A stretch of 64,000 bases of DNA from Bacteroidota bacterium (GTDB lineage Bacteria > Bacteroidota > Bacteroidia > Flavobacteriales_D > Sanyastnellaceae). Shown piece by piece: positions 1 through 64,000 of the stretch; the first letter of the stretch is position 1, and each line of letters starts with the position of its first letter. The position numbers and the translations under genes are program-made. The stretch is from assembly GCA_027624855.1 (NCBI GenBank), contig JAQBTQ010000010.1:1-64000 (forward strand), given 5' to 3'. The notes beneath the pieces were generated by a model. That model made no database searches. It was not told the origin of the DNA and saw only the letters and a list, made by a program, of their open reading frames with translations.

Positions 1-1700
1 GCAGTTGCCATCGCAATCATAGCCCGTCGCTGGGAAGTTGCCATCGCAATCACAAGCGCCTTCTGCAATACCATCGCCTCCGCAAACGCCACACTCATCC
101 AACTGCAAGCATGAACCGTCGTCATCCGTAGCATCAGCATTGTAGTTACATGCCGTCGAATCAGTACATCCCGCAACTTCAAATTCATCGCATGTACCAT
201 CGCCGTCGGCATCGTTCAAACAGTTGCCGTCACAGTCATATCCTGTCGCAGGGCCGTTGCCATCGCAATCACAAGCTCCATCTGCAATGCCGTCGCCTCC
301 GCAAACACCACACTCATCCAACTGCAAGCATGAACCATCATCTTCTGTCGCATCAGCATCGTAGTTACATGCTGTAGAATCCGTACAACCAGGAATGATG
401 TACTCACAGCTGCCATCATCATAATCAGCTGATGGATCATAGTTGGAAGCTGATTCATCGGTACAGCCACAAGCATTGCCGCCCGTACCGCTGCCACCTT
501 CACCTTCCGCGTTGAACGTTCCTACGCCATCGTAGGTGAACGTCTTGCGAATGTCATTCTCGCCATTGCCGTTACCGAAAATCTGAACGTTCAACGTGCC
601 AGATAGACCCGCTGAAGTCGTCATTTGCATCACCAATACACGGCCGTCCGTAGGTAAACCGTTTGGTGTGCCGTTCAATACGTACCAAGCTCCGCCTGTT
701 TGCGTATCCAACAAAATGTCTTGGCCGTCAATTGCACTGCCTGACTGGAACGCAGCTACATATGGCTGTGAACTGTCCTCTACTGTGCTGATTGCGACTT
801 CAGCTCCTGTGTTTTGGCTATCAATCCCAATCGTAATCCAGCTGTCCCCTCCGATTGTCGGGAAGAACGCAACAAAGGCTGGGTTGATGCCTGAAGCCAC
901 CGTAGATCCCAATGGATCGTTGTAGAATCCAGCTTCTGTGGCAATCGTCAATGGGTTTTGATCATTGCCATAAACGGAACTCACAAAGTCATCTGAGTTC
1001 GCAACATCTACATAAATACGATAGGTAACCATGCCCGCAATGATGTCGGTCGCATGCTCCTCTACCGTTAATGTGTAACCACTTGATTCACCGCCTGTGC
1101 CATCACCACCGCATGAGCAGTAGTCACATGAGCCATCATCGTCCGTGGCTGAAGCATCATAGTTACAAGCTGCTGAATCGGTGCAACCCGATTGCTCAGC
1201 ATCATCGCATACACCATTGTTATTGGCATCTGAAGTGCAAGTACCACCACAAACACCCAACGCGTCCAAGACGTTGCCTTCACAATCGCAAGCGCCCTCA
1301 GCAATGCCGTCTCCGCCGCAAACTCCGCACTCGTCCAATACATTGCCTTCGCAATCACATGCGCCATCCGCAATGCCGTCTCCGCCGCATACGCCACACT
1401 CATCCAATTGCAAACATGAACCGTCGTCATCCGTAGCATCTGCATTGTAGTTACATGCTGTAGAATCCGTACAACCCGCTGTCTCAAACTCATCGCATGT
1501 ACCATCTCCATCCGAGTCGTTTAAGCAATTTCCGTCACAGTCATATCCTGTTGCAGGGCCGTTGCCGTCGCAGTCACAAGCGCCTTCTGCAATACCGTCA
1601 CCCCCACAGACGCCACACTCATCCAACTGCAAGCATGAGCCGTCGTCTTCTGTCGCATCAGCATCGTAGTTACAAGCTGCAGAATCTGTACAACCTAAAA
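1..1700 (-). repeat. Array of Cys/Asp-rich modules ([10 protein letters not shown] / CTDSxACN type)
   Basis: Within the partial gene, modules encoding [19 protein letters not shown] recur at about 20-110, 260-330, 1310-1410 and 1560-1640. Modules encoding [21 protein letters not shown] recur at about 110-170, 340-400, 1140-1195, 1415-1475 and 1635-1700. Copies are close to identical at the DNA level, which points to recent expansion or homogenisation. This is also a region where short-read assembly could collapse copies. Confidence 0.8.
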
Positions 1701-2364
1701 CAGGATCTGTGCCCCCGCCACCTTCACCTTCCTGAAAAAAAGTGCCAACTCCATCAAATGCAATGGTCTTTCTGATATCCGTTGAACCATCGCCTAATCC
1801 AAAGATTTGAAAATTAAATTGCCCAGAGAAACCACCAGCGGTGGTGAATTGCATCACCAGAACTTGGTCGTTTTCGTCTGGCAGGCCATTGGGTGTCCCG
1901 TTTAGGACATACCAGGCACCTCCGGTTTGGGTGTCAATTAAGATATCTTGACCGTCAATAGCACTTCCAGATTGGAATGCAGCTACATAGGGCTGTGAAC
2001 TGTCCTCTACGGTACTAATCGCGACTTCAGCTCCTGTGTTTTGGCTATCAATCCCAATCGTAATCCAACTATCTCCTCCAATGGTGGGGAAGAAGGCAAT
2101 GAAAGCTGGGTTGATTCCAGAAGCTACAGTCGATCCCAATGGATCGTTGTAGAATCCCAATTCCGTTGAAAACGTGAGCGGATCGGTTTCATTCCCGTAA
2201 ACTGAACTTAAAAAGTCAGCAGAATTAACCATGTCAACGTACATCCGATAGGTCGTGTGACCTGGGATGATATCCGTTGCGTGCTCTGAAACTGTCAGTG
2301 AATACTGACTAAAAGTGAGTCCGGAAAACAAAATCCCGGCGCAAAGCAGTAAAATACGGCTCAT
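1..2364 (-). CDS. Large secreted Cys/Asp-rich repeat protein, C-terminal part outside window
   Basis: The frame is open from an ATG at 2364 to the window edge (at least 788 codons), so the C-terminus is missing. It begins with a signal peptide ([20 protein letters not shown]). A roughly 200-residue domain follows ([20 protein letters not shown]... to [14 protein letters not shown]), then Cys-rich modules of the types [21 protein letters not shown], [20 protein letters not shown] and [19 protein letters not shown]. A second, nearly identical copy of the 200-residue domain comes next, then more modules. The Asp-rich modules resemble thrombospondin type 3/MopE-like calcium-binding repeats of Bacteroidota surface proteins. 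That family usually ends in a T9SS sorting domain, which cannot be seen here. Function is inferred as cell-surface or extracellular; no enzymatic motif was recognised. Confidence 0.85.
500..2300 (-). repeat. Internal domain duplication, copies at about 1740-2300 and 500-1085
   Basis: Two copies of a roughly 185-codon domain are separated by Cys-rich modules. Both encode blocks such as [38 protein letters not shown] and [17 protein letters not shown]. Long stretches (for example around 765-850 versus 1985-2070) are nearly identical in nucleotides, including synonymous positions. The copies drift apart at their ends ([16 protein letters not shown] versus [15 protein letters not shown]). Confidence 0.8.
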
Positions 2365-2387
2365 TTTCGTGATGGTTTATGGCATCG

Positions 2388-2441
2388 TAAATATAGCGAA
2401 TTTCTCTATACTTCTCGATATTATTTCGAATTATCTCGATA
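2388..2441 (-). promoter_or_regulatory. Candidate promoter and operator of the repeat-protein gene
   Basis: On the minus strand, TATATTTA (2395-2388) lies 24 bases before the start codon and is one base off the Bacteroidota -7 consensus TAnnTTTG. Just upstream are three copies of an 8-mer: TCTCTATA at 2403-2410, TCTCGATA at 2413-2420 and TCTCGATA at 2434-2441 (plus-strand reading). Their starts are 10 and 21 bases apart, so all lie on one face of the helix, as expected for a cooperatively bound regulator. No regulator is identified. Confidence 0.4.
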
Positions 2442-2539
2442 AAATGATTTTTTTAGCCGTTCAAATTGATTGTTTCAATGGTGGTTTCCACTTGAAAAAT
2501 GGGTCGCTTAAAACGGTCTTTTGGGAATGATCAAGCACA

Positions 2540-2563
2540 AAAAAAGAGGGTCGCCCCTCTTTT
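2540..2563 (-). terminator. Rho-independent terminator of the RRM gene
   Basis: Perfect inverted repeat AAAAGAGGG (2542-2550) / CCCTCTTTT (2555-2563) with a 4-base loop. Read on the minus strand, it ends in a run of seven T. It lies 22 bases past the stop codon of the RNA-binding protein gene at 2585 and before the next minus-strand gene. Confidence 0.8.
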
Positions 2564-2584
2564 CTACGTCCTCATAGATTTCAT

Positions 2585-3127
2585 TTAGAAATCATCTAAA
2601 TCATCAAGCCAGTCCGTGTTCTTGGGCTTGAATTGTTTCATTTTCGCCGGTTTTGGTCCATCAGCGTAGATGTCTCTGCCACCTTTGGTCTTTCCTTTTT
2701 TGGCATTGGATTTTTTACGCGGCTCTTTTTTGCTTTCCGAATCCGAATCCCCATGACGGCTGAACTCCGCACCATTGTCCGCACGAACATTTGGAGTGCG
2801 GGGTTCTGAAGGTGAGGCGCGCGCAAAGGGTGGCTTCGAACCTGAGGAATCTCGGGAAGGGCGATTGCTATTCGATGCGTCTCTAGGACGATCCTCGGCC
2901 TCTTTGACGACCATTCTGAAACCCAAGAGTTCATGTCCATTTAACGCCTCAAGTGCAGCTTGACCAGCGGTCGAATCCTGCATTTGAACGAAACCAAAGC
3001 ATTTCGACTGTCCCGTGTCACGATCGGTGATGACTCGAGCGTATGCGACTTCTCCGTATTCGGAGAACAATTCAATCAAATGGTCGTCCGTGACCTCTCG
3101 ATTCAATTTGGCGACGAATAATTTCAT
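2585..3127 (-). CDS. RNA-binding protein with one RRM and a basic tail
   Basis: This 180-residue cytoplasmic protein has an N-terminal RNA recognition motif (residues about 1-78) with RNP2 (LFVAKL) and RNP1 (KCFGFVQM) visible. A low-complexity Ser/Arg/Lys-rich linker follows (NRPSRDSSGSKP, KKEPRKKSNAKKGK), then a short C-terminal segment ending DWLDDLDDF. Single-RRM proteins of this kind are common in Bacteroidota and Cyanobacteria and bind single-stranded RNA. The charged tail, longer than in the minimal 80-100 residue family, suggests additional nonspecific RNA contacts. The gene stands alone with its own terminator and a candidate promoter. The exact role is unknown. Confidence 0.85.
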   Translation of the reverse strand: MKLFVAKLNREVTDDHLIELFSEYGEVAYARVITDRDTGQSKCFGFVQMQDSTAGQAALEALNGHELLGFRMVVKEAEDRPRDASNSNRPSRDSSGSKPPFARASPSEPRTPNVRADNGAEFSRHGDSDSESKKEPRKKSNAKKGKTKGGRDIYADGPKPAKMKQFKPKNTDWLDDLDDF

Positions 3128-3190
3128 CTAAACTAAGGTGAGGTAAAAAAAGGTTGGGTTCAACCCAGAGATTTTCAAGTGTTAACAAAG

Positions 3191-3219
3191 CGAAAATACA
3201 TTATTTCGTCTTGACAAAA
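3191..3219 (-). promoter_or_regulatory. Candidate Bacteroidota-type promoter of the RRM gene
   Basis: On the minus strand, TTTTG (3219-3215), a 16-base spacer and TATTTTCG (3198-3191) resemble the Bacteroidota sigma-A consensus TTTG-N17-21-TAnnTTTG, with one mismatch in the -7 box. The site lies about 65 bases upstream of the start codon. Confidence 0.4.
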
Positions 3220-3372
3220 CTAACTTAAACCTTTAATCCTATTCAACAAGGCTCACAACCCCTGATTAGAAATGTGCTTCACCTTAAAATTTGGCACGGT
3301 GAATTTGAATTATTTCATGCTCCAGCAATGACAAGCTCATCGATTAGGTACTTTTGAACCAAATGATCGCCC

Positions 3373-5532
3373 ATGTTTCAGGATTCCACAAAACATCTAG
3401 CTGCTTTCAAATTCTCGATTGCCTCAATCATACTGGCAATTTCTGCATGCAATACGCCCAATAGTCCTATGAAAAACACGCTGGATTATCCGCCAACTCG
3501 CATTGAAGTCGTTAAAGACACACTTTTTGGAGTGGAAATACTCGATCCCTATCGCTGGCTAGAGGATGACCGCTCAGCGGAGACCATGGCATGGGTTGAC
3601 AGCCAAATCGCTTTCACGAATGCCTATATGGGGCAAAACCCATGGAGAGAGCCATTGCGCCAGCGATTCGAAGCACTTTACAACTATGAGAAAATTGGGA
3701 TGCCGCGAAAAATCGGCAAACGGTATTTCATTTCTAAAAATGACGGCCTCCAGAATCAGAGTGTCTGGTATGTTCGAGAGGGACTAACAGGAGAAGACGA
3801 GCTATTCTTGGATCCCAATAAATTATCTGATGATGGCACGGTTACGGCAACTTTGGGCAGCGCATCAAAGGATGAGCAATTCATTTCAGTGATTCAAAAT
3901 GAAGCGGGTTCCGATTGGCAGGAAATCCATGTCTACGATTTGACAACCGGACAGCCTCAAGGAGATGTGCTGAAATGGGTCAAGTTCTCCGGAACGAGCT
4001 GGGTTGGAAATGGATTTTATTACAGTCGATATCCGGCACCAGATGGCAGTGAATTCAGTGCTGAAAATACATTTCACAGTGTTTATTACCACGAAGTCGG
4101 AACGGATCAATCAGAGGATAGACTTGTTTTTCGCAACGACTTGGAACCGAATCGATATCACTTTGCTTACGCCACGGAAGATGAAAATTACCTCATCTTA
4201 AACACCTCTACGGGTACAGACGGCAACAGTTTGAGCTTTTTGGATTTGACCATTCCAAATGCAGAATGGATGCCTTTGGTCAACGGGTTTAATACCCGAT
4301 GTTCTGTCATTGATCATCACAATGGTCAATTCTTGGTGCTTACCGATCAAGACGCTCCAAAATATCGACTGGTTGGAATTTCAACACAAGACGTATCAAA
4401 CTGGACAGAAATCATTCCCGAATCCGATAATTTATTGGAAGGGGTGAATAGTACGGGCGGTCAACTCTTCGCGACCTATTTAAAGAATGCATGCAACGCC
4501 GTTGTTCGAATGGATATGGACGGTTCCAACGTTCGTCCCATATCGCTGCCAAATGATGCAGGAAGCGTGGGAGGATTTGGTGGTAAATCGGAAGCAACAG
4601 AGACCTTTTATGCATTCACTTCCTTTACCTATCCGACCAGCATTTATCGCTACGACATTGAAACAGGTGAAAGCACCTTATTCGCTGCTCCGACGGTAGA
4701 CTTCAATCCAGATGATTTTGTCGCAAAACAAGAATGGTATACTTCCAAAGATGGCACCAAGGTTCCCATGTTCATTGTTCACAAAAGCGGAATTGAGCTA
4801 GACGGAAATCGACCGACCTATCTATATGCGTACGGCGGATTTAACATCAGCCTGACTCCTAGTTTTAGCTCCTCGCTTTTGCTGCTTTTGGAAAATGATG
4901 GCGTTTACGCCATGCCAAATTTGCGCGGCGGTGGTGAGTTCGGTGAAGATTGGCATGAAGCCGGAATGCTCTTAAAGAAGCAGAATGTATTTGATGATTT
5001 CATTGCTGCGGGCGAGTACTTAATTGAAAGTGGATACACCTCTTCCGAGCGATTAGCGATTGCCGGTGGATCGAACGGAGGTTTGCTGGTTGGTGCGACC
5101 ATGGCCCAACGACCCGATCTCGCAAGTGTTGCTTTTCCAGCAGTTGGCGTCATGGACATGCTCCGCTACCACAAATTCACGATTGGTTGGGGGTGGATTC
5201 CAGAATATGGCTGTGCCGATAGTTCAAAGGCTGATTTTGAAAATCTAGCCGGCTACAGTCCTTATCACAACTTGAAACCAGGGACTGATTATCCCGCGAC
5301 CATGGTTACAACTGCTGACCACGATGATCGTGTGGTGCCTGCTCACAGCTTTAAATTCGCGGCTCGCTTGCAAGCATGTCAATCATCAATGCGTCCTGCT
5401 TTGATTAGAATTGAGAAGAATGCTGGACACGGCGCTGGCAAACCGACGTCTAAAATCCTCGATGAACAAGCAGATAAATGGGCATTCATGCTGAATGAAA
5501 TGGGCGTACCACTCGCATCTGGCCACGAATAA
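3373..5532 (+). CDS. Prolyl oligopeptidase (peptidase family S9A), probable lipoprotein
   Basis: 719 residues, the usual size for prolyl oligopeptidases, which cleave short peptides after proline. The N-terminal propeller domain begins PPTRIEVVKDTLFGVEILDPYRWLED-like, a family hallmark. The C-terminal alpha/beta hydrolase domain has the triad Ser567 (GGSNGGLL), Asp651 (ADHDDRVVP) and His686 (NAGHGAG). The chosen ATG gives a leader (IASIILAISAC) with a lipobox-like Cys. An internal ATG at 3469 (MKNTLDYPP) would give a cytoplasmic form. If the leader is real the enzyme is periplasmic, membrane-anchored and handles peptides from extracellular proteolysis. The RluA-type gene follows after 22 bases. 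Confidence 0.93.
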   Translation: MFQDSTKHLAAFKFSIASIILAISACNTPNSPMKNTLDYPPTRIEVVKDTLFGVEILDPYRWLEDDRSAETMAWVDSQIAFTNAYMGQNPWREPLRQRFEALYNYEKIGMPRKIGKRYFISKNDGLQNQSVWYVREGLTGEDELFLDPNKLSDDGTVTATLGSASKDEQFISVIQNEAGSDWQEIHVYDLTTGQPQGDVLKWVKFSGTSWVGNGFYYSRYPAPDGSEFSAENTFHSVYYHEVGTDQSEDRLVFRNDLEPNRYHFAYATEDENYLILNTSTGTDGNSLSFLDLTIPNAEWMPLVNGFNTRCSVIDHHNGQFLVLTDQDAPKYRLVGISTQDVSNWTEIIPESDNLLEGVNSTGGQLFATYLKNACNAVVRMDMDGSNVRPISLPNDAGSVGGFGGKSEATETFYAFTSFTYPTSIYRYDIETGESTLFAAPTVDFNPDDFVAKQEWYTSKDGTKVPMFIVHKSGIELDGNRPTYLYAYGGFNISLTPSFSSSLLLLLENDGVYAMPNLRGGGEFGEDWHEAGMLLKKQNVFDDFIAAGEYLIESGYTSSERLAIAGGSNGGLLVGATMAQRPDLASVAFPAVGVMDMLRYHKFTIGWGWIPEYGCADSSKADFENLAGYSPYHNLKPGTDYPATMVTTADHDDRVVPAHSFKFAARLQACQSSMRPALIRIEKNAGHGAGKPTSKILDEQADKWAFMLNEMGVPLASGHE

Positions 5533-5554
5533 TCAGCAGCGCGCAACCGATGGG

Positions 5555-6217
5555 ATGATGGACGTTGAGTTGGGGTACTTGGATGAGGATTTGCTGATTG
5601 CGTGGAAGCCACACGGCATGCTCACATCAGGAAACGCACCTGCGACCTTTCGCCAAAAGGTTCAATCCTATGTCATCAACAAGGATCTCGGAAGCGGGAA
5701 AGTCGAACCATGCCATCGTTTGGACTTTGAAACGAGCGGTTGGGTCATTTTTGGCCTCAATGAACATTCCATTCGCGTCATTTCAAGCGCTTTTGAAAAT
5801 CGTCTTATTGGTAAATCTTACTTCGCATTGGTGCACGGGCATCTTGAACGCAGACTCGATATCCGATTTCAACTAAATGGGAAGCAGGCGAAAACCATCG
5901 TTCGCCGAATTCAAAACGGAAAAATCGCTGGAGCGGGCAATGTATCGTTTGTCTTGATCACGATTGAATCCGGACGAACACATCAAATTAGAAAACATCT
6001 TTCCAGCATAGGGCATTCCATCGTAGGTGATCTTAAATACCCTGGGTTGAATAAAGTCTACCAAGGAAAGGGACTCTTTTTATGCGCTCATCACCTTTCT
6101 ATTCCTCACCCAAATCATAAGAACCCGGTTGAAGTTTGCAGATTACCTTCAAAAAAATTCTTGAAAATTCCCTTTATTCATCAAATCGGATTGGATGATT
6201 TCTTGGGCTTATCTTAG
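5555..6217 (+). CDS. RluA-family RNA pseudouridine synthase
   Basis: Isomerises uridine to pseudouridine in rRNA or tRNA. The catalytic-Asp motif is CHRLDFETSG (family HRLDxxTSG), followed later by RTHQIRKHLSSIGHSIVGD, the conserved C-terminal RluA block. The protein is about 220 residues with no N-terminal S4 domain, so it belongs to the short class. I chose the ATG at 5555 (MMDVELGYLDEDLLIAWKP) because alignment to the family begins there. An in-frame ATG at 5495 would overlap the peptidase gene and adds residues without family similarity. Target site not predictable. Confidence 0.88.
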   Translation: MMDVELGYLDEDLLIAWKPHGMLTSGNAPATFRQKVQSYVINKDLGSGKVEPCHRLDFETSGWVIFGLNEHSIRVISSAFENRLIGKSYFALVHGHLERRLDIRFQLNGKQAKTIVRRIQNGKIAGAGNVSFVLITIESGRTHQIRKHLSSIGHSIVGDLKYPGLNKVYQGKGLFLCAHHLSIPHPNHKNPVEVCRLPSKKFLKIPFIHQIGLDDFLGLS

Positions 6218-6256
6218 AACCATCTTAGCCTTTACCTTTTAATAAGGTCCATCACT

Positions 6257-7015
6257 ATGATTCTCCGTTTCATTCGCTCAAGCATAAGAATTCCGAGCTT
6301 TTTGATCATGACATTGATCTATGTCTTGGGCTTATTCTTCCTCAGAATATTTGCAGGAGCTGACCGAATGAAGAGCCATAAACTTTTGTTGCACTACATA
6401 CAAAATGTCTATCGATTGATGGGCATCAGGGTGTTCGTAGAAGGTGAATTACCCAATGAACCGACGCTTTTAATGGGCAACCACAGGAGCTACGTCGATA
6501 CGGTCATGATACCGAGTAAGATTCCGATGACCTATGTAGCCCGTTCCGAGAGTCGGTCTTGGCCTATCATCGGATGGGGAGCGTCACTGTTGGGGACCAT
6601 TTGGGTCGATAGAAAAAGTAAATCGAGCCGTAAAAGAACGAGAGAGGCCGTCAAAGAGCGCCTCGAATCGGGATTTGGAATCATCATTTTTCCTGAAGGA
6701 ACAACACACCGCGGGCCAGACCTTTTAGAATACCGCCCATCCATGTTCTACATCTGTGCCGAACACGGATTCCCCATCACGCCTATCGCAATCGAATACA
6801 AAGACCCAAACATTGCTTGGGTTGGCAAAACCATGTTCATACCACATGCATGGAAACATTTCGGAGCTCGAACCATCGATGTCAAGGTGTCATACGGAAA
6901 GACCTTTCGTGGAATCGAGGGTGGTGAAATGCTGAACGCCACAAGAGAATGGACACAAAAAGAAGTCCTTCGATTGAGGCAAGAGTGGGATAAAACGCTA
7001 ACAGATACTGCTTGA
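6257..7015 (+). CDS. plsC: 1-acyl-sn-glycerol-3-phosphate acyltransferase (PlsC family)
   Basis: 252 residues. Transfers an acyl chain to lysophosphatidic acid to make phosphatidic acid at the inner membrane. An N-terminal hydrophobic segment (IPSFLIMTLIYVLGLFFLRIF) is followed by the catalytic NHRSYVDT (NHx4D motif) and FPEGTTHRG (the FPEGTRS-like glycerol-phosphate binding motif). The length matches the family. Its stop overlaps the start of the following methyltransferase gene (TGATG). It could be a lyso-ornithine-lipid acyltransferase, since the same fold serves both; the PlsC name is by family. Confidence 0.85.
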   Translation: MILRFIRSSIRIPSFLIMTLIYVLGLFFLRIFAGADRMKSHKLLLHYIQNVYRLMGIRVFVEGELPNEPTLLMGNHRSYVDTVMIPSKIPMTYVARSESRSWPIIGWGASLLGTIWVDRKSKSSRKRTREAVKERLESGFGIIIFPEGTTHRGPDLLEYRPSMFYICAEHGFPITPIAIEYKDPNIAWVGKTMFIPHAWKHFGARTIDVKVSYGKTFRGIEGGEMLNATREWTQKEVLRLRQEWDKTLTDTA

Positions 7016-7875
7016 TGAAAGACCAATTGAAGTTTTGGTATCGAATGCTGTCAAACCGATGGCAGACCTTGCACTTGGATTATCCTGTTGAATTCAAGCC
7101 AAGGTCTTCGCCACAAATTGACAAGGGTAATCCAATGATTCAAGGGATTATCGCCAATGAACGCTCCGCTATTTCATCGTTTACATCAAGGATTTTAGAA
7201 TTCAAGGGGGAATTACAACAAATCAAGACCCGAGCTGATGAAACCAACCCCCTCCTTCCTGGTTGGAACAATGGCTTTCTGCCAGGTTTGGATATGGCCG
7301 CACTGTTTGCTGTCATTGCCCATCATCGCCCGCGAAAGTACATTGAAGTCGGTTCTGGAAATTCTACGCTGGTAGCTGCAGCAGCCAAAAGCCAATTCAG
7401 TCCGGATACAGAAATCACCAGCATCGACCCATTTCCGAGAGCTGACATCGATCAAATCTCACAACGAATTATCCGAACGCCGTTTGAAAAACTGGGCGAT
7501 GAATTGCTGGAAGAAATGGCTCCGGGCGATGTGCTGTTCATTGATAATAGCCATCGAATCTTGCCAAATTCTGACGGTACGGCTTTTTTCTTGGAGTGGC
7601 TACCCAAACTTCAACCTGGAGTTTTGGTTCAAATCCATGACATCTATCTCCCTTGGGATTATCCAAAGGACATGTGTCAAAGAGGATATTCAGAACAGTA
7701 CATGCTCGCCATGGCTCTCCTGAGCAATCCGATTCGATACAGACCATTTTTTCCCGCATTTTGGGTGCACCAGCAACAGGATTTCCGAAACAAACTCGCT
7801 CCAATTTGGAACCATCCAAACACCCAATCTGTCGAACCACATGGCGGTTCATTTTGGTTCCAAATAGGCGAATGA
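7015..7875 (+). CDS. Class I SAM-dependent methyltransferase-like protein
   Basis: 286 residues. A Rossmann methyltransferase core is visible: motif I IEVGSGNSTLVAAAA, then ITSIDPFPRADID, the post-motif VLFIDNSHRI and LQPGVLVQIHDIYLPWDYP. The pattern resembles the Methyltransf_24 group, often tied to sugar or surface polysaccharide modification. The substrate is unknown. The start overlaps the plsC stop, so the two are probably translated together. Its end is one base away from the end of the convergent subtilase gene. A TTG three bases upstream is a less likely start. Confidence 0.75.
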   Translation: MKDQLKFWYRMLSNRWQTLHLDYPVEFKPRSSPQIDKGNPMIQGIIANERSAISSFTSRILEFKGELQQIKTRADETNPLLPGWNNGFLPGLDMAALFAVIAHHRPRKYIEVGSGNSTLVAAAAKSQFSPDTEITSIDPFPRADIDQISQRIIRTPFEKLGDELLEEMAPGDVLFIDNSHRILPNSDGTAFFLEWLPKLQPGVLVQIHDIYLPWDYPKDMCQRGYSEQYMLAMALLSNPIRYRPFFPAFWVHQQQDFRNKLAPIWNHPNTQSVEPHGGSFWFQIGE

Positions 7876-7876
7876 A

Positions 7877-10735
7877 CTAGTGCTGAATTGCGATCGGCAC
7901 AGCTTTCACATCTCCTAGATCTCTTGCGATTCTCAGGGTGTACATGCCTTCTGAAATTGAACTCATGTTCAGCGTGAGCACACGAGATGTAACGTTCCAA
8001 TGCTCAATGCTCTTTCCAGAAATGTCAAACAACTCGAGACTTGTGATTGTCCCGTTCATTTCATCAATGTTAACTGTCAATTCAGCTGAAACTGGATTTG
8101 GAAAAATTTGAATCCCCCAATCCTGAAGCTCGTCTATTCCATTGACCAATAAATCGATGGATACTGAAACTTCTCCAGTGCAGTTTGTTGTATCGGTCTC
8201 TACCACGGTAACATTTCCAGTGCCTGTTGATTCCCAAAGCACATCAATGGAAACCAAGCCTACGCCCGATGCATCTCCTTGAATGGCCCCTCCTCCAACG
8301 TACCAGCTGTATAGATTTTCTGGTTGACCATCGTAAGTGTAAGTTTCAATGGTGCCGTCTGTAGCGGACATTGCACCTGTAATGCTTCCTTGAGCCACAT
8401 AATAGCAAGATCCATCCTCCACATTCGCTTCAGGCATGAAGTTACAGGCTTCGCTGTCGATGCAACCAAGAACCGCCGGAACCCCTAGGCATTCACATTC
8501 AGCATTGTAAGCATCCAGCACCGTCGATTCGTCTCCATCGTCGCAACCATCACCGGGACTGTAGCAAGTCCCATCGTCAACATTGGCCTCCGGATTGAAG
8601 TTACAGGCGTCAGCGTCAGTACATCCTCCAACAACAGGTAAACAAAATGAGTGCGTCACCTCGTCTCCAAAATCAGGGTCTCCCATGGAAAAAATAACCA
8701 GGCCGTCGGGAGTTGTTAAGCCATAATCCCCATCGATTTCACACCCAGGCCATTGACTGCCATACATGCCGTCGCCATACGTATCCGTAACGGAAAGAAC
8801 GTAGCACCCATAAGTCACACACCCTTCCCAAATCTCCACGCCACCTTCAGTAGCATAGGTCCCTGAAACAACCTCTTCAACCACTTCTCCAGCTTCATTT
8901 GAAATGGACCATCCAACCTCTTCAGGCCAACAATCTGTGGTTAGGGTAAAAATGACATCTGTGCAAGGATAATCGCAACTCCCATCATCAATGGTAGCGG
9001 TTGAATCATAATTTAAAGCCTGTTCGTCTGTGCAACCCGGAATCAATTGACCACAATCAGGGGTCACAAACTGAATCGTATCACTGGTAAGCGTATCAAT
9101 CACAAAATAGACTTCATAGGTCGTGTTCGGCATCAACCCATCCAACAGCACATTGGATCCATTGCTAAGTTCGACTCCCATGGCTTCTGTCATTGCACAA
9201 TTCCATTGGGTCGAAGCTGAATCTTTGTAACACAAAATTTGCGCCTCGCAGAGAAAATTCGAAAACGTCGCTTCAATCGTAGCCGTTGTCATCACAGAGT
9301 CCAATTCCAAATCGTATTGACAATCGGCACTGGCCGTAAAGGACTCAATTTGGCACTCTACAGGGCCGCAACCAGCCAAAGCCAAATTGACAGAATTGAA
9401 AACATTCAATCGTCCTCCTGTTGCCACCTCCGTCAACAAATTTGGCACCAAATCCACTCCACTAAAAATATAGCCTCGGACCAAATCCGCTGCGCCTTGA
9501 GGATTTTCAATGGACAGCGCTGCCAAGTCAGGACATGGCACGCTATAAACCAATCCAATCGCTCCAGCAACGCAAGGACTAGCGAATGAAGTGCCGCTGG
9601 TGTTTCCATAACCGGAAGAACCGCTTGGTAAATAAACTTGATCCCCAGGCGCCCCGAGGTCAATTGTAGTCACACCATATCCACTGAACGTGCGAACGTC
9701 ATTGGAATTGGTCGCTGTCACTGAAACCATATAATCTGAACTGCATGCAGTCGGCATATCTCCGACATTATCCACGTTCAAAGCCGCATTGGTCGTAGCC
9801 CCGCAATTCAAAATACCCGAAGCTCCCAACTCATCATAATAAGCGCACCAAATTGGGTAGTTCGCTGGATTGGCCTGATCGATGCCCCAAGAGGCATTCG
9901 TAGCAACTACAAATGCTCCAGATGCACCCTCTGTCTCATTGAATAAGTCGCGCATGACTTTGGGATATTCATAAGCAGCAATCACGTTAGATTCTGATAA
10001 TCCATTCGCCATGTCAATTTGCATTATATCAACATCCCAATTGACTCCCACACCCCCTATTCCGTTGTTTCCGGTTGCACCAATCATGCCACTAACTGAG
10101 GTTCCATGCCCTCCTGAAGCAATGTTATCGGTGTTGTTCCCAGAATTCCAACCGTTGTAATCATCCACATACCCATTGCCGTCATCATCGATTCCATTGT
10201 CCGGAATTTCACCTGGATTGGTCCAATGGTTATCAATTAAATCCGCATGATTGTAGTTAGAACCTCCTCCTTCTAGCACAGCAACAACAATCCGCGAACC
10301 ATTTCCCGCAACGCCTCCTGTGGTGATGTCCCAGGCAAGATCTGAATCAATGTCATGATCTCCAGATTCCTGATGGTGCCATTGCTGACCAAAATTTGGG
10401 TCATTTGGAACCGTTTCTCGATGAGTGACCAAATGATTCAATTGCGCGGCCAATACCAGTCGATGAGCGCGGGATTTCCCGAGCGCATCCATCCAATTTT
10501 CGCCCTCGACAGACAGATGGCAGATATTGGCTGAAGGCGATGGAACGCCAATCAACTCAAATTCAAACTGGTTCGAAAGGTCATTCAGCGCCTTATTCAA
10601 ATCGACTTCTTTTTCAAACATGACCAACAGCTCATGTTCAACGAAAGGCGTTTCGTCAGAAGGAATTTGGGCAAGGGAGAAGAATGGAATGGCCAACCCC
10701 AAAAGGAGCGATCCCAGATTAAATTCAAATTTCAT
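7877..10735 (-). CDS. Subtilisin-like serine protease with T9SS sorting domain, catalytic Asp replaced by Glu
   Basis: 952 residues, secreted. The signal peptide is MKFEFNLGSLLLGLAIPFFSLAQ. A propeptide-like region precedes a peptidase S8 domain (about 130-430) with His210 (GGHGTSVSG) and Ser383 (GTSFASP). The usual catalytic block DTG/DSG/DGG reads VAVLEGGGSNYNHADL, with Glu155 (codon GAA) in place of the Asp. After the catalytic domain come a fibronectin-like region (about 460-560), three Cys-rich modules (GCTDEQALNYD, GGCTDADACNF, GCIDSEACNF) like those of the gene at 1-2364, and a type A T9SS sorting domain (IQIFPNPVSAELTVNI to the C-terminus). Likely an extracellular or surface protease; activity is uncertain because of the substitution. 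Confidence 0.9.
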   Translation of the reverse strand: MKFEFNLGSLLLGLAIPFFSLAQIPSDETPFVEHELLVMFEKEVDLNKALNDLSNQFEFELIGVPSPSANICHLSVEGENWMDALGKSRAHRLVLAAQLNHLVTHRETVPNDPNFGQQWHHQESGDHDIDSDLAWDITTGGVAGNGSRIVVAVLEGGGSNYNHADLIDNHWTNPGEIPDNGIDDDGNGYVDDYNGWNSGNNTDNIASGGHGTSVSGMIGATGNNGIGGVGVNWDVDIMQIDMANGLSESNVIAAYEYPKVMRDLFNETEGASGAFVVATNASWGIDQANPANYPIWCAYYDELGASGILNCGATTNAALNVDNVGDMPTACSSDYMVSVTATNSNDVRTFSGYGVTTIDLGAPGDQVYLPSGSSGYGNTSGTSFASPCVAGAIGLVYSVPCPDLAALSIENPQGAADLVRGYIFSGVDLVPNLLTEVATGGRLNVFNSVNLALAGCGPVECQIESFTASADCQYDLELDSVMTTATIEATFSNFLCEAQILCYKDSASTQWNCAMTEAMGVELSNGSNVLLDGLMPNTTYEVYFVIDTLTSDTIQFVTPDCGQLIPGCTDEQALNYDSTATIDDGSCDYPCTDVIFTLTTDCWPEEVGWSISNEAGEVVEEVVSGTYATEGGVEIWEGCVTYGCYVLSVTDTYGDGMYGSQWPGCEIDGDYGLTTPDGLVIFSMGDPDFGDEVTHSFCLPVVGGCTDADACNFNPEANVDDGTCYSPGDGCDDGDESTVLDAYNAECECLGVPAVLGCIDSEACNFMPEANVEDGSCYYVAQGSITGAMSATDGTIETYTYDGQPENLYSWYVGGGAIQGDASGVGLVSIDVLWESTGTGNVTVVETDTTNCTGEVSVSIDLLVNGIDELQDWGIQIFPNPVSAELTVNIDEMNGTITSLELFDISGKSIEHWNVTSRVLTLNMSSISEGMYTLRIARDLGDVKAVPIAIQH

Positions 10736-10850
10736 TGTTCAGGCAGGTTTCAGTAAGGGTAAAATTAGGAGATGTAGGGCAAAGAAGCACATCGAATCTG
10801 CAACCTCCGGCGAACAAACGCCGTACATGATTCTCACAATACGATTACCT

Positions 10851-12527
10851 ATGTGCTCAATTACTGCAATTCTTAATTCATCTTCAGAATCAAGTAACAC
10901 TCGATCACTTGCCTTGGATGTATCCAAGCGGCTTCGACACAGGGGACCAGATTGGTCAGGTGTTTTTGAAAATGAATTAGCTGTATTGGCTCATGAAAGG
11001 TTGGCAATCGTTGATGTTACGAGTGGCTCGCAACCTTTGATTGACGCTGAAACGGGTTCAGCGCTGGCCGTAAACGGAGAAATTTACAATCACCAATCAC
11101 TTCGAAAACAAACGGCTCAATTTCCCTATCAGACAGGGAGCGACTGCGAAGTGATTTTGGCATTGTATCGAAAGTATGGAAAAGACCTTGTGCATCATTT
11201 GGAAGGCATGTACGCGTTTGTACTTTTTGATTCAAAGAGTCAATCATGGCTAATTGGCCGCGATCCCATTGGAATCATTCCGCTGTATTATGGGCACACC
11301 AAAGATGGATTGCTTCTGGTCGCCTCAGAAATGAAAGGCATTGAACCCCTTTGTGAAGATGTTTGTGAATTCCCTCCAGGGCACACTTGGGTATCATCAG
11401 CATCCAATCCAGAGCGTTACTTTCATGAAAAGTGGATGGATTGGGAAACGCTTCCTAAGAATGCATTTGACAAAAATGAACTTCGAAAACACCTGGAACA
11501 AGCGGTTAAAAGTCACTTGATGGGTGATGTACCATATGGACTGCTGATCAGTGGTGGATTGGACTCGTCAGTGATCGCCGCATTGGCTCAAAACTTTTCA
11601 CAGAAGCGCGTTGACGATGACGATCACAGCGATGCATGGTGGCCACGTGTGCACAGCTTTAGCATCGGACTAGAAGGCAGCCCAGATGTTGCTGCTGCAC
11701 AGAAAGTCGCTGACCACATTGGAACAATTCACCACCCGTTGGTTTTTACAATCCAAGAAGGCATTGATGCACTGGAAGATGTCGTAAAGCACATAGAAAC
11801 GTACGATGTCACCACGATTCGTGCATCCACACCGATGTACCTCATGGCTCGTCAAATCAAAGCCATGGGCATCAAAATGGTACTTTCCGGTGAAGGAGCC
11901 GATGAACTATTCGGGGGATACCTGTACTTCCATATGGCACCAAATGCCCGCGAATTTCATGAAGAAAGCGTTCGTAAAGTTCTAGCATTGAACAAGTACG
12001 ACTGCTCCCGGGCGAACAAATCGATGATGGCATGGGGAATTGAAGCGCGTGTCCCCTTTCTCCATACACCCTTTGTAAATTACGCCATGTCCTTGGATCC
12101 ACAATCTAAAATGGGCGGAAAGGACCGAATCGAAAAGCACATCATCCGGGAATCCTTTGAAGGGCTCATCCCCGATGAAATTTTGTGGCGACAAAAGGAA
12201 CAATTTTCGGATGGTGTCGGCTACGGTTGGATTGATGGCCTGAAAGATTATGCAGAGCAACAAGTCAGCGATGAGGAAATGGAACGTGCAAATGTTCGAT
12301 TCCCAATCAATCCACCTATGACAAAAGAGGGGTATTTCTATCGCACGATTTTCGAAAAACACTTTCCTTCTGCAGCTGCGGCAAATTCCGTTCCTGGCGG
12401 TAAATCTGTTGCTTGCAGCACTGAAAAGGCACTCGAGTGGAATGAAAGCCTGAAAAACGTCGTGGATCCTTCAGGACGTGCAGTAACCAACGTGCATGAG
12501 CAAGGATACAAAAAAGATCAATCCTGA
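10851..12527 (+). CDS. asnB: Asparagine synthetase B (glutamine-hydrolysing)
   Basis: 558 residues. Makes asparagine from aspartate, ATP and glutamine. Start at MCSITAIL puts the N-terminal nucleophile Cys at position 2, required for the glutaminase domain; the longer reading frame upstream runs antisense into the protease gene and is rejected. Visible motifs are RHRGPDWSG and AVNGEIYNHQSLR (glutaminase), LLISGGLDSSVIAA (ATP pyrophosphatase P-loop) and LSGEGADELFGGYLYFH. The 5' leader holds a perfect hairpin (CGGCG-AACAAA-CGCCG, 10808-10823), 27 bases before the ATG. The 3' end overlaps the convergent terC gene by 10 bases. Confidence 0.96.
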   Translation: MCSITAILNSSSESSNTRSLALDVSKRLRHRGPDWSGVFENELAVLAHERLAIVDVTSGSQPLIDAETGSALAVNGEIYNHQSLRKQTAQFPYQTGSDCEVILALYRKYGKDLVHHLEGMYAFVLFDSKSQSWLIGRDPIGIIPLYYGHTKDGLLLVASEMKGIEPLCEDVCEFPPGHTWVSSASNPERYFHEKWMDWETLPKNAFDKNELRKHLEQAVKSHLMGDVPYGLLISGGLDSSVIAALAQNFSQKRVDDDDHSDAWWPRVHSFSIGLEGSPDVAAAQKVADHIGTIHHPLVFTIQEGIDALEDVVKHIETYDVTTIRASTPMYLMARQIKAMGIKMVLSGEGADELFGGYLYFHMAPNAREFHEESVRKVLALNKYDCSRANKSMMAWGIEARVPFLHTPFVNYAMSLDPQSKMGGKDRIEKHIIRESFEGLIPDEILWRQKEQFSDGVGYGWIDGLKDYAEQQVSDEEMERANVRFPINPPMTKEGYFYRTIFEKHFPSAAAANSVPGGKSVACSTEKALEWNESLKNVVDPSGRAVTNVHEQGYKKDQS

Positions 12528-13285
12528 TTTCTTGAATTGATTTGCTCCAACCGCTTTTGATAGCGCGATTGGACCAAGTCAATCAAAATCAAAACGGTTA
12601 CGACGAAGTAAAAAGTGGTTTTATTGAGGGCATGAACTTCTCCGCCGAACAATCTCAAATGTGCGAGGTGTCCACCTTCCGATAACAACATCACGCCAAC
12701 GAGCAAAAGGATGAACAACCCAAGTACTTCATAAGCGCGATTCTTCTTCAGAAAAGTAGCAACCCTGTTCGCCAGCGCTATCATGATCAATCCACTGATT
12801 AGGATACTTGCGACCATGATCGGCATTGAATCCGTCAATGCCACCGCTGTCAATACGCTGTCGAACGAAAACACCACGTTCATCAATATGATCGCACCTA
12901 TCGCCAGTTTGGGCGACTTGGTCGCATGTTCGTTGTCGGCAATGTGGAGGTCTCCTAACAAGATGTGCCAAACCTCCTTGATAGCGGTGTAGACGATGAA
13001 TCCACCTCCAACCATGGCAATCACGCTGTGACCATTGAATTCAGCTTCAACAACACCAGTCCAATGCAATTCGGCAAATGGCGTCTGGAACCAAGCAATC
13101 AACTGAACCAGCAATAGCAGCAGTGCAATGCGCATCACAACTGCTCCAGCAATACCAATAAATTGAACCCTTTTTCGCTGATCTGGACGGACTCTTGAAG
13201 ACTCGATTGCGATGTAAAGCAAATTATCAATTCCAAGGACAGCCTCCAGCGCCACCAACATTACCAGCGTTAATACCAAGTCCAT
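12518..13285 (-). CDS. TerC-family integral membrane protein
   Basis: 255 residues with about seven hydrophobic segments. It carries the TerC signatures ALEAVLGIDNLLYIA near the N-terminus and VVFSFDSVLTAVALT in the second half; the two acidic motifs (GIDN, SFDS) are thought to contact metal. TerC/Alx/YkoY-type proteins export manganese or support metalation of exported enzymes, and some were named for tellurite resistance. No mntP-type riboswitch was recognised upstream. The start lies 9 bases after the stop of the nitroreductase gene, so it may be the last gene of the minus-strand unit that begins with cdd. Confidence 0.88.
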   Translation of the reverse strand: MDLVLTLVMLVALEAVLGIDNLLYIAIESSRVRPDQRKRVQFIGIAGAVVMRIALLLLLVQLIAWFQTPFAELHWTGVVEAEFNGHSVIAMVGGGFIVYTAIKEVWHILLGDLHIADNEHATKSPKLAIGAIILMNVVFSFDSVLTAVALTDSMPIMVASILISGLIMIALANRVATFLKKNRAYEVLGLFILLLVGVMLLSEGGHLAHLRLFGGEVHALNKTTFYFVVTVLILIDLVQSRYQKRLEQINSRNQD

Positions 13286-13294
13286 CTCAGGATA

Positions 13295-14074
13295 TCAATG
13301 TTGATGAATGAAATCTTCTTTGGGAAATCGAAACCTTGGACCATAGACACCTCCCTGCGCCCTTTTTCCAATTGAGATGGCCATGGTAATGCCTGCTGAT
13401 CGGGGCAATCCCAACAATTTTTTGACTTTACTTGAATCCAAGCCTTCCATGGGGCAACTATCAAATCCCTCCGCCCTTGCTGCCAGCATAAACGTTTGAC
13501 ACGCGAGTGCAGTCGATTTATGGGCCCACACATTCATGTGACCGCGATGAATGGGCTCGCGAGGGGTCGGCTTTGTCCATCCGCGAATCGTGAACCAAAT
13601 CCATTTGAAGGGCCGGAAGATGCCAAGTGGCCCTTGGTTGTATACAATTCGCGTAATTTTTTCGAAATACTGATAGGCTTTCTCGGGGGTCCCTGGAGTG
13701 GATTTGAGGTGGGAAATCATCCGGTTGTTGTTCTGACGCCACCGATCAGGTCGAGCTACAAAAACGAACAACTCTTGGGCTGTCGACGCAGCGGGTTGAC
13801 CCAAACAATAGTGAATCAACTTTTCTCTTTTCTCGGCAGAGCGAACCCAATGGATTTCCCAAACCTGGAGGTTAGAAGAATTGGGTGATTTCAGTGCAGC
13901 ATCCATCATGCGATGAATCGCCTCTTCTGGGACAGGATCATCTGTATAAATGCGCACAGATCGTCTCGATTCGACGATGTCATAAAATGACTTTGAATCC
14001 ACTTCCGGCGCCGGATCTAACACCCTTTCCCTTGATTTGGCTTCCGTTGAATCAAACACCTTGACTTTAACCAT
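13295..14074 (-). CDS. Nitroreductase-family flavoprotein
   Basis: About 259 residues. FMN-dependent NAD(P)H oxidoreductase fold: the N-terminal FYDIVESRRSVRIYTDDPVPEEAI is the typical RRSxRxf phosphate-binding start, MMDAALKSPNSSNLQVWEIHWV follows, and a C-terminal GFDSCPMEGLDSSKVKKLLGLP matches the family. I chose the ATG at 14074 (MVKVKVF), 10 bases after the deoA stop; an upstream ATG at 14110 lies inside deoA. The physiological substrate is unknown; such enzymes reduce quinones, nitro compounds or flavins. Confidence 0.85.
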   Translation of the reverse strand: MVKVKVFDSTEAKSRERVLDPAPEVDSKSFYDIVESRRSVRIYTDDPVPEEAIHRMMDAALKSPNSSNLQVWEIHWVRSAEKREKLIHYCLGQPAASTAQELFVFVARPDRWRQNNNRMISHLKSTPGTPEKAYQYFEKITRIVYNQGPLGIFRPFKWIWFTIRGWTKPTPREPIHRGHMNVWAHKSTALACQTFMLAARAEGFDSCPMEGLDSSKVKKLLGLPRSAGITMAISIGKRAQGGVYGPRFRFPKEDFIHQH

Positions 14075-14084
14075 ACGTGCAAAA

Positions 14085-15434
14085 TTAGACTGTGAGTCGC
14101 TCCAGCACAACTGAGGATTGCAGTTCTGGGACTTGCTCTGAAAATGTATACGCTTGTTGAATTCGTCTCGCTGCTATTTCAAAATCTGATTCACTCTTCG
14201 CATGAACAATCGCTAATGCATTTCCTGCTTCAGCCATCTGCCCTGGCCGCAGCCATTCAGCACAACCAACACGATGGTCAATTGGTTGGTTCGCATAGGT
14301 TCTCCCTCCTCCTAAGCCAACAACGGCTAGTCCTAAGGACCGCGTGTCCAATGACTGCACCCACTTGCCTGTACATTGCTCGGGAACAAGAACCGGCCGA
14401 ATGACCTCAGCGGACTCAAATGGTTTTGAATGATCAACCAATCGACTTGGGCCACCCATGGCATGAATCGATTGCTCGAAACGAGCCGCCGCTTGACCCG
14501 AATCCAAAGCGGCTTGTGCTTGCTTCCGAGCTAAAACGATATCATCACAGATCCCTGACAACACCAAATTTTCGGCAGCCAAATCGAGCGTCACTTGCTC
14601 CAAACGACTCCCAGATTTTCGCCTTGAGAGTAAATCCAATGCCTCCTTAACTTCGAGTGCATTTCCAGCGCTATTCGCCAATGGCTCATTCATATCGGTC
14701 AACAATGCAATCGTCGGCATACCCGCATGGGTCCCAACAGTGCACAGCGATTGAGCCAATGCCCGTGCAGATGAGAGATCGCGCATAAAAGCGCCATTCC
14801 CGACTTTGATATCCATCACCAATGATCCCAGACCCGCAGCAAGTTTTTTTGACAAGATGCTTGCCGTGATCAAACCGTATTGTTCAACCGTTGCTGTGAC
14901 ATCGCGGGTTGCGTACATCCTTCGATCAGCCGGAGCGAAGTTGGCCGTTTGTCCAGCAATGGCAAAACCATATTGACGAACCACACGCTGAAAATGTTCT
15001 ACGTCCGGAGCTGTGTTATATCCAGGAATGGATTCGAGCTTGTCAATGGTTCCACCGGTGTGAGCCAATCCTCGGCCTGCAATCATGGGAACAAAGCCGC
15101 CACACGCAGCTAATATGGGCGCGAGCAAGAACGATACCGTGTCTCCAACACCACCCGTAGAATGTTTGTCCATGATGGGGCCATCCAATCCCCATTCTCT
15201 CCACTGAAGCACTTCTCCAGAATCTCGCATTGCCAATGTCAAATCCGTTCTTTCACGAGAATCGAGGTCTTGGAAGATGGCTGCCATAGCGAATGCCGCT
15301 ATTTGAGCATCGGTCACTACTTCGGTGGTAACGCCAGAAATAAAGTATCTGATTTCTTCCGTGGTAAGCTCGAGTCCATCGCGCTTCTTTCGGATAATTT
15401 CTGGAATCAGAATATCTTGATTCGACTCCTTCAC
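14085..15434 (-). CDS. deoA: Thymidine phosphorylase
   Basis: 449 residues. Phosphorolysis of thymidine or deoxyuridine to base and deoxyribose 1-phosphate. Signatures are [19 protein letters not shown] (phosphate site), [20 protein letters not shown] and [16 protein letters not shown]. The start codon is GTG, overlapping the nupC stop by four bases (GTGA), which indicates translational coupling. It sits between a nucleoside transporter and downstream oxidoreductase genes in a pyrimidine-salvage operon. It could act on uridine too (pyrimidine-nucleoside phosphorylase), which sequence alone does not settle. Confidence 0.93.
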
Positions 15435-16693
15435 AATGACAAAAACAATCCAGCGATGGTTGCGGACATTAAATTGGAGAGCGTTGCCGCCAATACGGCT
15501 TTCAATCCAAAACGAGCGATTTCAGGACGACGAGAAGGTGCCAAAGACCCTAATCCTCCCAACAGAATGGCAATCGAAGAGAGGTTTGCAAATCCACACA
15601 ATGCAAATGAAATAATGGCCTTCGTTTTGGCAGAAAGGACTACCTCGGCACCTTCAGCGAGGTAAGGTGCGAAATTGAGGTAGGCAACGAATTCATTTAC
15701 GATGAGCTTTTGACCGATAAAAGATCCTGCAAGAATGGCTTCTTCCCAAGGAACTCCAATCACAAATGCCAGAGGAGCGAAGACGTAACCCAAAATCAGT
15801 TCCAGGGTTAAATCAGGATGGTTAAACCAACCTCCAATCCCACCAAAAATCCCATTGACAAGTGCAATGAGCCCGACAAATGCCAACAACATGGCGCCCA
15901 CATTCATCGCCAGCTTCAATCCCGAAGCTGCTCCATTTGCCGCCGCATCAATGACATTCACAGATTTCCCTTCCATGGCTTCTTCCATCTCTTCTTGGCT
16001 CAGCGCTTCTCTTGGCTCCTCCGTTTCTGGATGGATTAATTTTGCAAAAAGCAATCCACCAGGGGCTGCCATGAAAGAGGCTGCAATCAGGTATTCAAGC
16101 GGCACGCCCAAGCCTGCATAGCCAGCGAGCACAGAACCCGCAACGGATGCCAATCCCCCTACCATGACGGCAAACAATTCCGAAGAAGTCATGCGGATGA
16201 TGTATGGCCGAACAACAAGAGGAGCTTCTGTTTGTCCTACAAAAATGTTCGCTGTTGCGGAGAGCGATTCGGATTTAGAGGTCCCCAAGACCAGGCGCAA
16301 GGCACCCCCGAGTATGTTGATCACCAGTTGCATGATTCCGAGGTGGTAAAGCACAGCAATCAACGATGAGAAAAATATGATCACCGGCAGAACACGAACG
16401 GCAAACACAAACCCGGCCCCCTCAAAAAGCTCAAACATTTTGTCTGAATTCAACGCCCCAAAAATGAAAGAGATGCCATCATTTCCGTAGTCAATGACGC
16501 GTTGAACCCCATTGGTGATTCGAGCGAGAGTGGTCTTCCCGGAAGGTAGATACAAAACGAATGCACCAAATAACAATTGAATGCAAAATGCACCAATCAC
16601 CGTTCTCAACCGAATGGCTTTTCGATTATTCGAAGCAACTACCGCGATGGCTATCAACACCACCATACCCAAAAAACTCATTAGCACCGTCAT
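15431..16693 (-). CDS. nupC: NupC-type concentrative nucleoside transporter
   Basis: 420 residues, polytopic inner membrane protein that imports nucleosides with H+ or Na+. Family blocks: [30 protein letters not shown] (the conserved GQxEAP nucleoside-binding motif) and [14 protein letters not shown] near the C-terminus, followed by [17 protein letters not shown]. The length is typical of CNT family members. It follows cdd by 46 bases and overlaps deoA by 4, fitting uptake and breakdown of pyrimidine nucleosides. Confidence 0.94.
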
Positions 16694-16739
16694 AAGGCGA
16701 ATCTACAATGAAACGCGGAAAAATCTTCTCGAATTTTCT

Positions 16740-17213
16740 TCAGGTCGGCAATCGAAAATTCAGTGGTAAAAATTGATGAACATTGGGCGATACAATCACC
16801 GAACTGTTTTTCGATTGCATCAAAAAACGGATGGGTTCTTGTTGCCTATTTTCAGATTCCAACAGGACCTGTCGGCATCCACCGCAGGGCGAAAAATGCA
16901 GAACATCCATTTCGCAATCAGTGACAACTGCTGCTGCAATAATACGCTCATTGGGATGTTGAGCTGCCGCAGCAAAAAAGGCAACCCTTTCACCGCATAA
17001 TCCACTTGGGTACGCAGAGTTTTCTTGGTTACTGCCTCGAACGATTTGCCCGGACTCGAGCAATACGGCTGATCCTACCTTGAAATTGGAATAAGGTGCA
17101 TAAGCTTCGGAACACGCCAGAAAAGCAGCCTCTAAAAGCTTTTGCTCCTCGCTAGATAATTCATCTGCCTCCCACTCTTCGACAACGAATTCATGTTTGA
17201 TAACTCCGTTCAT
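16740..17213 (-). CDS. cdd: Cytidine deaminase
   Basis: 157 residues with the chosen ATG at 17213 (MNGVIKHEF); the longer frame upstream overlaps the divergent AMP nucleosidase gene and adds no family sequence. Converts cytidine or deoxycytidine to uridine forms. Zinc site: PSGLCGERVAFFAAA and HFSPCGGCRQVL give the three Cys ligands and the catalytic Glu. SEAYAPYSNFKVGSAVL matches the family N-terminus. First gene of the cdd-nupC-deoA unit, 53 bases from the divergent AMP nucleosidase start. Confidence 0.94.
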   Translation of the reverse strand: MNGVIKHEFVVEEWEADELSSEEQKLLEAAFLACSEAYAPYSNFKVGSAVLLESGQIVRGSNQENSAYPSGLCGERVAFFAAAAQHPNERIIAAAVVTDCEMDVLHFSPCGGCRQVLLESENRQQEPIRFLMQSKNSSVIVSPNVHQFLPLNFRLPT

Positions 17214-17266
17214 TATTGCATAAGTACGCAAAAATTCATGGATTCTTACTTTGTTACCTTGCAGAC

Positions 17267-18040
17267 ATGCGAAACAAAAATGAAATTGTTTCCAATTGGC
17301 TTCCACGCTACACCGGAGTGGAATTGGATTCATTTGGTCAATACATCTTATTGACCAACTTCAGCAATTACCTCGAAAAGTTCGCGGAATGGAATCAATG
17401 TGAGATCGCTGGGAAGGGAAAAGCCATGCCTTCTGCCACTGCCAACGACATCACGATGATCAATTTTGGAATGGGAAGTGCGAATGCTGCCACCATTATG
17501 GATTTGCTCTCAGCGATTCACCCAAAAGCCATTCTGTTTCTCGGAAAATGTGGGGCGTTGAAAGAAAAGAATAAAATTGGTGACCTCATCTTGCCATTGG
17601 CGGGTATTCGCGGAGAGGGAACTTCAAACGATTACTTCCCAGTCGAAATTCCTGCCTTGCCAAGTTTTGCGCTTCAACGTGCGATATCCTCAACCATTCG
17701 GGATTACAACCGCGATTATTATACTGGCTCGGTTTACACCACAAATCGAAGGGTTTGGGAACATGACGACTCCTTCAAAGCTTACCTGAAAAGCACGCGG
17801 GCACAAGCGATTGACATGGAAACTGCGACCTTGTTTTCCGTTGGATTTGCCAATCGACTATCGGTGGGTGCATTGCTCTTGGTCAGCGATGAACCCATGA
17901 CCCCTTCCGGAGTCAAAACCGATGAAAGTGATGCGCGAGTGACTGCTGAATATGTAGATGAACACATTCGAATTGGCATTGACTCCTTGAAAGAAATACA
18001 GTCCGAAGGACGTTCAATCACGCACTTGAAATGGCGTTAG
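17267..18040 (+). CDS. amn: AMP nucleosidase
   Basis: 257 residues with the ATG at 17267 (MRNKNEIVSNWLPRYTGVEL). Splits AMP into adenine and ribose 5-phosphate. It belongs to the PNP/UDP phosphorylase fold: INFGMGSANAATIMDLL, ILFLGKCGALK and the nucleoside-binding AIDMETATLFSVGF are visible. The short form without the E. coli N-terminal domain is normal for Bacteroidota. It is divergent from cdd, and the last four bases interlock with the stop of the convergent lipoprotein gene (TTAG). Other PNP-fold substrates cannot be excluded. Confidence 0.85.
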   Translation: MRNKNEIVSNWLPRYTGVELDSFGQYILLTNFSNYLEKFAEWNQCEIAGKGKAMPSATANDITMINFGMGSANAATIMDLLSAIHPKAILFLGKCGALKEKNKIGDLILPLAGIRGEGTSNDYFPVEIPALPSFALQRAISSTIRDYNRDYYTGSVYTTNRRVWEHDDSFKAYLKSTRAQAIDMETATLFSVGFANRLSVGALLLVSDEPMTPSGVKTDESDARVTAEYVDEHIRIGIDSLKEIQSEGRSITHLKWR

Positions 18041-18450
18041 AAATCGGCGTCCGAAACGGATAGCAAATAGGTATGCTGCCAATTCGCAGGAACTTTCTTC
18101 AGTTCCTCCGTTTCAATGAACCAATTGTCCATTTCCTGCCAGTCTTTGGTGCACATTGAGCCTGCATCATTGTAAATGAACAGGGTGTCTATAAAACTCG
18201 AGGGCTCCCATGCGTTCGGTTGTCCACCCAGTACATCATTGGCCCCAATCAACAGTAATTCTCCGGGGGAAATAACCAACGTTTCGGGGTCAAGAAATGC
18301 ATAATCCCAAGCATCGTGAATGACCGTAAGTGAAGAGCTGGACTGATTGTGAATGCTCCATTCCATACGTGTATTCCCTTCGCATGCGATGAGAAACAGC
18401 GATAAAAATCCAACAAATGCAGAATAAAATAAGGTCGTGCGCATGATCAT
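18037..18450 (-). CDS. Small lipoprotein of unknown function
   Basis: 137 residues. The signal peptide ends in a lipobox (LSLFLIACEGN), so it is probably lipid-anchored in the outer or inner membrane. The mature part (EWSIHNQSSSSLTVIHDAWDY, then ISPGELLLIGANDVLGG) looks like a single small beta-rich domain. I do not recognise a family. It follows the 130-residue orphan gene at 18485 by 34 bases on the same strand and overlaps the convergent amn stop. Confidence 0.7.
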   Translation of the reverse strand: MIMRTTLFYSAFVGFLSLFLIACEGNTRMEWSIHNQSSSSLTVIHDAWDYAFLDPETLVISPGELLLIGANDVLGGQPNAWEPSSFIDTLFIYNDAGSMCTKDWQEMDNWFIETEELKKVPANWQHTYLLSVSDADF

Positions 18451-18484
18451 GGTATCAAGGTTGCACGAAGATAAAGGTCTTCAA

Positions 18485-18877
18485 CTAAGCTCCCATTGGA
18501 ACGAAGTCATCATCTGCCAAAAAATCTTGTGCGTCCATGAAGCGATGCAACCGGGAATGGACCAAACGACTATCCAATGAAATCCAATGAGAGGCATCGT
18601 TTGTATTAACGGTTTCGATGAAGTCTTGGTGGTGAATCACGCCGAGATCGCATAGCTCGTGCCAAATGACGCTCGCGTTTTGCAATACCAAGTCCGAACG
18701 CCCACATCGGTCTTGCCAAACTTCAACGGCTTCTTCGACATCCTCAAAAGGCAATTGACTGAGCAATTCCAGTATGGGTCCTTCCACGCGTGCATAAAAT
18801 CCTGAACTCGGAATTCGCAATACAAGCGTTTCCGATTCGATTTCAGCCAATGAATTTGGATTCCAAAAAAAGGCCAT
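18485..18877 (-). CDS. Hypothetical protein, faintly PqqD-like
   Basis: 130 residues, no signal peptide or membrane segment, acidic. The centre (YARVEGPILELLSQLPFEDV, then EAVEVWQDRCG and a helix ending HELCDLGVI) follows the hydrophobic rhythm of PqqD-type winged-helix peptide-binding domains, but this is only an impression and no radical-SAM or peptide-modification partner lies nearby. It is divergent from acs (75 bases between starts) and upstream of a small lipoprotein gene. Function unknown. Confidence 0.55.
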   Translation of the reverse strand: MAFFWNPNSLAEIESETLVLRIPSSGFYARVEGPILELLSQLPFEDVEEAVEVWQDRCGRSDLVLQNASVIWHELCDLGVIHHQDFIETVNTNDASHWISLDSRLVHSRLHRFMDAQDFLADDDFVPMGA

Positions 18878-18952
18878 GATTTTTGAGATTATAGATGGAT
18901 TCGATGCATGTTATACGGGGCAAATGACGTTTTCGTTACGCTTTGAACTTTG

Positions 18953-20896
18953 ATGAGTTATTTTGGGACTATGGAACTGCGCATCGACACTTTTAAATCA
19001 TACCAAACTGCTTATCTCAAAAGCATCGAAAGCCCTCAATTGTTCTGGAGTGAAATTGCCTCAGCATTTGAATGGTTTGCCCCCCATCAACAGACTTTCA
19101 ATGGCTCCATGGAGGAAGGGAACATCCGATGGTTTGATGGCGGTAAATTGAACATTACGATCAATGCACTAGATCGACACCTTGAATCCAAAGGAAACGA
19201 CCCTGCCATCATTTGGGAACCCAATGACCCAGATGATTTGAACGAGACGATTTCTTACAAGCAACTGCACCAAAGAGTATGCGCTTTTGGTTCTGCATTG
19301 AGATCGTGTGGAATTGAAAAAGGGGACCGCGTCATCCTGTACATGCCCATGACACCCGAATTGGCCATTGCAGTGCTCGCATGCGCTCGTATTGGTGCCG
19401 TGCACAGCGTGGTGTTCGCCGGGTTCAGTGCACAAGCTTTGGCAGACCGCATTCAAGATGCGCAAGCAAAAATGGTCATCACAGCTGATGAAAGTCGGCG
19501 CGGAGGAAAAACAATTCCACTAAAATCAGTGGTGGATGCTGCACTGACCTCGTGTCCATCCATTGAAAAAGTTATCGTACAGCGCGTTACCGGCTCTGCA
19601 TGTCCAATGGAATCAGAAAGGGATATATGGATGCATGAATTTTTGGCAGCATCCAAAGACAGCAATTGTCCTCCTGAGATCATGGAAGCTGAAGACCCTC
19701 TTTTCATATTATACACCTCTGGTTCTACAGGAAAGCCCAAAGGAGTCGTCCATACCACAGGAGGATACATGGTTTACACCGCCTACTCGTTTGCCAACGT
19801 TTTCCAGTACGAGCCTGGCGATATCTATTGGTGCACCGCAGACATCGGCTGGATTACTGGGCATTCTTATATCATCTATGGTCCTTTGCTCAACGGCGCA
19901 ACGACGCTCATGTTTGAGGGAATCCCGACCTATCCTGATGCAAGCCGTTTTTGGGCTGTTTGTGAGAAGTACCGTGTCAATCAATTTTACACGGCGCCAA
20001 CTGCGATTCGTTCGCTCATGGCAAGTGGTAGAAAATGTGTTGAAAAACATGATTTATCCGCATTGAAGGTATTGGGAACGGTTGGCGAACCCATCAATGA
20101 AGAGGCATGGCATTGGTACAATGAAGTGGTTGGGAAATCCAACTGTCCTATCGTCGATACCTGGTGGCAAACTGAAACAGGTGGTATCATGATCAGTGGC
20201 TTGGGTAATTTGAGCCCAACCAAACCAGCACACGCCGGGTTGCCCTTGCCAGGCATCGACCCTGTATTACTCGACCCCGAAGGAAATGAAATTACCCAAC
20301 CCAACATTGAAGGCTTACTTTGCATACGCTCTCCTTGGCCCAGCATGATACGAACCACATATGGAGATCACGAGCGATGCCTATCGACCTATTTTCGACC
20401 CTTTCCGGGATATTATTTCACTGGTGATGGAGCACGAAAAGATGAATTGGGCATGATTCGCGTGATTGGACGAGTCGATGATGTGATCAATGTTTCTGGA
20501 CACCGATTTGGCACTGCAGAAATCGAATCCGCAATAAATCAGTCTGAAATGGCTGTGGAGTCTGCCGTAGTGGGGTTTGATCATGAAATAAAGGGACAAG
20601 GAATTCATGCCTTTGTCATCACCGAAGAACCCATTCCTTTGCATGATCAAGGGGCCGCTCGAGCGCGCATCATCGATTCCGTGGAAAGAGAAATTGGAAA
20701 AATTGCGCGTCCTGATCGAATTCAATTTGTGGCCGCCCTTCCAAAAACGCGCTCAGGAAAAATCATGCGGCGCATACTAAGAAAGGTCGCAAACGGCGAT
20801 TTTGACGGATTCGGTGACACCTCAACCCTACTGGATCCCAGCGTCGTTGAATCCATCGTGAACAATGCTAAATCACTTTGGTTTGCAACCAATTGA
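18953..20896 (+). CDS. acs: Acetyl-coenzyme A synthetase
   Basis: 647 residues. Activates acetate to acetyl-AMP and then acetyl-CoA in the cytoplasm. Motifs: YTSGSTGKPKGVVHTTGGY (P-loop A3), DTWWQTETGGIMISG (A5), YYFTGDGARKDELGMIRV (A7-A8) and PKTRSGKIMRR with Lys603, the residue that is acetylated for control in this family. ATG at 18953 chosen; ATG at 18971 (MELRIDTF) is an alternative. The next gene begins 48 bases downstream on the same strand, but their functions look unrelated. Confidence 0.96.
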   Translation: MSYFGTMELRIDTFKSYQTAYLKSIESPQLFWSEIASAFEWFAPHQQTFNGSMEEGNIRWFDGGKLNITINALDRHLESKGNDPAIIWEPNDPDDLNETISYKQLHQRVCAFGSALRSCGIEKGDRVILYMPMTPELAIAVLACARIGAVHSVVFAGFSAQALADRIQDAQAKMVITADESRRGGKTIPLKSVVDAALTSCPSIEKVIVQRVTGSACPMESERDIWMHEFLAASKDSNCPPEIMEAEDPLFILYTSGSTGKPKGVVHTTGGYMVYTAYSFANVFQYEPGDIYWCTADIGWITGHSYIIYGPLLNGATTLMFEGIPTYPDASRFWAVCEKYRVNQFYTAPTAIRSLMASGRKCVEKHDLSALKVLGTVGEPINEEAWHWYNEVVGKSNCPIVDTWWQTETGGIMISGLGNLSPTKPAHAGLPLPGIDPVLLDPEGNEITQPNIEGLLCIRSPWPSMIRTTYGDHERCLSTYFRPFPGYYFTGDGARKDELGMIRVIGRVDDVINVSGHRFGTAEIESAINQSEMAVESAVVGFDHEIKGQGIHAFVITEEPIPLHDQGAARARIIDSVEREIGKIARPDRIQFVAALPKTRSGKIMRRILRKVANGDFDGFGDTSTLLDPSVVESIVNNAKSLWFATN

Positions 20897-20944
20897 TTCG
20901 GGAAATTGTTACCTTTCTTGCCCAACCTGCTTGAACCACAACCG

Positions 20945-23900
20945 ATGCGTCTCATTCACTTCTCAGTCATTCTTGGAGTCTTGATGCTGTTTGGAGCCAA
21001 TCGCACTTTCGGCCAAGTGGATACCGAATTCTGGTTTGTCGCACCGGAAGTTTGGGCGAATCATGGTGACAGCCCTACGTTGCTTCGTTTTGCCACATTT
21101 GATCAATCTGCCATTGTCACGGTTGAGCAACCTGCTAATGGAGCATTTCCAACGCAAACCATTTCGATTCCCGCAAATAGTGTTTCTTCTTTGAACCTCG
21201 CACCTTGGTTGGCACAAGTAGAAAATAAGCCAGCCAATACCGTGCTCAACAAAGGGATCAAAATCACTTCTACCTCCCTCATTCAGGCTTACTACGAAGT
21301 GAACCCCTCGAACAACTTGAATCCGGACATCTATGCACTGAAGGGATCCAATGCCTTGGGTACATCGTTTTTCCTCCCATTCCAAAATTACTTGAACAAC
21401 GCCTACACCCAGTCCCCATCAGGATTTGATATTGTTGCAACAGAGGATAACACCACCATTGAAATCACCCCTCGCAAACCCATTGTAGGCCATGCGCAAA
21501 ATGTGACCTTCACCATTACGCTCGACGCAGGAGAAACCTGGAGCGGAAGGGCCACATCTGTAACGGCAGCGCAGCATCCTTTTGGAACTGTTGTCAATTC
21601 TGATAAACCCATTGCCATAACCATCAGTGATGATTCTTTACAAGGAACGCCCTATGGTGGTTGCGCAGATTTATTCGGTGATCAAATCGTCCCTACTTCA
21701 ATAGTCGGAACAGAATACATAGCGGTAAAAGGCAATCTCAATGGACCGGACAAAGTCTTTTTCATTCCAACTGAACCCAATACAACCATTTCAGTGAATG
21801 GGAATGTGATATCAACCCTCACCACGCTCACTTCCATTTACGTTCACACCCTCAATGCTAATTCTGCTTTCTATGAAGCAAGTGCACCTGTTTATGCCTT
21901 GCACCTTACTGGTTTCGGTTGCGAAGTTGGAGGAGCACTGCTCCCTCCCATCGTTTGCACAGGATCACAGGAAGTCGCTTTCATTCGATCAACCAATGAG
22001 TTTATGGGGTTAAAAATCCTGGTCCCATCAGGAGGAGAGGATGACTTCGAATTCAACGGAAATGCAAATCTGATCAATGCCACCCAGTTCAGCGATGTAC
22101 CCGGTACAAATGGAGAGTGGAAATATGCGAATATCACTGCATCTTCCTTCGTTCCGCAACTTTCAGCATCGAGACTTTACAACTCCACCTCTCAATTCCA
22201 TTTGGGCATTATCAATGGCGGGGCTTCGTCTGGAACGCGATATGGTTATTTCAGCAATTACGCCGCACAAGCTTACGTAGTGCAAGTTGACGACAACACC
22301 CTATGCGATGGAGATGAACTTCTGCTCGAATCCAATCTTTTGATCGGGGCCACTTATGATTGGACGGGACCCAATGGATTCACTGGACAAGGAAATCCCC
22401 TTGAGTTCGGGTCTGTATCTGAGGAAGATGAAGGGGAATACATCGTTTCCGGATTTGTAGGCTCTTGTCCAATTGAAAGCGATACGTTGAATCTGTTGGT
22501 TTATCCCTATCCAGAAGCTCCCACCATCACCGGGGATACCGTCGTATGTGAAGGGGCACCCTTGACCCTCCAAACAGACTCGTTGGGTATTGTTCAATAC
22601 CAGTGGGCAGGCCCTAACGGATTTTATCCCAGTAGTCCGTTACTCACCGAAGAGAACACCACAATGAATAACGATGGAACGTACACCTTGGTCATCAATG
22701 AACATGGATGTCTATCTCCGCCGACCCTTTGGGATGTTTCGGTAACCCCTCAACAGCAACTCGACATTACGGAAACGGAAACCTTCTATTGTCAAGGGCA
22801 ATCCTTCACTTTGGTAGCGAATGAATTATTTGATGCCAACTATGAATGGATAAACCCGAGCGGTACGACTCTTGGCAATCAAATTGGCATCCAAATCAAT
22901 AATGCCCAACCTGAACAAACAGGTTGGTATACGGTGGAAGGTATCGCTCAAAACTGCCCCATGGTGCCAGACTCGTTGTGGATTGACATCTCAACGAATC
23001 CCGTTGTAAATGCCGTAGCGGCAGAGCCGGTCTGTCTCGGAAATGAAGCAAATTTCTGGGTGGATTTTGACGCTTCATCTGCCGCATTCATTACCTGGTT
23101 TAACGCCGATGGGGACAGCATTGGAGCCGGTAATCCATATTCCATTGCACAGGCAGATTGGTCAGACGTTCAATCCTATTCCGTGCTCATTGGTGCTGGA
23201 GAGTGTTATTCATTGCCCTTTAGTTTTGAGTTCGATTTGGTTCCGCCTGAAGACTTATCCATTTTGAATGAAGCTGGCGAGCTCTTTGACTCAGAACAGA
23301 TTTGTGCCGGTGAGAATTGGTCCATTGAAGGACAAGGGCCTGCAGGGACCAATTGGAATTGGAATGGACCCGATAGCTATCAAACAAATGCGAATGATTT
23401 GTTCATTGTCGGGGCACAACCTATTCAATCTGGATGGTATGTTTTGACCGGCTCGGTCGGCTCTTGTCCAATGAACCCCGATTCTGTCTGGCTCACTGTA
23501 TATCCCACCCCTGACCCACCGATCCTAACAGGTTTTACCGAACTCTGCGAAGGTTCGGACTGGCAACTGCAAGGGTCAACTAACGGCTCAGGGACGATCG
23601 AGTGGTTCCATCCTTTTTGGGGCAATCATTCCGGTACGACATGGGATCTGATCGATATTCCTGTAGCTGGAGATGGCATGTATGAAGCATATGTCGATGA
23701 AGAAGGGTGTCCATCAGAGCCTTCAACAGGTATTTTGGATGTTGCACCTCTTCCTGAAATCCTCATCAATTCCTTCGATGTGATTTTGGTCGAACATTGC
23801 CCAGACAACATTCCTGCATTGAATTTACCCGAATACGATCCGCTGTATACTGGAACTTGGAATTTCACAGATGCCGAAGGCAATGTCATTCCTTTTGGTT

Positions 23901-24334
23901 CAGGAGCCGGAATGGTCGCACAAGAAGATGGCCTTTACGAAGTTTACCTCACCACGGGTGAACCATGCAATCTGGATGCAAGCGGTTCCTTCAAGGTCGA
24001 AACCGTGCTTTGTGAATTGTTAATTCCGAACGTGATCTCCAGTAATCAAGATGGTCAAAATGAAACATTTGCATTGCCTGACCTCTCCTATTTCCCGTTC
24101 AGCACCTGCACCATTTATAACCGCTGGGGATCACCTGTTTATTCCTCTTCGGATTTTGGAAATGCCTTTGGCTGGTCGCCAAAACTGGAAGAAGCTTCTG
24201 AAGGGACGTATTATTACCACATTCGAATCAATCGGGTTTCAGGCGATTTGACAATTACCGATGAAAACGGTACCACCACCTACACCGAACCTGGTCCCAT
24301 CGAATTGGTTGGAAGCCTCACATTGGTACGATGA
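20945..24334 (+). CDS. Giant secreted adhesin: IgGFc-binding-like N-terminus, Ig-like repeats, type B T9SS domain
   Basis: 1129 residues. Signal peptide MRLIHFSVILGVLMLFGANRTFGQ, then an IgGFc-binding-protein-like domain (about 25-445; DTEFWFVAPEVW, IQAYYEVNPSNN, FDIVATEDNTTIEITP). Several Ig-like units follow, marked YDWTGPNGFTGQGN (about 472), WAGPNGF (about 552), WINPSG (about 634) and WNWNGPDSY (about 803). The end (about 1025-1129; LLIPNVISSNQDGQNETF, YNRWGSPVYSS) is a gliding-motility-associated type B sorting domain. Predicted to be exported by T9SS and attached to the cell surface. The stop overlaps the blh start (ATGA). The paralogue at 25223 shares the whole architecture. Confidence 0.85.
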   Translation: MRLIHFSVILGVLMLFGANRTFGQVDTEFWFVAPEVWANHGDSPTLLRFATFDQSAIVTVEQPANGAFPTQTISIPANSVSSLNLAPWLAQVENKPANTVLNKGIKITSTSLIQAYYEVNPSNNLNPDIYALKGSNALGTSFFLPFQNYLNNAYTQSPSGFDIVATEDNTTIEITPRKPIVGHAQNVTFTITLDAGETWSGRATSVTAAQHPFGTVVNSDKPIAITISDDSLQGTPYGGCADLFGDQIVPTSIVGTEYIAVKGNLNGPDKVFFIPTEPNTTISVNGNVISTLTTLTSIYVHTLNANSAFYEASAPVYALHLTGFGCEVGGALLPPIVCTGSQEVAFIRSTNEFMGLKILVPSGGEDDFEFNGNANLINATQFSDVPGTNGEWKYANITASSFVPQLSASRLYNSTSQFHLGIINGGASSGTRYGYFSNYAAQAYVVQVDDNTLCDGDELLLESNLLIGATYDWTGPNGFTGQGNPLEFGSVSEEDEGEYIVSGFVGSCPIESDTLNLLVYPYPEAPTITGDTVVCEGAPLTLQTDSLGIVQYQWAGPNGFYPSSPLLTEENTTMNNDGTYTLVINEHGCLSPPTLWDVSVTPQQQLDITETETFYCQGQSFTLVANELFDANYEWINPSGTTLGNQIGIQINNAQPEQTGWYTVEGIAQNCPMVPDSLWIDISTNPVVNAVAAEPVCLGNEANFWVDFDASSAAFITWFNADGDSIGAGNPYSIAQADWSDVQSYSVLIGAGECYSLPFSFEFDLVPPEDLSILNEAGELFDSEQICAGENWSIEGQGPAGTNWNWNGPDSYQTNANDLFIVGAQPIQSGWYVLTGSVGSCPMNPDSVWLTVYPTPDPPILTGFTELCEGSDWQLQGSTNGSGTIEWFHPFWGNHSGTTWDLIDIPVAGDGMYEAYVDEEGCPSEPSTGILDVAPLPEILINSFDVILVEHCPDNIPALNLPEYDPLYTGTWNFTDAEGNVIPFGSGAGMVAQEDGLYEVYLTTGEPCNLDASGSFKVETVLCELLIPNVISSNQDGQNETFALPDLSYFPFSTCTIYNRWGSPVYSSSDFGNAFGWSPKLEEASEGTYYYHIRINRVSGDLTITDENGTTTYTEPGPIELVGSLTLVR

Positions 24335-25194
24335 GAAAAGTCCAATCGGTGGTCTGGCTTCCATTGCTGGCTGTCATTTTTGTGATACTGAGAACGATTG
24401 GAATCCCGATTGTAGATGAGGCGATGTTGATTGTCTTAATCGTCGGATTATTCATAGTTGGCATTCCACACGGCGCCCTTGACGTTTGGACCCATCGAGC
24501 GAGACAAACGGGTCGCTCCGATTGGATTTATGTTTCGATGTATTTAGCATGCATTGGCCTGTGTTTTTTTGCTTGGCATTCCTTTCCCGTTGCAGGGCTG
24601 TTCGTTTTTCTGTTGCTCAGCGCTTGGCATTTTGGACAAGCCGATGTGAGATTATGGAATCAAAAACGTGGGGCTATGCTATGGGGCACATCGGTGTTAT
24701 TGGGGATTTTGGGTTGGCATATCAATGAAATGATTCCCATCATTGAAAACATGGGGGTAGTTGTTACAGAGCAGCTTTGGAATGAGCAGGCAGAAGTTTC
24801 AGTAAAAGTTTTAAGCACCCTAGGATGGGTAGGATTTACCGCTCGAGCCTTATCCATTCGCAATTGGGCTTGGGTGGGCGTATTGGCCTTTCTCGCCATC
24901 ACTCCTTTTATGCCGTTGCTCCATGCGTTTGGCTTGTATTTCATTGGCCAACATAGTTTCGCCGGATGGCATCATCTGCGCGTTCGCTTGAATCAAAGCA
25001 ATTGGCAGTTGTGGAAACGAGCTTCCCCATTTTCCATAGGCGCTTGGATCATTATCATCATTGGAATTTGGTTCCTCGATAATGAAAAGATGGACGCCGA
25101 TGCAACAGCTGGAGCTTTTTTTATGTTATTAGGAAGCATCAGTATTCCTCATATCTTTGAATCACACGAGCTTTTGCGAAACGGCGCAGATTAA
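24331..25194 (+). CDS. blh: Brp/Blh-family beta-carotene 15,15'-dioxygenase
   Basis: 287 residues, polytopic membrane protein. Cleaves beta-carotene to two retinal molecules, the chromophore of proteorhodopsin. The family's conserved His motifs are all present: VGIPHGALDVWTHR, LLSAWHFGQADVR, YFIGQHSFAGWHHLR and SIPHIFESHELL. It starts inside the stop of the upstream adhesin gene and ends 28 bases before the second adhesin, so it is probably read on the same transcript. No rhodopsin or carotenoid gene lies in this window, although blh usually neighbours them. Confidence 0.9.
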   Translation: MRKVQSVVWLPLLAVIFVILRTIGIPIVDEAMLIVLIVGLFIVGIPHGALDVWTHRARQTGRSDWIYVSMYLACIGLCFFAWHSFPVAGLFVFLLLSAWHFGQADVRLWNQKRGAMLWGTSVLLGILGWHINEMIPIIENMGVVVTEQLWNEQAEVSVKVLSTLGWVGFTARALSIRNWAWVGVLAFLAITPFMPLLHAFGLYFIGQHSFAGWHHLRVRLNQSNWQLWKRASPFSIGAWIIIIIGIWFLDNEKMDADATAGAFFMLLGSISIPHIFESHELLRNGAD

Positions 25195-25222
25195 GCGAAT
25201 CGAACACTTCATATTTCGCCAC

Positions 25223-28200
25223 ATGCTTTGGCGCCCCTTATCATTCATTCAACGTTTCATTTGCAGCGCTTTTCTGTGCATGGTCATGCCCCATGCGAAC
25301 GCCCAATTGGATACTGAATTTTGGTTTGCAGCCCCGGAGGTTTGGGCTAGCCATGGCGACCAACCCATCGTCTTGCGCTTTTCAACCCTGAGTGAAGCCG
25401 CAAATGTCAGCGTGTCCCAACCTGCAAATCCTGCTTTTCCGGTCCAATCCATCGCCGTTCCAGCCAATGGCACTCAGACCCTGAATTTAACTCCTTGGAT
25501 TGATGACGTTGAAAACACCCCGTTCAATACGGTACTCAGTCAAGGCATTTACATTGAATCCGATGCGCCCATTACAGCTTATTACGAAGTCAATCATCAA
25601 CTGAACCCGGACATCTTTGCATTGAAAGGCAGCTCCGCGTTGGGATTGGATTTTTATGTGCCGTTCCAGAATTATTTGAACAATGGCTACACCCAGTCAA
25701 AAGCAGGAATTGACATCGTAGCGACGGAAGATGGAACAGAAATCACGATCACCCCATCCCAAGACCTGGTAGGCTACCCTGCTGGAACTCCATTCACGAT
25801 CAATCTGGACCAAGGGGAAACCTTTGCACTGCGCGCCGCCAATGTTGCAGCAAACCTCCATCCTACTGGAACCTTGATTTCAAGCTCTGCGCCGATCGCT
25901 GTCACCATCAGTGATGATTCAATTGTGGGCTCCCCATATCAAGGCAGTTGCATGGATTTACTAGGTGACCAGGCCATCCCCATTTCCGTTGCGGGAAATG
26001 AATACATTGCAGTCAAAGGGAACCTGAACGGACCAGATAAAGTTTTTCTCGTCGGTACAGAAGACAACACATCCCTTTCAATTGATGGGAATTATGTCTG
26101 GACATTGGACGCAGGCGAAACCTACGCCCACACCCTCACCAATTCTTCGGCATTTTATGAAGCCGATGCTCCGGTAATCGCTTTGCACATGACGGGGTTT
26201 GGATGTGAAGTAGGAGGTGCCATACTCCCTCCCATACAATGTACCGGTTCCAATGAGGTGGCGTTTGTTCGTTCGAGCAATGATTTCATTGGCCTAAAGA
26301 TCATCGTTCAATCAGGTGGAGAGGGTGATTTCGAATTCAACGGTTCTGGAGCCAACATCAATGCAGCAAATTTCAGTGCAGTACCAGGCACCAATGGAGA
26401 ATGGCTGTTCGCCAACATTACGGGTTCTGGATTTATCCCAACTGGAGGACCATCTCGACTCGTGAATGCGACTTCCAAATTTCATTTAGGCATTATCAAC
26501 GGTGGAGCGTCTTCTGGGACGCGCTATGGTTACTTCAGCGATTTTTCGAATTACCAGCACGAAACATTTGCAGCAGACGATCAACTCTGCGCTGGAGAAA
26601 TGGCCGAGCTGTTTGCTACCCCAATTTTAGATGCGACCTACGAGTGGACTGGCCCCAATGGCTTTACTGCAGAAGGAAGTGAAATCACGCTTGGTCCCTT
26701 ATCAGAAGCTGATGCGGGATTGTATATCGTTTCTGGAATGGCTGGCGAGTGTATTATTCTACCTGACACACTCGAAATTCAAGTCGCCCCTCAACCAGCA
26801 GCGCCTGAGTTAATTGCGCCAGACCCATTATGCGAAGGCGATGATTGGGAGTTCATTGCCTTGACTTCAGCTGATGAATGGATTTGGAGCGATAGCGATG
26901 GCGACCAAATCGCCTCAGATAGTGTCGCGGTGTTTGAAAATGCCAATATCGGCGATGAAGGTGCATATCAATTATCCGTTGTTAGCCAATCGTGCACCTC
27001 CCTGCCCACTTCATTTAATTTGATCGTGTTCGAAACGTTTCAAATCGAATTGGACGAATCATCAGTTGAAATTTGTGAAGGAAGTGAACTTACACTTCAA
27101 GCGAATGACTCTCCTGCCAATCCCATTTGGCAATGGGAGTCTCCATCAGGCGAAATCACCCTAGGATCAATGTTTTTTCTCGATGCGACAGAGGCCACAG
27201 ATGCTGGGTGGTATTTACTCGAAGGAACCAGCAATGGCTGTCCGATGCTGTCGGATTCCATCTGGGTAGCTTTGAGCACTCCTGAACCCGTTGAACTCAC
27301 CGTTCCAGAATTCGTCTGTCAAGATGCTTCTGATTTATGGTTTACCACGGATGATCAATATGCTGGCACCTGGGAAGCTGATTGCGCTGCTTGCCTTGAT
27401 GAGGCAGGGTTGTTTTCTCCTGAGAATGCCGAACCCGGCATGCTCCACATCACCTATACCTCATCCAACCCGTGTGGACAAACAGAATCGATCAATTTAG
27501 ATGTCATCGCAGTCGCTGACGCTTCATTTGAAAGCCTCAGCTATTGCGAAGGCATGGGCGACGTAGCGCTCGTTTCCAATACCAGTGGCGGAATCTGGAG
27601 TGCTGACTGCGAAGAATGTTGTAGTGAAAATGGGGTGTTCAACACGTCAGAAGCCGGAATCGGCACGTGGAATATCACTTACCAAATCAATGGTACTTGT
27701 CCTTCAATTGGAACTGGACAGTTTCAAGTTGTCCCCAATACCAGTAGCAATTTCAGTCTGCCTAGCGGCGCGTGCGCAAACGATGAACCTGTGATCTTGG
27801 TCGCAGATGAAGTGGCAGGTACCTGGTCGGCTTCTTGCGGCAACTGCACGAATGCCAGTAGTCAATTTTTTCCAGAAATTGCTGGCGTCGGGGTGCATAC
27901 AGTTACTTATACCATCCCAGGAGCATGCGGAACTTCAACCTCTCAAAACATCTCTGTATTTGCCCTTCCAGATGCGTCGTTTTCCTACCTACCAAGTGAA
28001 GGATGCGCACCGGCGGTGGTTCAAGCAAATGCCCCTTTTAATCCAGGCATCATTGACTGCAGTTGGGCTTATCAATTGAATGGTATTGGTCAAGAACAAG
28101 GATGTGCGAATTCCACCTTTGTATTGGAAGAACCAGGGTGTTATCAGCTCATTCATTCGGTCATAGACGTCAATGGCTGCATGAATACGGCGTTGGCTGA

Positions 28201-28759
28201 GTCATTGCTCTGCCTTTCAGCACCCCCCAATTCCAATTTCATGATTGATCCTGCAAATCCGTCCATGTTCGACCCACTGGTCATGGCGAATTCATCAGAT
28301 TACGAGGTTTCCCACGGATATGAATGGCTGATCAATTCAGTTGGCACTGCCTCAGGATATTCTATTGAATTCAACCCGACAGAATTGGATGGAGAACCAA
28401 TTCAAATCTGTCTGGAGGTCACCGATGAAGTCGGTTGCGCTTCGTTGACCTGCCAAACCATCGAGTTTTCCGATGAAATGTCTGCTTATGCCCCCAATGC
28501 TTTCACTCCTGATCATGATGGGAACAATGACGCTTGGAGAATGGTCGTGAGTGAATCTGTCTCACAATTTGAATTGCAAATTTTTGATCGTTGGGGCAAC
28601 CTTGTTTTCGAGTCCATGGACCCTGAGGAATACTGGCTTGGGGATGTCCTAGGAGGAAGCCATTTTGCCAATGATGGTATTTATCACTTCCACGCCACTC
28701 TGCGCGACGACGCATACCATTCGAAAACCTTGAGTGGACATATTCTGTTAATCCGATAA
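25223..28759 (+). CDS. Giant secreted adhesin, paralogue of the gene at 20945
   Basis: 1178 residues with the ATG at 25223, which gives a clean signal peptide ending MPHANAQ before LDTEFWFAAPEVWASHGD. The N-terminal IgGFc-binding-like domain (about 28-450) is closely similar to the paralogue (QNYLNNGYTQSKAGIDIVAT, KFHLGIINGGASSGTRYGYF). The middle differs: one WTGPNGF Ig-like unit near 474 is followed by repeats of the form GGIWSADCEECC / GTWSASCGNCTNASS / GTWEADCAAC. A type B T9SS sorting domain closes it (about 1090-1178; YAPNAFTPDHDGNNDAWRM, FDRWGNLVFES). Its TAA stop shares its last base with the next ATG (TAATG). Confidence 0.85.
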   Translation: MLWRPLSFIQRFICSAFLCMVMPHANAQLDTEFWFAAPEVWASHGDQPIVLRFSTLSEAANVSVSQPANPAFPVQSIAVPANGTQTLNLTPWIDDVENTPFNTVLSQGIYIESDAPITAYYEVNHQLNPDIFALKGSSALGLDFYVPFQNYLNNGYTQSKAGIDIVATEDGTEITITPSQDLVGYPAGTPFTINLDQGETFALRAANVAANLHPTGTLISSSAPIAVTISDDSIVGSPYQGSCMDLLGDQAIPISVAGNEYIAVKGNLNGPDKVFLVGTEDNTSLSIDGNYVWTLDAGETYAHTLTNSSAFYEADAPVIALHMTGFGCEVGGAILPPIQCTGSNEVAFVRSSNDFIGLKIIVQSGGEGDFEFNGSGANINAANFSAVPGTNGEWLFANITGSGFIPTGGPSRLVNATSKFHLGIINGGASSGTRYGYFSDFSNYQHETFAADDQLCAGEMAELFATPILDATYEWTGPNGFTAEGSEITLGPLSEADAGLYIVSGMAGECIILPDTLEIQVAPQPAAPELIAPDPLCEGDDWEFIALTSADEWIWSDSDGDQIASDSVAVFENANIGDEGAYQLSVVSQSCTSLPTSFNLIVFETFQIELDESSVEICEGSELTLQANDSPANPIWQWESPSGEITLGSMFFLDATEATDAGWYLLEGTSNGCPMLSDSIWVALSTPEPVELTVPEFVCQDASDLWFTTDDQYAGTWEADCAACLDEAGLFSPENAEPGMLHITYTSSNPCGQTESINLDVIAVADASFESLSYCEGMGDVALVSNTSGGIWSADCEECCSENGVFNTSEAGIGTWNITYQINGTCPSIGTGQFQVVPNTSSNFSLPSGACANDEPVILVADEVAGTWSASCGNCTNASSQFFPEIAGVGVHTVTYTIPGACGTSTSQNISVFALPDASFSYLPSEGCAPAVVQANAPFNPGIIDCSWAYQLNGIGQEQGCANSTFVLEEPGCYQLIHSVIDVNGCMNTALAESLLCLSAPPNSNFMIDPANPSMFDPLVMANSSDYEVSHGYEWLINSVGTASGYSIEFNPTELDGEPIQICLEVTDEVGCASLTCQTIEFSDEMSAYAPNAFTPDHDGNNDAWRMVVSESVSQFELQIFDRWGNLVFESMDPEEYWLGDVLGGSHFANDGIYHFHATLRDDAYHSKTLSGHILLIR

Positions 28760-31311
28760 TGAATTACCGTTTCGCTCCTTGGCTTAGCCTGTTTTTAGGA
28801 TCACTCTTGTTCGTTGGGTGCAAAGAGGAATCCTCAATTGATCCATACAAAAAGTTAAAGCCGTTCGAAGCCCAAGCTTGGAAGTGGTCATACCCCGATA
28901 ACACTTGGGATCCCATGCATGCCGGGCGAATGTTGGATGAGGTACACCGCTGGAAATCACTGCAACAATCTGAGTCAGGAAATCGCATGATCAATGGTGA
29001 ATGGCGCTTGGAAGGACCAACCAATATCGGCGGTCGATTCAATTTCTTGCGTCAGCATCCCACCGATCCGAACATCCTCTACGCCGGCAGCAGCAGCGGT
29101 GGACTTTGGAAAGGCACAGGAGATGGTGATTGGGTTCCACTCACCGATGATTTTCCGGCCATGGCCATGGGAGACCTGGCCTTCTACCCAGGCAATCCAG
29201 AACGACTTTTTTTGGCAACAGGCGACCCGCAGATCAGCAGCTTTCCGCGAATGGGAAATGGAGTCTATCGATCGCTCGATGGCGGTGAAAGCTGGCAAAA
29301 CATTGGTTTGGATTCCATGGGGGTAATCAGCAAGCTACTTTTCGTCCCTTCACCTTCGAATGATAGTCAAATTCTGCTCGCAGGGGCAATGGGTAATCCT
29401 GCTATTCCAGGAAACAATCGTGGTCTGTTTAGAAGCACTGATTCAGGAATGAATTGGGAACAAGTCTTGCTCCCCAACGACTCAACTGGCATCACTGACA
29501 TCTTATTTGATGCCGAGAGCGAGGCAATTTTCGCTGCTGCTTGGCAACGAACGCGCAATTCCACCGGCAGTGAAGTTTGGGGTCCACATTGTCGAATTTG
29601 GAAATCTCAGGATGCAGGACAATCGTGGCAAGTACTGGACAACCCTTGGGAAAGCGGTCATCGTGGACGAATTGGTTTAGCTAGTTCTCCAAATGGTGTA
29701 TACGCTTTGGTCGTGGGACAGGATAACCAGCTGGACAATTTGTATCGAACAACCGATGGAGGTGAAAACTGGAATGCAGTCATCCCCCAAGACAACATTC
29801 CAGAAAATGCCCTTGGAGGGTTTGGCTGGTATTTCTCAAAAGTCAGAATCAATCCATTTGATGCCAATGACATTACCATCCTCGGTGTCAATACATGGAA
29901 TTCTTTGAATGGTGGAGTTAATTGGAACTTGATGGGACCTGAATGGTGGACCTATGAAGTGCATGCAGACAAGCATGATTTGCAGTGGATCGGTTCGGAA
30001 ACTTGTATTCTGGCAACGGATGGAGGGCTCTACAAAACGGAAGACCATGGATTGACTTGGAATGACATCGACGACATCCCCGTCACCCAATTCTACCGAG
30101 CGACTTGGAATCCGCACAATCCAGGAATTTACACTGGAGGAGCACAAGACAACGGCACGACTACAGGTAATTTTGAAAACCTTGATGATTGGTCACGGGA
30201 TTTGGGTGGGGATGGATTTACCGCAATCTTCCATCCTACCAACCCCGCACTTCGTTATGCCGGTTACCAATGGGGAAATTGGCGTTTCAGCATGACTGAA
30301 TACGACGAAGAACCTCTTTGGAACGACTTTACGTACGGCATTGAAGAAGATGACCGTGTGTGGTGGGATGCTCCCCTCATCTATCACCCATCGAACCCCG
30401 ATGAAATGTGGACGGGCACACAAAGGCTATATCGAATGGATAATGCGCCAGTTGGAGTTTGGGAACCCATGAGCGATGACTTGACATTCAATACAGACCC
30501 TGGACTTTCGTATCGTTGTGTCAGTTCAATTGCAGGGTCTTATTTTGATGAAGGTACCGTAGCCGCTGGAACAACGGATGGTCGAGTTTGGATCACACAG
30601 AACTACGGGGCATCGTGGCAATTGATGGAAGAAGGATTACCAGGCCAGTTCGTAACCGATATCGAGTTCAGTCCATTCAATGAAGATTCCATTTACTGCA
30701 CGGTTAGTGGATTTCGTAATGCGATATATTCGCCTTTCATTTACAAAGCAGCCATAGGATCAACTTGGGAATCTGCTCAAGGAAACCTTCCTCAACATCC
30801 TGTAAACCAAATGCTTAATTTAAATGACAGCATTTGGGTAGTCGCCACGGATGGAGGGGTTTTTGCAACTGAAGATTACGGCCATCATTGGAGTCCGGTT
30901 GGCTCATTGCCGACCATACCCGTTTATGACATCGTCGCGGACACCTTGACAAATCGACTGGTCGCCGGAACGTTCGCAAGGAGCATGCTGAGTTTTCCAT
31001 TGGACTCAATTCTTCCCCAAGTTGAGACCCCTCCGAATGGAATTTCCGCAATGGGTGCGCCATTTGCCTGGAACATTTACCCCAACCCGTTTGCTGAATC
31101 CATCACAATCACCTGGTCAAAACCTGTTCAAACTTGCATCGTTTATGATGACGCGGGCAGAATGATTTATCGCAAGAACAACTTGAATAGCCTACCTGTG
31201 AAAAGGCTCCAAATTGTGACGTCAAATTGGGCTGCAGCGAATTACACAGTCCAATGCATTTCAACGGACGGAACTGCCCATTCAGCTCAAGCCATCAAAT
31301 TGAGAAATTAA
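28759..31311 (+). CDS. BNR/sortilin-type beta-propeller lipoprotein with T9SS type A domain
   Basis: 850 residues. A lipoprotein signal (LFLGSLLFVGC) is followed by KEESS, which resembles the Bacteroidota surface-lipoprotein export signal. The body has many Asp-box (BNR) repeats: YRSLDGGESWQNI, FRSTDSGMNWEQV, WKSQDAGQSWQVL, YRTTDGGENWNAV, YKTEDHGLTWNDI and WITQNYGASWQLM. This fits the seven-bladed propellers of VPS10/sortilin or GH74-like proteins. The C-terminus (FAWNIYPNPFAESITITW onward, about 768-850) is a type A T9SS sorting domain. No catalytic residues were assigned, so glycosidase activity is not claimed. Last gene of the plus-strand run; it ends 5 bases from the convergent icd. Confidence 0.82.
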   Translation: MNYRFAPWLSLFLGSLLFVGCKEESSIDPYKKLKPFEAQAWKWSYPDNTWDPMHAGRMLDEVHRWKSLQQSESGNRMINGEWRLEGPTNIGGRFNFLRQHPTDPNILYAGSSSGGLWKGTGDGDWVPLTDDFPAMAMGDLAFYPGNPERLFLATGDPQISSFPRMGNGVYRSLDGGESWQNIGLDSMGVISKLLFVPSPSNDSQILLAGAMGNPAIPGNNRGLFRSTDSGMNWEQVLLPNDSTGITDILFDAESEAIFAAAWQRTRNSTGSEVWGPHCRIWKSQDAGQSWQVLDNPWESGHRGRIGLASSPNGVYALVVGQDNQLDNLYRTTDGGENWNAVIPQDNIPENALGGFGWYFSKVRINPFDANDITILGVNTWNSLNGGVNWNLMGPEWWTYEVHADKHDLQWIGSETCILATDGGLYKTEDHGLTWNDIDDIPVTQFYRATWNPHNPGIYTGGAQDNGTTTGNFENLDDWSRDLGGDGFTAIFHPTNPALRYAGYQWGNWRFSMTEYDEEPLWNDFTYGIEEDDRVWWDAPLIYHPSNPDEMWTGTQRLYRMDNAPVGVWEPMSDDLTFNTDPGLSYRCVSSIAGSYFDEGTVAAGTTDGRVWITQNYGASWQLMEEGLPGQFVTDIEFSPFNEDSIYCTVSGFRNAIYSPFIYKAAIGSTWESAQGNLPQHPVNQMLNLNDSIWVVATDGGVFATEDYGHHWSPVGSLPTIPVYDIVADTLTNRLVAGTFARSMLSFPLDSILPQVETPPNGISAMGAPFAWNIYPNPFAESITITWSKPVQTCIVYDDAGRMIYRKNNLNSLPVKRLQIVTSNWAAANYTVQCISTDGTAHSAQAIKLRN

Positions 31312-31316
31312 GCCGA

Positions 31317-33566
<2,250 letters not shown>

Positions 33567-33676
33567 TCAGCCTCTTTGGGAAGTCCATTTATTCCTTTGC
33601 TGAACGCGCGTGCAAAGGTCGGTCATAAATCCACAGAAATCAATCCAGCCTTTCAGCAGGAACTTGCTTCAATGGA

Positions 33677-34873
33677 TCACTCATGGAATTCGTAGGTCAA
33701 ATAGACTCCAACATTCCAAAAATTCATTTCATCTTCTGAAAATGATTGAGCCGTAGGTACCTCAACCTTCAATTCATGCTGTCCTGCCTTCAAATCACCC
33801 AAAGGAATGACTACGGGTTCAACCATGCTTCCAGGACACCAACCCGTACGCGACAAATCGCTTGAAGCTATGCGCTCATCCAAACTATCTCCTTTCCAAT
33901 AAGTGCGCTCCATCCAAACACCAGAAGAGGGATTTAATCTACGAAAGCTCGCACAATCTGAGCGCCAAGGGGTAAATGATAAAACGGAGTCTCCATTCCA
34001 AGAAATGTCGTGAACGCTGGGCACAAATTCATCACCTTCTGCATGACCACCATGCCCTGTTACCGTGTAATGAAGCATTGCATTTGTCGCATCCTCATTT
34101 AGTTCAAATGGCGCGATCAAAGGCCCTTCGGCAAAACCATCAAAATGCCTTTGCTCACTTCCAAATTTGGTCGTGTTTACCAATGAAATGGTTCGCTTAA
34201 CGACTTCTTTTTGCACCGTTAGAGGCTGTGCTTCAAACTGAATATCCATGTCCAATTTATACCCTTCATGGGTCCAAGTATCGATATATACACCCAATGT
34301 AATGGTATCCTTCATCGCTTCCCACAAGTGGCTGATATCAGCCTCCCAACGCACACTATCCTCCCATTCGGGAATGTAGACTGGGCGGTATTCGTCGAGT
34401 CTCTCCATGTTGCTAAAGTGACCAACACCAAAAGGCGTAATGAAACGCAACAGTTCAATGGGAGGAAGATACTGGGGGGAACCCTCTCTTTGAATCAATT
34501 GCACGCCTGGAAATGAATCGGTTTCACTTGGCTTAAATCCAACATCTAGAATGCTTTCTTTTGAGTCGGGCAACAACATGAGCGAACCCGATTTATCCCA
34601 AGGGTCTCCTGCTGACCTCAATGTCACATGGGCTGTGATCGAAGGACGCACATGGAAATGCGGCACTGCAAAAGACTGGGTCAATAAGCGACCATTGTCC
34701 CAGCGTACCCAACCGTCATTTTCTGACAACTCATCCCACAATGTGTCAGGATCGAAAAAGATGTGGAAATCGTCCATGCAAACGATCGCATGATCTGAAT
34801 CTTGGGAAGTCTCTGAGCAAGACCCGAGGCTTACCAAAGCGAGAATAATCAAATAGGCGGGCGTTAACTTCAT
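33677..34873 (-). CDS. PNGase F-like lipoprotein (peptide-N-glycosidase family)
   Basis: 398 residues with the ATG at 34873, which gives a short lipoprotein signal (LVSLGSC, Cys19). The family resembles the flavobacterial enzyme that removes N-glycans from asparagine: GDPWDKSGSLML (Asp93, aligned by eye with catalytic Asp60), IELLRFITPFGVGHFSN, GVYIDTWTHEGY (Asp198 where PNGase F has Glu118), HAEGDEFVPSVHDISWNG (Glu282, aligned with Glu206) and NPSSGVW, SRTGWCPGSMVEPVVIPLG. Starts at 34882 or 34903 are possible. Divergent from the esterase gene. Likely acts at the cell surface or periplasm on glycoproteins; activity is uncertain because of the Glu-to-Asp change. Confidence 0.75.
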   Translation of the reverse strand: MKLTPAYLIILALVSLGSCSETSQDSDHAIVCMDDFHIFFDPDTLWDELSENDGWVRWDNGRLLTQSFAVPHFHVRPSITAHVTLRSAGDPWDKSGSLMLLPDSKESILDVGFKPSETDSFPGVQLIQREGSPQYLPPIELLRFITPFGVGHFSNMERLDEYRPVYIPEWEDSVRWEADISHLWEAMKDTITLGVYIDTWTHEGYKLDMDIQFEAQPLTVQKEVVKRTISLVNTTKFGSEQRHFDGFAEGPLIAPFELNEDATNAMLHYTVTGHGGHAEGDEFVPSVHDISWNGDSVLSFTPWRSDCASFRRLNPSSGVWMERTYWKGDSLDERIASSDLSRTGWCPGSMVEPVVIPLGDLKAGQHELKVEVPTAQSFSEDEMNFWNVGVYLTYEFHE

Positions 34874-34924
34874 CCAGGTCATTGTAGATTTATCAAAATT
34901 CATTTCGCACTATAAACTTCAAAG

Positions 34925-36226
34925 ATGAAGAAATTCTATGCTTTTCCCATTCGGGCTTTGGCCATCATTTTGTTGAGTTCAATTCAGGTAGTTCCTGTTT
35001 TTTCACAAGATGATTGCGACGGAAATCGATACCGCTATACTTCCGCTTTTGATTCTTTTACCGTCACTCCAGATGTCCAGTACGGCAATGCAATCAATAC
35101 TTCCGGATTGAATCAATCATTGGTAGTAGATATCTACGAACCAGAAGGAGACAACAATGAATCAAGGCCCCTCATCATTATGGCGCATGGCGGATTTTTC
35201 ATCGGAGGCGAAAATGATGCAGCCGACGTTCTAGCGTTGAGCCAAGATTTGACCAGGATGGGCTATGTAGTCGGATCAATCACGTATCGGCTAGGGATCG
35301 ACAATTTTTTAGACGTTTCAAACGCGCTAGTTCGATCGGTTTGGAGAGGATATCACGATGGCAAAGCAGCCGTCCGCTATTTTCGGAAATCAGTAGAGGA
35401 AGATGGAAATCCTTGGGGAATTGATCCCAACCGCATCTATTTTGCGGGGGTCTCGGCCGGTGGTTTTATTGGATTGCATCTAGCATACGTAGATGAAGAG
35501 TCTGAAATTCCACCTCAAGTGGATCAATCTGCTGCAGGAATGGGCGGAGGACTGGAAGGTGAATCCGGAAATCCCGGCTACAGCAGTGAGGTGTCAGGAG
35601 TCATTAATGTAGCCGGAGCATTGAAAACCGCCTCTTATATGTCCGAAGGTGATGAACCCGTCGTTTCAGTTCACGGAACTGCTGATGGAACTGTGCCATA
35701 CGGAACCGGCATGATTACACTGAGCGGAATTCCCGTAACCGAAGTCGACGGTAGCTCCATCATTCACGCCATGGCTGATTCATTGGGAATCATCAATTGC
35801 TTTACCACGTTAGACGGCGCGGGACATGTGGCTCATGTCAGTGATGCAGACGCCTATTATGCAACGCTTGGCACCATTTCAGGTGCAGTTTCGAGTTGGC
35901 TTTGTGAAAACTACAATCCGCTCTGTGGCCCTTACGATTACGGCGTTGTAGGGATTGAAGAATGGCTCACCTCCATCGAAGGAAATTGGAGGGCATTTCC
36001 TTCCATCTTGAATGCAGGAGAATCGATTCAAATCCAATGGTTAAACAGTGGAGCGAATCCAAATTGGGATTATGAGATTTACGATGCCAATGGCCGCGTG
36101 GTATTTGCAGGACAAGGCAATGGTGATTGGTTTGGAATACCCACACTTGGGCTAAGTCCAGGTATGTACATACTCCGAATTCCTGGTTTCGCAGAAGTCC
36201 AAAAATTCTGGGTTTCATCGAATTGA
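34925..36226 (+). CDS. Secreted alpha/beta-hydrolase (carboxylesterase-like) with T9SS sorting domain
   Basis: 433 residues. Signal peptide MKKFYAFPIRALAIILLSSI...FSQ. The hydrolase core has LIIMAHGGFFIGG (oxyanion-hole HGG), the nucleophile elbow YFAGVSAGGFIGLH, VVSVHGTADGTVPY (acid region) and LDGAGHVAHVSD (His). The C-terminal 80 residues (WDYEIYDANGRVVFAGQGNG, GLSPGMYILRI) look like a type A T9SS sorting domain, although the upstream IYPNP-type motif is degenerate. Possible roles are deacetylation or de-esterification of polysaccharides next to the beta-glucan locus, or lipolysis. A strong terminator follows. Confidence 0.82.
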   Translation: MKKFYAFPIRALAIILLSSIQVVPVFSQDDCDGNRYRYTSAFDSFTVTPDVQYGNAINTSGLNQSLVVDIYEPEGDNNESRPLIIMAHGGFFIGGENDAADVLALSQDLTRMGYVVGSITYRLGIDNFLDVSNALVRSVWRGYHDGKAAVRYFRKSVEEDGNPWGIDPNRIYFAGVSAGGFIGLHLAYVDEESEIPPQVDQSAAGMGGGLEGESGNPGYSSEVSGVINVAGALKTASYMSEGDEPVVSVHGTADGTVPYGTGMITLSGIPVTEVDGSSIIHAMADSLGIINCFTTLDGAGHVAHVSDADAYYATLGTISGAVSSWLCENYNPLCGPYDYGVVGIEEWLTSIEGNWRAFPSILNAGESIQIQWLNSGANPNWDYEIYDANGRVVFAGQGNGDWFGIPTLGLSPGMYILRIPGFAEVQKFWVSSN

Positions 36227-36260
36227 TTTCGAAAGCGCTCGCAGAGTTTTTACCAAAAGA

Positions 36261-36288
36261 AAATCCGCCCAATGGGCGGATTTTTTTT
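36261..36288 (+). terminator. Rho-independent terminator between convergent genes
   Basis: Ten-base perfect stem AAATCCGCCC (36261-36270) / GGGCGGATTT (36274-36283) with a 3-base loop, followed by a run of T on the plus strand. It lies 34 bases after the esterase stop. On the minus strand the stem is followed by TTTTCTTTT, so it can also terminate the beta-glucan operon that ends at 36326. Confidence 0.9.
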
Positions 36289-36325
36289 CTCTATCGATCT
36301 CTATGAAGTGAGACCTAGTTCGCTA

Positions 36326-37510
36326 CTATTGGTAGACCCTTACATAATCGACAGCCATGAAAACTGGAAAGGCCGTGGTCTCATCAGGATACCCCGGCCA
36401 ATTTCCTCCGACCGCGACATTGAGAATGAAAAAGAAAGGATTATTAAATGGATAAGGTTGACCGTTCATCATGCTTGTATTAATCACAAAGAACTCTTCA
36501 TCATCCATTAAATAACGAATTTCATTCGCTTGCCAATCGATTGAAAAGACATGGAATTCTTGGTCGAAATGATCTGGATAAATGCTCGTTGACAATCCTT
36601 GATGGTTCCAGTTTGGCCAATCAATGCCCCAGTGCGCTGTGCCGTGCACCGTACCTGGCAAATGGCCCAACAACTCCATGATGTCAATTTCTCCACAAGC
36701 AGGCCACCCCACTTCTGAATGATTTGCACCCAACATCCAGATGGCTGGCCAAATGCCTTGTCCCTTTGGAAGCAACGCCCGCACATCGATTCGCCCATAT
36801 TGAAACTCATGAAGCCCTTGAGTCTTCATTCGGGCAGAAGTGTAAGCGTTATCACCCACCTTTTCAGCCTTGATGAATAATTTTCCATCGGCAACAAAGC
36901 TGTTATTCGCACTATTCGTGTACGTTTCTAACTCGTTGTTGCCCCATCCTCCGCTGCCATTGCCTAAATCGTAAGTCCAATTCGACAAATCGATGGAGGT
37001 TCCTTCAAATTCATCTGACCATACCAAGGTCATGCCTTCGTAGGAATCAGCAGCCTGGTATCCATCATCCGATATGAAGATCAAGTCATCATCGTTTCGA
37101 ATCCCAACTGAAGTGCTGGGCTCACCAATTTTGACGTAGCCATTAATTGGATTCGACAACACCACTTCAAACTCCTCATCGGACTCCAAATATTCATCGA
37201 TGATGAGGGTCAATTCAATGGTTTGGGATACTTCACCTGGTTCGAATACGATGGTCCCACTTGAAGCGATGTAATCCTCTTCAGGCGTCGCCGATCCCTC
37301 AACCGTTTCGAAATCTACAGTCACTCGTTCCGTATGTACAGAACCCAATACCACTTCCAGCTCAATCGTTTCGAAATTCGATGTTTCAAAAACGGAAGTT
37401 GAGTTCGCCCATCGTATTTCCGGCGGATTGGAAGGTTCCGGATCACCACAACCTTCGCAAGAGCTTAAAAGCAATGCGCCTCCCAATAATATCCCAAAAA
37501 CTCTGTTCAT
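36326..37510 (-). CDS. GH16 endo-beta-1,3-glucanase (laminarinase type) with Calx-beta domain, lipoprotein
   Basis: 394 residues. Lipoprotein signal (GALLLSSCEGC), a Calx-beta domain (about 32-138; EEDYIASSGTIVFEPGEVSQ, LSNPINGYVKIG), then a GH16 catalytic domain (about 155-394) starting MTLVWSDEFEGTSIDLSNW. The active-site motif GEIDIMELLG supplies nucleophile Glu274, Asp276 and acid/base Glu279. The aromatic-rich GQGIWPAIWMLG and GTVHGTAHWG are typical of laminarinases. Last gene of the six-gene SusCD operon. Expected at the outer membrane, cutting beta-1,3-glucan into oligosaccharides for SusCD. Confidence 0.93.
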   Translation of the reverse strand: MNRVFGILLGGALLLSSCEGCGDPEPSNPPEIRWANSTSVFETSNFETIELEVVLGSVHTERVTVDFETVEGSATPEEDYIASSGTIVFEPGEVSQTIELTLIIDEYLESDEEFEVVLSNPINGYVKIGEPSTSVGIRNDDDLIFISDDGYQAADSYEGMTLVWSDEFEGTSIDLSNWTYDLGNGSGGWGNNELETYTNSANNSFVADGKLFIKAEKVGDNAYTSARMKTQGLHEFQYGRIDVRALLPKGQGIWPAIWMLGANHSEVGWPACGEIDIMELLGHLPGTVHGTAHWGIDWPNWNHQGLSTSIYPDHFDQEFHVFSIDWQANEIRYLMDDEEFFVINTSMMNGQPYPFNNPFFFILNVAVGGNWPGYPDETTAFPVFMAVDYVRVYQ

Positions 37511-37527
37511 TTCAACCAGCTCTTCAA

Positions 37528-38394
37528 TCAGTCAACAACAAAAATCAAGGTAAACCAACCAGCACTTTGCTGGCAATCTCCAGTTTGAATCGGTCCATGG
37601 ATAACCAATCGGTCTTCCGTTAATTCGAGGATATCATAAACAGGACCTGAATCCCATACCCCCATGAAACCACAAAGGGTTTCAGAAAATGCTGAGAGGT
37701 TAATCTGATCTTCTCCGGATGTCCCTGTTCCTTCTGACATAAAGTACGTCGTCGGATCGATGGCTACTTCTGTCTCAACATATCCTTCAAAAGGATTCAT
37801 GGTACTCCCGTTGTTGTTGTAAACATAAATACCGTCCTCAGTGAATTGATAACGGTCATCAAATTGAAAGGACTCCAATCCTCCAGGAGGAGACGAATAC
37901 CACTCAGTGGAATAAGGATCTGGCCCGACTGAAATTGCTCCGATTTCATCAGAGAATTTCCACGTCTTCTGGTTTTCACAACCGGTGAGCAATGCCAAGT
38001 TTCCTTCGCAAGGCAACTCCAAAGTTTGAGCAATATTCACTGTGGCTGATGCCGTTCCCATTCCCCCGGCAGTATGCACTGAATAAGTGATGGTGTAGTC
38101 ACCTTCCTGGGGATAATATGCAGTGTCAGCCGTTTGATCCGAGGTCTGTCCGTTTCCAAAGTCCCATAGGTGCAAGAATGCTCCATCCACTGGATCAGCA
38201 ATCAAAGCCACGCGATTCGAATCAACTCCGATGACTTGACCTAAAGAGTCCACTGCATCGATGAAATTCCAGGAAAAAGAAGCCGATGGAGCACCCGGTA
38301 ATTCGATTCCCTCTTGTTCGTATGGTTTGCAACCCGTTATAAGCCCTATTGCGATGAATAAGGAAAAGGTGATGTATGTTAAGTTACGTTTCAT
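37528..38394 (-). CDS. PKD-domain surface lipoprotein, probable glycan-binding protein
   Basis: 288 residues. Lipoprotein signal (LFIAIGLITGCKPYEQE). A PKD domain (about 35-125) contains FLHLWDFGNGQTSDQ and YPQEGDYTITYSVHTAGG. The C-terminal domain (GCENQKTWKFSDEIGAISVGP ... FDDRYQFTEDGIYVYNNNG) is of a type common in lipoproteins encoded directly after SusD in Bacteroidota. The start codon shares a base with the susD stop (TAATG), which implies coupled translation. Similar PKD lipoproteins sit between SusD and GH16 in known marine laminarin loci; binding of beta-glucan at the surface is inferred. Confidence 0.82.
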   Translation of the reverse strand: MKRNLTYITFSLFIAIGLITGCKPYEQEGIELPGAPSASFSWNFIDAVDSLGQVIGVDSNRVALIADPVDGAFLHLWDFGNGQTSDQTADTAYYPQEGDYTITYSVHTAGGMGTASATVNIAQTLELPCEGNLALLTGCENQKTWKFSDEIGAISVGPDPYSTEWYSSPPGGLESFQFDDRYQFTEDGIYVYNNNGSTMNPFEGYVETEVAIDPTTYFMSEGTGTSGEDQINLSAFSETLCGFMGVWDSGPVYDILELTEDRLVIHGPIQTGDCQQSAGWFTLIFVVD

Positions 38395-39911
38395 TAGTAT
38401 CCGTTGTTTTGTGTAATCAAACCACCCGAAAGTGTGATTTCTACCTCTGGGATGGGAAACACCTCATGCGTGCCTGTACTGAATCCCCAATCTCCCAATG
38501 CTTCAGGAGCACGTCCCGTTCGAACCAAGTCGAAGAAGCGATGCCCCTCCAATCCAAGCTCTACGCGACGTTCGTGGTAAATTGCTTCAAGTAAATCATT
38601 TCCAGTCACTGCGGCTGTCAATGAAGGCAGTAGCGCCTGATTTCCGCCTCGTGCTCGAGAACGAATAATGTTTACTGAGTTGCGCGCCATTCCCTCATCT
38701 CCGAGGTGATAGGAAGATTCGGCATGGAATAAAATAACATCTGCGTACCGAATTACGCGATCATTCGAATAACCATTGGGATTGGGATCTCCAAAAGGTG
38801 CCTCGTCCGATGCGTTGATGAAGAACTTCTTCGGGTAATACAAGTGTGGAAAACCAGTGGCCTCTAATGTGAAGACGCCGCGATCTCCCATTTGGTCTCC
38901 GACCTGGAATAGTGTGGCATTCAATCGAGGATCGCCACTTTCGAATTCATCAACGAAATTCTGCTCAGGGATATTGAATCCATAACCACCGAACTGCCCT
39001 CGTGCACGCTGCCACACATTGGTAAAGGTGCCTTCCAATTGATTTCCCCAGTTTCCACCTGAAGCATTCATGTATTGGATTTCCCAAATCGATCCGGGAC
39101 CGTTTTCACCAGCTTCTGTGAAGATATTGGCATAGTTCGGATCGAGGAAGTATTCTCCCGATGTCATGACTTCCAAGGCCAAATCGTTGCAAGCTTGCCA
39201 CTCTTGTTGATAGGCGTGAGCTTTCACAAGCAACGAAGTCGCTGCGCCCCACGTGGCTCGGCCTGTTTCCGCAATGCTCAACTCACTTCGACGAGGCAAG
39301 TTCTCCCGAGCATAAGTTAAATCGGCCTCAATCTGAGCCCAGACCTCTGCAGCTGGCGTACGTCCCTGTTGATACTCGCTCGGAGACAAATTCTCCAAAA
39401 TGAGCGGCACATCACCAAACATGGTCACGAGGTTGAAATACCAATATGCGCGGATAAAAGATGCTTCACCTAGGAATCGCGCTTTTTCCGTTTCATCCAT
39501 CTCGATGGTCGGAATGCGATCCAACGCCAAATTGCAATAGGCAATGCCACGATAAGCAACTTGCCACTCCCCTAAGATGAGTTTACTCGAGGAATTCCCA
39601 GCGAAGTTTTCGAAAAGGAACAAATCGGGTTCGTCACCATCTCCAGAACCTCCCTTATGGGAATCATCCGAGCAAATGTCTCCAAAATACCAACGGAAGT
39701 GTGGAGCTAATTGCGCACTTCCTTGAACATTGGTGACTTCTTGTTGCAAGTTATTGTAACAAGCAATGGTGGCAGATTCTGCATCTGCTGCATTTTGAAA
39801 AAAGTTCGCTTCGGTTGAACCAACCAAAGGCTTTATTTCCAGGAATTCTTGTTTACACGCTACCAAAGCGACAGCGATTATTCCCATCATGAAAATTGTT
39901 TTCTGATTCAT
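38394..39911 (-). CDS. SusD/RagB-family outer-membrane glycan-binding lipoprotein
   Basis: 505 residues. Lipoprotein signal (GIIAVALVACKQEFLEI), then the SusD-type tetratricopeptide-like helical fold: GSTEANFFQNAADAESATIACYNNL, FLGEASFIRAYWYFNLVTMFGDVPL (the classic SusD block) and a C-terminal RRVELGLEGHRFFDLVRTG. It forms the lid of the SusC porin and hands over oligosaccharides. It lies 10 bases after susC, and neighbouring GH16 and GH3 genes suggest a beta-glucan ligand. Confidence 0.96.
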   Translation of the reverse strand: MNQKTIFMMGIIAVALVACKQEFLEIKPLVGSTEANFFQNAADAESATIACYNNLQQEVTNVQGSAQLAPHFRWYFGDICSDDSHKGGSGDGDEPDLFLFENFAGNSSSKLILGEWQVAYRGIAYCNLALDRIPTIEMDETEKARFLGEASFIRAYWYFNLVTMFGDVPLILENLSPSEYQQGRTPAAEVWAQIEADLTYARENLPRRSELSIAETGRATWGAATSLLVKAHAYQQEWQACNDLALEVMTSGEYFLDPNYANIFTEAGENGPGSIWEIQYMNASGGNWGNQLEGTFTNVWQRARGQFGGYGFNIPEQNFVDEFESGDPRLNATLFQVGDQMGDRGVFTLEATGFPHLYYPKKFFINASDEAPFGDPNPNGYSNDRVIRYADVILFHAESSYHLGDEGMARNSVNIIRSRARGGNQALLPSLTAAVTGNDLLEAIYHERRVELGLEGHRFFDLVRTGRAPEALGDWGFSTGTHEVFPIPEVEITLSGGLITQNNGY

Positions 39912-39921
39912 CGTTCTGTGC

Positions 39922-42900
39922 TTAGAAGTTTACATTAATGCCTGCGATGAACGTCCTTGCCGCTGGGTAAAATCCACGGTCAATTCCGATTTCGAGCGTT
40001 CCACGTGTTCCTACTTCTGGGTCTAGACCAGAATACTGAGTAAAGGTGAACAGATTATTTGCAGCCACATATACACGACACGATCCTATGTTCAAACGTT
40101 GCATGGTCGCATCAGATAATGTATAACCCAATTGAACATTCTTGATTCGCATGTACGATCCGTCCTCTACAAATCGGTCCGAGATGCGGTTGTTTTGATT
40201 CGGATCAGAGTGCGAAATACGTGGATACCAATCGCTCGTGCCTTCACCCGTCCATCGCTCCAATGCTGCAACAGGCAAATTGGTGGTATTCAAATCATAT
40301 CGGAATACACCGTTCAAGATGTCATTGCCTTGAGAACCTTGAATGAAGACGGTGAAATCAAACCCTTTGTATTGGGCCTCCATGTTGATACCATAGGTGA
40401 AATCAGGATGTGGATTGCCGATCATGATCTTATCATCCGAATCGATTACGCCATCGTTGTTTTGATCAACGAAGATGACATCACCCGCTTGAGCTTCCGG
40501 CAATGCCTCATAGGCAGCTGCCTCTTCATTCGTCTGGAAGATGCCAGCAGTTTCATACCCATAGAAGTAGGCAATTGGTTGTCCAATCTCCGTGTAAGAC
40601 ACCAAATCTCCGATTCCAAAAACAGATCCTGTTGCAACAGGTTGTCCACCTTCACCAAGGTCAGTCACCTCATTCTTGATGAAAGCAATGTTTCCACCGA
40701 TTGAGTAATTCACATCACCCACTTGGTTTCGGTGATTTAGAGCAAACTCAAATCCTGAGTTACGCGCCGAAGCAACGTTCGTAGCAGAAGGAAGGAATCC
40801 AACAACACCTGGTAAAGGAACAACAGCCAGCATGTCATTGGTGTTTTTCACAAAGTAGTCAGCGACCACATTCAACTTTCCTTTGTACAAATCGGCATCG
40901 ACACCAATGTTCGTTTGCTCCACGGTCTCCCATTTCAAATCTGGATTGGATGTATTGACGGGGCCGGCTCCGTTGACTTGCACTTGCTCACTGCCAAAGG
41001 TGTAGTTCAGCCCATTGAATACAAGCGAGGTATAATCGAAGTTGCCTATCCCATCCGCGTTTCCGTTTTGTCCCCAACTCGCGCGGAGTTTGAGGAAATC
41101 AATCCAGTCTTTTTCTGCTACCCATGGCAGTTCAGTCATATTGTAAGCTGCGGATACTGAAGGAAATATCCCGTAACGATTATTGGTTCCAAATCGTGAC
41201 GAACCATCGCGACGAACGGTGCCAGAAAGGGACCACTGCTCTCCTAAACCATAATTCAAACGCACGAACTGACCGATGAATGCAGATTCTGTAATTCCTC
41301 CACTTGCTGTTGGCGCTTGTTCTTGAGCATTCAAGCTGTTGTTCATGTAAGCGAACTCCAGCTCATTTGAGGCCAAGCTATCCCGGTAGCCATAAAAGCT
41401 CGTACTGCGATTCGAAAGAGCAGAATATCCAGCTACAACCTGCAAGTCATCACCATTGCTGAGTTCCTTATCATAGGTCAACGTATTCTCCCATTGCCAA
41501 TTGCTCCATTTATTTTCTCCGAGCATTAATCCGTTGACTTCGCGCCATTCGTATGCTGGACGCTCCGGATCATTCGGACCAATACCCAGGTCGTAAGCAG
41601 GATAGAAAACACGATGAGATCCCAAGCTCAAATCCACTGACATGGTCGACCGGAATTTGAGGTTGGATAAAATGTCATATTCGCCAAAAGTGGATCCAAC
41701 AAATCGATTGGTGGTCCAAAAGTCATTATTCAATGCAATCTGATTGGCCGGATTGGCGATGTCCGAATCAATCATTTCTGAATAAGCAAAGGATCCGTCA
41801 AGCCGTGTAGCTTGAGTCAATGGATCCATATTCAAGGCTCGACCAACGACAGAGTTAAACTCATTATTCTCAGCCAGGGCCGAACGATTGAGGTAAGTAA
41901 AATTCACATTTTGCCCCATTCTGAATCGATCTCCTCCTTCCTGGCGGGTGTTGATTCTGAAGGTATATCGTTCGAAACGACCTTTTTCTCCACCAACAAT
42001 TCCGTCCTGCAAGAAATAACTTCCACCTACAGCTGTTGATGAAGACTCCGTTCCTTTTGTGAAGCTGAATGAATGATTCATCATGGGAGCACGCTGGAAG
42101 ATTTCGTCTTGCCAGTCAAATCCCTCTCCCAATGCTGATGGATTTGCTAATGCCTCCATAGGAGCCAATCCTGCAGCAGAGCGACTTTCATTCATCAAAA
42201 TCGCATACTCCTCGGCATTGAGCAAAGCCATGTACTTCCAAGGCTCTTGCATACCGTAGTAGCTCTCATATGTGATTTGAGGTTTCTGGTTCTTGGAACC
42301 CGATTTTGTAGTAATTAGAACGACACCGTTTCCTCCACGCGCACCATAGATTGCAGCGGATGCCGCATCTTTAAGAATTGAAATGGACTCGATATCCGAT
42401 GGGTTGAGGTAGTCAATGCCAGCACTAGGAATTCCATCAATCACGTAAAGTGGTTCAGCATTGTTCAAGGAACCCGTACCACGAATTCGAATGGATTGAG
42501 TGGATCCCGGTTGCCCAGAATTCTGTGTAACCTGCACCCCAGCAGCTCGGCCCTGCAGGGCTTGCTCCGTTCTTAATACAGGCAATGAAGTGATTTCCTT
42601 TGTGTCAATGGTACCGACAGCACCAGAAATCTTGCTTCGCTTTTGGTTACCGTATCCAACAACCACAACCTCTTCCAAACCAGCAACATCAGACTTTAAG
42701 GTCACATTTACACTTGATTTACCTTCGGTTGAAATGTTTTGGCTCAAGTATCCAATGAAGGAAAAACTCAAGCTAGATGCTTCATTCTTCAACGCAATGG
42801 AATACTTCCCGTCTATATCTGTAAAGGTGGCATTTGAGGTGCCTTTTTCAACTACCGTCACGCCCGGTAAGCCCAGCCCATCATCGGCTGAAGTTACCGT

Positions 42901-42981
42901 ACCGGTGACAACCTTCCCCTGAGAGAAGGCTGTCACCAATAGGGCAAAAACGAAGTTGACTGCTAAGAGCAACTTTTTCAT
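39922..42981 (-). CDS. SusC/RagA-family TonB-linked outer-membrane transporter
   Basis: 1019 residues with the ATG at 42981 (MKKLLLAVNFVFALLVTAFSQ signal peptide). A carboxypeptidase-D-like regulatory domain (about 25-105) is followed by the SusC TonB-box region LEEVVVVGYGNQKRSKISGA, a plug (VLRTEQALQGRAAGVQV, IRIRGTGSLNNAEPLYVIDG, GARGGNGVVLITTK) and a long beta-barrel ending in Phe (AGINVNF). It imports oligosaccharides across the outer membrane, driven by TonB, as a pair with SusD. Third gene of the operon. Confidence 0.97.
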   Translation of the reverse strand: MKKLLLAVNFVFALLVTAFSQGKVVTGTVTSADDGLGLPGVTVVEKGTSNATFTDIDGKYSIALKNEASSLSFSFIGYLSQNISTEGKSSVNVTLKSDVAGLEEVVVVGYGNQKRSKISGAVGTIDTKEITSLPVLRTEQALQGRAAGVQVTQNSGQPGSTQSIRIRGTGSLNNAEPLYVIDGIPSAGIDYLNPSDIESISILKDAASAAIYGARGGNGVVLITTKSGSKNQKPQITYESYYGMQEPWKYMALLNAEEYAILMNESRSAAGLAPMEALANPSALGEGFDWQDEIFQRAPMMNHSFSFTKGTESSSTAVGGSYFLQDGIVGGEKGRFERYTFRINTRQEGGDRFRMGQNVNFTYLNRSALAENNEFNSVVGRALNMDPLTQATRLDGSFAYSEMIDSDIANPANQIALNNDFWTTNRFVGSTFGEYDILSNLKFRSTMSVDLSLGSHRVFYPAYDLGIGPNDPERPAYEWREVNGLMLGENKWSNWQWENTLTYDKELSNGDDLQVVAGYSALSNRSTSFYGYRDSLASNELEFAYMNNSLNAQEQAPTASGGITESAFIGQFVRLNYGLGEQWSLSGTVRRDGSSRFGTNNRYGIFPSVSAAYNMTELPWVAEKDWIDFLKLRASWGQNGNADGIGNFDYTSLVFNGLNYTFGSEQVQVNGAGPVNTSNPDLKWETVEQTNIGVDADLYKGKLNVVADYFVKNTNDMLAVVPLPGVVGFLPSATNVASARNSGFEFALNHRNQVGDVNYSIGGNIAFIKNEVTDLGEGGQPVATGSVFGIGDLVSYTEIGQPIAYFYGYETAGIFQTNEEAAAYEALPEAQAGDVIFVDQNNDGVIDSDDKIMIGNPHPDFTYGINMEAQYKGFDFTVFIQGSQGNDILNGVFRYDLNTTNLPVAALERWTGEGTSDWYPRISHSDPNQNNRISDRFVEDGSYMRIKNVQLGYTLSDATMQRLNIGSCRVYVAANNLFTFTQYSGLDPEVGTRGTLEIGIDRGFYPAARTFIAGINVNF

Positions 42982-43026
42982 TCGTTCTAATTCGTGTTTG
43001 ATCAAGTTTTAATCAATGAGTCAATC

Positions 43027-44742
43027 TTATTGGACTTTGAGCACTCTACGAGTGACTCCTTGTCCTTCCGATTGAACTTGGATAAAATAAATTCCATTCG
43101 CTTCAGAGCTCATGTCCAATGTCCAGACATTAACTCCAGCTGGAATCTGATGCTGAGCCACAACGCTACCAGTATAAGACACCACTGAAAGGTCGAGGTT
43201 CGTGGCGCTGATTCGACCCATTCGCAATTCAACTACATCAGACGTGACGGATGGTACGATTTGGAAATCAAATGCATCCACTGCATCAATTCCAATGGTC
43301 GCACATGCATCACATGAATTGAAGCAATAAGGATCAGTAACAACTGGATCTGCACCTTCGATGAACAAGTAACGATTCGTGTAAACCGAATCAGGAGTCG
43401 TAACCGTGCATTCTCCATGTACAATTGGATCGAAAATCTCTTCAACTCCACTGTTGACGAATTTGTATTCGTGTCCACCTGCTGTCAAATCAAGTGTTAC
43501 CTCATATACCCCATCGCCATCGTCATCAGTCATTGGTGTCGCCGTGTTGTTCCAACCATTGATCGATCCTCCAAAAATGGTAACGCCACTCACAACAATT
43601 TGCTCTGACATGTCCACTCGGAAGGTCACAGGAATTGGTGCATTATCCTCACAAGTTCCGTCTGTGCTGCATTGCCCAAAGCACGTGCTGAGCACAACAT
43701 CCTGAGTCACAGGCTCCAAGAATCGATCATTGTAATTGTTGGGATCTCCACAAGGAAGACCTGCCAAATTTTCTTTGCAAGACCAGTCACCGCAAGCACC
43801 ATTTGTGAAAGTATAGTAGCTTGAGAATCCAGAGTCTACCTCTAAAGTGATGGTGTAAATTCCATCTCCATCGTCATCTGTCATTGGGTTGTCCCCGGGG
43901 ACGCCAAAGCTCGCTCCTCCAGCGAGGTATACGCCTGTTGGATCTACTACTTCGTTTTGCATGTTCACATTGAACGTGACTGTCAAGATGCTATCCCCGT
44001 CTCCGCCACCTTCACATGCAAAGCAGCTGTTGTAGCAATAAGGGTCCGTTACGACAGGGGCGCCGCCTTCAACTGTCAATAGACGATTGGTGAAAGCACC
44101 ACTCGTCAAGGTGCACTCAACATAAGTCGAGTCGAACGCTTCGTTATTTCCCTCTCCATTTTGAAATAAATACTGATAAGTACCTGTTTCCAAATTGGTT
44201 GTGTATTCATAAATGTTGTCCCCGTCATCATCGCTCATCGGGATCGAGCTCCAACCATCAAAGGCAGCGTGCAAGAAAACACCATTGGTTACCATGGATT
44301 CAGACATGTCCACTCGGAAGGTCACGTCTGCAGAACTTATAGAGTTGCAAGTACCATCCGTAGTGCATTGGGCGAAACAGGTTGAATAGGTCGCACCTGC
44401 TGAAGTGACTTCTGGAAGAAATCGGTCGGCCCAAGTGCCGTAAGCACATTCTTGGCCAACAATATTTTCTTTGCAAGACCAATCTCCACATGCGCCGTTT
44501 GTGAACGTATATGCTCCAGAATAACCGAGTGGCATCGCCAAGGTAATCGTCCAGATTCCATCACCATCGTCATCGGACATTGGATTGTCACCTGGAACAC
44601 CAAAGTAATCGCCACCAGCAAGGAATACTCCTTCCGGAGAGACTTCTTCATTGGCCATGTTCACTTCCCAAGTAATGATACCTACTTGAGCTGATGAACC
44701 AACCAAAATTGCTAAAAAAGCAAGAGTAAAAATGTGCTTCAT
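43027..44742 (-). CDS. Secreted repeat protein with carbohydrate-binding-like modules and T9SS type A domain
   Basis: 571 residues, signal peptide MKHIFTLAFLAILVGSSAQ. Two alternating module types occur twice each. One is WEVNMANEEVSPEGVFLAGG followed by NPMSDDDGDGIWTITL and TFTNGACGDWSCKEN. The other is VTFRVDMSESMVTNGVFLHA followed by PMSDDDGDNIYEYTTNLETG and YLFQNG. The modules resemble starch/glycogen-binding-like (CBM20/48/E-set) beta-sandwiches with acidic loops. A type A sorting domain closes it (QIVPSVTSDVVELRMG, NGIYFIQVQSEGQGVTRRVLKVQ). It lies in the operon between GH3 and susC, so it is probably a surface or secreted beta-glucan-binding protein; ligand inferred only. Confidence 0.8.
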   Translation of the reverse strand: MKHIFTLAFLAILVGSSAQVGIITWEVNMANEEVSPEGVFLAGGDYFGVPGDNPMSDDDGDGIWTITLAMPLGYSGAYTFTNGACGDWSCKENIVGQECAYGTWADRFLPEVTSAGATYSTCFAQCTTDGTCNSISSADVTFRVDMSESMVTNGVFLHAAFDGWSSIPMSDDDGDNIYEYTTNLETGTYQYLFQNGEGNNEAFDSTYVECTLTSGAFTNRLLTVEGGAPVVTDPYCYNSCFACEGGGDGDSILTVTFNVNMQNEVVDPTGVYLAGGASFGVPGDNPMTDDDGDGIYTITLEVDSGFSSYYTFTNGACGDWSCKENLAGLPCGDPNNYNDRFLEPVTQDVVLSTCFGQCSTDGTCEDNAPIPVTFRVDMSEQIVVSGVTIFGGSINGWNNTATPMTDDDGDGVYEVTLDLTAGGHEYKFVNSGVEEIFDPIVHGECTVTTPDSVYTNRYLFIEGADPVVTDPYCFNSCDACATIGIDAVDAFDFQIVPSVTSDVVELRMGRISATNLDLSVVSYTGSVVAQHQIPAGVNVWTLDMSSEANGIYFIQVQSEGQGVTRRVLKVQ

Positions 44743-44772
44743 TTTATAAGGGTTTGGGTTTGTTTTCATCTT

Positions 44773-47082
44773 TTACGGACTTACCAGAATATCAACTGTT
44801 TTGTCTTGTACGTGCAACACGAATTCACCGGGCTCTGTTACCTTTTGCAAATTCTCATTTACAAAGGAGAGGCTCGAAATTGGCAATTCAAAGTCTACTA
44901 CGACCTTTTCTCTTCCACCCACGACCTTCCGCTTGAAATCACGCAATCTTTTTACACTTGGCGTGATCGATGCAACTTTGTCTTGACTAAAAACCAATAT
45001 CAATTCGTCAGAGCTGCGGTCCCCCAAGTTGTGCAAAGTGACTTCTAAACGAATGGTGTCATTTATACCATAATGTTGCTGATCGGATTTGAGCTCCTCA
45101 CATTTGACTTCAGAATAAGACAACCCGTGGCCGAATTCAAACTGTGGATTGAATCCATTCAATGAGAAATCGGTATCAATTCGTTCCGTGTGTTTGTGGT
45201 AGTAAGTCAGGTGTGAAGAAGCGTATCGTGGCCAAGTAAATGGCAATCGACCGGTTGGATTAAAAGAACCATCCAGCACCTGTGAAATCGCCTGTCCACC
45301 ATAATCACCTGGCAAATAAGCCATCACAATACCGTCCATCATCGGCTCGACTGCTTGGAAAGTTCGCGGTCGACCTTCGATGAAAACCGTAATGATGGGC
45401 CTTTGCAGCGCATGGACCGCCTTTACCAACGCTTGTTGATTTGCGTACAACTCGAGGTTCTCATCATTTCCAACCAATTCTGTGTACGGCATTTCTCCCA
45501 ATGCAAGTATCACATAATCAGGGTTGGTTCTCCTTATTTGGTCCACCACCTTCGCAACATCGTTATCATTAAACGTCATTTCCAATCGCATGTCTTCGAT
45601 GCGATCGACTCCAAAATGAGCTTGAAGCGCTTCAGTCAAGTGCGGCCTCCCTGGCGTATTGTAGGTCGTATCTGTTCCTTGCCAAGTACCCGTCCATCCT
45701 CCATTTAACGCGTTCAAACTGTGCGCAGTAGGTCCCGTAACAAAAATCTTCCCTGACCCACTTATGGGTAGCACCCGATGTTCAAAGCCCATCTGACCCG
45801 TCAAGTCATTCTTTAGAAGTGTAATGGATTCCAAAGCTGCGCGGGCAGCAGCGCCTTCGAAATCTGCAGTTTCTGGATATTCTTCAAAAGAAGGGGCATA
45901 CCCCTTGGTTTTGAATAAGCCAAGACGGTATTTCATCGTCAAGATTCGCCTCACTGACTCATCTATCCGTGTTTCCGAAATCACCCCCTCTTCAACCAAT
46001 TCAATGAGTGCTTTGGAGAATTCCAAATCCAAAGGCACCATGCTCATGTCAATACCAGCTTCAACGGCCATCCGCGTTGCCTCTTTGTAGTCCTCAGCCA
46101 CCTTGTGGCGCTCTTGGAGGTATCCAATATCCTCCCAATCCGTCACAATGACTCCGTCAAATCCCAACTCATCCCGCAACAAATCGGTCAAAAGCTTGCG
46201 ATTGGCATGAACCGGAATGCCATTGATTTCACCGCTGTTGACCATGATTGACATGGCTCCACCCTCTATGGCAGCTTGAAAACTTGGGAGGAAATACTCT
46301 CGCAATTCCCGTTCAGGAATCCACGCTGGCGTTCGATCCTTCCCGGATAACGGGAAACTATAACCTAAAAAGTGTTTCAAAGTTGCGGCCACTTTATCGG
46401 GTCCGTTTTGATACCCCTCAACCATGGCTACTCCCATGCGAGAAGCCAACAAAGGATCTTCTCCGAAAGTCTCCCAAAACCTCGGCCAACGCGGGTCTCG
46501 ACCCAAATCCAGTACCGGAGAAAAATTCCAAGGGATACCGCAAGCCTTGATTTGAGATGCCGTCGCTTCGGCCACATTCCTGGTCAAATCAATATCCCAA
46601 GTGGCTGCCAAACCGATTTGTTGCGGACTTAACACTCCACCGCTAGTGTACGTCGGACCGTGAATGGCGTCGACACCATATAACACCGGTATTGGGCTGG
46701 ACTTTAACTGAGCAAAATCCTGTATACCATTGATGAACTCATGCCATTTTTCTGGTGTATGTGCATGATTGCCACAGTTTAAGATGCTACCAACATGGAA
46801 ATCCACTAAAGCCAATTCAGCTTTATTTGAATCTAAACGTTGAGGCTCCACCAATTTGAAAGGTTTGCCTACGGCAATAGCTCCCAAAGTGAGCTGAGTC
46901 ATCTCTCCTACTTTCGCCTCAAGAGATAGGGTTTGAAGTACTGAATCAACAAAACGAGCCTCCTCTTGATCTAGGTTGTCCCTTTCTACCGCTGGATTAG
47001 AGCAACCAACAAGCACAGCGATTGTCAATACTGCACCAGTCAGCATTGCCTTCGTATATCCTTGTTTTACATCAAAAAACAT
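44773..47082 (-). CDS. GH3 beta-glucosidase-type glycoside hydrolase, lipoprotein
   Basis: About 769 residues. Lipoprotein signal (MLTGAVLTIAVLVGCSN); ATG at 47082 chosen, with 47094 and 47046 also possible. GH3 N-terminal barrel: ATLKHFLGYS, IMVNSGEINGIPVHAN and the nucleophile motif DGVIVTDWEDIGYL (Asp315). The (alpha/beta)6 domain follows, with PDYVILALGEMPYTELVGNDENLE, and a C-terminal fibronectin-III-like domain ends it. Expected in the periplasm or at the outer membrane, releasing glucose from beta-glucan oligosaccharides. First gene of the six-gene operon, divergent from the regulator. Confidence 0.94.
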   Translation of the reverse strand: MFFDVKQGYTKAMLTGAVLTIAVLVGCSNPAVERDNLDQEEARFVDSVLQTLSLEAKVGEMTQLTLGAIAVGKPFKLVEPQRLDSNKAELALVDFHVGSILNCGNHAHTPEKWHEFINGIQDFAQLKSSPIPVLYGVDAIHGPTYTSGGVLSPQQIGLAATWDIDLTRNVAEATASQIKACGIPWNFSPVLDLGRDPRWPRFWETFGEDPLLASRMGVAMVEGYQNGPDKVAATLKHFLGYSFPLSGKDRTPAWIPERELREYFLPSFQAAIEGGAMSIMVNSGEINGIPVHANRKLLTDLLRDELGFDGVIVTDWEDIGYLQERHKVAEDYKEATRMAVEAGIDMSMVPLDLEFSKALIELVEEGVISETRIDESVRRILTMKYRLGLFKTKGYAPSFEEYPETADFEGAAARAALESITLLKNDLTGQMGFEHRVLPISGSGKIFVTGPTAHSLNALNGGWTGTWQGTDTTYNTPGRPHLTEALQAHFGVDRIEDMRLEMTFNDNDVAKVVDQIRRTNPDYVILALGEMPYTELVGNDENLELYANQQALVKAVHALQRPIITVFIEGRPRTFQAVEPMMDGIVMAYLPGDYGGQAISQVLDGSFNPTGRLPFTWPRYASSHLTYYHKHTERIDTDFSLNGFNPQFEFGHGLSYSEVKCEELKSDQQHYGINDTIRLEVTLHNLGDRSSDELILVFSQDKVASITPSVKRLRDFKRKVVGGREKVVVDFELPISSLSFVNENLQKVTEPGEFVLHVQDKTVDILVSP

Positions 47083-47141
47083 TTCGGTGTGCAAATTACA
47101 AGATGTTCAAAAACGGCAATGATTCATGCCTTAAATTTACT

Positions 47142-47161
47142 TGCACAAAAACTGCACAAAA
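47142..47161. promoter_or_regulatory. Two TGCACAAAA direct repeats in the divergent control region
   Basis: TGCACAAAA occurs at 47142-47150 and 47153-47161, a repeat distance of 11 bases (one helical turn). It lies in the 157-base gap between the GH3 operon and the divergent regulator gene. The arrangement suits binding by the HTH protein encoded alongside. No clear -33/-7 promoter was identified for either direction. Confidence 0.45.
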
Positions 47162-47239
47162 TGTTTTCTGCTCATGTAATTCTTTACTTGATTGAAAAGG
47201 CTAATAAATATTTAATATACTCATTTACAAATACTTGAA

Positions 47240-50122
47240 TTGAAATTTATCTGGAATTTAAAATCCAAACCACACATTTGGAAACCTCACAAATTGCTGC
47301 TCATGGTAGCATTGATGGGTATATGCAAAACCGTGTATTTCCAAACCGTAATCGAGCCTTGTTTAAGACAAACCTTCGATGTTCAAGGAGGAATTCAAAA
47401 CCAGTTTTTGAGCACAAATGATCAATCAACTGTAGCCGTTGCAAACAATCAGGGATTGCTAATTTTTGATGGTGCCAGTTGGATTGTAGAGGAATTACCC
47501 AATGGGACCCAATCCAAATCTGTATACGCTTCAAAAAATGGCATTTATTGCGGAGGACAAGGATTCTTAGGGAAATTCCAACGTGATTCAGTCACAAACA
47601 GGTGGTTGGACTTCACTCCAATTATCAAGAATGAATCGGGTGCATTCGATGAAGTTTGGCGCTTGTTTGGAGTTGGAGAACCTGATTCTCTTCGAGTGAT
47701 TTTAGCGACGAGTGAATTTGTAGGAGAAATCAGTGCTAAAGGCAATTATCGAGAATGGATAAAAGGCCCATTGGTCAATTCGGTTCAGACTGAACACGGC
47801 ATTGCGGTACAGACCAAGGATCAATTGATCTTATTTGATGATCATGGTAATATAAAACAGACATGGCCTTTCGAGAATCATCGCCTAGAGGCCTTGATTT
47901 GGCAAAATGACAACGATCCATTAATTCTCACCCATCAATCCGGAATCTTCCATTTCAAGAACGGCACTTGGAGGACTTTTCAAGGAAAACTCCATGCAAA
48001 ACTCGTGAAAGCCAGGGTAAACTGCGTCGAAAGATTCGATACCCATTGGTTCATTGGAACATCAGAAAATGGCATCTTATTGACTGAGAACTTCGTGGAA
48101 TTTCAAGTTGCTCATGATATTGAATCAGGATTGAAGAGCAATACCGTCCTCGACATCAAATCCGATGGCTTTGGGAATTACTGGGTTGGTTTGGAAGGTG
48201 GGATTGAGCTCCTCCGCTATGCATGGCCACATCGGATTCCGAACCAACTTTCCCACTTGGATATTGTAGGCTATTCCTCCCTTCATCTTACCAATGGATC
48301 AATTTATTGGGGAACATCACAAGGGGTTTTATTTCAAAAAGACAGCCTTTCGCGACCGATAGAAATACCGAATTTGAAAGGTCCGATTTGGGCGTTAAAC
48401 CAGTTTGAAGGCCAAACATGGATTGCCCATCCTGATGGGGCCGGAATCCTTGACGGAACGAACTATACGCCCGTCATTTCGGGACTCGGATGCTGGAACA
48501 TTTGGAATGAAGACCAATCGCCATATTGGTATGTCGGGACTTACGAGGGCATCATCCAATTGCATCGGTCGAAAGCAAAATGGGTGGTTGATGGAAAGCT
48601 CAATGGCTTTGATGAGAGCACCCGATTTCTTGCGAAATCTGCAGAAGGCTTTTGGTGGGCAAGTCATCCGTATCGAGGGGCTTTTCGATTCAAAATAGAA
48701 GCTGAAACGCTCAAAGTGATTCAACTTGAATCCTTTAATGAACATGATGGGTTTCCCGCACCACTTCAAGTCAATTTGTGCAATGTTGAGGATGAAATCT
48801 TATTTGCAACGCAAAAGGGTTTCTATCGATTTAATCGATCGCTGCATCGCATGCAACCGGATACCAGTCGATTGACTTCCTGGATCCATCCTGAGGGATC
48901 ATTTCAAAGAATTTTTCAAGACCCAAAACAAGGTCTGTGGGTCTTTGAAGGGGATGAAGTTTCGCACATTCCAACTGGCGGTGCAGCAATGCTATCTAAC
49001 CAAATGGTTGGTATTGCACCTATGCAAAAAAGCCGTCCAATTTCCCCTTTTGAATCCATCGAATTCACCCCCTCTGGCCAAGCGTGCATTCCTGTTGAAA
49101 CAGGTTTTGTTTATTTAAATAGTGAATCGATGTTGTCAAGGGATTCTGCTCCAGCACTTTCTATAAAATCCATTGCACAATTCACTTCATTCAACGATAA
49201 GAAGGAGCTTATTGAAGGGGAACCGCTTGAGGCAGGGATTTATGCTTTTGAATATCAATTAGAAGGCTTCAATTCCAATTGGTCTGGAATTCAACAATAC
49301 CAATGGAGAATCAAAGAAGTGTCAGACCAATGGTCAAAACCAAATGCTTCCCCAATCATCACGCTCTCTGGAATCGAGCCGGGAAATCATCAAATTCAAT
49401 TCCGCACGTTTATTCATGAAAATTTGACAGGGGCCATCTTGACGACCGATTTAACCATTGCCCCCTTCTGGCATCAGCGTGCCTCTACTCGGCTGGCCAT
49501 ACTTTTACTCTTTATCCTCGCTGCAGGGCTATGGGTGCGGCAAAACCGTCGCAAATTGAATGCCAAGTATGAACAAAATCGCGAGGCAGAGCAGCGATCG
49601 AGGCGCGAAGCAGAACAACGAATGCAAGCTTCCATTTTGGAAAGTGAACATGCCCTGCAAAAAGAGAGAGAATTGGCTCAGCAGCAGCAATTGGCTTCAC
49701 GAAATCAAGAATTGGCTTCGGTCACAATGAACCTAGTTCAGAAATCTCAACTCGTTCAATCGATTGAGAATCAACTAATCAAATTAAAACCTGAATCTAA
49801 CTCAGCGCAAAAGAAACAAATTGATGAACTCATCGATGTCATCAGAAACGGAGGGAAATTGGATGAAGCATGGGAACAATTCACGGATCAGTTCGATCAA
49901 GTCCACGTTGAGTTCCAACAGCGCATTACACTTCGCTACCCCAATCTAACCAAAAACGACCTTAAATTATGCACTTACTTGCGCATGAACTTATCGTCCA
50001 AAGAAATGGCTTCATTGATGTATGTTTCCGTTCGCGCCATTGAAGTGAGCCGCTCCAGATTGAGAAAACGACTTGACTTGGATGTCGGACAAAACTTGAG
50101 CCAATTCATTCAAAGCATATGA
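47240..50122 (+). CDS. Membrane-bound sensor-regulator: reg_prop propeller, Y_Y_Y domain, coiled coil, HTH
   Basis: Up to 960 residues. A periplasmic propeller (about 40-640; repeats such as SKSVYASKNGIYCGGQGFLGK) is followed by a Y_Y_Y domain (about 665-740; YAFEYQLEGFNSNWSG), one transmembrane helix (about 750-770; LAILLLFILAAGLWV), a long coiled coil and a C-terminal LuxR-type HTH (about 896-960; NLTKNDLKLCTYLRMNLSSK, VSVRAIEVSRSRLRKRL). It resembles SusR/HTCS regulators without kinase or receiver domains. No in-frame ATG precedes 47303; the TTG at 47240 keeps a basic N-terminus before the hydrophobic LLLMVALMGICKTVYF, so I use it with reservation. Probably activates the adjacent operon on sensing oligosaccharide. 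Confidence 0.82.
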   Translation: MKFIWNLKSKPHIWKPHKLLLMVALMGICKTVYFQTVIEPCLRQTFDVQGGIQNQFLSTNDQSTVAVANNQGLLIFDGASWIVEELPNGTQSKSVYASKNGIYCGGQGFLGKFQRDSVTNRWLDFTPIIKNESGAFDEVWRLFGVGEPDSLRVILATSEFVGEISAKGNYREWIKGPLVNSVQTEHGIAVQTKDQLILFDDHGNIKQTWPFENHRLEALIWQNDNDPLILTHQSGIFHFKNGTWRTFQGKLHAKLVKARVNCVERFDTHWFIGTSENGILLTENFVEFQVAHDIESGLKSNTVLDIKSDGFGNYWVGLEGGIELLRYAWPHRIPNQLSHLDIVGYSSLHLTNGSIYWGTSQGVLFQKDSLSRPIEIPNLKGPIWALNQFEGQTWIAHPDGAGILDGTNYTPVISGLGCWNIWNEDQSPYWYVGTYEGIIQLHRSKAKWVVDGKLNGFDESTRFLAKSAEGFWWASHPYRGAFRFKIEAETLKVIQLESFNEHDGFPAPLQVNLCNVEDEILFATQKGFYRFNRSLHRMQPDTSRLTSWIHPEGSFQRIFQDPKQGLWVFEGDEVSHIPTGGAAMLSNQMVGIAPMQKSRPISPFESIEFTPSGQACIPVETGFVYLNSESMLSRDSAPALSIKSIAQFTSFNDKKELIEGEPLEAGIYAFEYQLEGFNSNWSGIQQYQWRIKEVSDQWSKPNASPIITLSGIEPGNHQIQFRTFIHENLTGAILTTDLTIAPFWHQRASTRLAILLLFILAAGLWVRQNRRKLNAKYEQNREAEQRSRREAEQRMQASILESEHALQKERELAQQQQLASRNQELASVTMNLVQKSQLVQSIENQLIKLKPESNSAQKKQIDELIDVIRNGGKLDEAWEQFTDQFDQVHVEFQQRITLRYPNLTKNDLKLCTYLRMNLSSKEMASLMYVSVRAIEVSRSRLRKRLDLDVGQNLSQFIQSI

Positions 50123-52701
50123 CGAAAGGTAAATTTCATCAACTGATAGCCGCATTTTGCTGCGTCATTGCCCTAACAAGTTGTGACCAACATGATCCTG
50201 CTGATTTGGTCATCGACAATTGGGAATTTCGCCATGCTGACTCCACGGTTTGGCATAAAGCAACTGTACCGGGCAACGTCTTTACTGATTTGCTTGACAA
50301 CGGTTTGGTGCCCGACCCATTCTATGGGAAAAATGAATTGGAATTCGAGTGGATTGAAAAGGCTACATGGCATTACCGAAGCATCTTCCCTCTCCAGAAT
50401 TGGCTCGAGTCAAGTTCCATTGTCCATCCAGAATTGCATTTTGACGGAATCGACACCTATGCTTCAATTTTCTTAAACGACTCACTGATTCTGCAAACTG
50501 ACAATGCATACCGTCATTACACCTTGGACATTGGTCATCTGAACACCCCACTCTGCACCTTAGAAATCATCCTGCATTCTCCCATCGAGAAAGGACAAAT
50601 CATCCTAGATCAATTACCGCAGGTGATTCCAGTAAGTAATGAGCTTCGACCCATTGGAAAACAAACGAGCAGTGTGACACGAAAACCTGGTTATCACTAC
50701 GGTTGGGATTGGGGACCTCGGCTGATTACTTCGGGATTGGCAGGTAGGGTTTTCATTCAAGACGCACGGCAGCCCACCATGGATGATGTATTCATATCCA
50801 CGCGCATTCAAAAGGACCAAACTGCCGTCATCAACATCGCATTGGATCGACCTTGGCCAAAAGGAAAGTGGGTCATCCAGGAGCCAAAATCATCAGGTCA
50901 TCATCAATGGGTTTTCGAACAAATCGATGACCAGCATTGGGAATACACTCTAGACTCTCCGCAACTTTGGTGGCCCCGAGGCATGGGAAAACAACCACTC
51001 TACACGGTTCAATGGATACCAGAATCGAATGACGTTTATGCTCTTCAATGCAAGATCGGGATTCGAGAGATTGAGTGGATTCGTGATAAAGACGAATGGG
51101 GCCGTTCATTTGAGTGCCACATCAATGGGCATCGGGTGCAAATTCGCGGGGCCAATGTCATTCCTGCAGACTTCTTCGCCAATCGAGCCGAATCCAAAAC
51201 ACCTTCCGTTTTGCAAGGTGCGATGGATGCCAATATGAATGCCTTGAGGGTTTGGGGGGGTGCCGTTTATCCGAACCAGAATTTTTTCGAATTCTGCGAT
51301 GAGCATGGCATTCTTGTTTGGCAAGACTTCATGTTCGCTTGCACCATGGTTCGAGGTGACTCGATTTTCCAAGCAAATGTGAGTCAAGAAGCCGAAGAGC
51401 AAGTCAAAAGACTGCGAAATCACCCTTCACTGGCGCTTTGGTGTGGAAACAACGAATCCCAAAAAGCATGGAATACCTGGGGATGGCAAGAGCTTTATAA
51501 CCTTCACGGTATCGATTCCGCCAAGGTCTATGAAGCATACGATACCCTCTTCCACAGCATTTTACCCCGCGTGGTGTCTGAACACACCAATACCACTTAC
51601 TGGCCAAGTTCGCCAACTCCTGATTATCAATGGAAATGGAATACCAATGAAAGAAATTCTGAAACCGAAAAATTTTCTGGTGACGAGCACGCCTGGCACG
51701 TTTGGTTTGACACCCTAGATTTCGATTACTTTTCTCAACACCAAGGTCGATTTGCAAGCGAATATGGACTCCAAAGCCTGCCCCATTCGCAAACGTTGCA
51801 TGATGTCGGAATTCAAACTTTCGGTGATCCTGAATTGCAATTTCGACAACGATCAAAAATGGAATGGCTTAAACCGGGCCTAGACGGTTGGGGAATGATG
51901 CGGATTTATGCCCGCAGATACACCGCTGATCCCGCGAGCAAGAACACACCAGAAGCGGAGGCATTGGATCGATGGATCTACCTTACGCAGCTCACCCAAT
52001 CCATTGGATTGCGAGAAGCCTTGGAACGTCACCGAAATAGTCAGGGCAAATACAGCGGATCAATGTATTGGCAGCTGAATGACGTTTGGCCCACTCCTTC
52101 TTGGTCCACCATTGACCATGCTGGTCGATGGAAGCTGGCTCATCATGCCGTAAGAGAGGCGAATAAAGATTGCCGCATCATCATAAATCATTGGGATTCT
52201 ATCGGTTTCAGCGTGACTGCCTTTCCCGACATTCCGAGTCCATGTGAAAGCAGCACCATTTCATTGGCACTTTTGGATCAACATGGTGACACCTTGAAAA
52301 CCATGACCCGTGAAACGACCATTGCTGCTTTTGAACGGCTTCAATTGTCCTTGGCTACGAACCGTGCAGAATTCCCAACAGCTTGCTTTGTGCGGTGGAT
52401 GTGGAAAGCATCAAATGGTGAAATCATAGATTACGGTGAATACCTGATGGAAAAACCCTCCAACATCCATTGGCCTCAAGCGCAGATTCAAATGAAAACA
52501 GATCGGAACAAAGTCACTTTGACCTCAAATGAAATGGCTTTTGGCGTGCGCCTCAGCACTCCATTAGCTGGCCATTTTGACTGCAATGGACTCACATTAT
52601 TCCCAAATGAATCTGTGACCGTCTCTTTTTTCCCGGATGACGCCATATCAGAACTGGATCCAGAGCAACTTACCATAGAACATTTCGCCCAATTTCAGTA
52701 A
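50119..52701 (+). CDS. GH2 beta-mannosidase-like glycoside hydrolase, lipoprotein
   Basis: 860 residues. Lipoprotein signal (IALTSCDQHD). GH2 layout: N-terminal jelly-roll with ATVPGNVFTDLLDNGLVPDPFYG (a beta-mannosidase hallmark), YHYGWDWGPRLITSG, and a TIM barrel with NALRVWGGAVYPNQNFFEFCDE, LVWQDFMFACTM and acid/base Glu446 in ALWCGNNESQ. The C-terminal region GSMYWQLNDVWPTPSWSTID also matches beta-mannosidases. It overlaps the regulator gene by four bases (ATGA) and so is probably co-transcribed with it, separate from the SusCD operon. Substrate could be mannose-containing glycans (for example N-glycans) rather than laminarin. Confidence 0.88.
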   Translation: MTKGKFHQLIAAFCCVIALTSCDQHDPADLVIDNWEFRHADSTVWHKATVPGNVFTDLLDNGLVPDPFYGKNELEFEWIEKATWHYRSIFPLQNWLESSSIVHPELHFDGIDTYASIFLNDSLILQTDNAYRHYTLDIGHLNTPLCTLEIILHSPIEKGQIILDQLPQVIPVSNELRPIGKQTSSVTRKPGYHYGWDWGPRLITSGLAGRVFIQDARQPTMDDVFISTRIQKDQTAVINIALDRPWPKGKWVIQEPKSSGHHQWVFEQIDDQHWEYTLDSPQLWWPRGMGKQPLYTVQWIPESNDVYALQCKIGIREIEWIRDKDEWGRSFECHINGHRVQIRGANVIPADFFANRAESKTPSVLQGAMDANMNALRVWGGAVYPNQNFFEFCDEHGILVWQDFMFACTMVRGDSIFQANVSQEAEEQVKRLRNHPSLALWCGNNESQKAWNTWGWQELYNLHGIDSAKVYEAYDTLFHSILPRVVSEHTNTTYWPSSPTPDYQWKWNTNERNSETEKFSGDEHAWHVWFDTLDFDYFSQHQGRFASEYGLQSLPHSQTLHDVGIQTFGDPELQFRQRSKMEWLKPGLDGWGMMRIYARRYTADPASKNTPEAEALDRWIYLTQLTQSIGLREALERHRNSQGKYSGSMYWQLNDVWPTPSWSTIDHAGRWKLAHHAVREANKDCRIIINHWDSIGFSVTAFPDIPSPCESSTISLALLDQHGDTLKTMTRETTIAAFERLQLSLATNRAEFPTACFVRWMWKASNGEIIDYGEYLMEKPSNIHWPQAQIQMKTDRNKVTLTSNEMAFGVRLSTPLAGHFDCNGLTLFPNESVTVSFFPDDAISELDPEQLTIEHFAQFQ

Positions 52702-53141
52702 CAGTGTTCCACACGGTCGGTGACGCCATTGATTACAAACGAATCACCTCTTGAATGACCGAGTAAAGCTTGGCCTAGCGGCGAAATGGTCGAAATGACA
52801 TAGACAGTTTGTCCTTGTGTTTCCACCCGACCCAATGGAACAGCCAGGAAATAAACCCCCTTTTGCGTTTGAACCACAGAACCAAGTTGAATGGATGTAG
52901 CCTTCGAATCTTTGATCTCCATCAAATCAGCCCGCAACTTGGCAAATTTCTGACGCTGAGCGTTCAATCGGCCCAACTCCAAATCCGCCATTGCTCTTCC
53001 TGTTTCATGCTTATCGCCCGCCGAACTTTTACCATCAGCAGCTCGACTTTCCCGGAGCGATTGAATCTCGTCATCGAGCGCCGAAATGGTTTTTCGCAGC
53101 CGTTTTTCAGACTCTCGAATCAAGATAGATTTATCAATCAT
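52695..53141 (-). CDS. GreA/GreB-family protein
   Basis: 148 residues. The N-terminal half is a predicted helical coiled coil (ESEKRLRKTISALDDEIQSLRES ... LGRLNAQRQKFAKLRADL in two blocks), the C-terminal half the GreA/GreB FKBP-like domain with LGSVVQTQKGVYFLAVPLG and ISPLGQALLGHSRGDSF. Gre factors stimulate RNA cleavage by backtracked RNA polymerase. This short Bacteroidota version (often misnamed 3-oxoacyl-ACP synthase in databases) may have a different role in the polymerase secondary channel. It overlaps the convergent GH2 gene by 7 bases. Confidence 0.75.
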   Translation of the reverse strand: MIDKSILIRESEKRLRKTISALDDEIQSLRESRAADGKSSAGDKHETGRAMADLELGRLNAQRQKFAKLRADLMEIKDSKATSIQLGSVVQTQKGVYFLAVPLGRVETQGQTVYVISTISPLGQALLGHSRGDSFVINGVTDRVEHCY

Positions 53142-53420
53142 GGCGTGTCTCGAAGATAAGGATTTGCAAAAAATCCGATGGGATGAATCAACATGTAAAA
53201 ATCTAGCGTATCATTGCATCCGATTTTTTGGAAAAATGGCTGACTTGCACTTCCAATCGTCTCTTGCTCAATGGATAGCAGAACGCTGGCGTATCGTTTC
53301 GAAGCGCCGTGGATGTGCTTTTGCTTATCGAATCTGATCGGAAAACACCATCGATGTGCTGCGTCCTAAGGCCTCAGCGCTCATTGATTGTTCCATGTTT
53401 TTCCCTTCAGATTTATTTCA
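53142..53420. other. Divergent intergenic region without a gene
   Basis: The 279 bases between the GreA-like gene (minus) and the arginine decarboxylase gene (plus) must hold both promoters. A nine-base inverted repeat CAAAAAATC (53167-53175) / GATTTTTTG (53222-53230) encloses 46 bases. A short open frame here has no start signal or family resemblance and was not called. Confidence 0.4.
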
Positions 53421-54875
53421 ATGAAACTTCAGTATTTTGATTTGGTGGACCAAACATTCGATTGGCCACAACCCGAATTCGAAATTGAGAATAACGCGCT
53501 GCTTTTTCACGGCATCCCTATGATGGAGCTCGTAGAAAGATTTGGCTCTCCCCTTCGCATCACCTATTTACCGAAAATTGGCGAGAACATTCGCCTGGCA
53601 CATGGTTGGTTCCGTGGGGCAATGAAGAAACTCAATTATCCAGGCGCTTATCATTACTGTTACGTAACCAAAAGTTCGCATTTCAGGCATATCACGGAGG
53701 AAGTCATTAAACACGGTGCGCATTTGGAGACGTCGAGCGCATTCGACCTGGACATTGTCAAAGCGTTGCACGCTGATGGGAAATTGGATTACGATGCGCG
53801 GATTATTTGCAACGGTTTCAAAACGGATGGGTATTTGTCTCGCATCGTAGAGCTTCGAAAAGCAGGCTTCCATAATCTCTTACCGGTTATTGACAACCAA
53901 GATGAATTCAAACGATTCTCGGCTCAAATTGATCGACCCATCGAAGTTGGAATCCGAATTGCAACCGAAGAAGAACCAAAATTTGCATTTTACACTTCTC
54001 GACTAGGGATTGGATACCAGCGCATTGCAGGATTTTATGAGCAGCAGCTCAAGACTAATCCACACATGCAGCTCAAAATGCTTCATTTCTTTTGCAACAC
54101 AGGGATTCGAGATACGGCTTATTACTGGAATGAATTGCGCAAAGCCATGCGGGTGTATACAGATCTGAAAAAAATCTGTCCAAGCCTCACCGCATTGAAT
54201 ATTGGAGGCGGGCTCCCCACCAAAAACTCACTGGCGTTTGAATATGATTATGAATACATGATTGAAGCCATTCTAGAGCAAATCCAAATCGCATGCAACG
54301 AGGAGGGTGTGCCACCGCCGGACATTTACACGGAATTTGGTTCATTCACAGTTGCTGAAGCCGGGGCTACGATCTTCAAGGTCATTCATCAAAAAAGACA
54401 AAATGATCGGGAAAAGTGGAATTTGATCGATTCTTCTTTCATGACCACCCTTCCTGATTCATGGGCCATCAATAAACGATTCCTGATGCTTCCTTTGAAT
54501 CGATGGTCCGATGCTTATGAGCGTGTTTTTCTTGGCGGCCTCACTTGTGACAGTGATGATTATTACAATTCCGAGCAGCATTTGAATGCGATATACCTTC
54601 CACAATTCAAAACCGACAAACCCCTTTATATCGGGTTTTTCAATACCGGTGCTTATCAGGATAACATCAGCGGCCATGGCGGTGTGCACCACTGCTTAAT
54701 TCCAGGGTTGAAGCACGTATTGATTGACAGAGATGCAAATGATGCTCTGCATTTCGAAGTATTCAGTGATTCTCAATCGCCAGAGGAAGTGTTGACGCTG
54801 CTTGGATACAAAACTGATGTCGACAAGAATACAGCCCAAACTTCTCCTGAGCAAATTTCAAAACACGCTGAATAA
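53421..54875 (+). CDS. speA: Arginine decarboxylase (fold III, PLP-dependent), Bacteroidota type
   Basis: 484 residues with the ATG at 53421 (MKLQYFDLVDQTFDWP). Decarboxylates arginine to agmatine. The PLP-barrel N-terminal domain carries YHYCYVTKSSHFRHI, where the Lys should form the Schiff base, HGAHLETSSAFDLDIV and LNIGGGLPTKNS (phosphate-binding Gly loop). The C-terminal half has YTEFGSFTVAEAGATIFKV. It is much shorter than E. coli SpeA (about 658), but the agmatinase gene three bases downstream makes the assignment consistent. A related diaminopimelate or carboxynorspermidine decarboxylase would be the alternative. Confidence 0.85.
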   Translation: MKLQYFDLVDQTFDWPQPEFEIENNALLFHGIPMMELVERFGSPLRITYLPKIGENIRLAHGWFRGAMKKLNYPGAYHYCYVTKSSHFRHITEEVIKHGAHLETSSAFDLDIVKALHADGKLDYDARIICNGFKTDGYLSRIVELRKAGFHNLLPVIDNQDEFKRFSAQIDRPIEVGIRIATEEEPKFAFYTSRLGIGYQRIAGFYEQQLKTNPHMQLKMLHFFCNTGIRDTAYYWNELRKAMRVYTDLKKICPSLTALNIGGGLPTKNSLAFEYDYEYMIEAILEQIQIACNEEGVPPPDIYTEFGSFTVAEAGATIFKVIHQKRQNDREKWNLIDSSFMTTLPDSWAINKRFLMLPLNRWSDAYERVFLGGLTCDSDDYYNSEQHLNAIYLPQFKTDKPLYIGFFNTGAYQDNISGHGGVHHCLIPGLKHVLIDRDANDALHFEVFSDSQSPEEVLTLLGYKTDVDKNTAQTSPEQISKHAE

Positions 54876-54878
54876 ACC

Positions 54879-55775
54879 ATGGAATTGATTCGAAATTACG
54901 CTGGGATTGCAATTGATGAAGCCAATTATGCCTCATCGAGAGCGGTAATTTTGCCTGTACCCTACGACGGAACGAGCACCTGGGGAAAGGGAGCCGATAA
55001 AGGTCCAGATGCGCTGCTAGAAGCCACTGAAAATATGGAACTGTACGACATCGAAACACAAACCGAAGTTGTGCGTGAAGGCATTCACATCCATGAGGCC
55101 ATTGCAGAAAATGATTCGCCGGAATCGATGGTAGAATCTGTACGATCTGCAACCAAGCAAATACTCAATGATTCGAAACTACCCGTAATCCTTGGAGGGG
55201 AGCACAGTGTGAGCATTGGAGCTATTCAAGCTTGTGCGCAAAAATTTCCAGATCTCGCGGTCCTTCACATTGACGCACATGCCGATTTACGTAAGTCTTA
55301 TCAAGGATCTACTTGCAACCATGCTTGTGCTGTGCATTGGGCTTCACAGAATTGTCGATTGGTCCAGGTTGGAATCAGGAGCATGGACATTTCAGAACTC
55401 CCTTACATTCAAAAAGGTCGATTGTTTACTGGGGATGATTGCTATTACCAGAATGACGAGGAATGGCAACAAGCGGCATTGGATGCACTAGGTGCTAATG
55501 GTCGCCCGGTATACATCACCATTGATTTGGACGCTTTTGACCCTGCATATCTTCCAGATACGGGAACCCCTGAACCAGGCGGTTTAAACTGGTTTCAAGT
55601 CACCCGATTGGCAAAAATGGCAGCCGAACGATTCAATGTTGTGGGATTTGATGTTGTCGAACTTGCAGCGCACGAACGGAGCAAAGCCAGCGATTTTTTC
55701 AGCGCAAAGCTGGTGTACAAATTGCTGACCTATGTTTTAAAACCAGCAACCATAGAAACCATAGCAACCAAATAA
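54879..55775 (+). CDS. speB: Agmatinase (ureohydrolase family)
   Basis: 298 residues. Hydrolyses agmatine to putrescine and urea with a binuclear Mn centre. Metal ligands are in VILGGEHSVSIG, VLHIDAHADLR and YITIDLDAFDPAYLPDTGTPEPGG. Three bases separate it from the decarboxylase gene and one from the deoxyhypusine-synthase-like gene, so the three form a polyamine operon. Confidence 0.93.
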   Translation: MELIRNYAGIAIDEANYASSRAVILPVPYDGTSTWGKGADKGPDALLEATENMELYDIETQTEVVREGIHIHEAIAENDSPESMVESVRSATKQILNDSKLPVILGGEHSVSIGAIQACAQKFPDLAVLHIDAHADLRKSYQGSTCNHACAVHWASQNCRLVQVGIRSMDISELPYIQKGRLFTGDDCYYQNDEEWQQAALDALGANGRPVYITIDLDAFDPAYLPDTGTPEPGGLNWFQVTRLAKMAAERFNVVGFDVVELAAHERSKASDFFSAKLVYKLLTYVLKPATIETIATK

Positions 55776-55776
55776 A

Positions 55777-56760
55777 ATGAACAACACGACAGGCTTTCTG
55801 CGTCAATTCATGGCCGAACACTACAACCACTTTAACGCAGCAGTAGTAGAAGACGCAGCTATGGGATACGAGGCCCATCTGAATCAGGGAGGAAAGATGA
55901 TGGTCACCCTTGCTGGAGCAATGAGTACGGCGGAATTGGGAAAGAGTCTGGCAGAAATGATCCGGCAAGACAAAGTGGCTATCATCAGTTGCACTGGGGC
56001 AAATTTGGAAGAGGATGTGATGAATTTGGTCGCCCACTCCCATTATGAACGAATCCCGCATTACCGAGACCTGACTGCGGCTGATGAACAAGCATTGTTG
56101 GACCGCGGATTGAACCGAGTGACCGACACGTGCATTCCCGAAGAAGAAGCCTTTCGACGCCTTGAAGATCATATGGTGGAGCTATGGAAAAATGCAGAGG
56201 CAAGCGCATCGAGGTATTTTCCTCATGAGTACTTTTATCAAGCCCTTTTGAGCGGCGTGCTAGAACCCTATTATGAAATCGACCCAGAAAACAGCTGGAT
56301 GATGGCTGCAGCTGAAAAGGGCATTCCTCTCATTGTTCCCGGATGGGAAGACAGCACCTTGGGTAACATTTTCGCTGCACATTGCATTGCTGGGGACGTC
56401 ATCCCTTCGACCGTAAAAAGCGGCATCGAATACATGATTTGGCTGGCTGATTGGTACGAAAGAAATACAGCAGACGGGACGCAAATTGGTTTCTTCCAGA
56501 TAGGCGGTGGAATTGCAGGAGATTTCCCGATTTGTGTAGTTCCCATGCTGCACCAAGATTTAAAGAAAGAGCATGTGCCACTATGGGGCTATTTCTGTCA
56601 AATCTCCGATAGCACTACAAGCTATGGCTCCTATTCTGGAGCCGTACCAAATGAAAAAATCACTTGGGGAAAACTTGGGGAAAACACTCCGAAATACATC
56701 ATCGAAAGTGACGCAACAATTGTTGCACCACTTATTTTTGGATGGTTACTAAACTGGTAA
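55777..56760 (+). CDS. Deoxyhypusine synthase-like protein
   Basis: 327 residues. Homologous to deoxyhypusine synthase, which uses spermidine and NAD to modify eukaryotic/archaeal eIF5A, a substrate bacteria lack. The NAD-fold core is visible (AIISCTGANLEEDVMNLVAHSHY, IPLIVPGWEDSTLGNIFAAH), and the catalytic Lys motif WGKL (Lys299; human SWGKI) is retained. The block that in the eukaryotic enzyme reads GGGVVKHH is GGGIAGDFPICVVPML here, so substrate binding must differ. Its place after speA and speB suggests a polyamine-related aminobutyl transfer, such as homospermidine formation, but this is inference. Confidence 0.8.
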   Translation: MNNTTGFLRQFMAEHYNHFNAAVVEDAAMGYEAHLNQGGKMMVTLAGAMSTAELGKSLAEMIRQDKVAIISCTGANLEEDVMNLVAHSHYERIPHYRDLTAADEQALLDRGLNRVTDTCIPEEEAFRRLEDHMVELWKNAEASASRYFPHEYFYQALLSGVLEPYYEIDPENSWMMAAAEKGIPLIVPGWEDSTLGNIFAAHCIAGDVIPSTVKSGIEYMIWLADWYERNTADGTQIGFFQIGGGIAGDFPICVVPMLHQDLKKEHVPLWGYFCQISDSTTSYGSYSGAVPNEKITWGKLGENTPKYIIESDATIVAPLIFGWLLNW

Positions 56761-56774
56761 GTAATTCAAGCAAC

Positions 56775-57038
56775 ATGAACCGCATCATCAAGAATTACAC
56801 GAACATCACAGAAAAGCACATTTCACTCATCACCGACCGTTATCCAGAAGGATTTGGTGATGAAGATCTAAGCACGCTATCAATGCCTGATGGCAAATTC
56901 CTCCGTTGCCTGGAGATTCGCACTGACGACACCATCTACTTGTTCCGGATTGACAATGAAATGATTGAGAAACTAGAAGAGGCTACCGATTCAGATTTTG
57001 GAATCGATCTGGAAGAAACTGACTTGAACGAAGAATAA
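56775..57038 (+). CDS. Small acidic protein of unknown function
   Basis: 87 residues with the ATG at 56775 (MNRIIKNYTNITEKHISLIT). Strongly acidic C-terminus (EEATDSDFGIDLEETDLNEE). The centre (DLSTLSMPDGKFLRCLEIRT ... DTIYLFRID) is a compact alpha/beta pattern. No family recognised. It follows the deoxyhypusine-synthase-like gene by 14 bases and is the last gene of the polyamine operon by position; a functional link is unproven. Confidence 0.65.
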   Translation: MNRIIKNYTNITEKHISLITDRYPEGFGDEDLSTLSMPDGKFLRCLEIRTDDTIYLFRIDNEMIEKLEEATDSDFGIDLEETDLNEE

Positions 57039-57089
57039 GCCTCTTACCCTTGGCACGGAAATCCAGTGCTCTTTGTTTATGGGACCGAT

Positions 57090-60000
57090 TTACCGGATTA
57101 GGGTGACATGCCCTTTCCATTCACGCTGATTTGGATCCTGGTGTTGAGATTCAATGTACAGCACCCAAGTGTACACTTCATTTTGACCAAAATGTTGCCC
57201 ATCCGCTTCCACTTGGCCTGACCAATAAGCTGCTGGGTCATTGGTTTGCCAGACAAGATTGCCGTAGCGATTGAATACCTTGAGATGATAGCCTTCAATC
57301 AAATTGGCACCAGAAATTTCTGGTCTCCAACCATCATTGATTCCATCAGATACTCCTTGGTTTGATGGTGTGAAAGCATTGGGAACAAAAACTTGCAATG
57401 GATTCAGAATTTCAATCGATGTGATCCATTCATTGGTACAGCCATCATCATTGGACACCAAAAGTGCAACTTCGAATATTCCGGCATTTTGATAGGTATG
57501 ATGCCCATTCCATTCGGTTGAAGCGTTGCCATCTCCAAAATCCCATATGGCAAAACCGGAATCGGAGTAATTCTCAAAATTCCAAGTACTATTGTATGGA
57601 CTTGGTGCTTCGAGCGTGCCAGAATATGGGATTGGATCAAAGTACACTTCTGGACTTGCCAATACGTTTACAGGAACCTCCATCGGAATGATTCCTTTGC
57701 ATCCATTCCTGGACATGACCTCTACTTCCAATTGATAGGTTCCCGATTGAGCGAGTGTGATCCCGTTGAGGACCTCATCAGCATGGATCAATTGGTCACC
57801 GAACCACACATTGTGGCCCAGTACCTGAGCGCCGGTTGTGGTATGAATGTCGATTTCCAATGGTTCACAACCCATCAATGGCTCAACAAATAGTTCCGCT
57901 GTCGGCAATGGCAAAACGTTCAATGAATCAGTGACATGGGCAGAACAGCCCCATTCATTTACCAAAATTGACTCAATGTGATTCCATCCCATTTGATTCA
58001 ATGTAAGCTTTCCTGATGATCCATTCAACGCCAGATCACCATTGACCAGCCATTGCATACTCGACCCCAATGGAATCAGCTCTTCAATGGGCCACTCCGA
58101 TGGCAAACCACAAACCACATTGGTATCGAGCTTCCAAATATTTTTGGGTTTTGGATGCAATGCAATCAAAACAGAATCCGAACCAACACACCCCCATGGA
58201 TCGTGAACTTGAGCAGAAACCAAAAACTCTTCAGCGCCTGATTCATTATGGAATTGGTGGGCATTGATTGAAAACCCTTGGTCATTGAAACCATCTCCAA
58301 AATCCCAGTGCCAATCGTGCCAGGTTTCTAAGGTGTCATCAATGGAGAAATTGACTTCCAATGGACTGCACCCTTCCCATTGATCGGCCTCTATGTTGAA
58401 CATTGGAGCTGCATGCACCTCAAAGTTCCATAAAGCTTCTGTAGTGCAACCCGTTTCGCTCAAACTCGCAATAACATGCACTTCATGTGTTCCTTGAGAA
58501 TCAACAAAATACACAGCAGAATCGGCATCGAACGACTGCAAACCTGCACCGTCCCATTGAATTTCATCAGCATACCATGTTGCGACTTGGATCTCCATCG
58601 AATCATAGAGGCATGCAACAGGCTGAGAATTGAGGAATTCTATTTGAGGAGCCGGCAGGACCTGTACGGTATCATAAGCCGTATTTGTTCCACAGGGATG
58701 AGTCCAGTAAAGCCCTACGACGTATGCCTGTGGCGTCTCCAGTGCATCCAAAGAAGTTTCAAATAAAGAAGCATTTGACATGGAAACCCCATCCAATATC
58801 CACTCCCATTCCATTTCATTCAGGTTGCCATTGGGCTCAAAAACTACCTGCACTGGTGCACAACCACTCGAAACAGAGCTCGTGATTTCCATTGATGGAA
58901 CGGCATCGACCCAAGCCGTTTGGTTGGAAACCGCCACACAACCCGCCACGTCGATTGAACTCAATTCAATGGAGATGAACCCAGAATCTGAAGCAGCGTA
59001 TTCAATGGATGCACCACTTTCAATCTCGTTTTCATTGATGAACCATTGAATCTGCGAGAATTGAGTCGCGTTCGACACGTTAAATGAAACGGTATCCAAT
59101 GCACATAAAACACTTGGCACTTCAACTTCAGGAATGATCGGAGCATGCACCTGGATTTCTAGGATAACCTCACCACTGCAAAGAGTCAACGAATCCACAA
59201 AGGCCAATTCCAACGAATGCACACCCGGCCCGGCTTCCATCGGAGCAAACAATCCTTGGACCGGTTCCAAAATACCAATGCCTTGCCAAATCCCACTGAT
59301 TTCGCTGAATTCAGCTAGCAACGTTTCGGATTGATTAGAGCACAGATTAGGCAAAGCGAATGGTTGCACTGCAGGCTCTGGCAAAACGTCAATCAACATT
59401 GTATCCGTCACCCAACAACTCGCTTCGCCTTGGCTTACGATGAATGCATGAGTTCCCGTATTGAGTGCATTCACATCAATCAATCCGAGCCCCGCATCTA
59501 AAATGGAATTGGTTGCTTCCTCGTTTTCGGCTGACCATATCACATTCCCATTGGAAGCAATCAATGGAAGAACCATTTCTCCCGAGTTCGAACAAACTGA
59601 TTGATCTGCACCAGTCTGCAGTGTCGCTGGAGCATTTACGTGGACCATCACCGTATCCGCAGAGGCACAGCCCATTTCTGGTTCAAATAGATGAACAATA
59701 GCATGCTGTCCAATTGGCAGTAAACCCGGATTCAGCAGTCCCGATTCACTCACTGAACCCGAATCCAAACCCAACCCATCAAACCAAGAAGTTCCAGGTT
59801 CAGAGGTGACCACAAATTCGTTCAAATCAACGGCAATCGATTGATTGCAAACTAAAATATCAGCCTCTATCGATGCATCGGCTGGCACTCCAACAATCAC
59901 GTCTGATTGAACCATCGATGAACACCCCCATTCATTCGTCACAGCAACACTGATTTCGTGTGAACCCGGTGCGCTCCAAGTCGTTTGGAATGACGTTTCT

Positions 60001-62822
60001 GTGGATGTGACCAATTCGTTATCAACACTCCAGACAATATCCATGATTGCATCTGCATTGGAAATGGGGTCGACAGAGAACACAAGCGATGAATCTGGGC
60101 ACGATACAGTCGGTACATCCAATGCTAGCACCGGTAATGCATGAATTTCTATTTCGATGGAATCCACTGCTGGACAAAAGACACCTACCTCCTCAAAATA
60201 ATAGGTGTATAAGCCGACTTCGAGTCCTTGCATATCAACCTGATTCGGAACCTCGTCAGAGATGGACGGTCCGGTCCATACACCTTCAACACCTGCCAAT
60301 TCTGGTAATGCTAACGTTCCTACTCCAAAACATGCATCGATTTTACTTTCGAATTCCAAGGCATTGGGGCTGATTGCCTCGATAGTCAGTGTGTCCGATC
60401 CAAAGCATCCATTTTCATCAACGACAGAATAAACAGCGAATGAGCTCATACTGGTCAACATGGATAGATTGAGTGAATTGCCGCTGATGCCTGCGCCCGT
60501 CCATTGTCCATTTGCTGGAATTGCTTCAGGCAATGTCACAATGGAATCATTCGTACATGCGTTTAACAGCGAAGGCAATTCGATGAATGGGGATTGAACG
60601 GCATCAACGAATACCACGGATTCATCCGAACAACCAAAACCATCAATGACCAGCAATTCAAAAACATTCAAAGCACTCGAACCACTGGATGCATCCGCCA
60701 CCCAAAATGGCAAACCATTGGCATCGAACTGCAATCCACCTGACCATTCATAGCCGTAGTCACTTCCTTCGGCCAAATTTCCTCCAATCACCTGCACTTC
60801 CATCCACACCGTATCCCCATGACAGGCAATCTCTTCATCCACCGAAAGCAGAGCGATGGGGGCTTCCAAAACCTCCCAAATGGTCGTGTCCTGGGTTAGG
60901 CATGACCCTTGACCGAGGGAGAAAACGAGCTCGTTTGAACCGGCATTCAATTCAGATACATCAACCGTTGAGGTTGAAGGAATGACTCCCGGCCCTGACC
61001 AAACGCCTTGTTCTTGTTGTTGCGATACAGGAATTGAAACCAAGGCAGAACCCTCGCACAACGTAGTATCTGTTCCCGCATAGGCCATTGTCGGATTGAC
61101 AATCGAAATGGTCGTTGAATCTTGAGCACTACAGCCATCCGCATCCGAGTAGTGATAGACCGCTTCATGCTCTCCCAAACCGTAATCAACGGGGTTGATG
61201 CTTTCGGCTACAGGGGACAACTCTGTCGACCAAAAACCTCCCTCTGGCCATCCTGAACCCAAAGGTTCTTGGAAGTCTTGATCACAGAAAATCATTCCGT
61301 CCAATGCTGAAACAATCGGGAGCGATTTGATTTGGATGAAGTGAGTCACCGTGTCTGCGCAACCGTAATCAGGCAACCAAACAGGATAAGGATCAAATAT
61401 GACTGCCGCAGAAATCTCATGCATTCCTTCAGACAATTCTTCTGGCGGAATACCCAATGCTACCGAAGTGGAAACGGACGCTGTGGGAGCCCAAGTCGTG
61501 TCATAGGGTTGCTCGTCAATTAACCACTCAATCGACGTATCCCATCCATAACTGATAATATTCGCGACCGCATCGACTGAATCACCAATGCATTCCAAGG
61601 GCTCCGCAGCCAGCGAAACGGATGGAACAAAGAATCCATAAACCGCAAAGCTCGCACTGGAAGAACACTGCGCGGTTCCGTGATCTACCACAGTGTTCAC
61701 GGAGCCTGCTACTTGGTGCCCTACTTGGTATCGAGCCAAAGAATCTCCCTCCGCTCCACCCTGAATGAGGGTCGAATTTGAATTCCACGTAAACGATCCT
61801 TCACCGGTAGCAACAAAATCCACGTACGAGCCTTGACAATACCAATTGTGAGAAGACGCCACTTGAACTTGAGGGGTAGGATGAACTTCGACCCAAGTCG
61901 TATCAGAGTCAGAACCACACTCATTTTCAGCAATTGCTACTATCCCCTCAGAGCCTGCTTCACCAAAGACATGGGTGAGCGGAGCAGGAAAAGGAGATTC
62001 AAATACGTTTGAGTCAACCTCCCAAGCAAATGAAGTGATTGCCGTATTTCCAGGATTCACCAATACGTGCAAGGTCCCCTCATCTTCTTGGCAAAGCTCC
62101 AAATCATTTAAGATGGATACCGTAGGAGCTTGAGCAAGTTCGACCAGCAAAGGCTCAATCGATATAGCGCATTGATGAGTTGAGTCGATGTCATGTAGCG
62201 TTGCCTCAATTTGGTAATTGACGGGGTCTTCAAATTGAATCCATGGATTGATAGACGTAGCATCCGACTGCTCAACCCAAGCAAAATCTCCCCCTTGAAC
62301 TTCCCATGTGACCGTGTAATGATCCCAAAGCATGGAATCCAAATCAAGCATCATCTGTGTTTGAACCGATGTACAGCCTGTATCGTCGCTAAGGCCAATG
62401 CTCACAGAATCGTTCCAGGGAAAACATTGGCAATGATCCGTTACCTCCGAAGCAACTTCCTCAAGGAATAAAGTGGACGAACAAAAACATGTGGTGCCAT
62501 TTTCTCCCATCCAACCTATTTGAACTTCGAGCGCATGATTGCCGAAAACCCAAGAATAGGGTGCTGAAAATTTCTGGCCTTCACCGAGAAACGATTCATT
62601 GGAAAACCAAGTAATGCTTTCAATCGCTGCAGTGTCGCCCGCAAGCATTAGCGAAAATTCAACCTCACACGATTCTGCCGTCCAACTGATGATTGGTTCA
62701 AATGCTCCGCAATTGATTGGACAGTCTTGACTCATGCCCCTCGTAGGAGCCATCCAAAATGCCATGGATACAACAAGCAAGACCGTGCAGGCTTTGATTC
62801 TATGCAATCTCTGAGAGAACAT
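57090..62822 (-). CDS. Giant secreted protein with PKD/Ig-like repeats and type B T9SS sorting domain
   Basis: 1910 residues. Signal peptide MFSQRLHRIKACTVLLVVSMAFW...GMSQ, then about twenty 70-90 residue beta-sandwich units. Many contain CLGVYTYYFEEVG-like patterns (for example VGLYTYYFEEVGVFC) and motifs such as GVWTGPSISDEV or GQWTGAGISGNS; true PKD units are near the C-terminus (WHDWHWDFGDGFNDQ and SGFAIWDFGDGNASTEWNGH). It closes with QVFVPNAFTPSNQGVSDGIN and FNRYGNLVWQTNDP (about 1807-1910), the gliding-motility-associated type B sorting domain. Likely a T9SS-exported surface fibre or adhesin. Base use matches its neighbours. Confidence 0.85.
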   Translation of the reverse strand: MFSQRLHRIKACTVLLVVSMAFWMAPTRGMSQDCPINCGAFEPIISWTAESCEVEFSLMLAGDTAAIESITWFSNESFLGEGQKFSAPYSWVFGNHALEVQIGWMGENGTTCFCSSTLFLEEVASEVTDHCQCFPWNDSVSIGLSDDTGCTSVQTQMMLDLDSMLWDHYTVTWEVQGGDFAWVEQSDATSINPWIQFEDPVNYQIEATLHDIDSTHQCAISIEPLLVELAQAPTVSILNDLELCQEDEGTLHVLVNPGNTAITSFAWEVDSNVFESPFPAPLTHVFGEAGSEGIVAIAENECGSDSDTTWVEVHPTPQVQVASSHNWYCQGSYVDFVATGEGSFTWNSNSTLIQGGAEGDSLARYQVGHQVAGSVNTVVDHGTAQCSSSASFAVYGFFVPSVSLAAEPLECIGDSVDAVANIISYGWDTSIEWLIDEQPYDTTWAPTASVSTSVALGIPPEELSEGMHEISAAVIFDPYPVWLPDYGCADTVTHFIQIKSLPIVSALDGMIFCDQDFQEPLGSGWPEGGFWSTELSPVAESINPVDYGLGEHEAVYHYSDADGCSAQDSTTISIVNPTMAYAGTDTTLCEGSALVSIPVSQQQEQGVWSGPGVIPSTSTVDVSELNAGSNELVFSLGQGSCLTQDTTIWEVLEAPIALLSVDEEIACHGDTVWMEVQVIGGNLAEGSDYGYEWSGGLQFDANGLPFWVADASSGSSALNVFELLVIDGFGCSDESVVFVDAVQSPFIELPSLLNACTNDSIVTLPEAIPANGQWTGAGISGNSLNLSMLTSMSSFAVYSVVDENGCFGSDTLTIEAISPNALEFESKIDACFGVGTLALPELAGVEGVWTGPSISDEVPNQVDMQGLEVGLYTYYFEEVGVFCPAVDSIEIEIHALPVLALDVPTVSCPDSSLVFSVDPISNADAIMDIVWSVDNELVTSTETSFQTTWSAPGSHEISVAVTNEWGCSSMVQSDVIVGVPADASIEADILVCNQSIAVDLNEFVVTSEPGTSWFDGLGLDSGSVSESGLLNPGLLPIGQHAIVHLFEPEMGCASADTVMVHVNAPATLQTGADQSVCSNSGEMVLPLIASNGNVIWSAENEEATNSILDAGLGLIDVNALNTGTHAFIVSQGEASCWVTDTMLIDVLPEPAVQPFALPNLCSNQSETLLAEFSEISGIWQGIGILEPVQGLFAPMEAGPGVHSLELAFVDSLTLCSGEVILEIQVHAPIIPEVEVPSVLCALDTVSFNVSNATQFSQIQWFINENEIESGASIEYAASDSGFISIELSSIDVAGCVAVSNQTAWVDAVPSMEITSSVSSGCAPVQVVFEPNGNLNEMEWEWILDGVSMSNASLFETSLDALETPQAYVVGLYWTHPCGTNTAYDTVQVLPAPQIEFLNSQPVACLYDSMEIQVATWYADEIQWDGAGLQSFDADSAVYFVDSQGTHEVHVIASLSETGCTTEALWNFEVHAAPMFNIEADQWEGCSPLEVNFSIDDTLETWHDWHWDFGDGFNDQGFSINAHQFHNESGAEEFLVSAQVHDPWGCVGSDSVLIALHPKPKNIWKLDTNVVCGLPSEWPIEELIPLGSSMQWLVNGDLALNGSSGKLTLNQMGWNHIESILVNEWGCSAHVTDSLNVLPLPTAELFVEPLMGCEPLEIDIHTTTGAQVLGHNVWFGDQLIHADEVLNGITLAQSGTYQLEVEVMSRNGCKGIIPMEVPVNVLASPEVYFDPIPYSGTLEAPSPYNSTWNFENYSDSGFAIWDFGDGNASTEWNGHHTYQNAGIFEVALLVSNDDGCTNEWITSIEILNPLQVFVPNAFTPSNQGVSDGINDGWRPEISGANLIEGYHLKVFNRYGNLVWQTNDPAAYWSGQVEADGQHFGQNEVYTWVLYIESQHQDPNQREWKGHVTLIR

Positions 62823-63044
62823 ACTCCCGTGAATACGAGAATTACGCTGTCTTCGTTACAATTGCTTGCAAAATCTTTCTAAGACTCCACTTATCCTTCA
62901 TGAACACTTGTTTAAAACTGATGTGAATACGTTGTTAATTTTCATCGCAGATATTTTTTGGAGTAAACGAACTCTGCGTATTCCTTTGGCACTGTCAACG
63001 AACGGAAACGTTCACGGAATCAAGAAGTAACGTGCAAACGAGAC
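62823..63044. other. Intergenic region upstream of giant gene and RNA candidate
   Basis: 222 AT-rich bases with no credible gene. On the plus strand TTG at 62932-62934 and TATTTTTTG at 62952-62960, 17 bases apart, resemble a Bacteroidota promoter with one extra base in the -7 box. This could drive the downstream structured RNA. The minus-strand promoter of the giant gene must also lie here but was not identified. Confidence 0.35.
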
Positions 63045-63640
63045 TAGGCGATTTGAATGGACTCCTCGGAGATCATGCTTAACCGGACACGCAGCGCACA
63101 AAGGTGCGTTGTTGAGAAAGTCATGAATTCAAGGTGCGTTCTGAAAATGAGCGCATTGCTTTCAAAGCCATCCTGAAATTCGATGAATGCAAATTCAACG
63201 AGTGAATGATGTTGAAGGAGTGCGTTAGCGAGGAATACCGTTTCGACGATATTCTTGACCCGAAAGGGTGTCTTTCCCTCGGAAGAAAGACAAGGTGAAA
63301 CCTCGCGGTAGAGCCTTCCAAGGCAGCGTTTCGGCGCTGACAGCGCTAAATGGGCGATGCTGCAAGGCAACAACCACTTTCTCAGCCAATCGGGAAACCG
63401 AGAGGCAAAATACCCGAGTCAAGACGGAAGTGGAAAGCTTGAATTTCAAGATTTCCCACAGAGGCATCCTTGCCAAAGTGACACTGAGAAGTGGACAAAA
63501 GTCAAAACCCCGGGTGAGCCGCGTGCAACAGCACATGCCAAGGAAACCCCGAGGCAAGCCAAAAACAATTCATTGTCGAGGCTGCGGAGAAACCGCGATA
63601 TGCATTGTGTTGAAAGACATAATCGTATCGCGGTTTTTTA
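63045..63640 (+). ncRNA. Candidate large structured noncoding RNA or long leader upstream of amtB
   Basis: About 600 bases with no supportable coding sequence but at least ten short perfect hairpins in succession: 63095-63108 (CGCAC/GTGCG), 63233-63254 (GAATA/TATTC), 63258-63269 (ACCC-GAAA-GGGT), 63269-63292 (TGTCTTTC/GAAAGACA), 63293-63303 (AGGT/ACCT), 63313-63324 (GCCT/AGGC), 63324-63339 (CAGCG/CGCTG), 63390-63401 (TCGG-GAAA-CCGA), 63430-63459 (long, CTTGA/TCAAG core inside GTGG/CCAC), 63463-63474 (GGCA/TGCC) and 63523-63534 (GTGC/GCAC). GAAA tetraloops and the 3' T-tract both point to the plus strand. The conserved RNase P core (GAGGAAAGTCC) and a tmRNA tag are not seen. The 5' end is a guess. 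Confidence 0.5.
63591..63640 (+). terminator. Rho-independent terminator closing the RNA candidate
   Basis: Ten-base perfect stem AACCGCGATA (63591-63600) / TATCGCGGTT (63626-63635) with a 25-base loop, followed directly by TTTTTA on the plus strand. It ends about 93 bases before the amtB start, so it either ends an independent RNA or acts as an attenuator of amtB. Confidence 0.85.
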
Positions 63641-63732
63641 TTCACAAGAATTGAGCCCTTCAATTTTACTCAGTAATTTGCGGCTTCGGCAATTACCCGA
63701 AGTCTCCCTCTTTTTTATCGGATTTATTGGAA

Positions 63733-64000
63733 ATGAATAGAAAATTCAATTTTCTGTTGCTATCGATTTTGGTAATGGCAACTTGTTTATTTGGTGTTGA
63801 CTACACCACGCCTTCCTCAAAAGATCTTTCGCTGGACTCGGGCGATACCGCTTGGATGATTGTAGCCAGCGCTTTCGTCTTATTGATGACCCCGGGATTG
63901 GCTTTCTTCTATGGAGGAATGGTCAATAAGAAAAACGTCATCTCAACCATGCTGCAGAGCTTCGTGGCTCTTGGAGTCATCAGTGTAGTTTGGGTCTTTG
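63733..64000 (+). CDS. amtB: Ammonium transporter, N-terminal part (runs off window)
   Basis: Only the first 89 codons are present. ATG at 63733 begins MNRKFNFLLLSILVMATCLFG, a signal-like hydrophobic segment, then SGDTAWMIVASAFVLLMTPG and LAFFYGGMVNKKNVISTMLQ, which match the first transmembrane helices of the Amt/Mep family (DTAWxLxSAxLVLxMTPGLAxFYGGxV). It moves ammonium/ammonia across the inner membrane. Whether a glnK gene follows cannot be seen. Confidence 0.93.
   Translation, partial: MNRKFNFLLLSILVMATCLFGVDYTTPSSKDLSLDSGDTAWMIVASAFVLLMTPGLAFFYGGMVNKKNVISTMLQSFVALGVISVVWVF

Follow-up and report, generated by a model that had tools for sequence, protein, structure and literature searches.

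To our knowledge, few classes of large noncoding RNA are known in bacteria, and basic functions are typical of them. RNase P RNA, for example, is large and contains GNRA and T-loop motifs. OLE RNA, about 600 nt long and elaborately folded, is encoded by a bacterial chromosomal gene (PMC10898510, in the part of the source that was available); it belongs to Gram-positive bacteria and, within that same part, is reported to be well conserved in sequence. ROOL and GOLLD are large ornate RNAs which sometimes lie near tRNA genes (PMC12286853, from an extract of the source), and in Flavobacterium, Rfp18 is a small RNA that pairs with mRNAs (PMC9723704, accessible portion only). The RNA proposed here resembles OLE in being of the 600-nt class, elaborately folded and chromosomal, but it occurs in Bacteroidia, has no Rfam match and changes fast; no oapA, the partner gene of OLE, was noticed among its neighbours as read by eye and partly with Pfam. 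It is large and ornate like ROOL and GOLLD, but it is chromosomal, has its own conserved promoter array and matches no phage or plasmid. GNRA and T-loop-like motifs bring it close to RNase P RNA, although that RNA has a separate gene in this genome, and it is a structured flavobacterial RNA as Rfp18 is, Rfp18 itself being small and mRNA-pairing. What is new is an RNA class for which no family relation was found; as a kind, it falls among the large ornate RNAs already represented by OLE, ROOL and GOLLD.

Within the window (the whole stretch of DNA analysed, 64,000 nt), the initial annotation had singled out positions 63045-63640 as a dense succession of hairpins. The stems that it listed are present in the sequence and the hairpin stretch stands, but not its start at 63045: the 5′ end had been clipped, and homologues put the start of the RNA near 62993. 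The large structured RNA is placed at 62993-63640 on the plus strand, about 650 nt, its start being inferred from the promoter and its end from the terminator. On the plus strand, 63020-63650 folds to -227.9 kcal/mol; 20 dinucleotide shuffles averaged -177.0 (sd 6.5), and none was as low (z -7.8). The minus strand folds more weakly (-204.5, z -6.0).

All the elements that follow are on the plus strand. The 5′ hairpin GAACG-GAAA-CGTTC (63000-63013) has 3 of its 5 pairs changed on both sides between the window and the other members. A 9-bp hairpin around CGCACAAAGGTGCG occupies 63091-63112 (stem 63091-63099/63104-63112), in which GCACAAAGGTGC does not vary among the 8 closest members. At 63133-63157, a hairpin carries the heptaloop TGAAAAT (63142-63148), the UGARAAU loop of the family, which fits the U-GNR-A-NN rule for T-loops. 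The two GAAA-closed stems announced in plus orientation were found, CCC-GAAA-GGG at 63259-63268 and CGG-GAAA-CCG at 63391-63400. The first, as ACCC-GAAA-GGGT, covers 63258-63269 (sequence and fold), and the second, as TCGG-GAAA-CCGA, covers 63390-63401, where relatives have GCGG-GCAA-CCGC or CCGG-GCAA-CCGG. The 10-bp terminator is also as first described, with a stem 63591-63600/63626-63635 followed by T's. This long terminal hairpin and T-tract (63591-63640), read as an intrinsic terminator, has as its counterpart in a six-member group of homologues helix 37, of 21 pairs, with 99.2% of cells paired.

Downstream, and outside the RNA gene, lies the 5′ part of amtB, the ammonium transporter gene (63727-63999, plus strand, PF00909, E 1.2e-10). 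A short stretch before amtB, 63673-63728, which contains the hairpin CTTCGG-caattac-CCGAAG, is weakly similar to DNA upstream of amtB in several other genomes of the genus (e.g. L010, L015, L007, L011) and may be a separate amtB leader element. On the other side, the divergent neighbour (57090-62822, minus strand) encodes a protein of 1910 aa in which PKD domains and a CHU_C type IX secretion signal were recognised.

Seven homologues were detected among 21 other genomes of the genus, using a pattern for the 5′ hairpin and a covariance model, R1. With the window, this makes eight clear members, all of one genus (G000, G001, G004, G011, G013, G014, G016 and G019), in which the distance from the TTTG of the -7 element to the terminator is 655-676 nt. 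When 100 relatives were searched by BLAST with the region, only short matches came up, two of which (G013 and G011) extend to real homologues by sensitive BLAST or closer alignment; the RNA is upstream of amtB in G011 and far from it in G013. The pattern, 25 bases made of the 5′ hairpin and its flanks, was found at 13 places in 10 genomes, 8 of these places being the members. The five others (in G015, G008, G019:C78, G001:C6 and G014:C156) have stems that do not pair and were therefore put down to chance; in the G008 and G015 genomes, a member exists at a different place. The same pattern detected 7 stretches in public contigs, 6 of them known members, labelled as Flavobacteriales or Crocinitomicaceae MAGs, and one (L086) considered a chance match.

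Model R1 matched 11 of 114 genomes of the family at E<=0.01, including the 8 clear members and the more distant G020 (E 7.9e-4). Two matches were rejected, one in G007, which is false and falls inside a coding gene (Glyoxalase-family domain), and one in G107, a hairpin taken as chance. Since the window is among the seeds of R1, its score there is no test. A second model, R2, was built from six other members (group A), leaving the window out, and the window locus was its sole match in the 64 kb (E 1.4e-4). R2 alone is not decisive, because the presumed chance hairpin of G107 (L081) scores E 6.7e-4, better than a true member (L064, 0.0028), and G020 is given only E 4.9.

The structure is kept across relatives. 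In group A, RNAalifold predicts 198 pairs, with 97.5% of cells paired, and 21 pairs are changed on both sides, whereas 500 shuffles give 5.5 (sd 2.1) and sliding the partners gives 1-8. These numbers are in favour of the structured RNA suspected from the outset, its stems being kept through changes on both sides, with the caveat that the majority of the both-sided changes come from one divergent sequence, G016. The signal from further pair types is weaker, as 25 of the 500 shuffles reached it. When the window and G011 are compared with group A, 17 of the 38 pairs predicted in the 5′ 184 columns are changed on both sides. No full-length alignment could be achieved for the window RNA, nor for the RNAs outside groups A-C.

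More generally, consensus folds of fourteen group alignments (sets of ten, three and one) gave z values of -6.5 to -16.6, against +1.1, -0.6, -2.1 and -3.2 for four flank control alignments. In this calculation, columns were shuffled within conservation classes, 16 times each, without keeping dinucleotides, and several groups hold only 2-3 sequences. The ten-group set leaves out L102 (contig ends) and L108 (the pattern found no end), and does not contain the window and G011 as a group of their own. Paired columns were less variable than unpaired ones in 7 groups out of 7. The plus-strand consensus was lower in energy than the minus-strand one in the groups of the two smaller sets (e.g. -454 vs -352 in group C). 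Single sequences tell the same: the 420 nt downstream of the promoter array described below have a median z of -2.73 at 48 sites, compared to 0.00 in 42 random windows, and the plus strand is the stabler one in 45 of the 48. We conclude that the RNA strand is the plus strand.

Upstream of the RNA, the promoter region of the window spans overall about 62896-62988, on the plus strand. It comprises an array of DnaA-box-like repeats (62896-62941), i.e. an inverted pair around ACAATTGTT and, after it, two direct repeats spaced by about 11-13 bp, the best-conserved core being 62903-62941. The array is followed by a putative -33 TTG element (62958-62960), inferred, which aligns with the AAAAATTG column block of other members, and by a putative sigma-A-like -7 element ending in TTTG (62979-62988), the TTTG being kept in aligned members (TTG in G011). 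The internal spacing of this -7 box is 2 nt longer than in the flavobacterial consensus, given as TAnnTTTG in the available portion of the source (PMC9723704). The upstream array, the TTG block and, some 20 nt further, TTTG or TTG are common to the eight members and G020.

A matrix of the array made from the 8 other members scored the window site at 38.8 bits, the next best site in the 64 kb reaching 10.0. The consensus over 48 sites is gTTATnaACAATTGTTgAtAAC...tGTgnATac..TGTgaATt. With at most one mismatch, TTATNCACA, which we take to be the DnaA box consensus, occurs 60 times in the 48 sites, compared to 3.5 in shuffles; exact boxes are found in just 10 of the 48. None of seven dnaA loci examined in six genomes had the array (best score 9.3 bits). 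It is also found in the window's own genome at G000:C24:90457-90495 (L180, 28.8 bits), before a gene with a TonB-dependent receptor plug domain. This genome has two equal matches to the Bac_DnaA domain (G000:C6:8618-9103 and G000:C19:30972-31457, L185 and L187, E 3.5e-64 each), which are either two dnaA genes or an assembly effect; the match is single in 4 of 5 other genomes searched.

The distribution of the promoter was followed with R3, a model of its sequence only, without structure. At E<=0.1, R3 matched 72 of the 114 genomes of the family, often weakly; at E<=1e-3 it matched 37: 13 of the 22 genomes of the genus, 10 of genus g14, 7 of g3, 4 of g10, and one each of g5, g12 and g15. Nine of the 22 genus genomes had no R3 match at E<=0.01, including the 99%-complete G018, and only some of the nine are incomplete. 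Among 399 genomes drawn from the order, 46 matched at E<=1e-3; the match is single in 44, while the other two (G061 and G072) have two copies about 540 nt apart. This draw adds families f2 (2 genomes, with two tandem copies each), f3 (2), f4 (2) and f9 (3). The f9 matches are not RNAs: the array can also stand before protein genes, here dnaB in G221 and another coding gene in G317, while G348 is a false match in coding DNA, with a best array score of 5.0 bits, and was left out of the skew, downstream-fold and motif-count sets. Among 395 genomes drawn from the class, three reached E<=1e-4: that of the window and two of f17, which is of another order. In one of these two (G769), the RNA is flanked by a GWxTD-domain gene and a RidA-family (Ribonuc_L-PSP) gene, and similar proteins were read by eye in the other (G603). 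Nearly all array sites in the order and in f17 precede about 230-1030 nt of structured RNA-like DNA.

Two arrangements differ from the common one. In f2, the promoter and a structured RNA are both repeated in tandem (L143 and L144, in G061 and G072, copies about 540 nt apart), the first copies being 91% and the second copies 86% identical between the two genomes. At L150, L151, L159 and L120, the array is followed by a structured stretch of 226-347 nt (z -6.5), and then by a radical-SAM gene read as queE. The segment UUCCAUCYAUGUCCACGU is strongly kept in this stretch, which is possibly a different RNA class.

Two motifs link the bodies of the RNAs. A hairpin with the UGARAAU heptaloop and at least 4 closing pairs is present in 13 of 13 g1 RNAs, 6 of 10 in g14 and 4 of 4 in g10 (23 of 27 overall), compared to 6 occurrences in 455,540 strand-bases of control (0.013 per 1000 bases). 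It was found in none of the 7 g3 loci, none of the 4 of the queE group, and in 0 of 2 loci in each of f2, f3, f4, f17 and f9. T-loops have been described as a U-A pair, a GNR triloop and two bulged bases on the 3′ side (PMC2258182, in the part of the source available). UGARAAU, read as U-GAR-A-AU, fits this description as a sequence rule. The second motif, in the terminator, is TCCGCAYC/TGCGGATTT, of which at least one half was found in 5 of 5 RNAs of g1 group C, 9 of 10 in g14, 7 of 7 in g3 and 4 of 4 in g10. Linked by one or both of these motifs, g1, g14, g10 and g3 form the supported core. The queE group, f2, f3, f4 and f17 are tied to it by the promoter and by having structure, not by an alignment of the body.

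Several other explanations of the locus have to be weighed. A known RNA was searched for in Rfam 15, which gave no gathering-score match over the whole window, in line with the suggestion of an undescribed class. With 62823-63760 at E<=10, only a chance match to mir-1264 came up (E 5.5, 15.8 of 79 bits), and 42 related loci at E<=1 or 3 gave only tRNAs and sub-threshold matches to other families. RNase P RNA and tmRNA had been dismissed at first sight. For the former this is borne out by a separate gene elsewhere in the genome (G000:C12, 193 bits), and for the latter the basis is limited to the Rfam scans of the window and region. The Rfam covariance model of OLE had no match in the window, and we found no description of this RNA in the open PMC literature, subscription papers being outside the scope of that search. 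A protein gene, perhaps on the minus strand, could be imagined from the long minus-strand open frames of group A (up to 280 aa in G001), but G016 has 8 stops in that frame, seven groups show no codon-phase bias of their variable columns (p 0.47-0.99), and neither the four frames of the stretch nor the six tested in all matched Pfam or PHROGs. The initial statement that no reading frame is convincing is upheld, no coding sign being seen and no protein supported, and we practically discount this explanation. An RNA of phages or mobile elements, like ROOL or GOLLD, would account for the size and ornate fold, and a tRNA gene does lie close downstream in 9 of 9 g14 loci and 4 of 6 g3 loci scanned. 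Yet the covariance models of ROOL and GOLLD in Rfam have no match in the window, no phage or prophage context was found, similar DNA is absent from 50,697 phage and 72,556 plasmid records, and two pattern matches in viral contigs are chance; a mobile origin is hardly tenable. The DnaA-box-like array invites another explanation, in which the element would act as DNA, titrating DnaA or forming a replication-origin locus with DNA hairpins. The reading as oriC, considered because of these boxes, was ruled out by GC skew, since single 5-kb bins aside, no switch occurs at the RNA site in the contigs of G000, G011 and G015. In the single-contig G032, where the skew was sampled and not read through, the negative-to-positive switch is at 3.5-3.8 Mb and the site at 0.69 Mb, a separation of about 1 Mb. 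This genome is one of the less certain queE group, and in G001 the RNA is too near the contig end for this analysis. Together with the stabler plus strand and with a structure framed by promoter and terminator, this makes a DNA element very improbable.

Two further explanations accept an RNA and question what it belongs to. In the window and G011 alike, the RNA stands directly upstream of amtB and in its orientation, so it could be a leader or riboswitch controlling that gene. The advice to look for relatives upstream of amtB proved right for these two of the eight closest members and wrong for the other six, in which amtB is on another contig. In addition, an intrinsic terminator ends the RNA about 90 nt before amtB. 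Elsewhere the RNA is next to a photolyase-family gene (downstream in G014, PF03441, with similar proteins by eye in G001 and G004), phoH (G016, PF02562), a tRNA gene, a radical-SAM gene or a RidA-family gene. With one homologue before amtB and six elsewhere, we conclude that the gene is free-standing, and there is little room left for an amtB leader. A more substantial possibility, which we do not favour but cannot set aside, is that outside the core genera only the promoter is homologous, and that it stands before several independent RNA classes. The array also precedes protein genes, and none of the motifs tested links the core with the bodies of the queE group, f2, f3, f4 and f17. Against this, there is mostly a single copy per genome, the promoter is similar in size and position, the 5′ ends read alike, and within f1 the distributions of the loop and terminator motifs over the genera overlap.

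We consider it very probable that the locus is a free-standing gene, normally present in one copy, which encodes a large structured noncoding RNA whose class is absent from Rfam. Its computed support is made of the promoter array, the sigma-A-like promoter, the pairs kept, the terminator, the varying neighbours and the absence of coding signal. In the absence of expression data, we infer that such a gene would be transcribed as one RNA of about 650 nt ending at the terminal hairpin. The product would act in trans, as a folded RNA or an RNA-protein particle, and its T-loop-like and GNRA hairpins may make tertiary contacts; both points are inferences. It is possible, as a tentative proposal without binding data, that the array binds DnaA or another regulator linked to growth or replication, which would couple production of the RNA to growth or the cell cycle. 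The body changes fast in sequence, but its structure and the promoter are conserved; on this ground our working guess by analogy, a rather speculative one, is a scaffold or RNP like OLE and not a base-pairing sRNA. The broadest reading takes it for a housekeeping RNA of ancient origin in Bacteroidia, with a single gene per genome in many lineages, a promoter read by DnaA and a T-loop particle timed with replication; such an RNA would have been missed so far because sequence searches cannot follow a body that evolves so quickly. On present evidence this reading is unlikely, if not to be neglected.

The carriers of this RNA class are uncultured marine and freshwater Flavobacteriales and some of their relatives. 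For RNAs of this sort, whose body is too divergent, searching for the promoter offers a route to find them. If true, the DnaA link would tie a large RNA to the control of replication.
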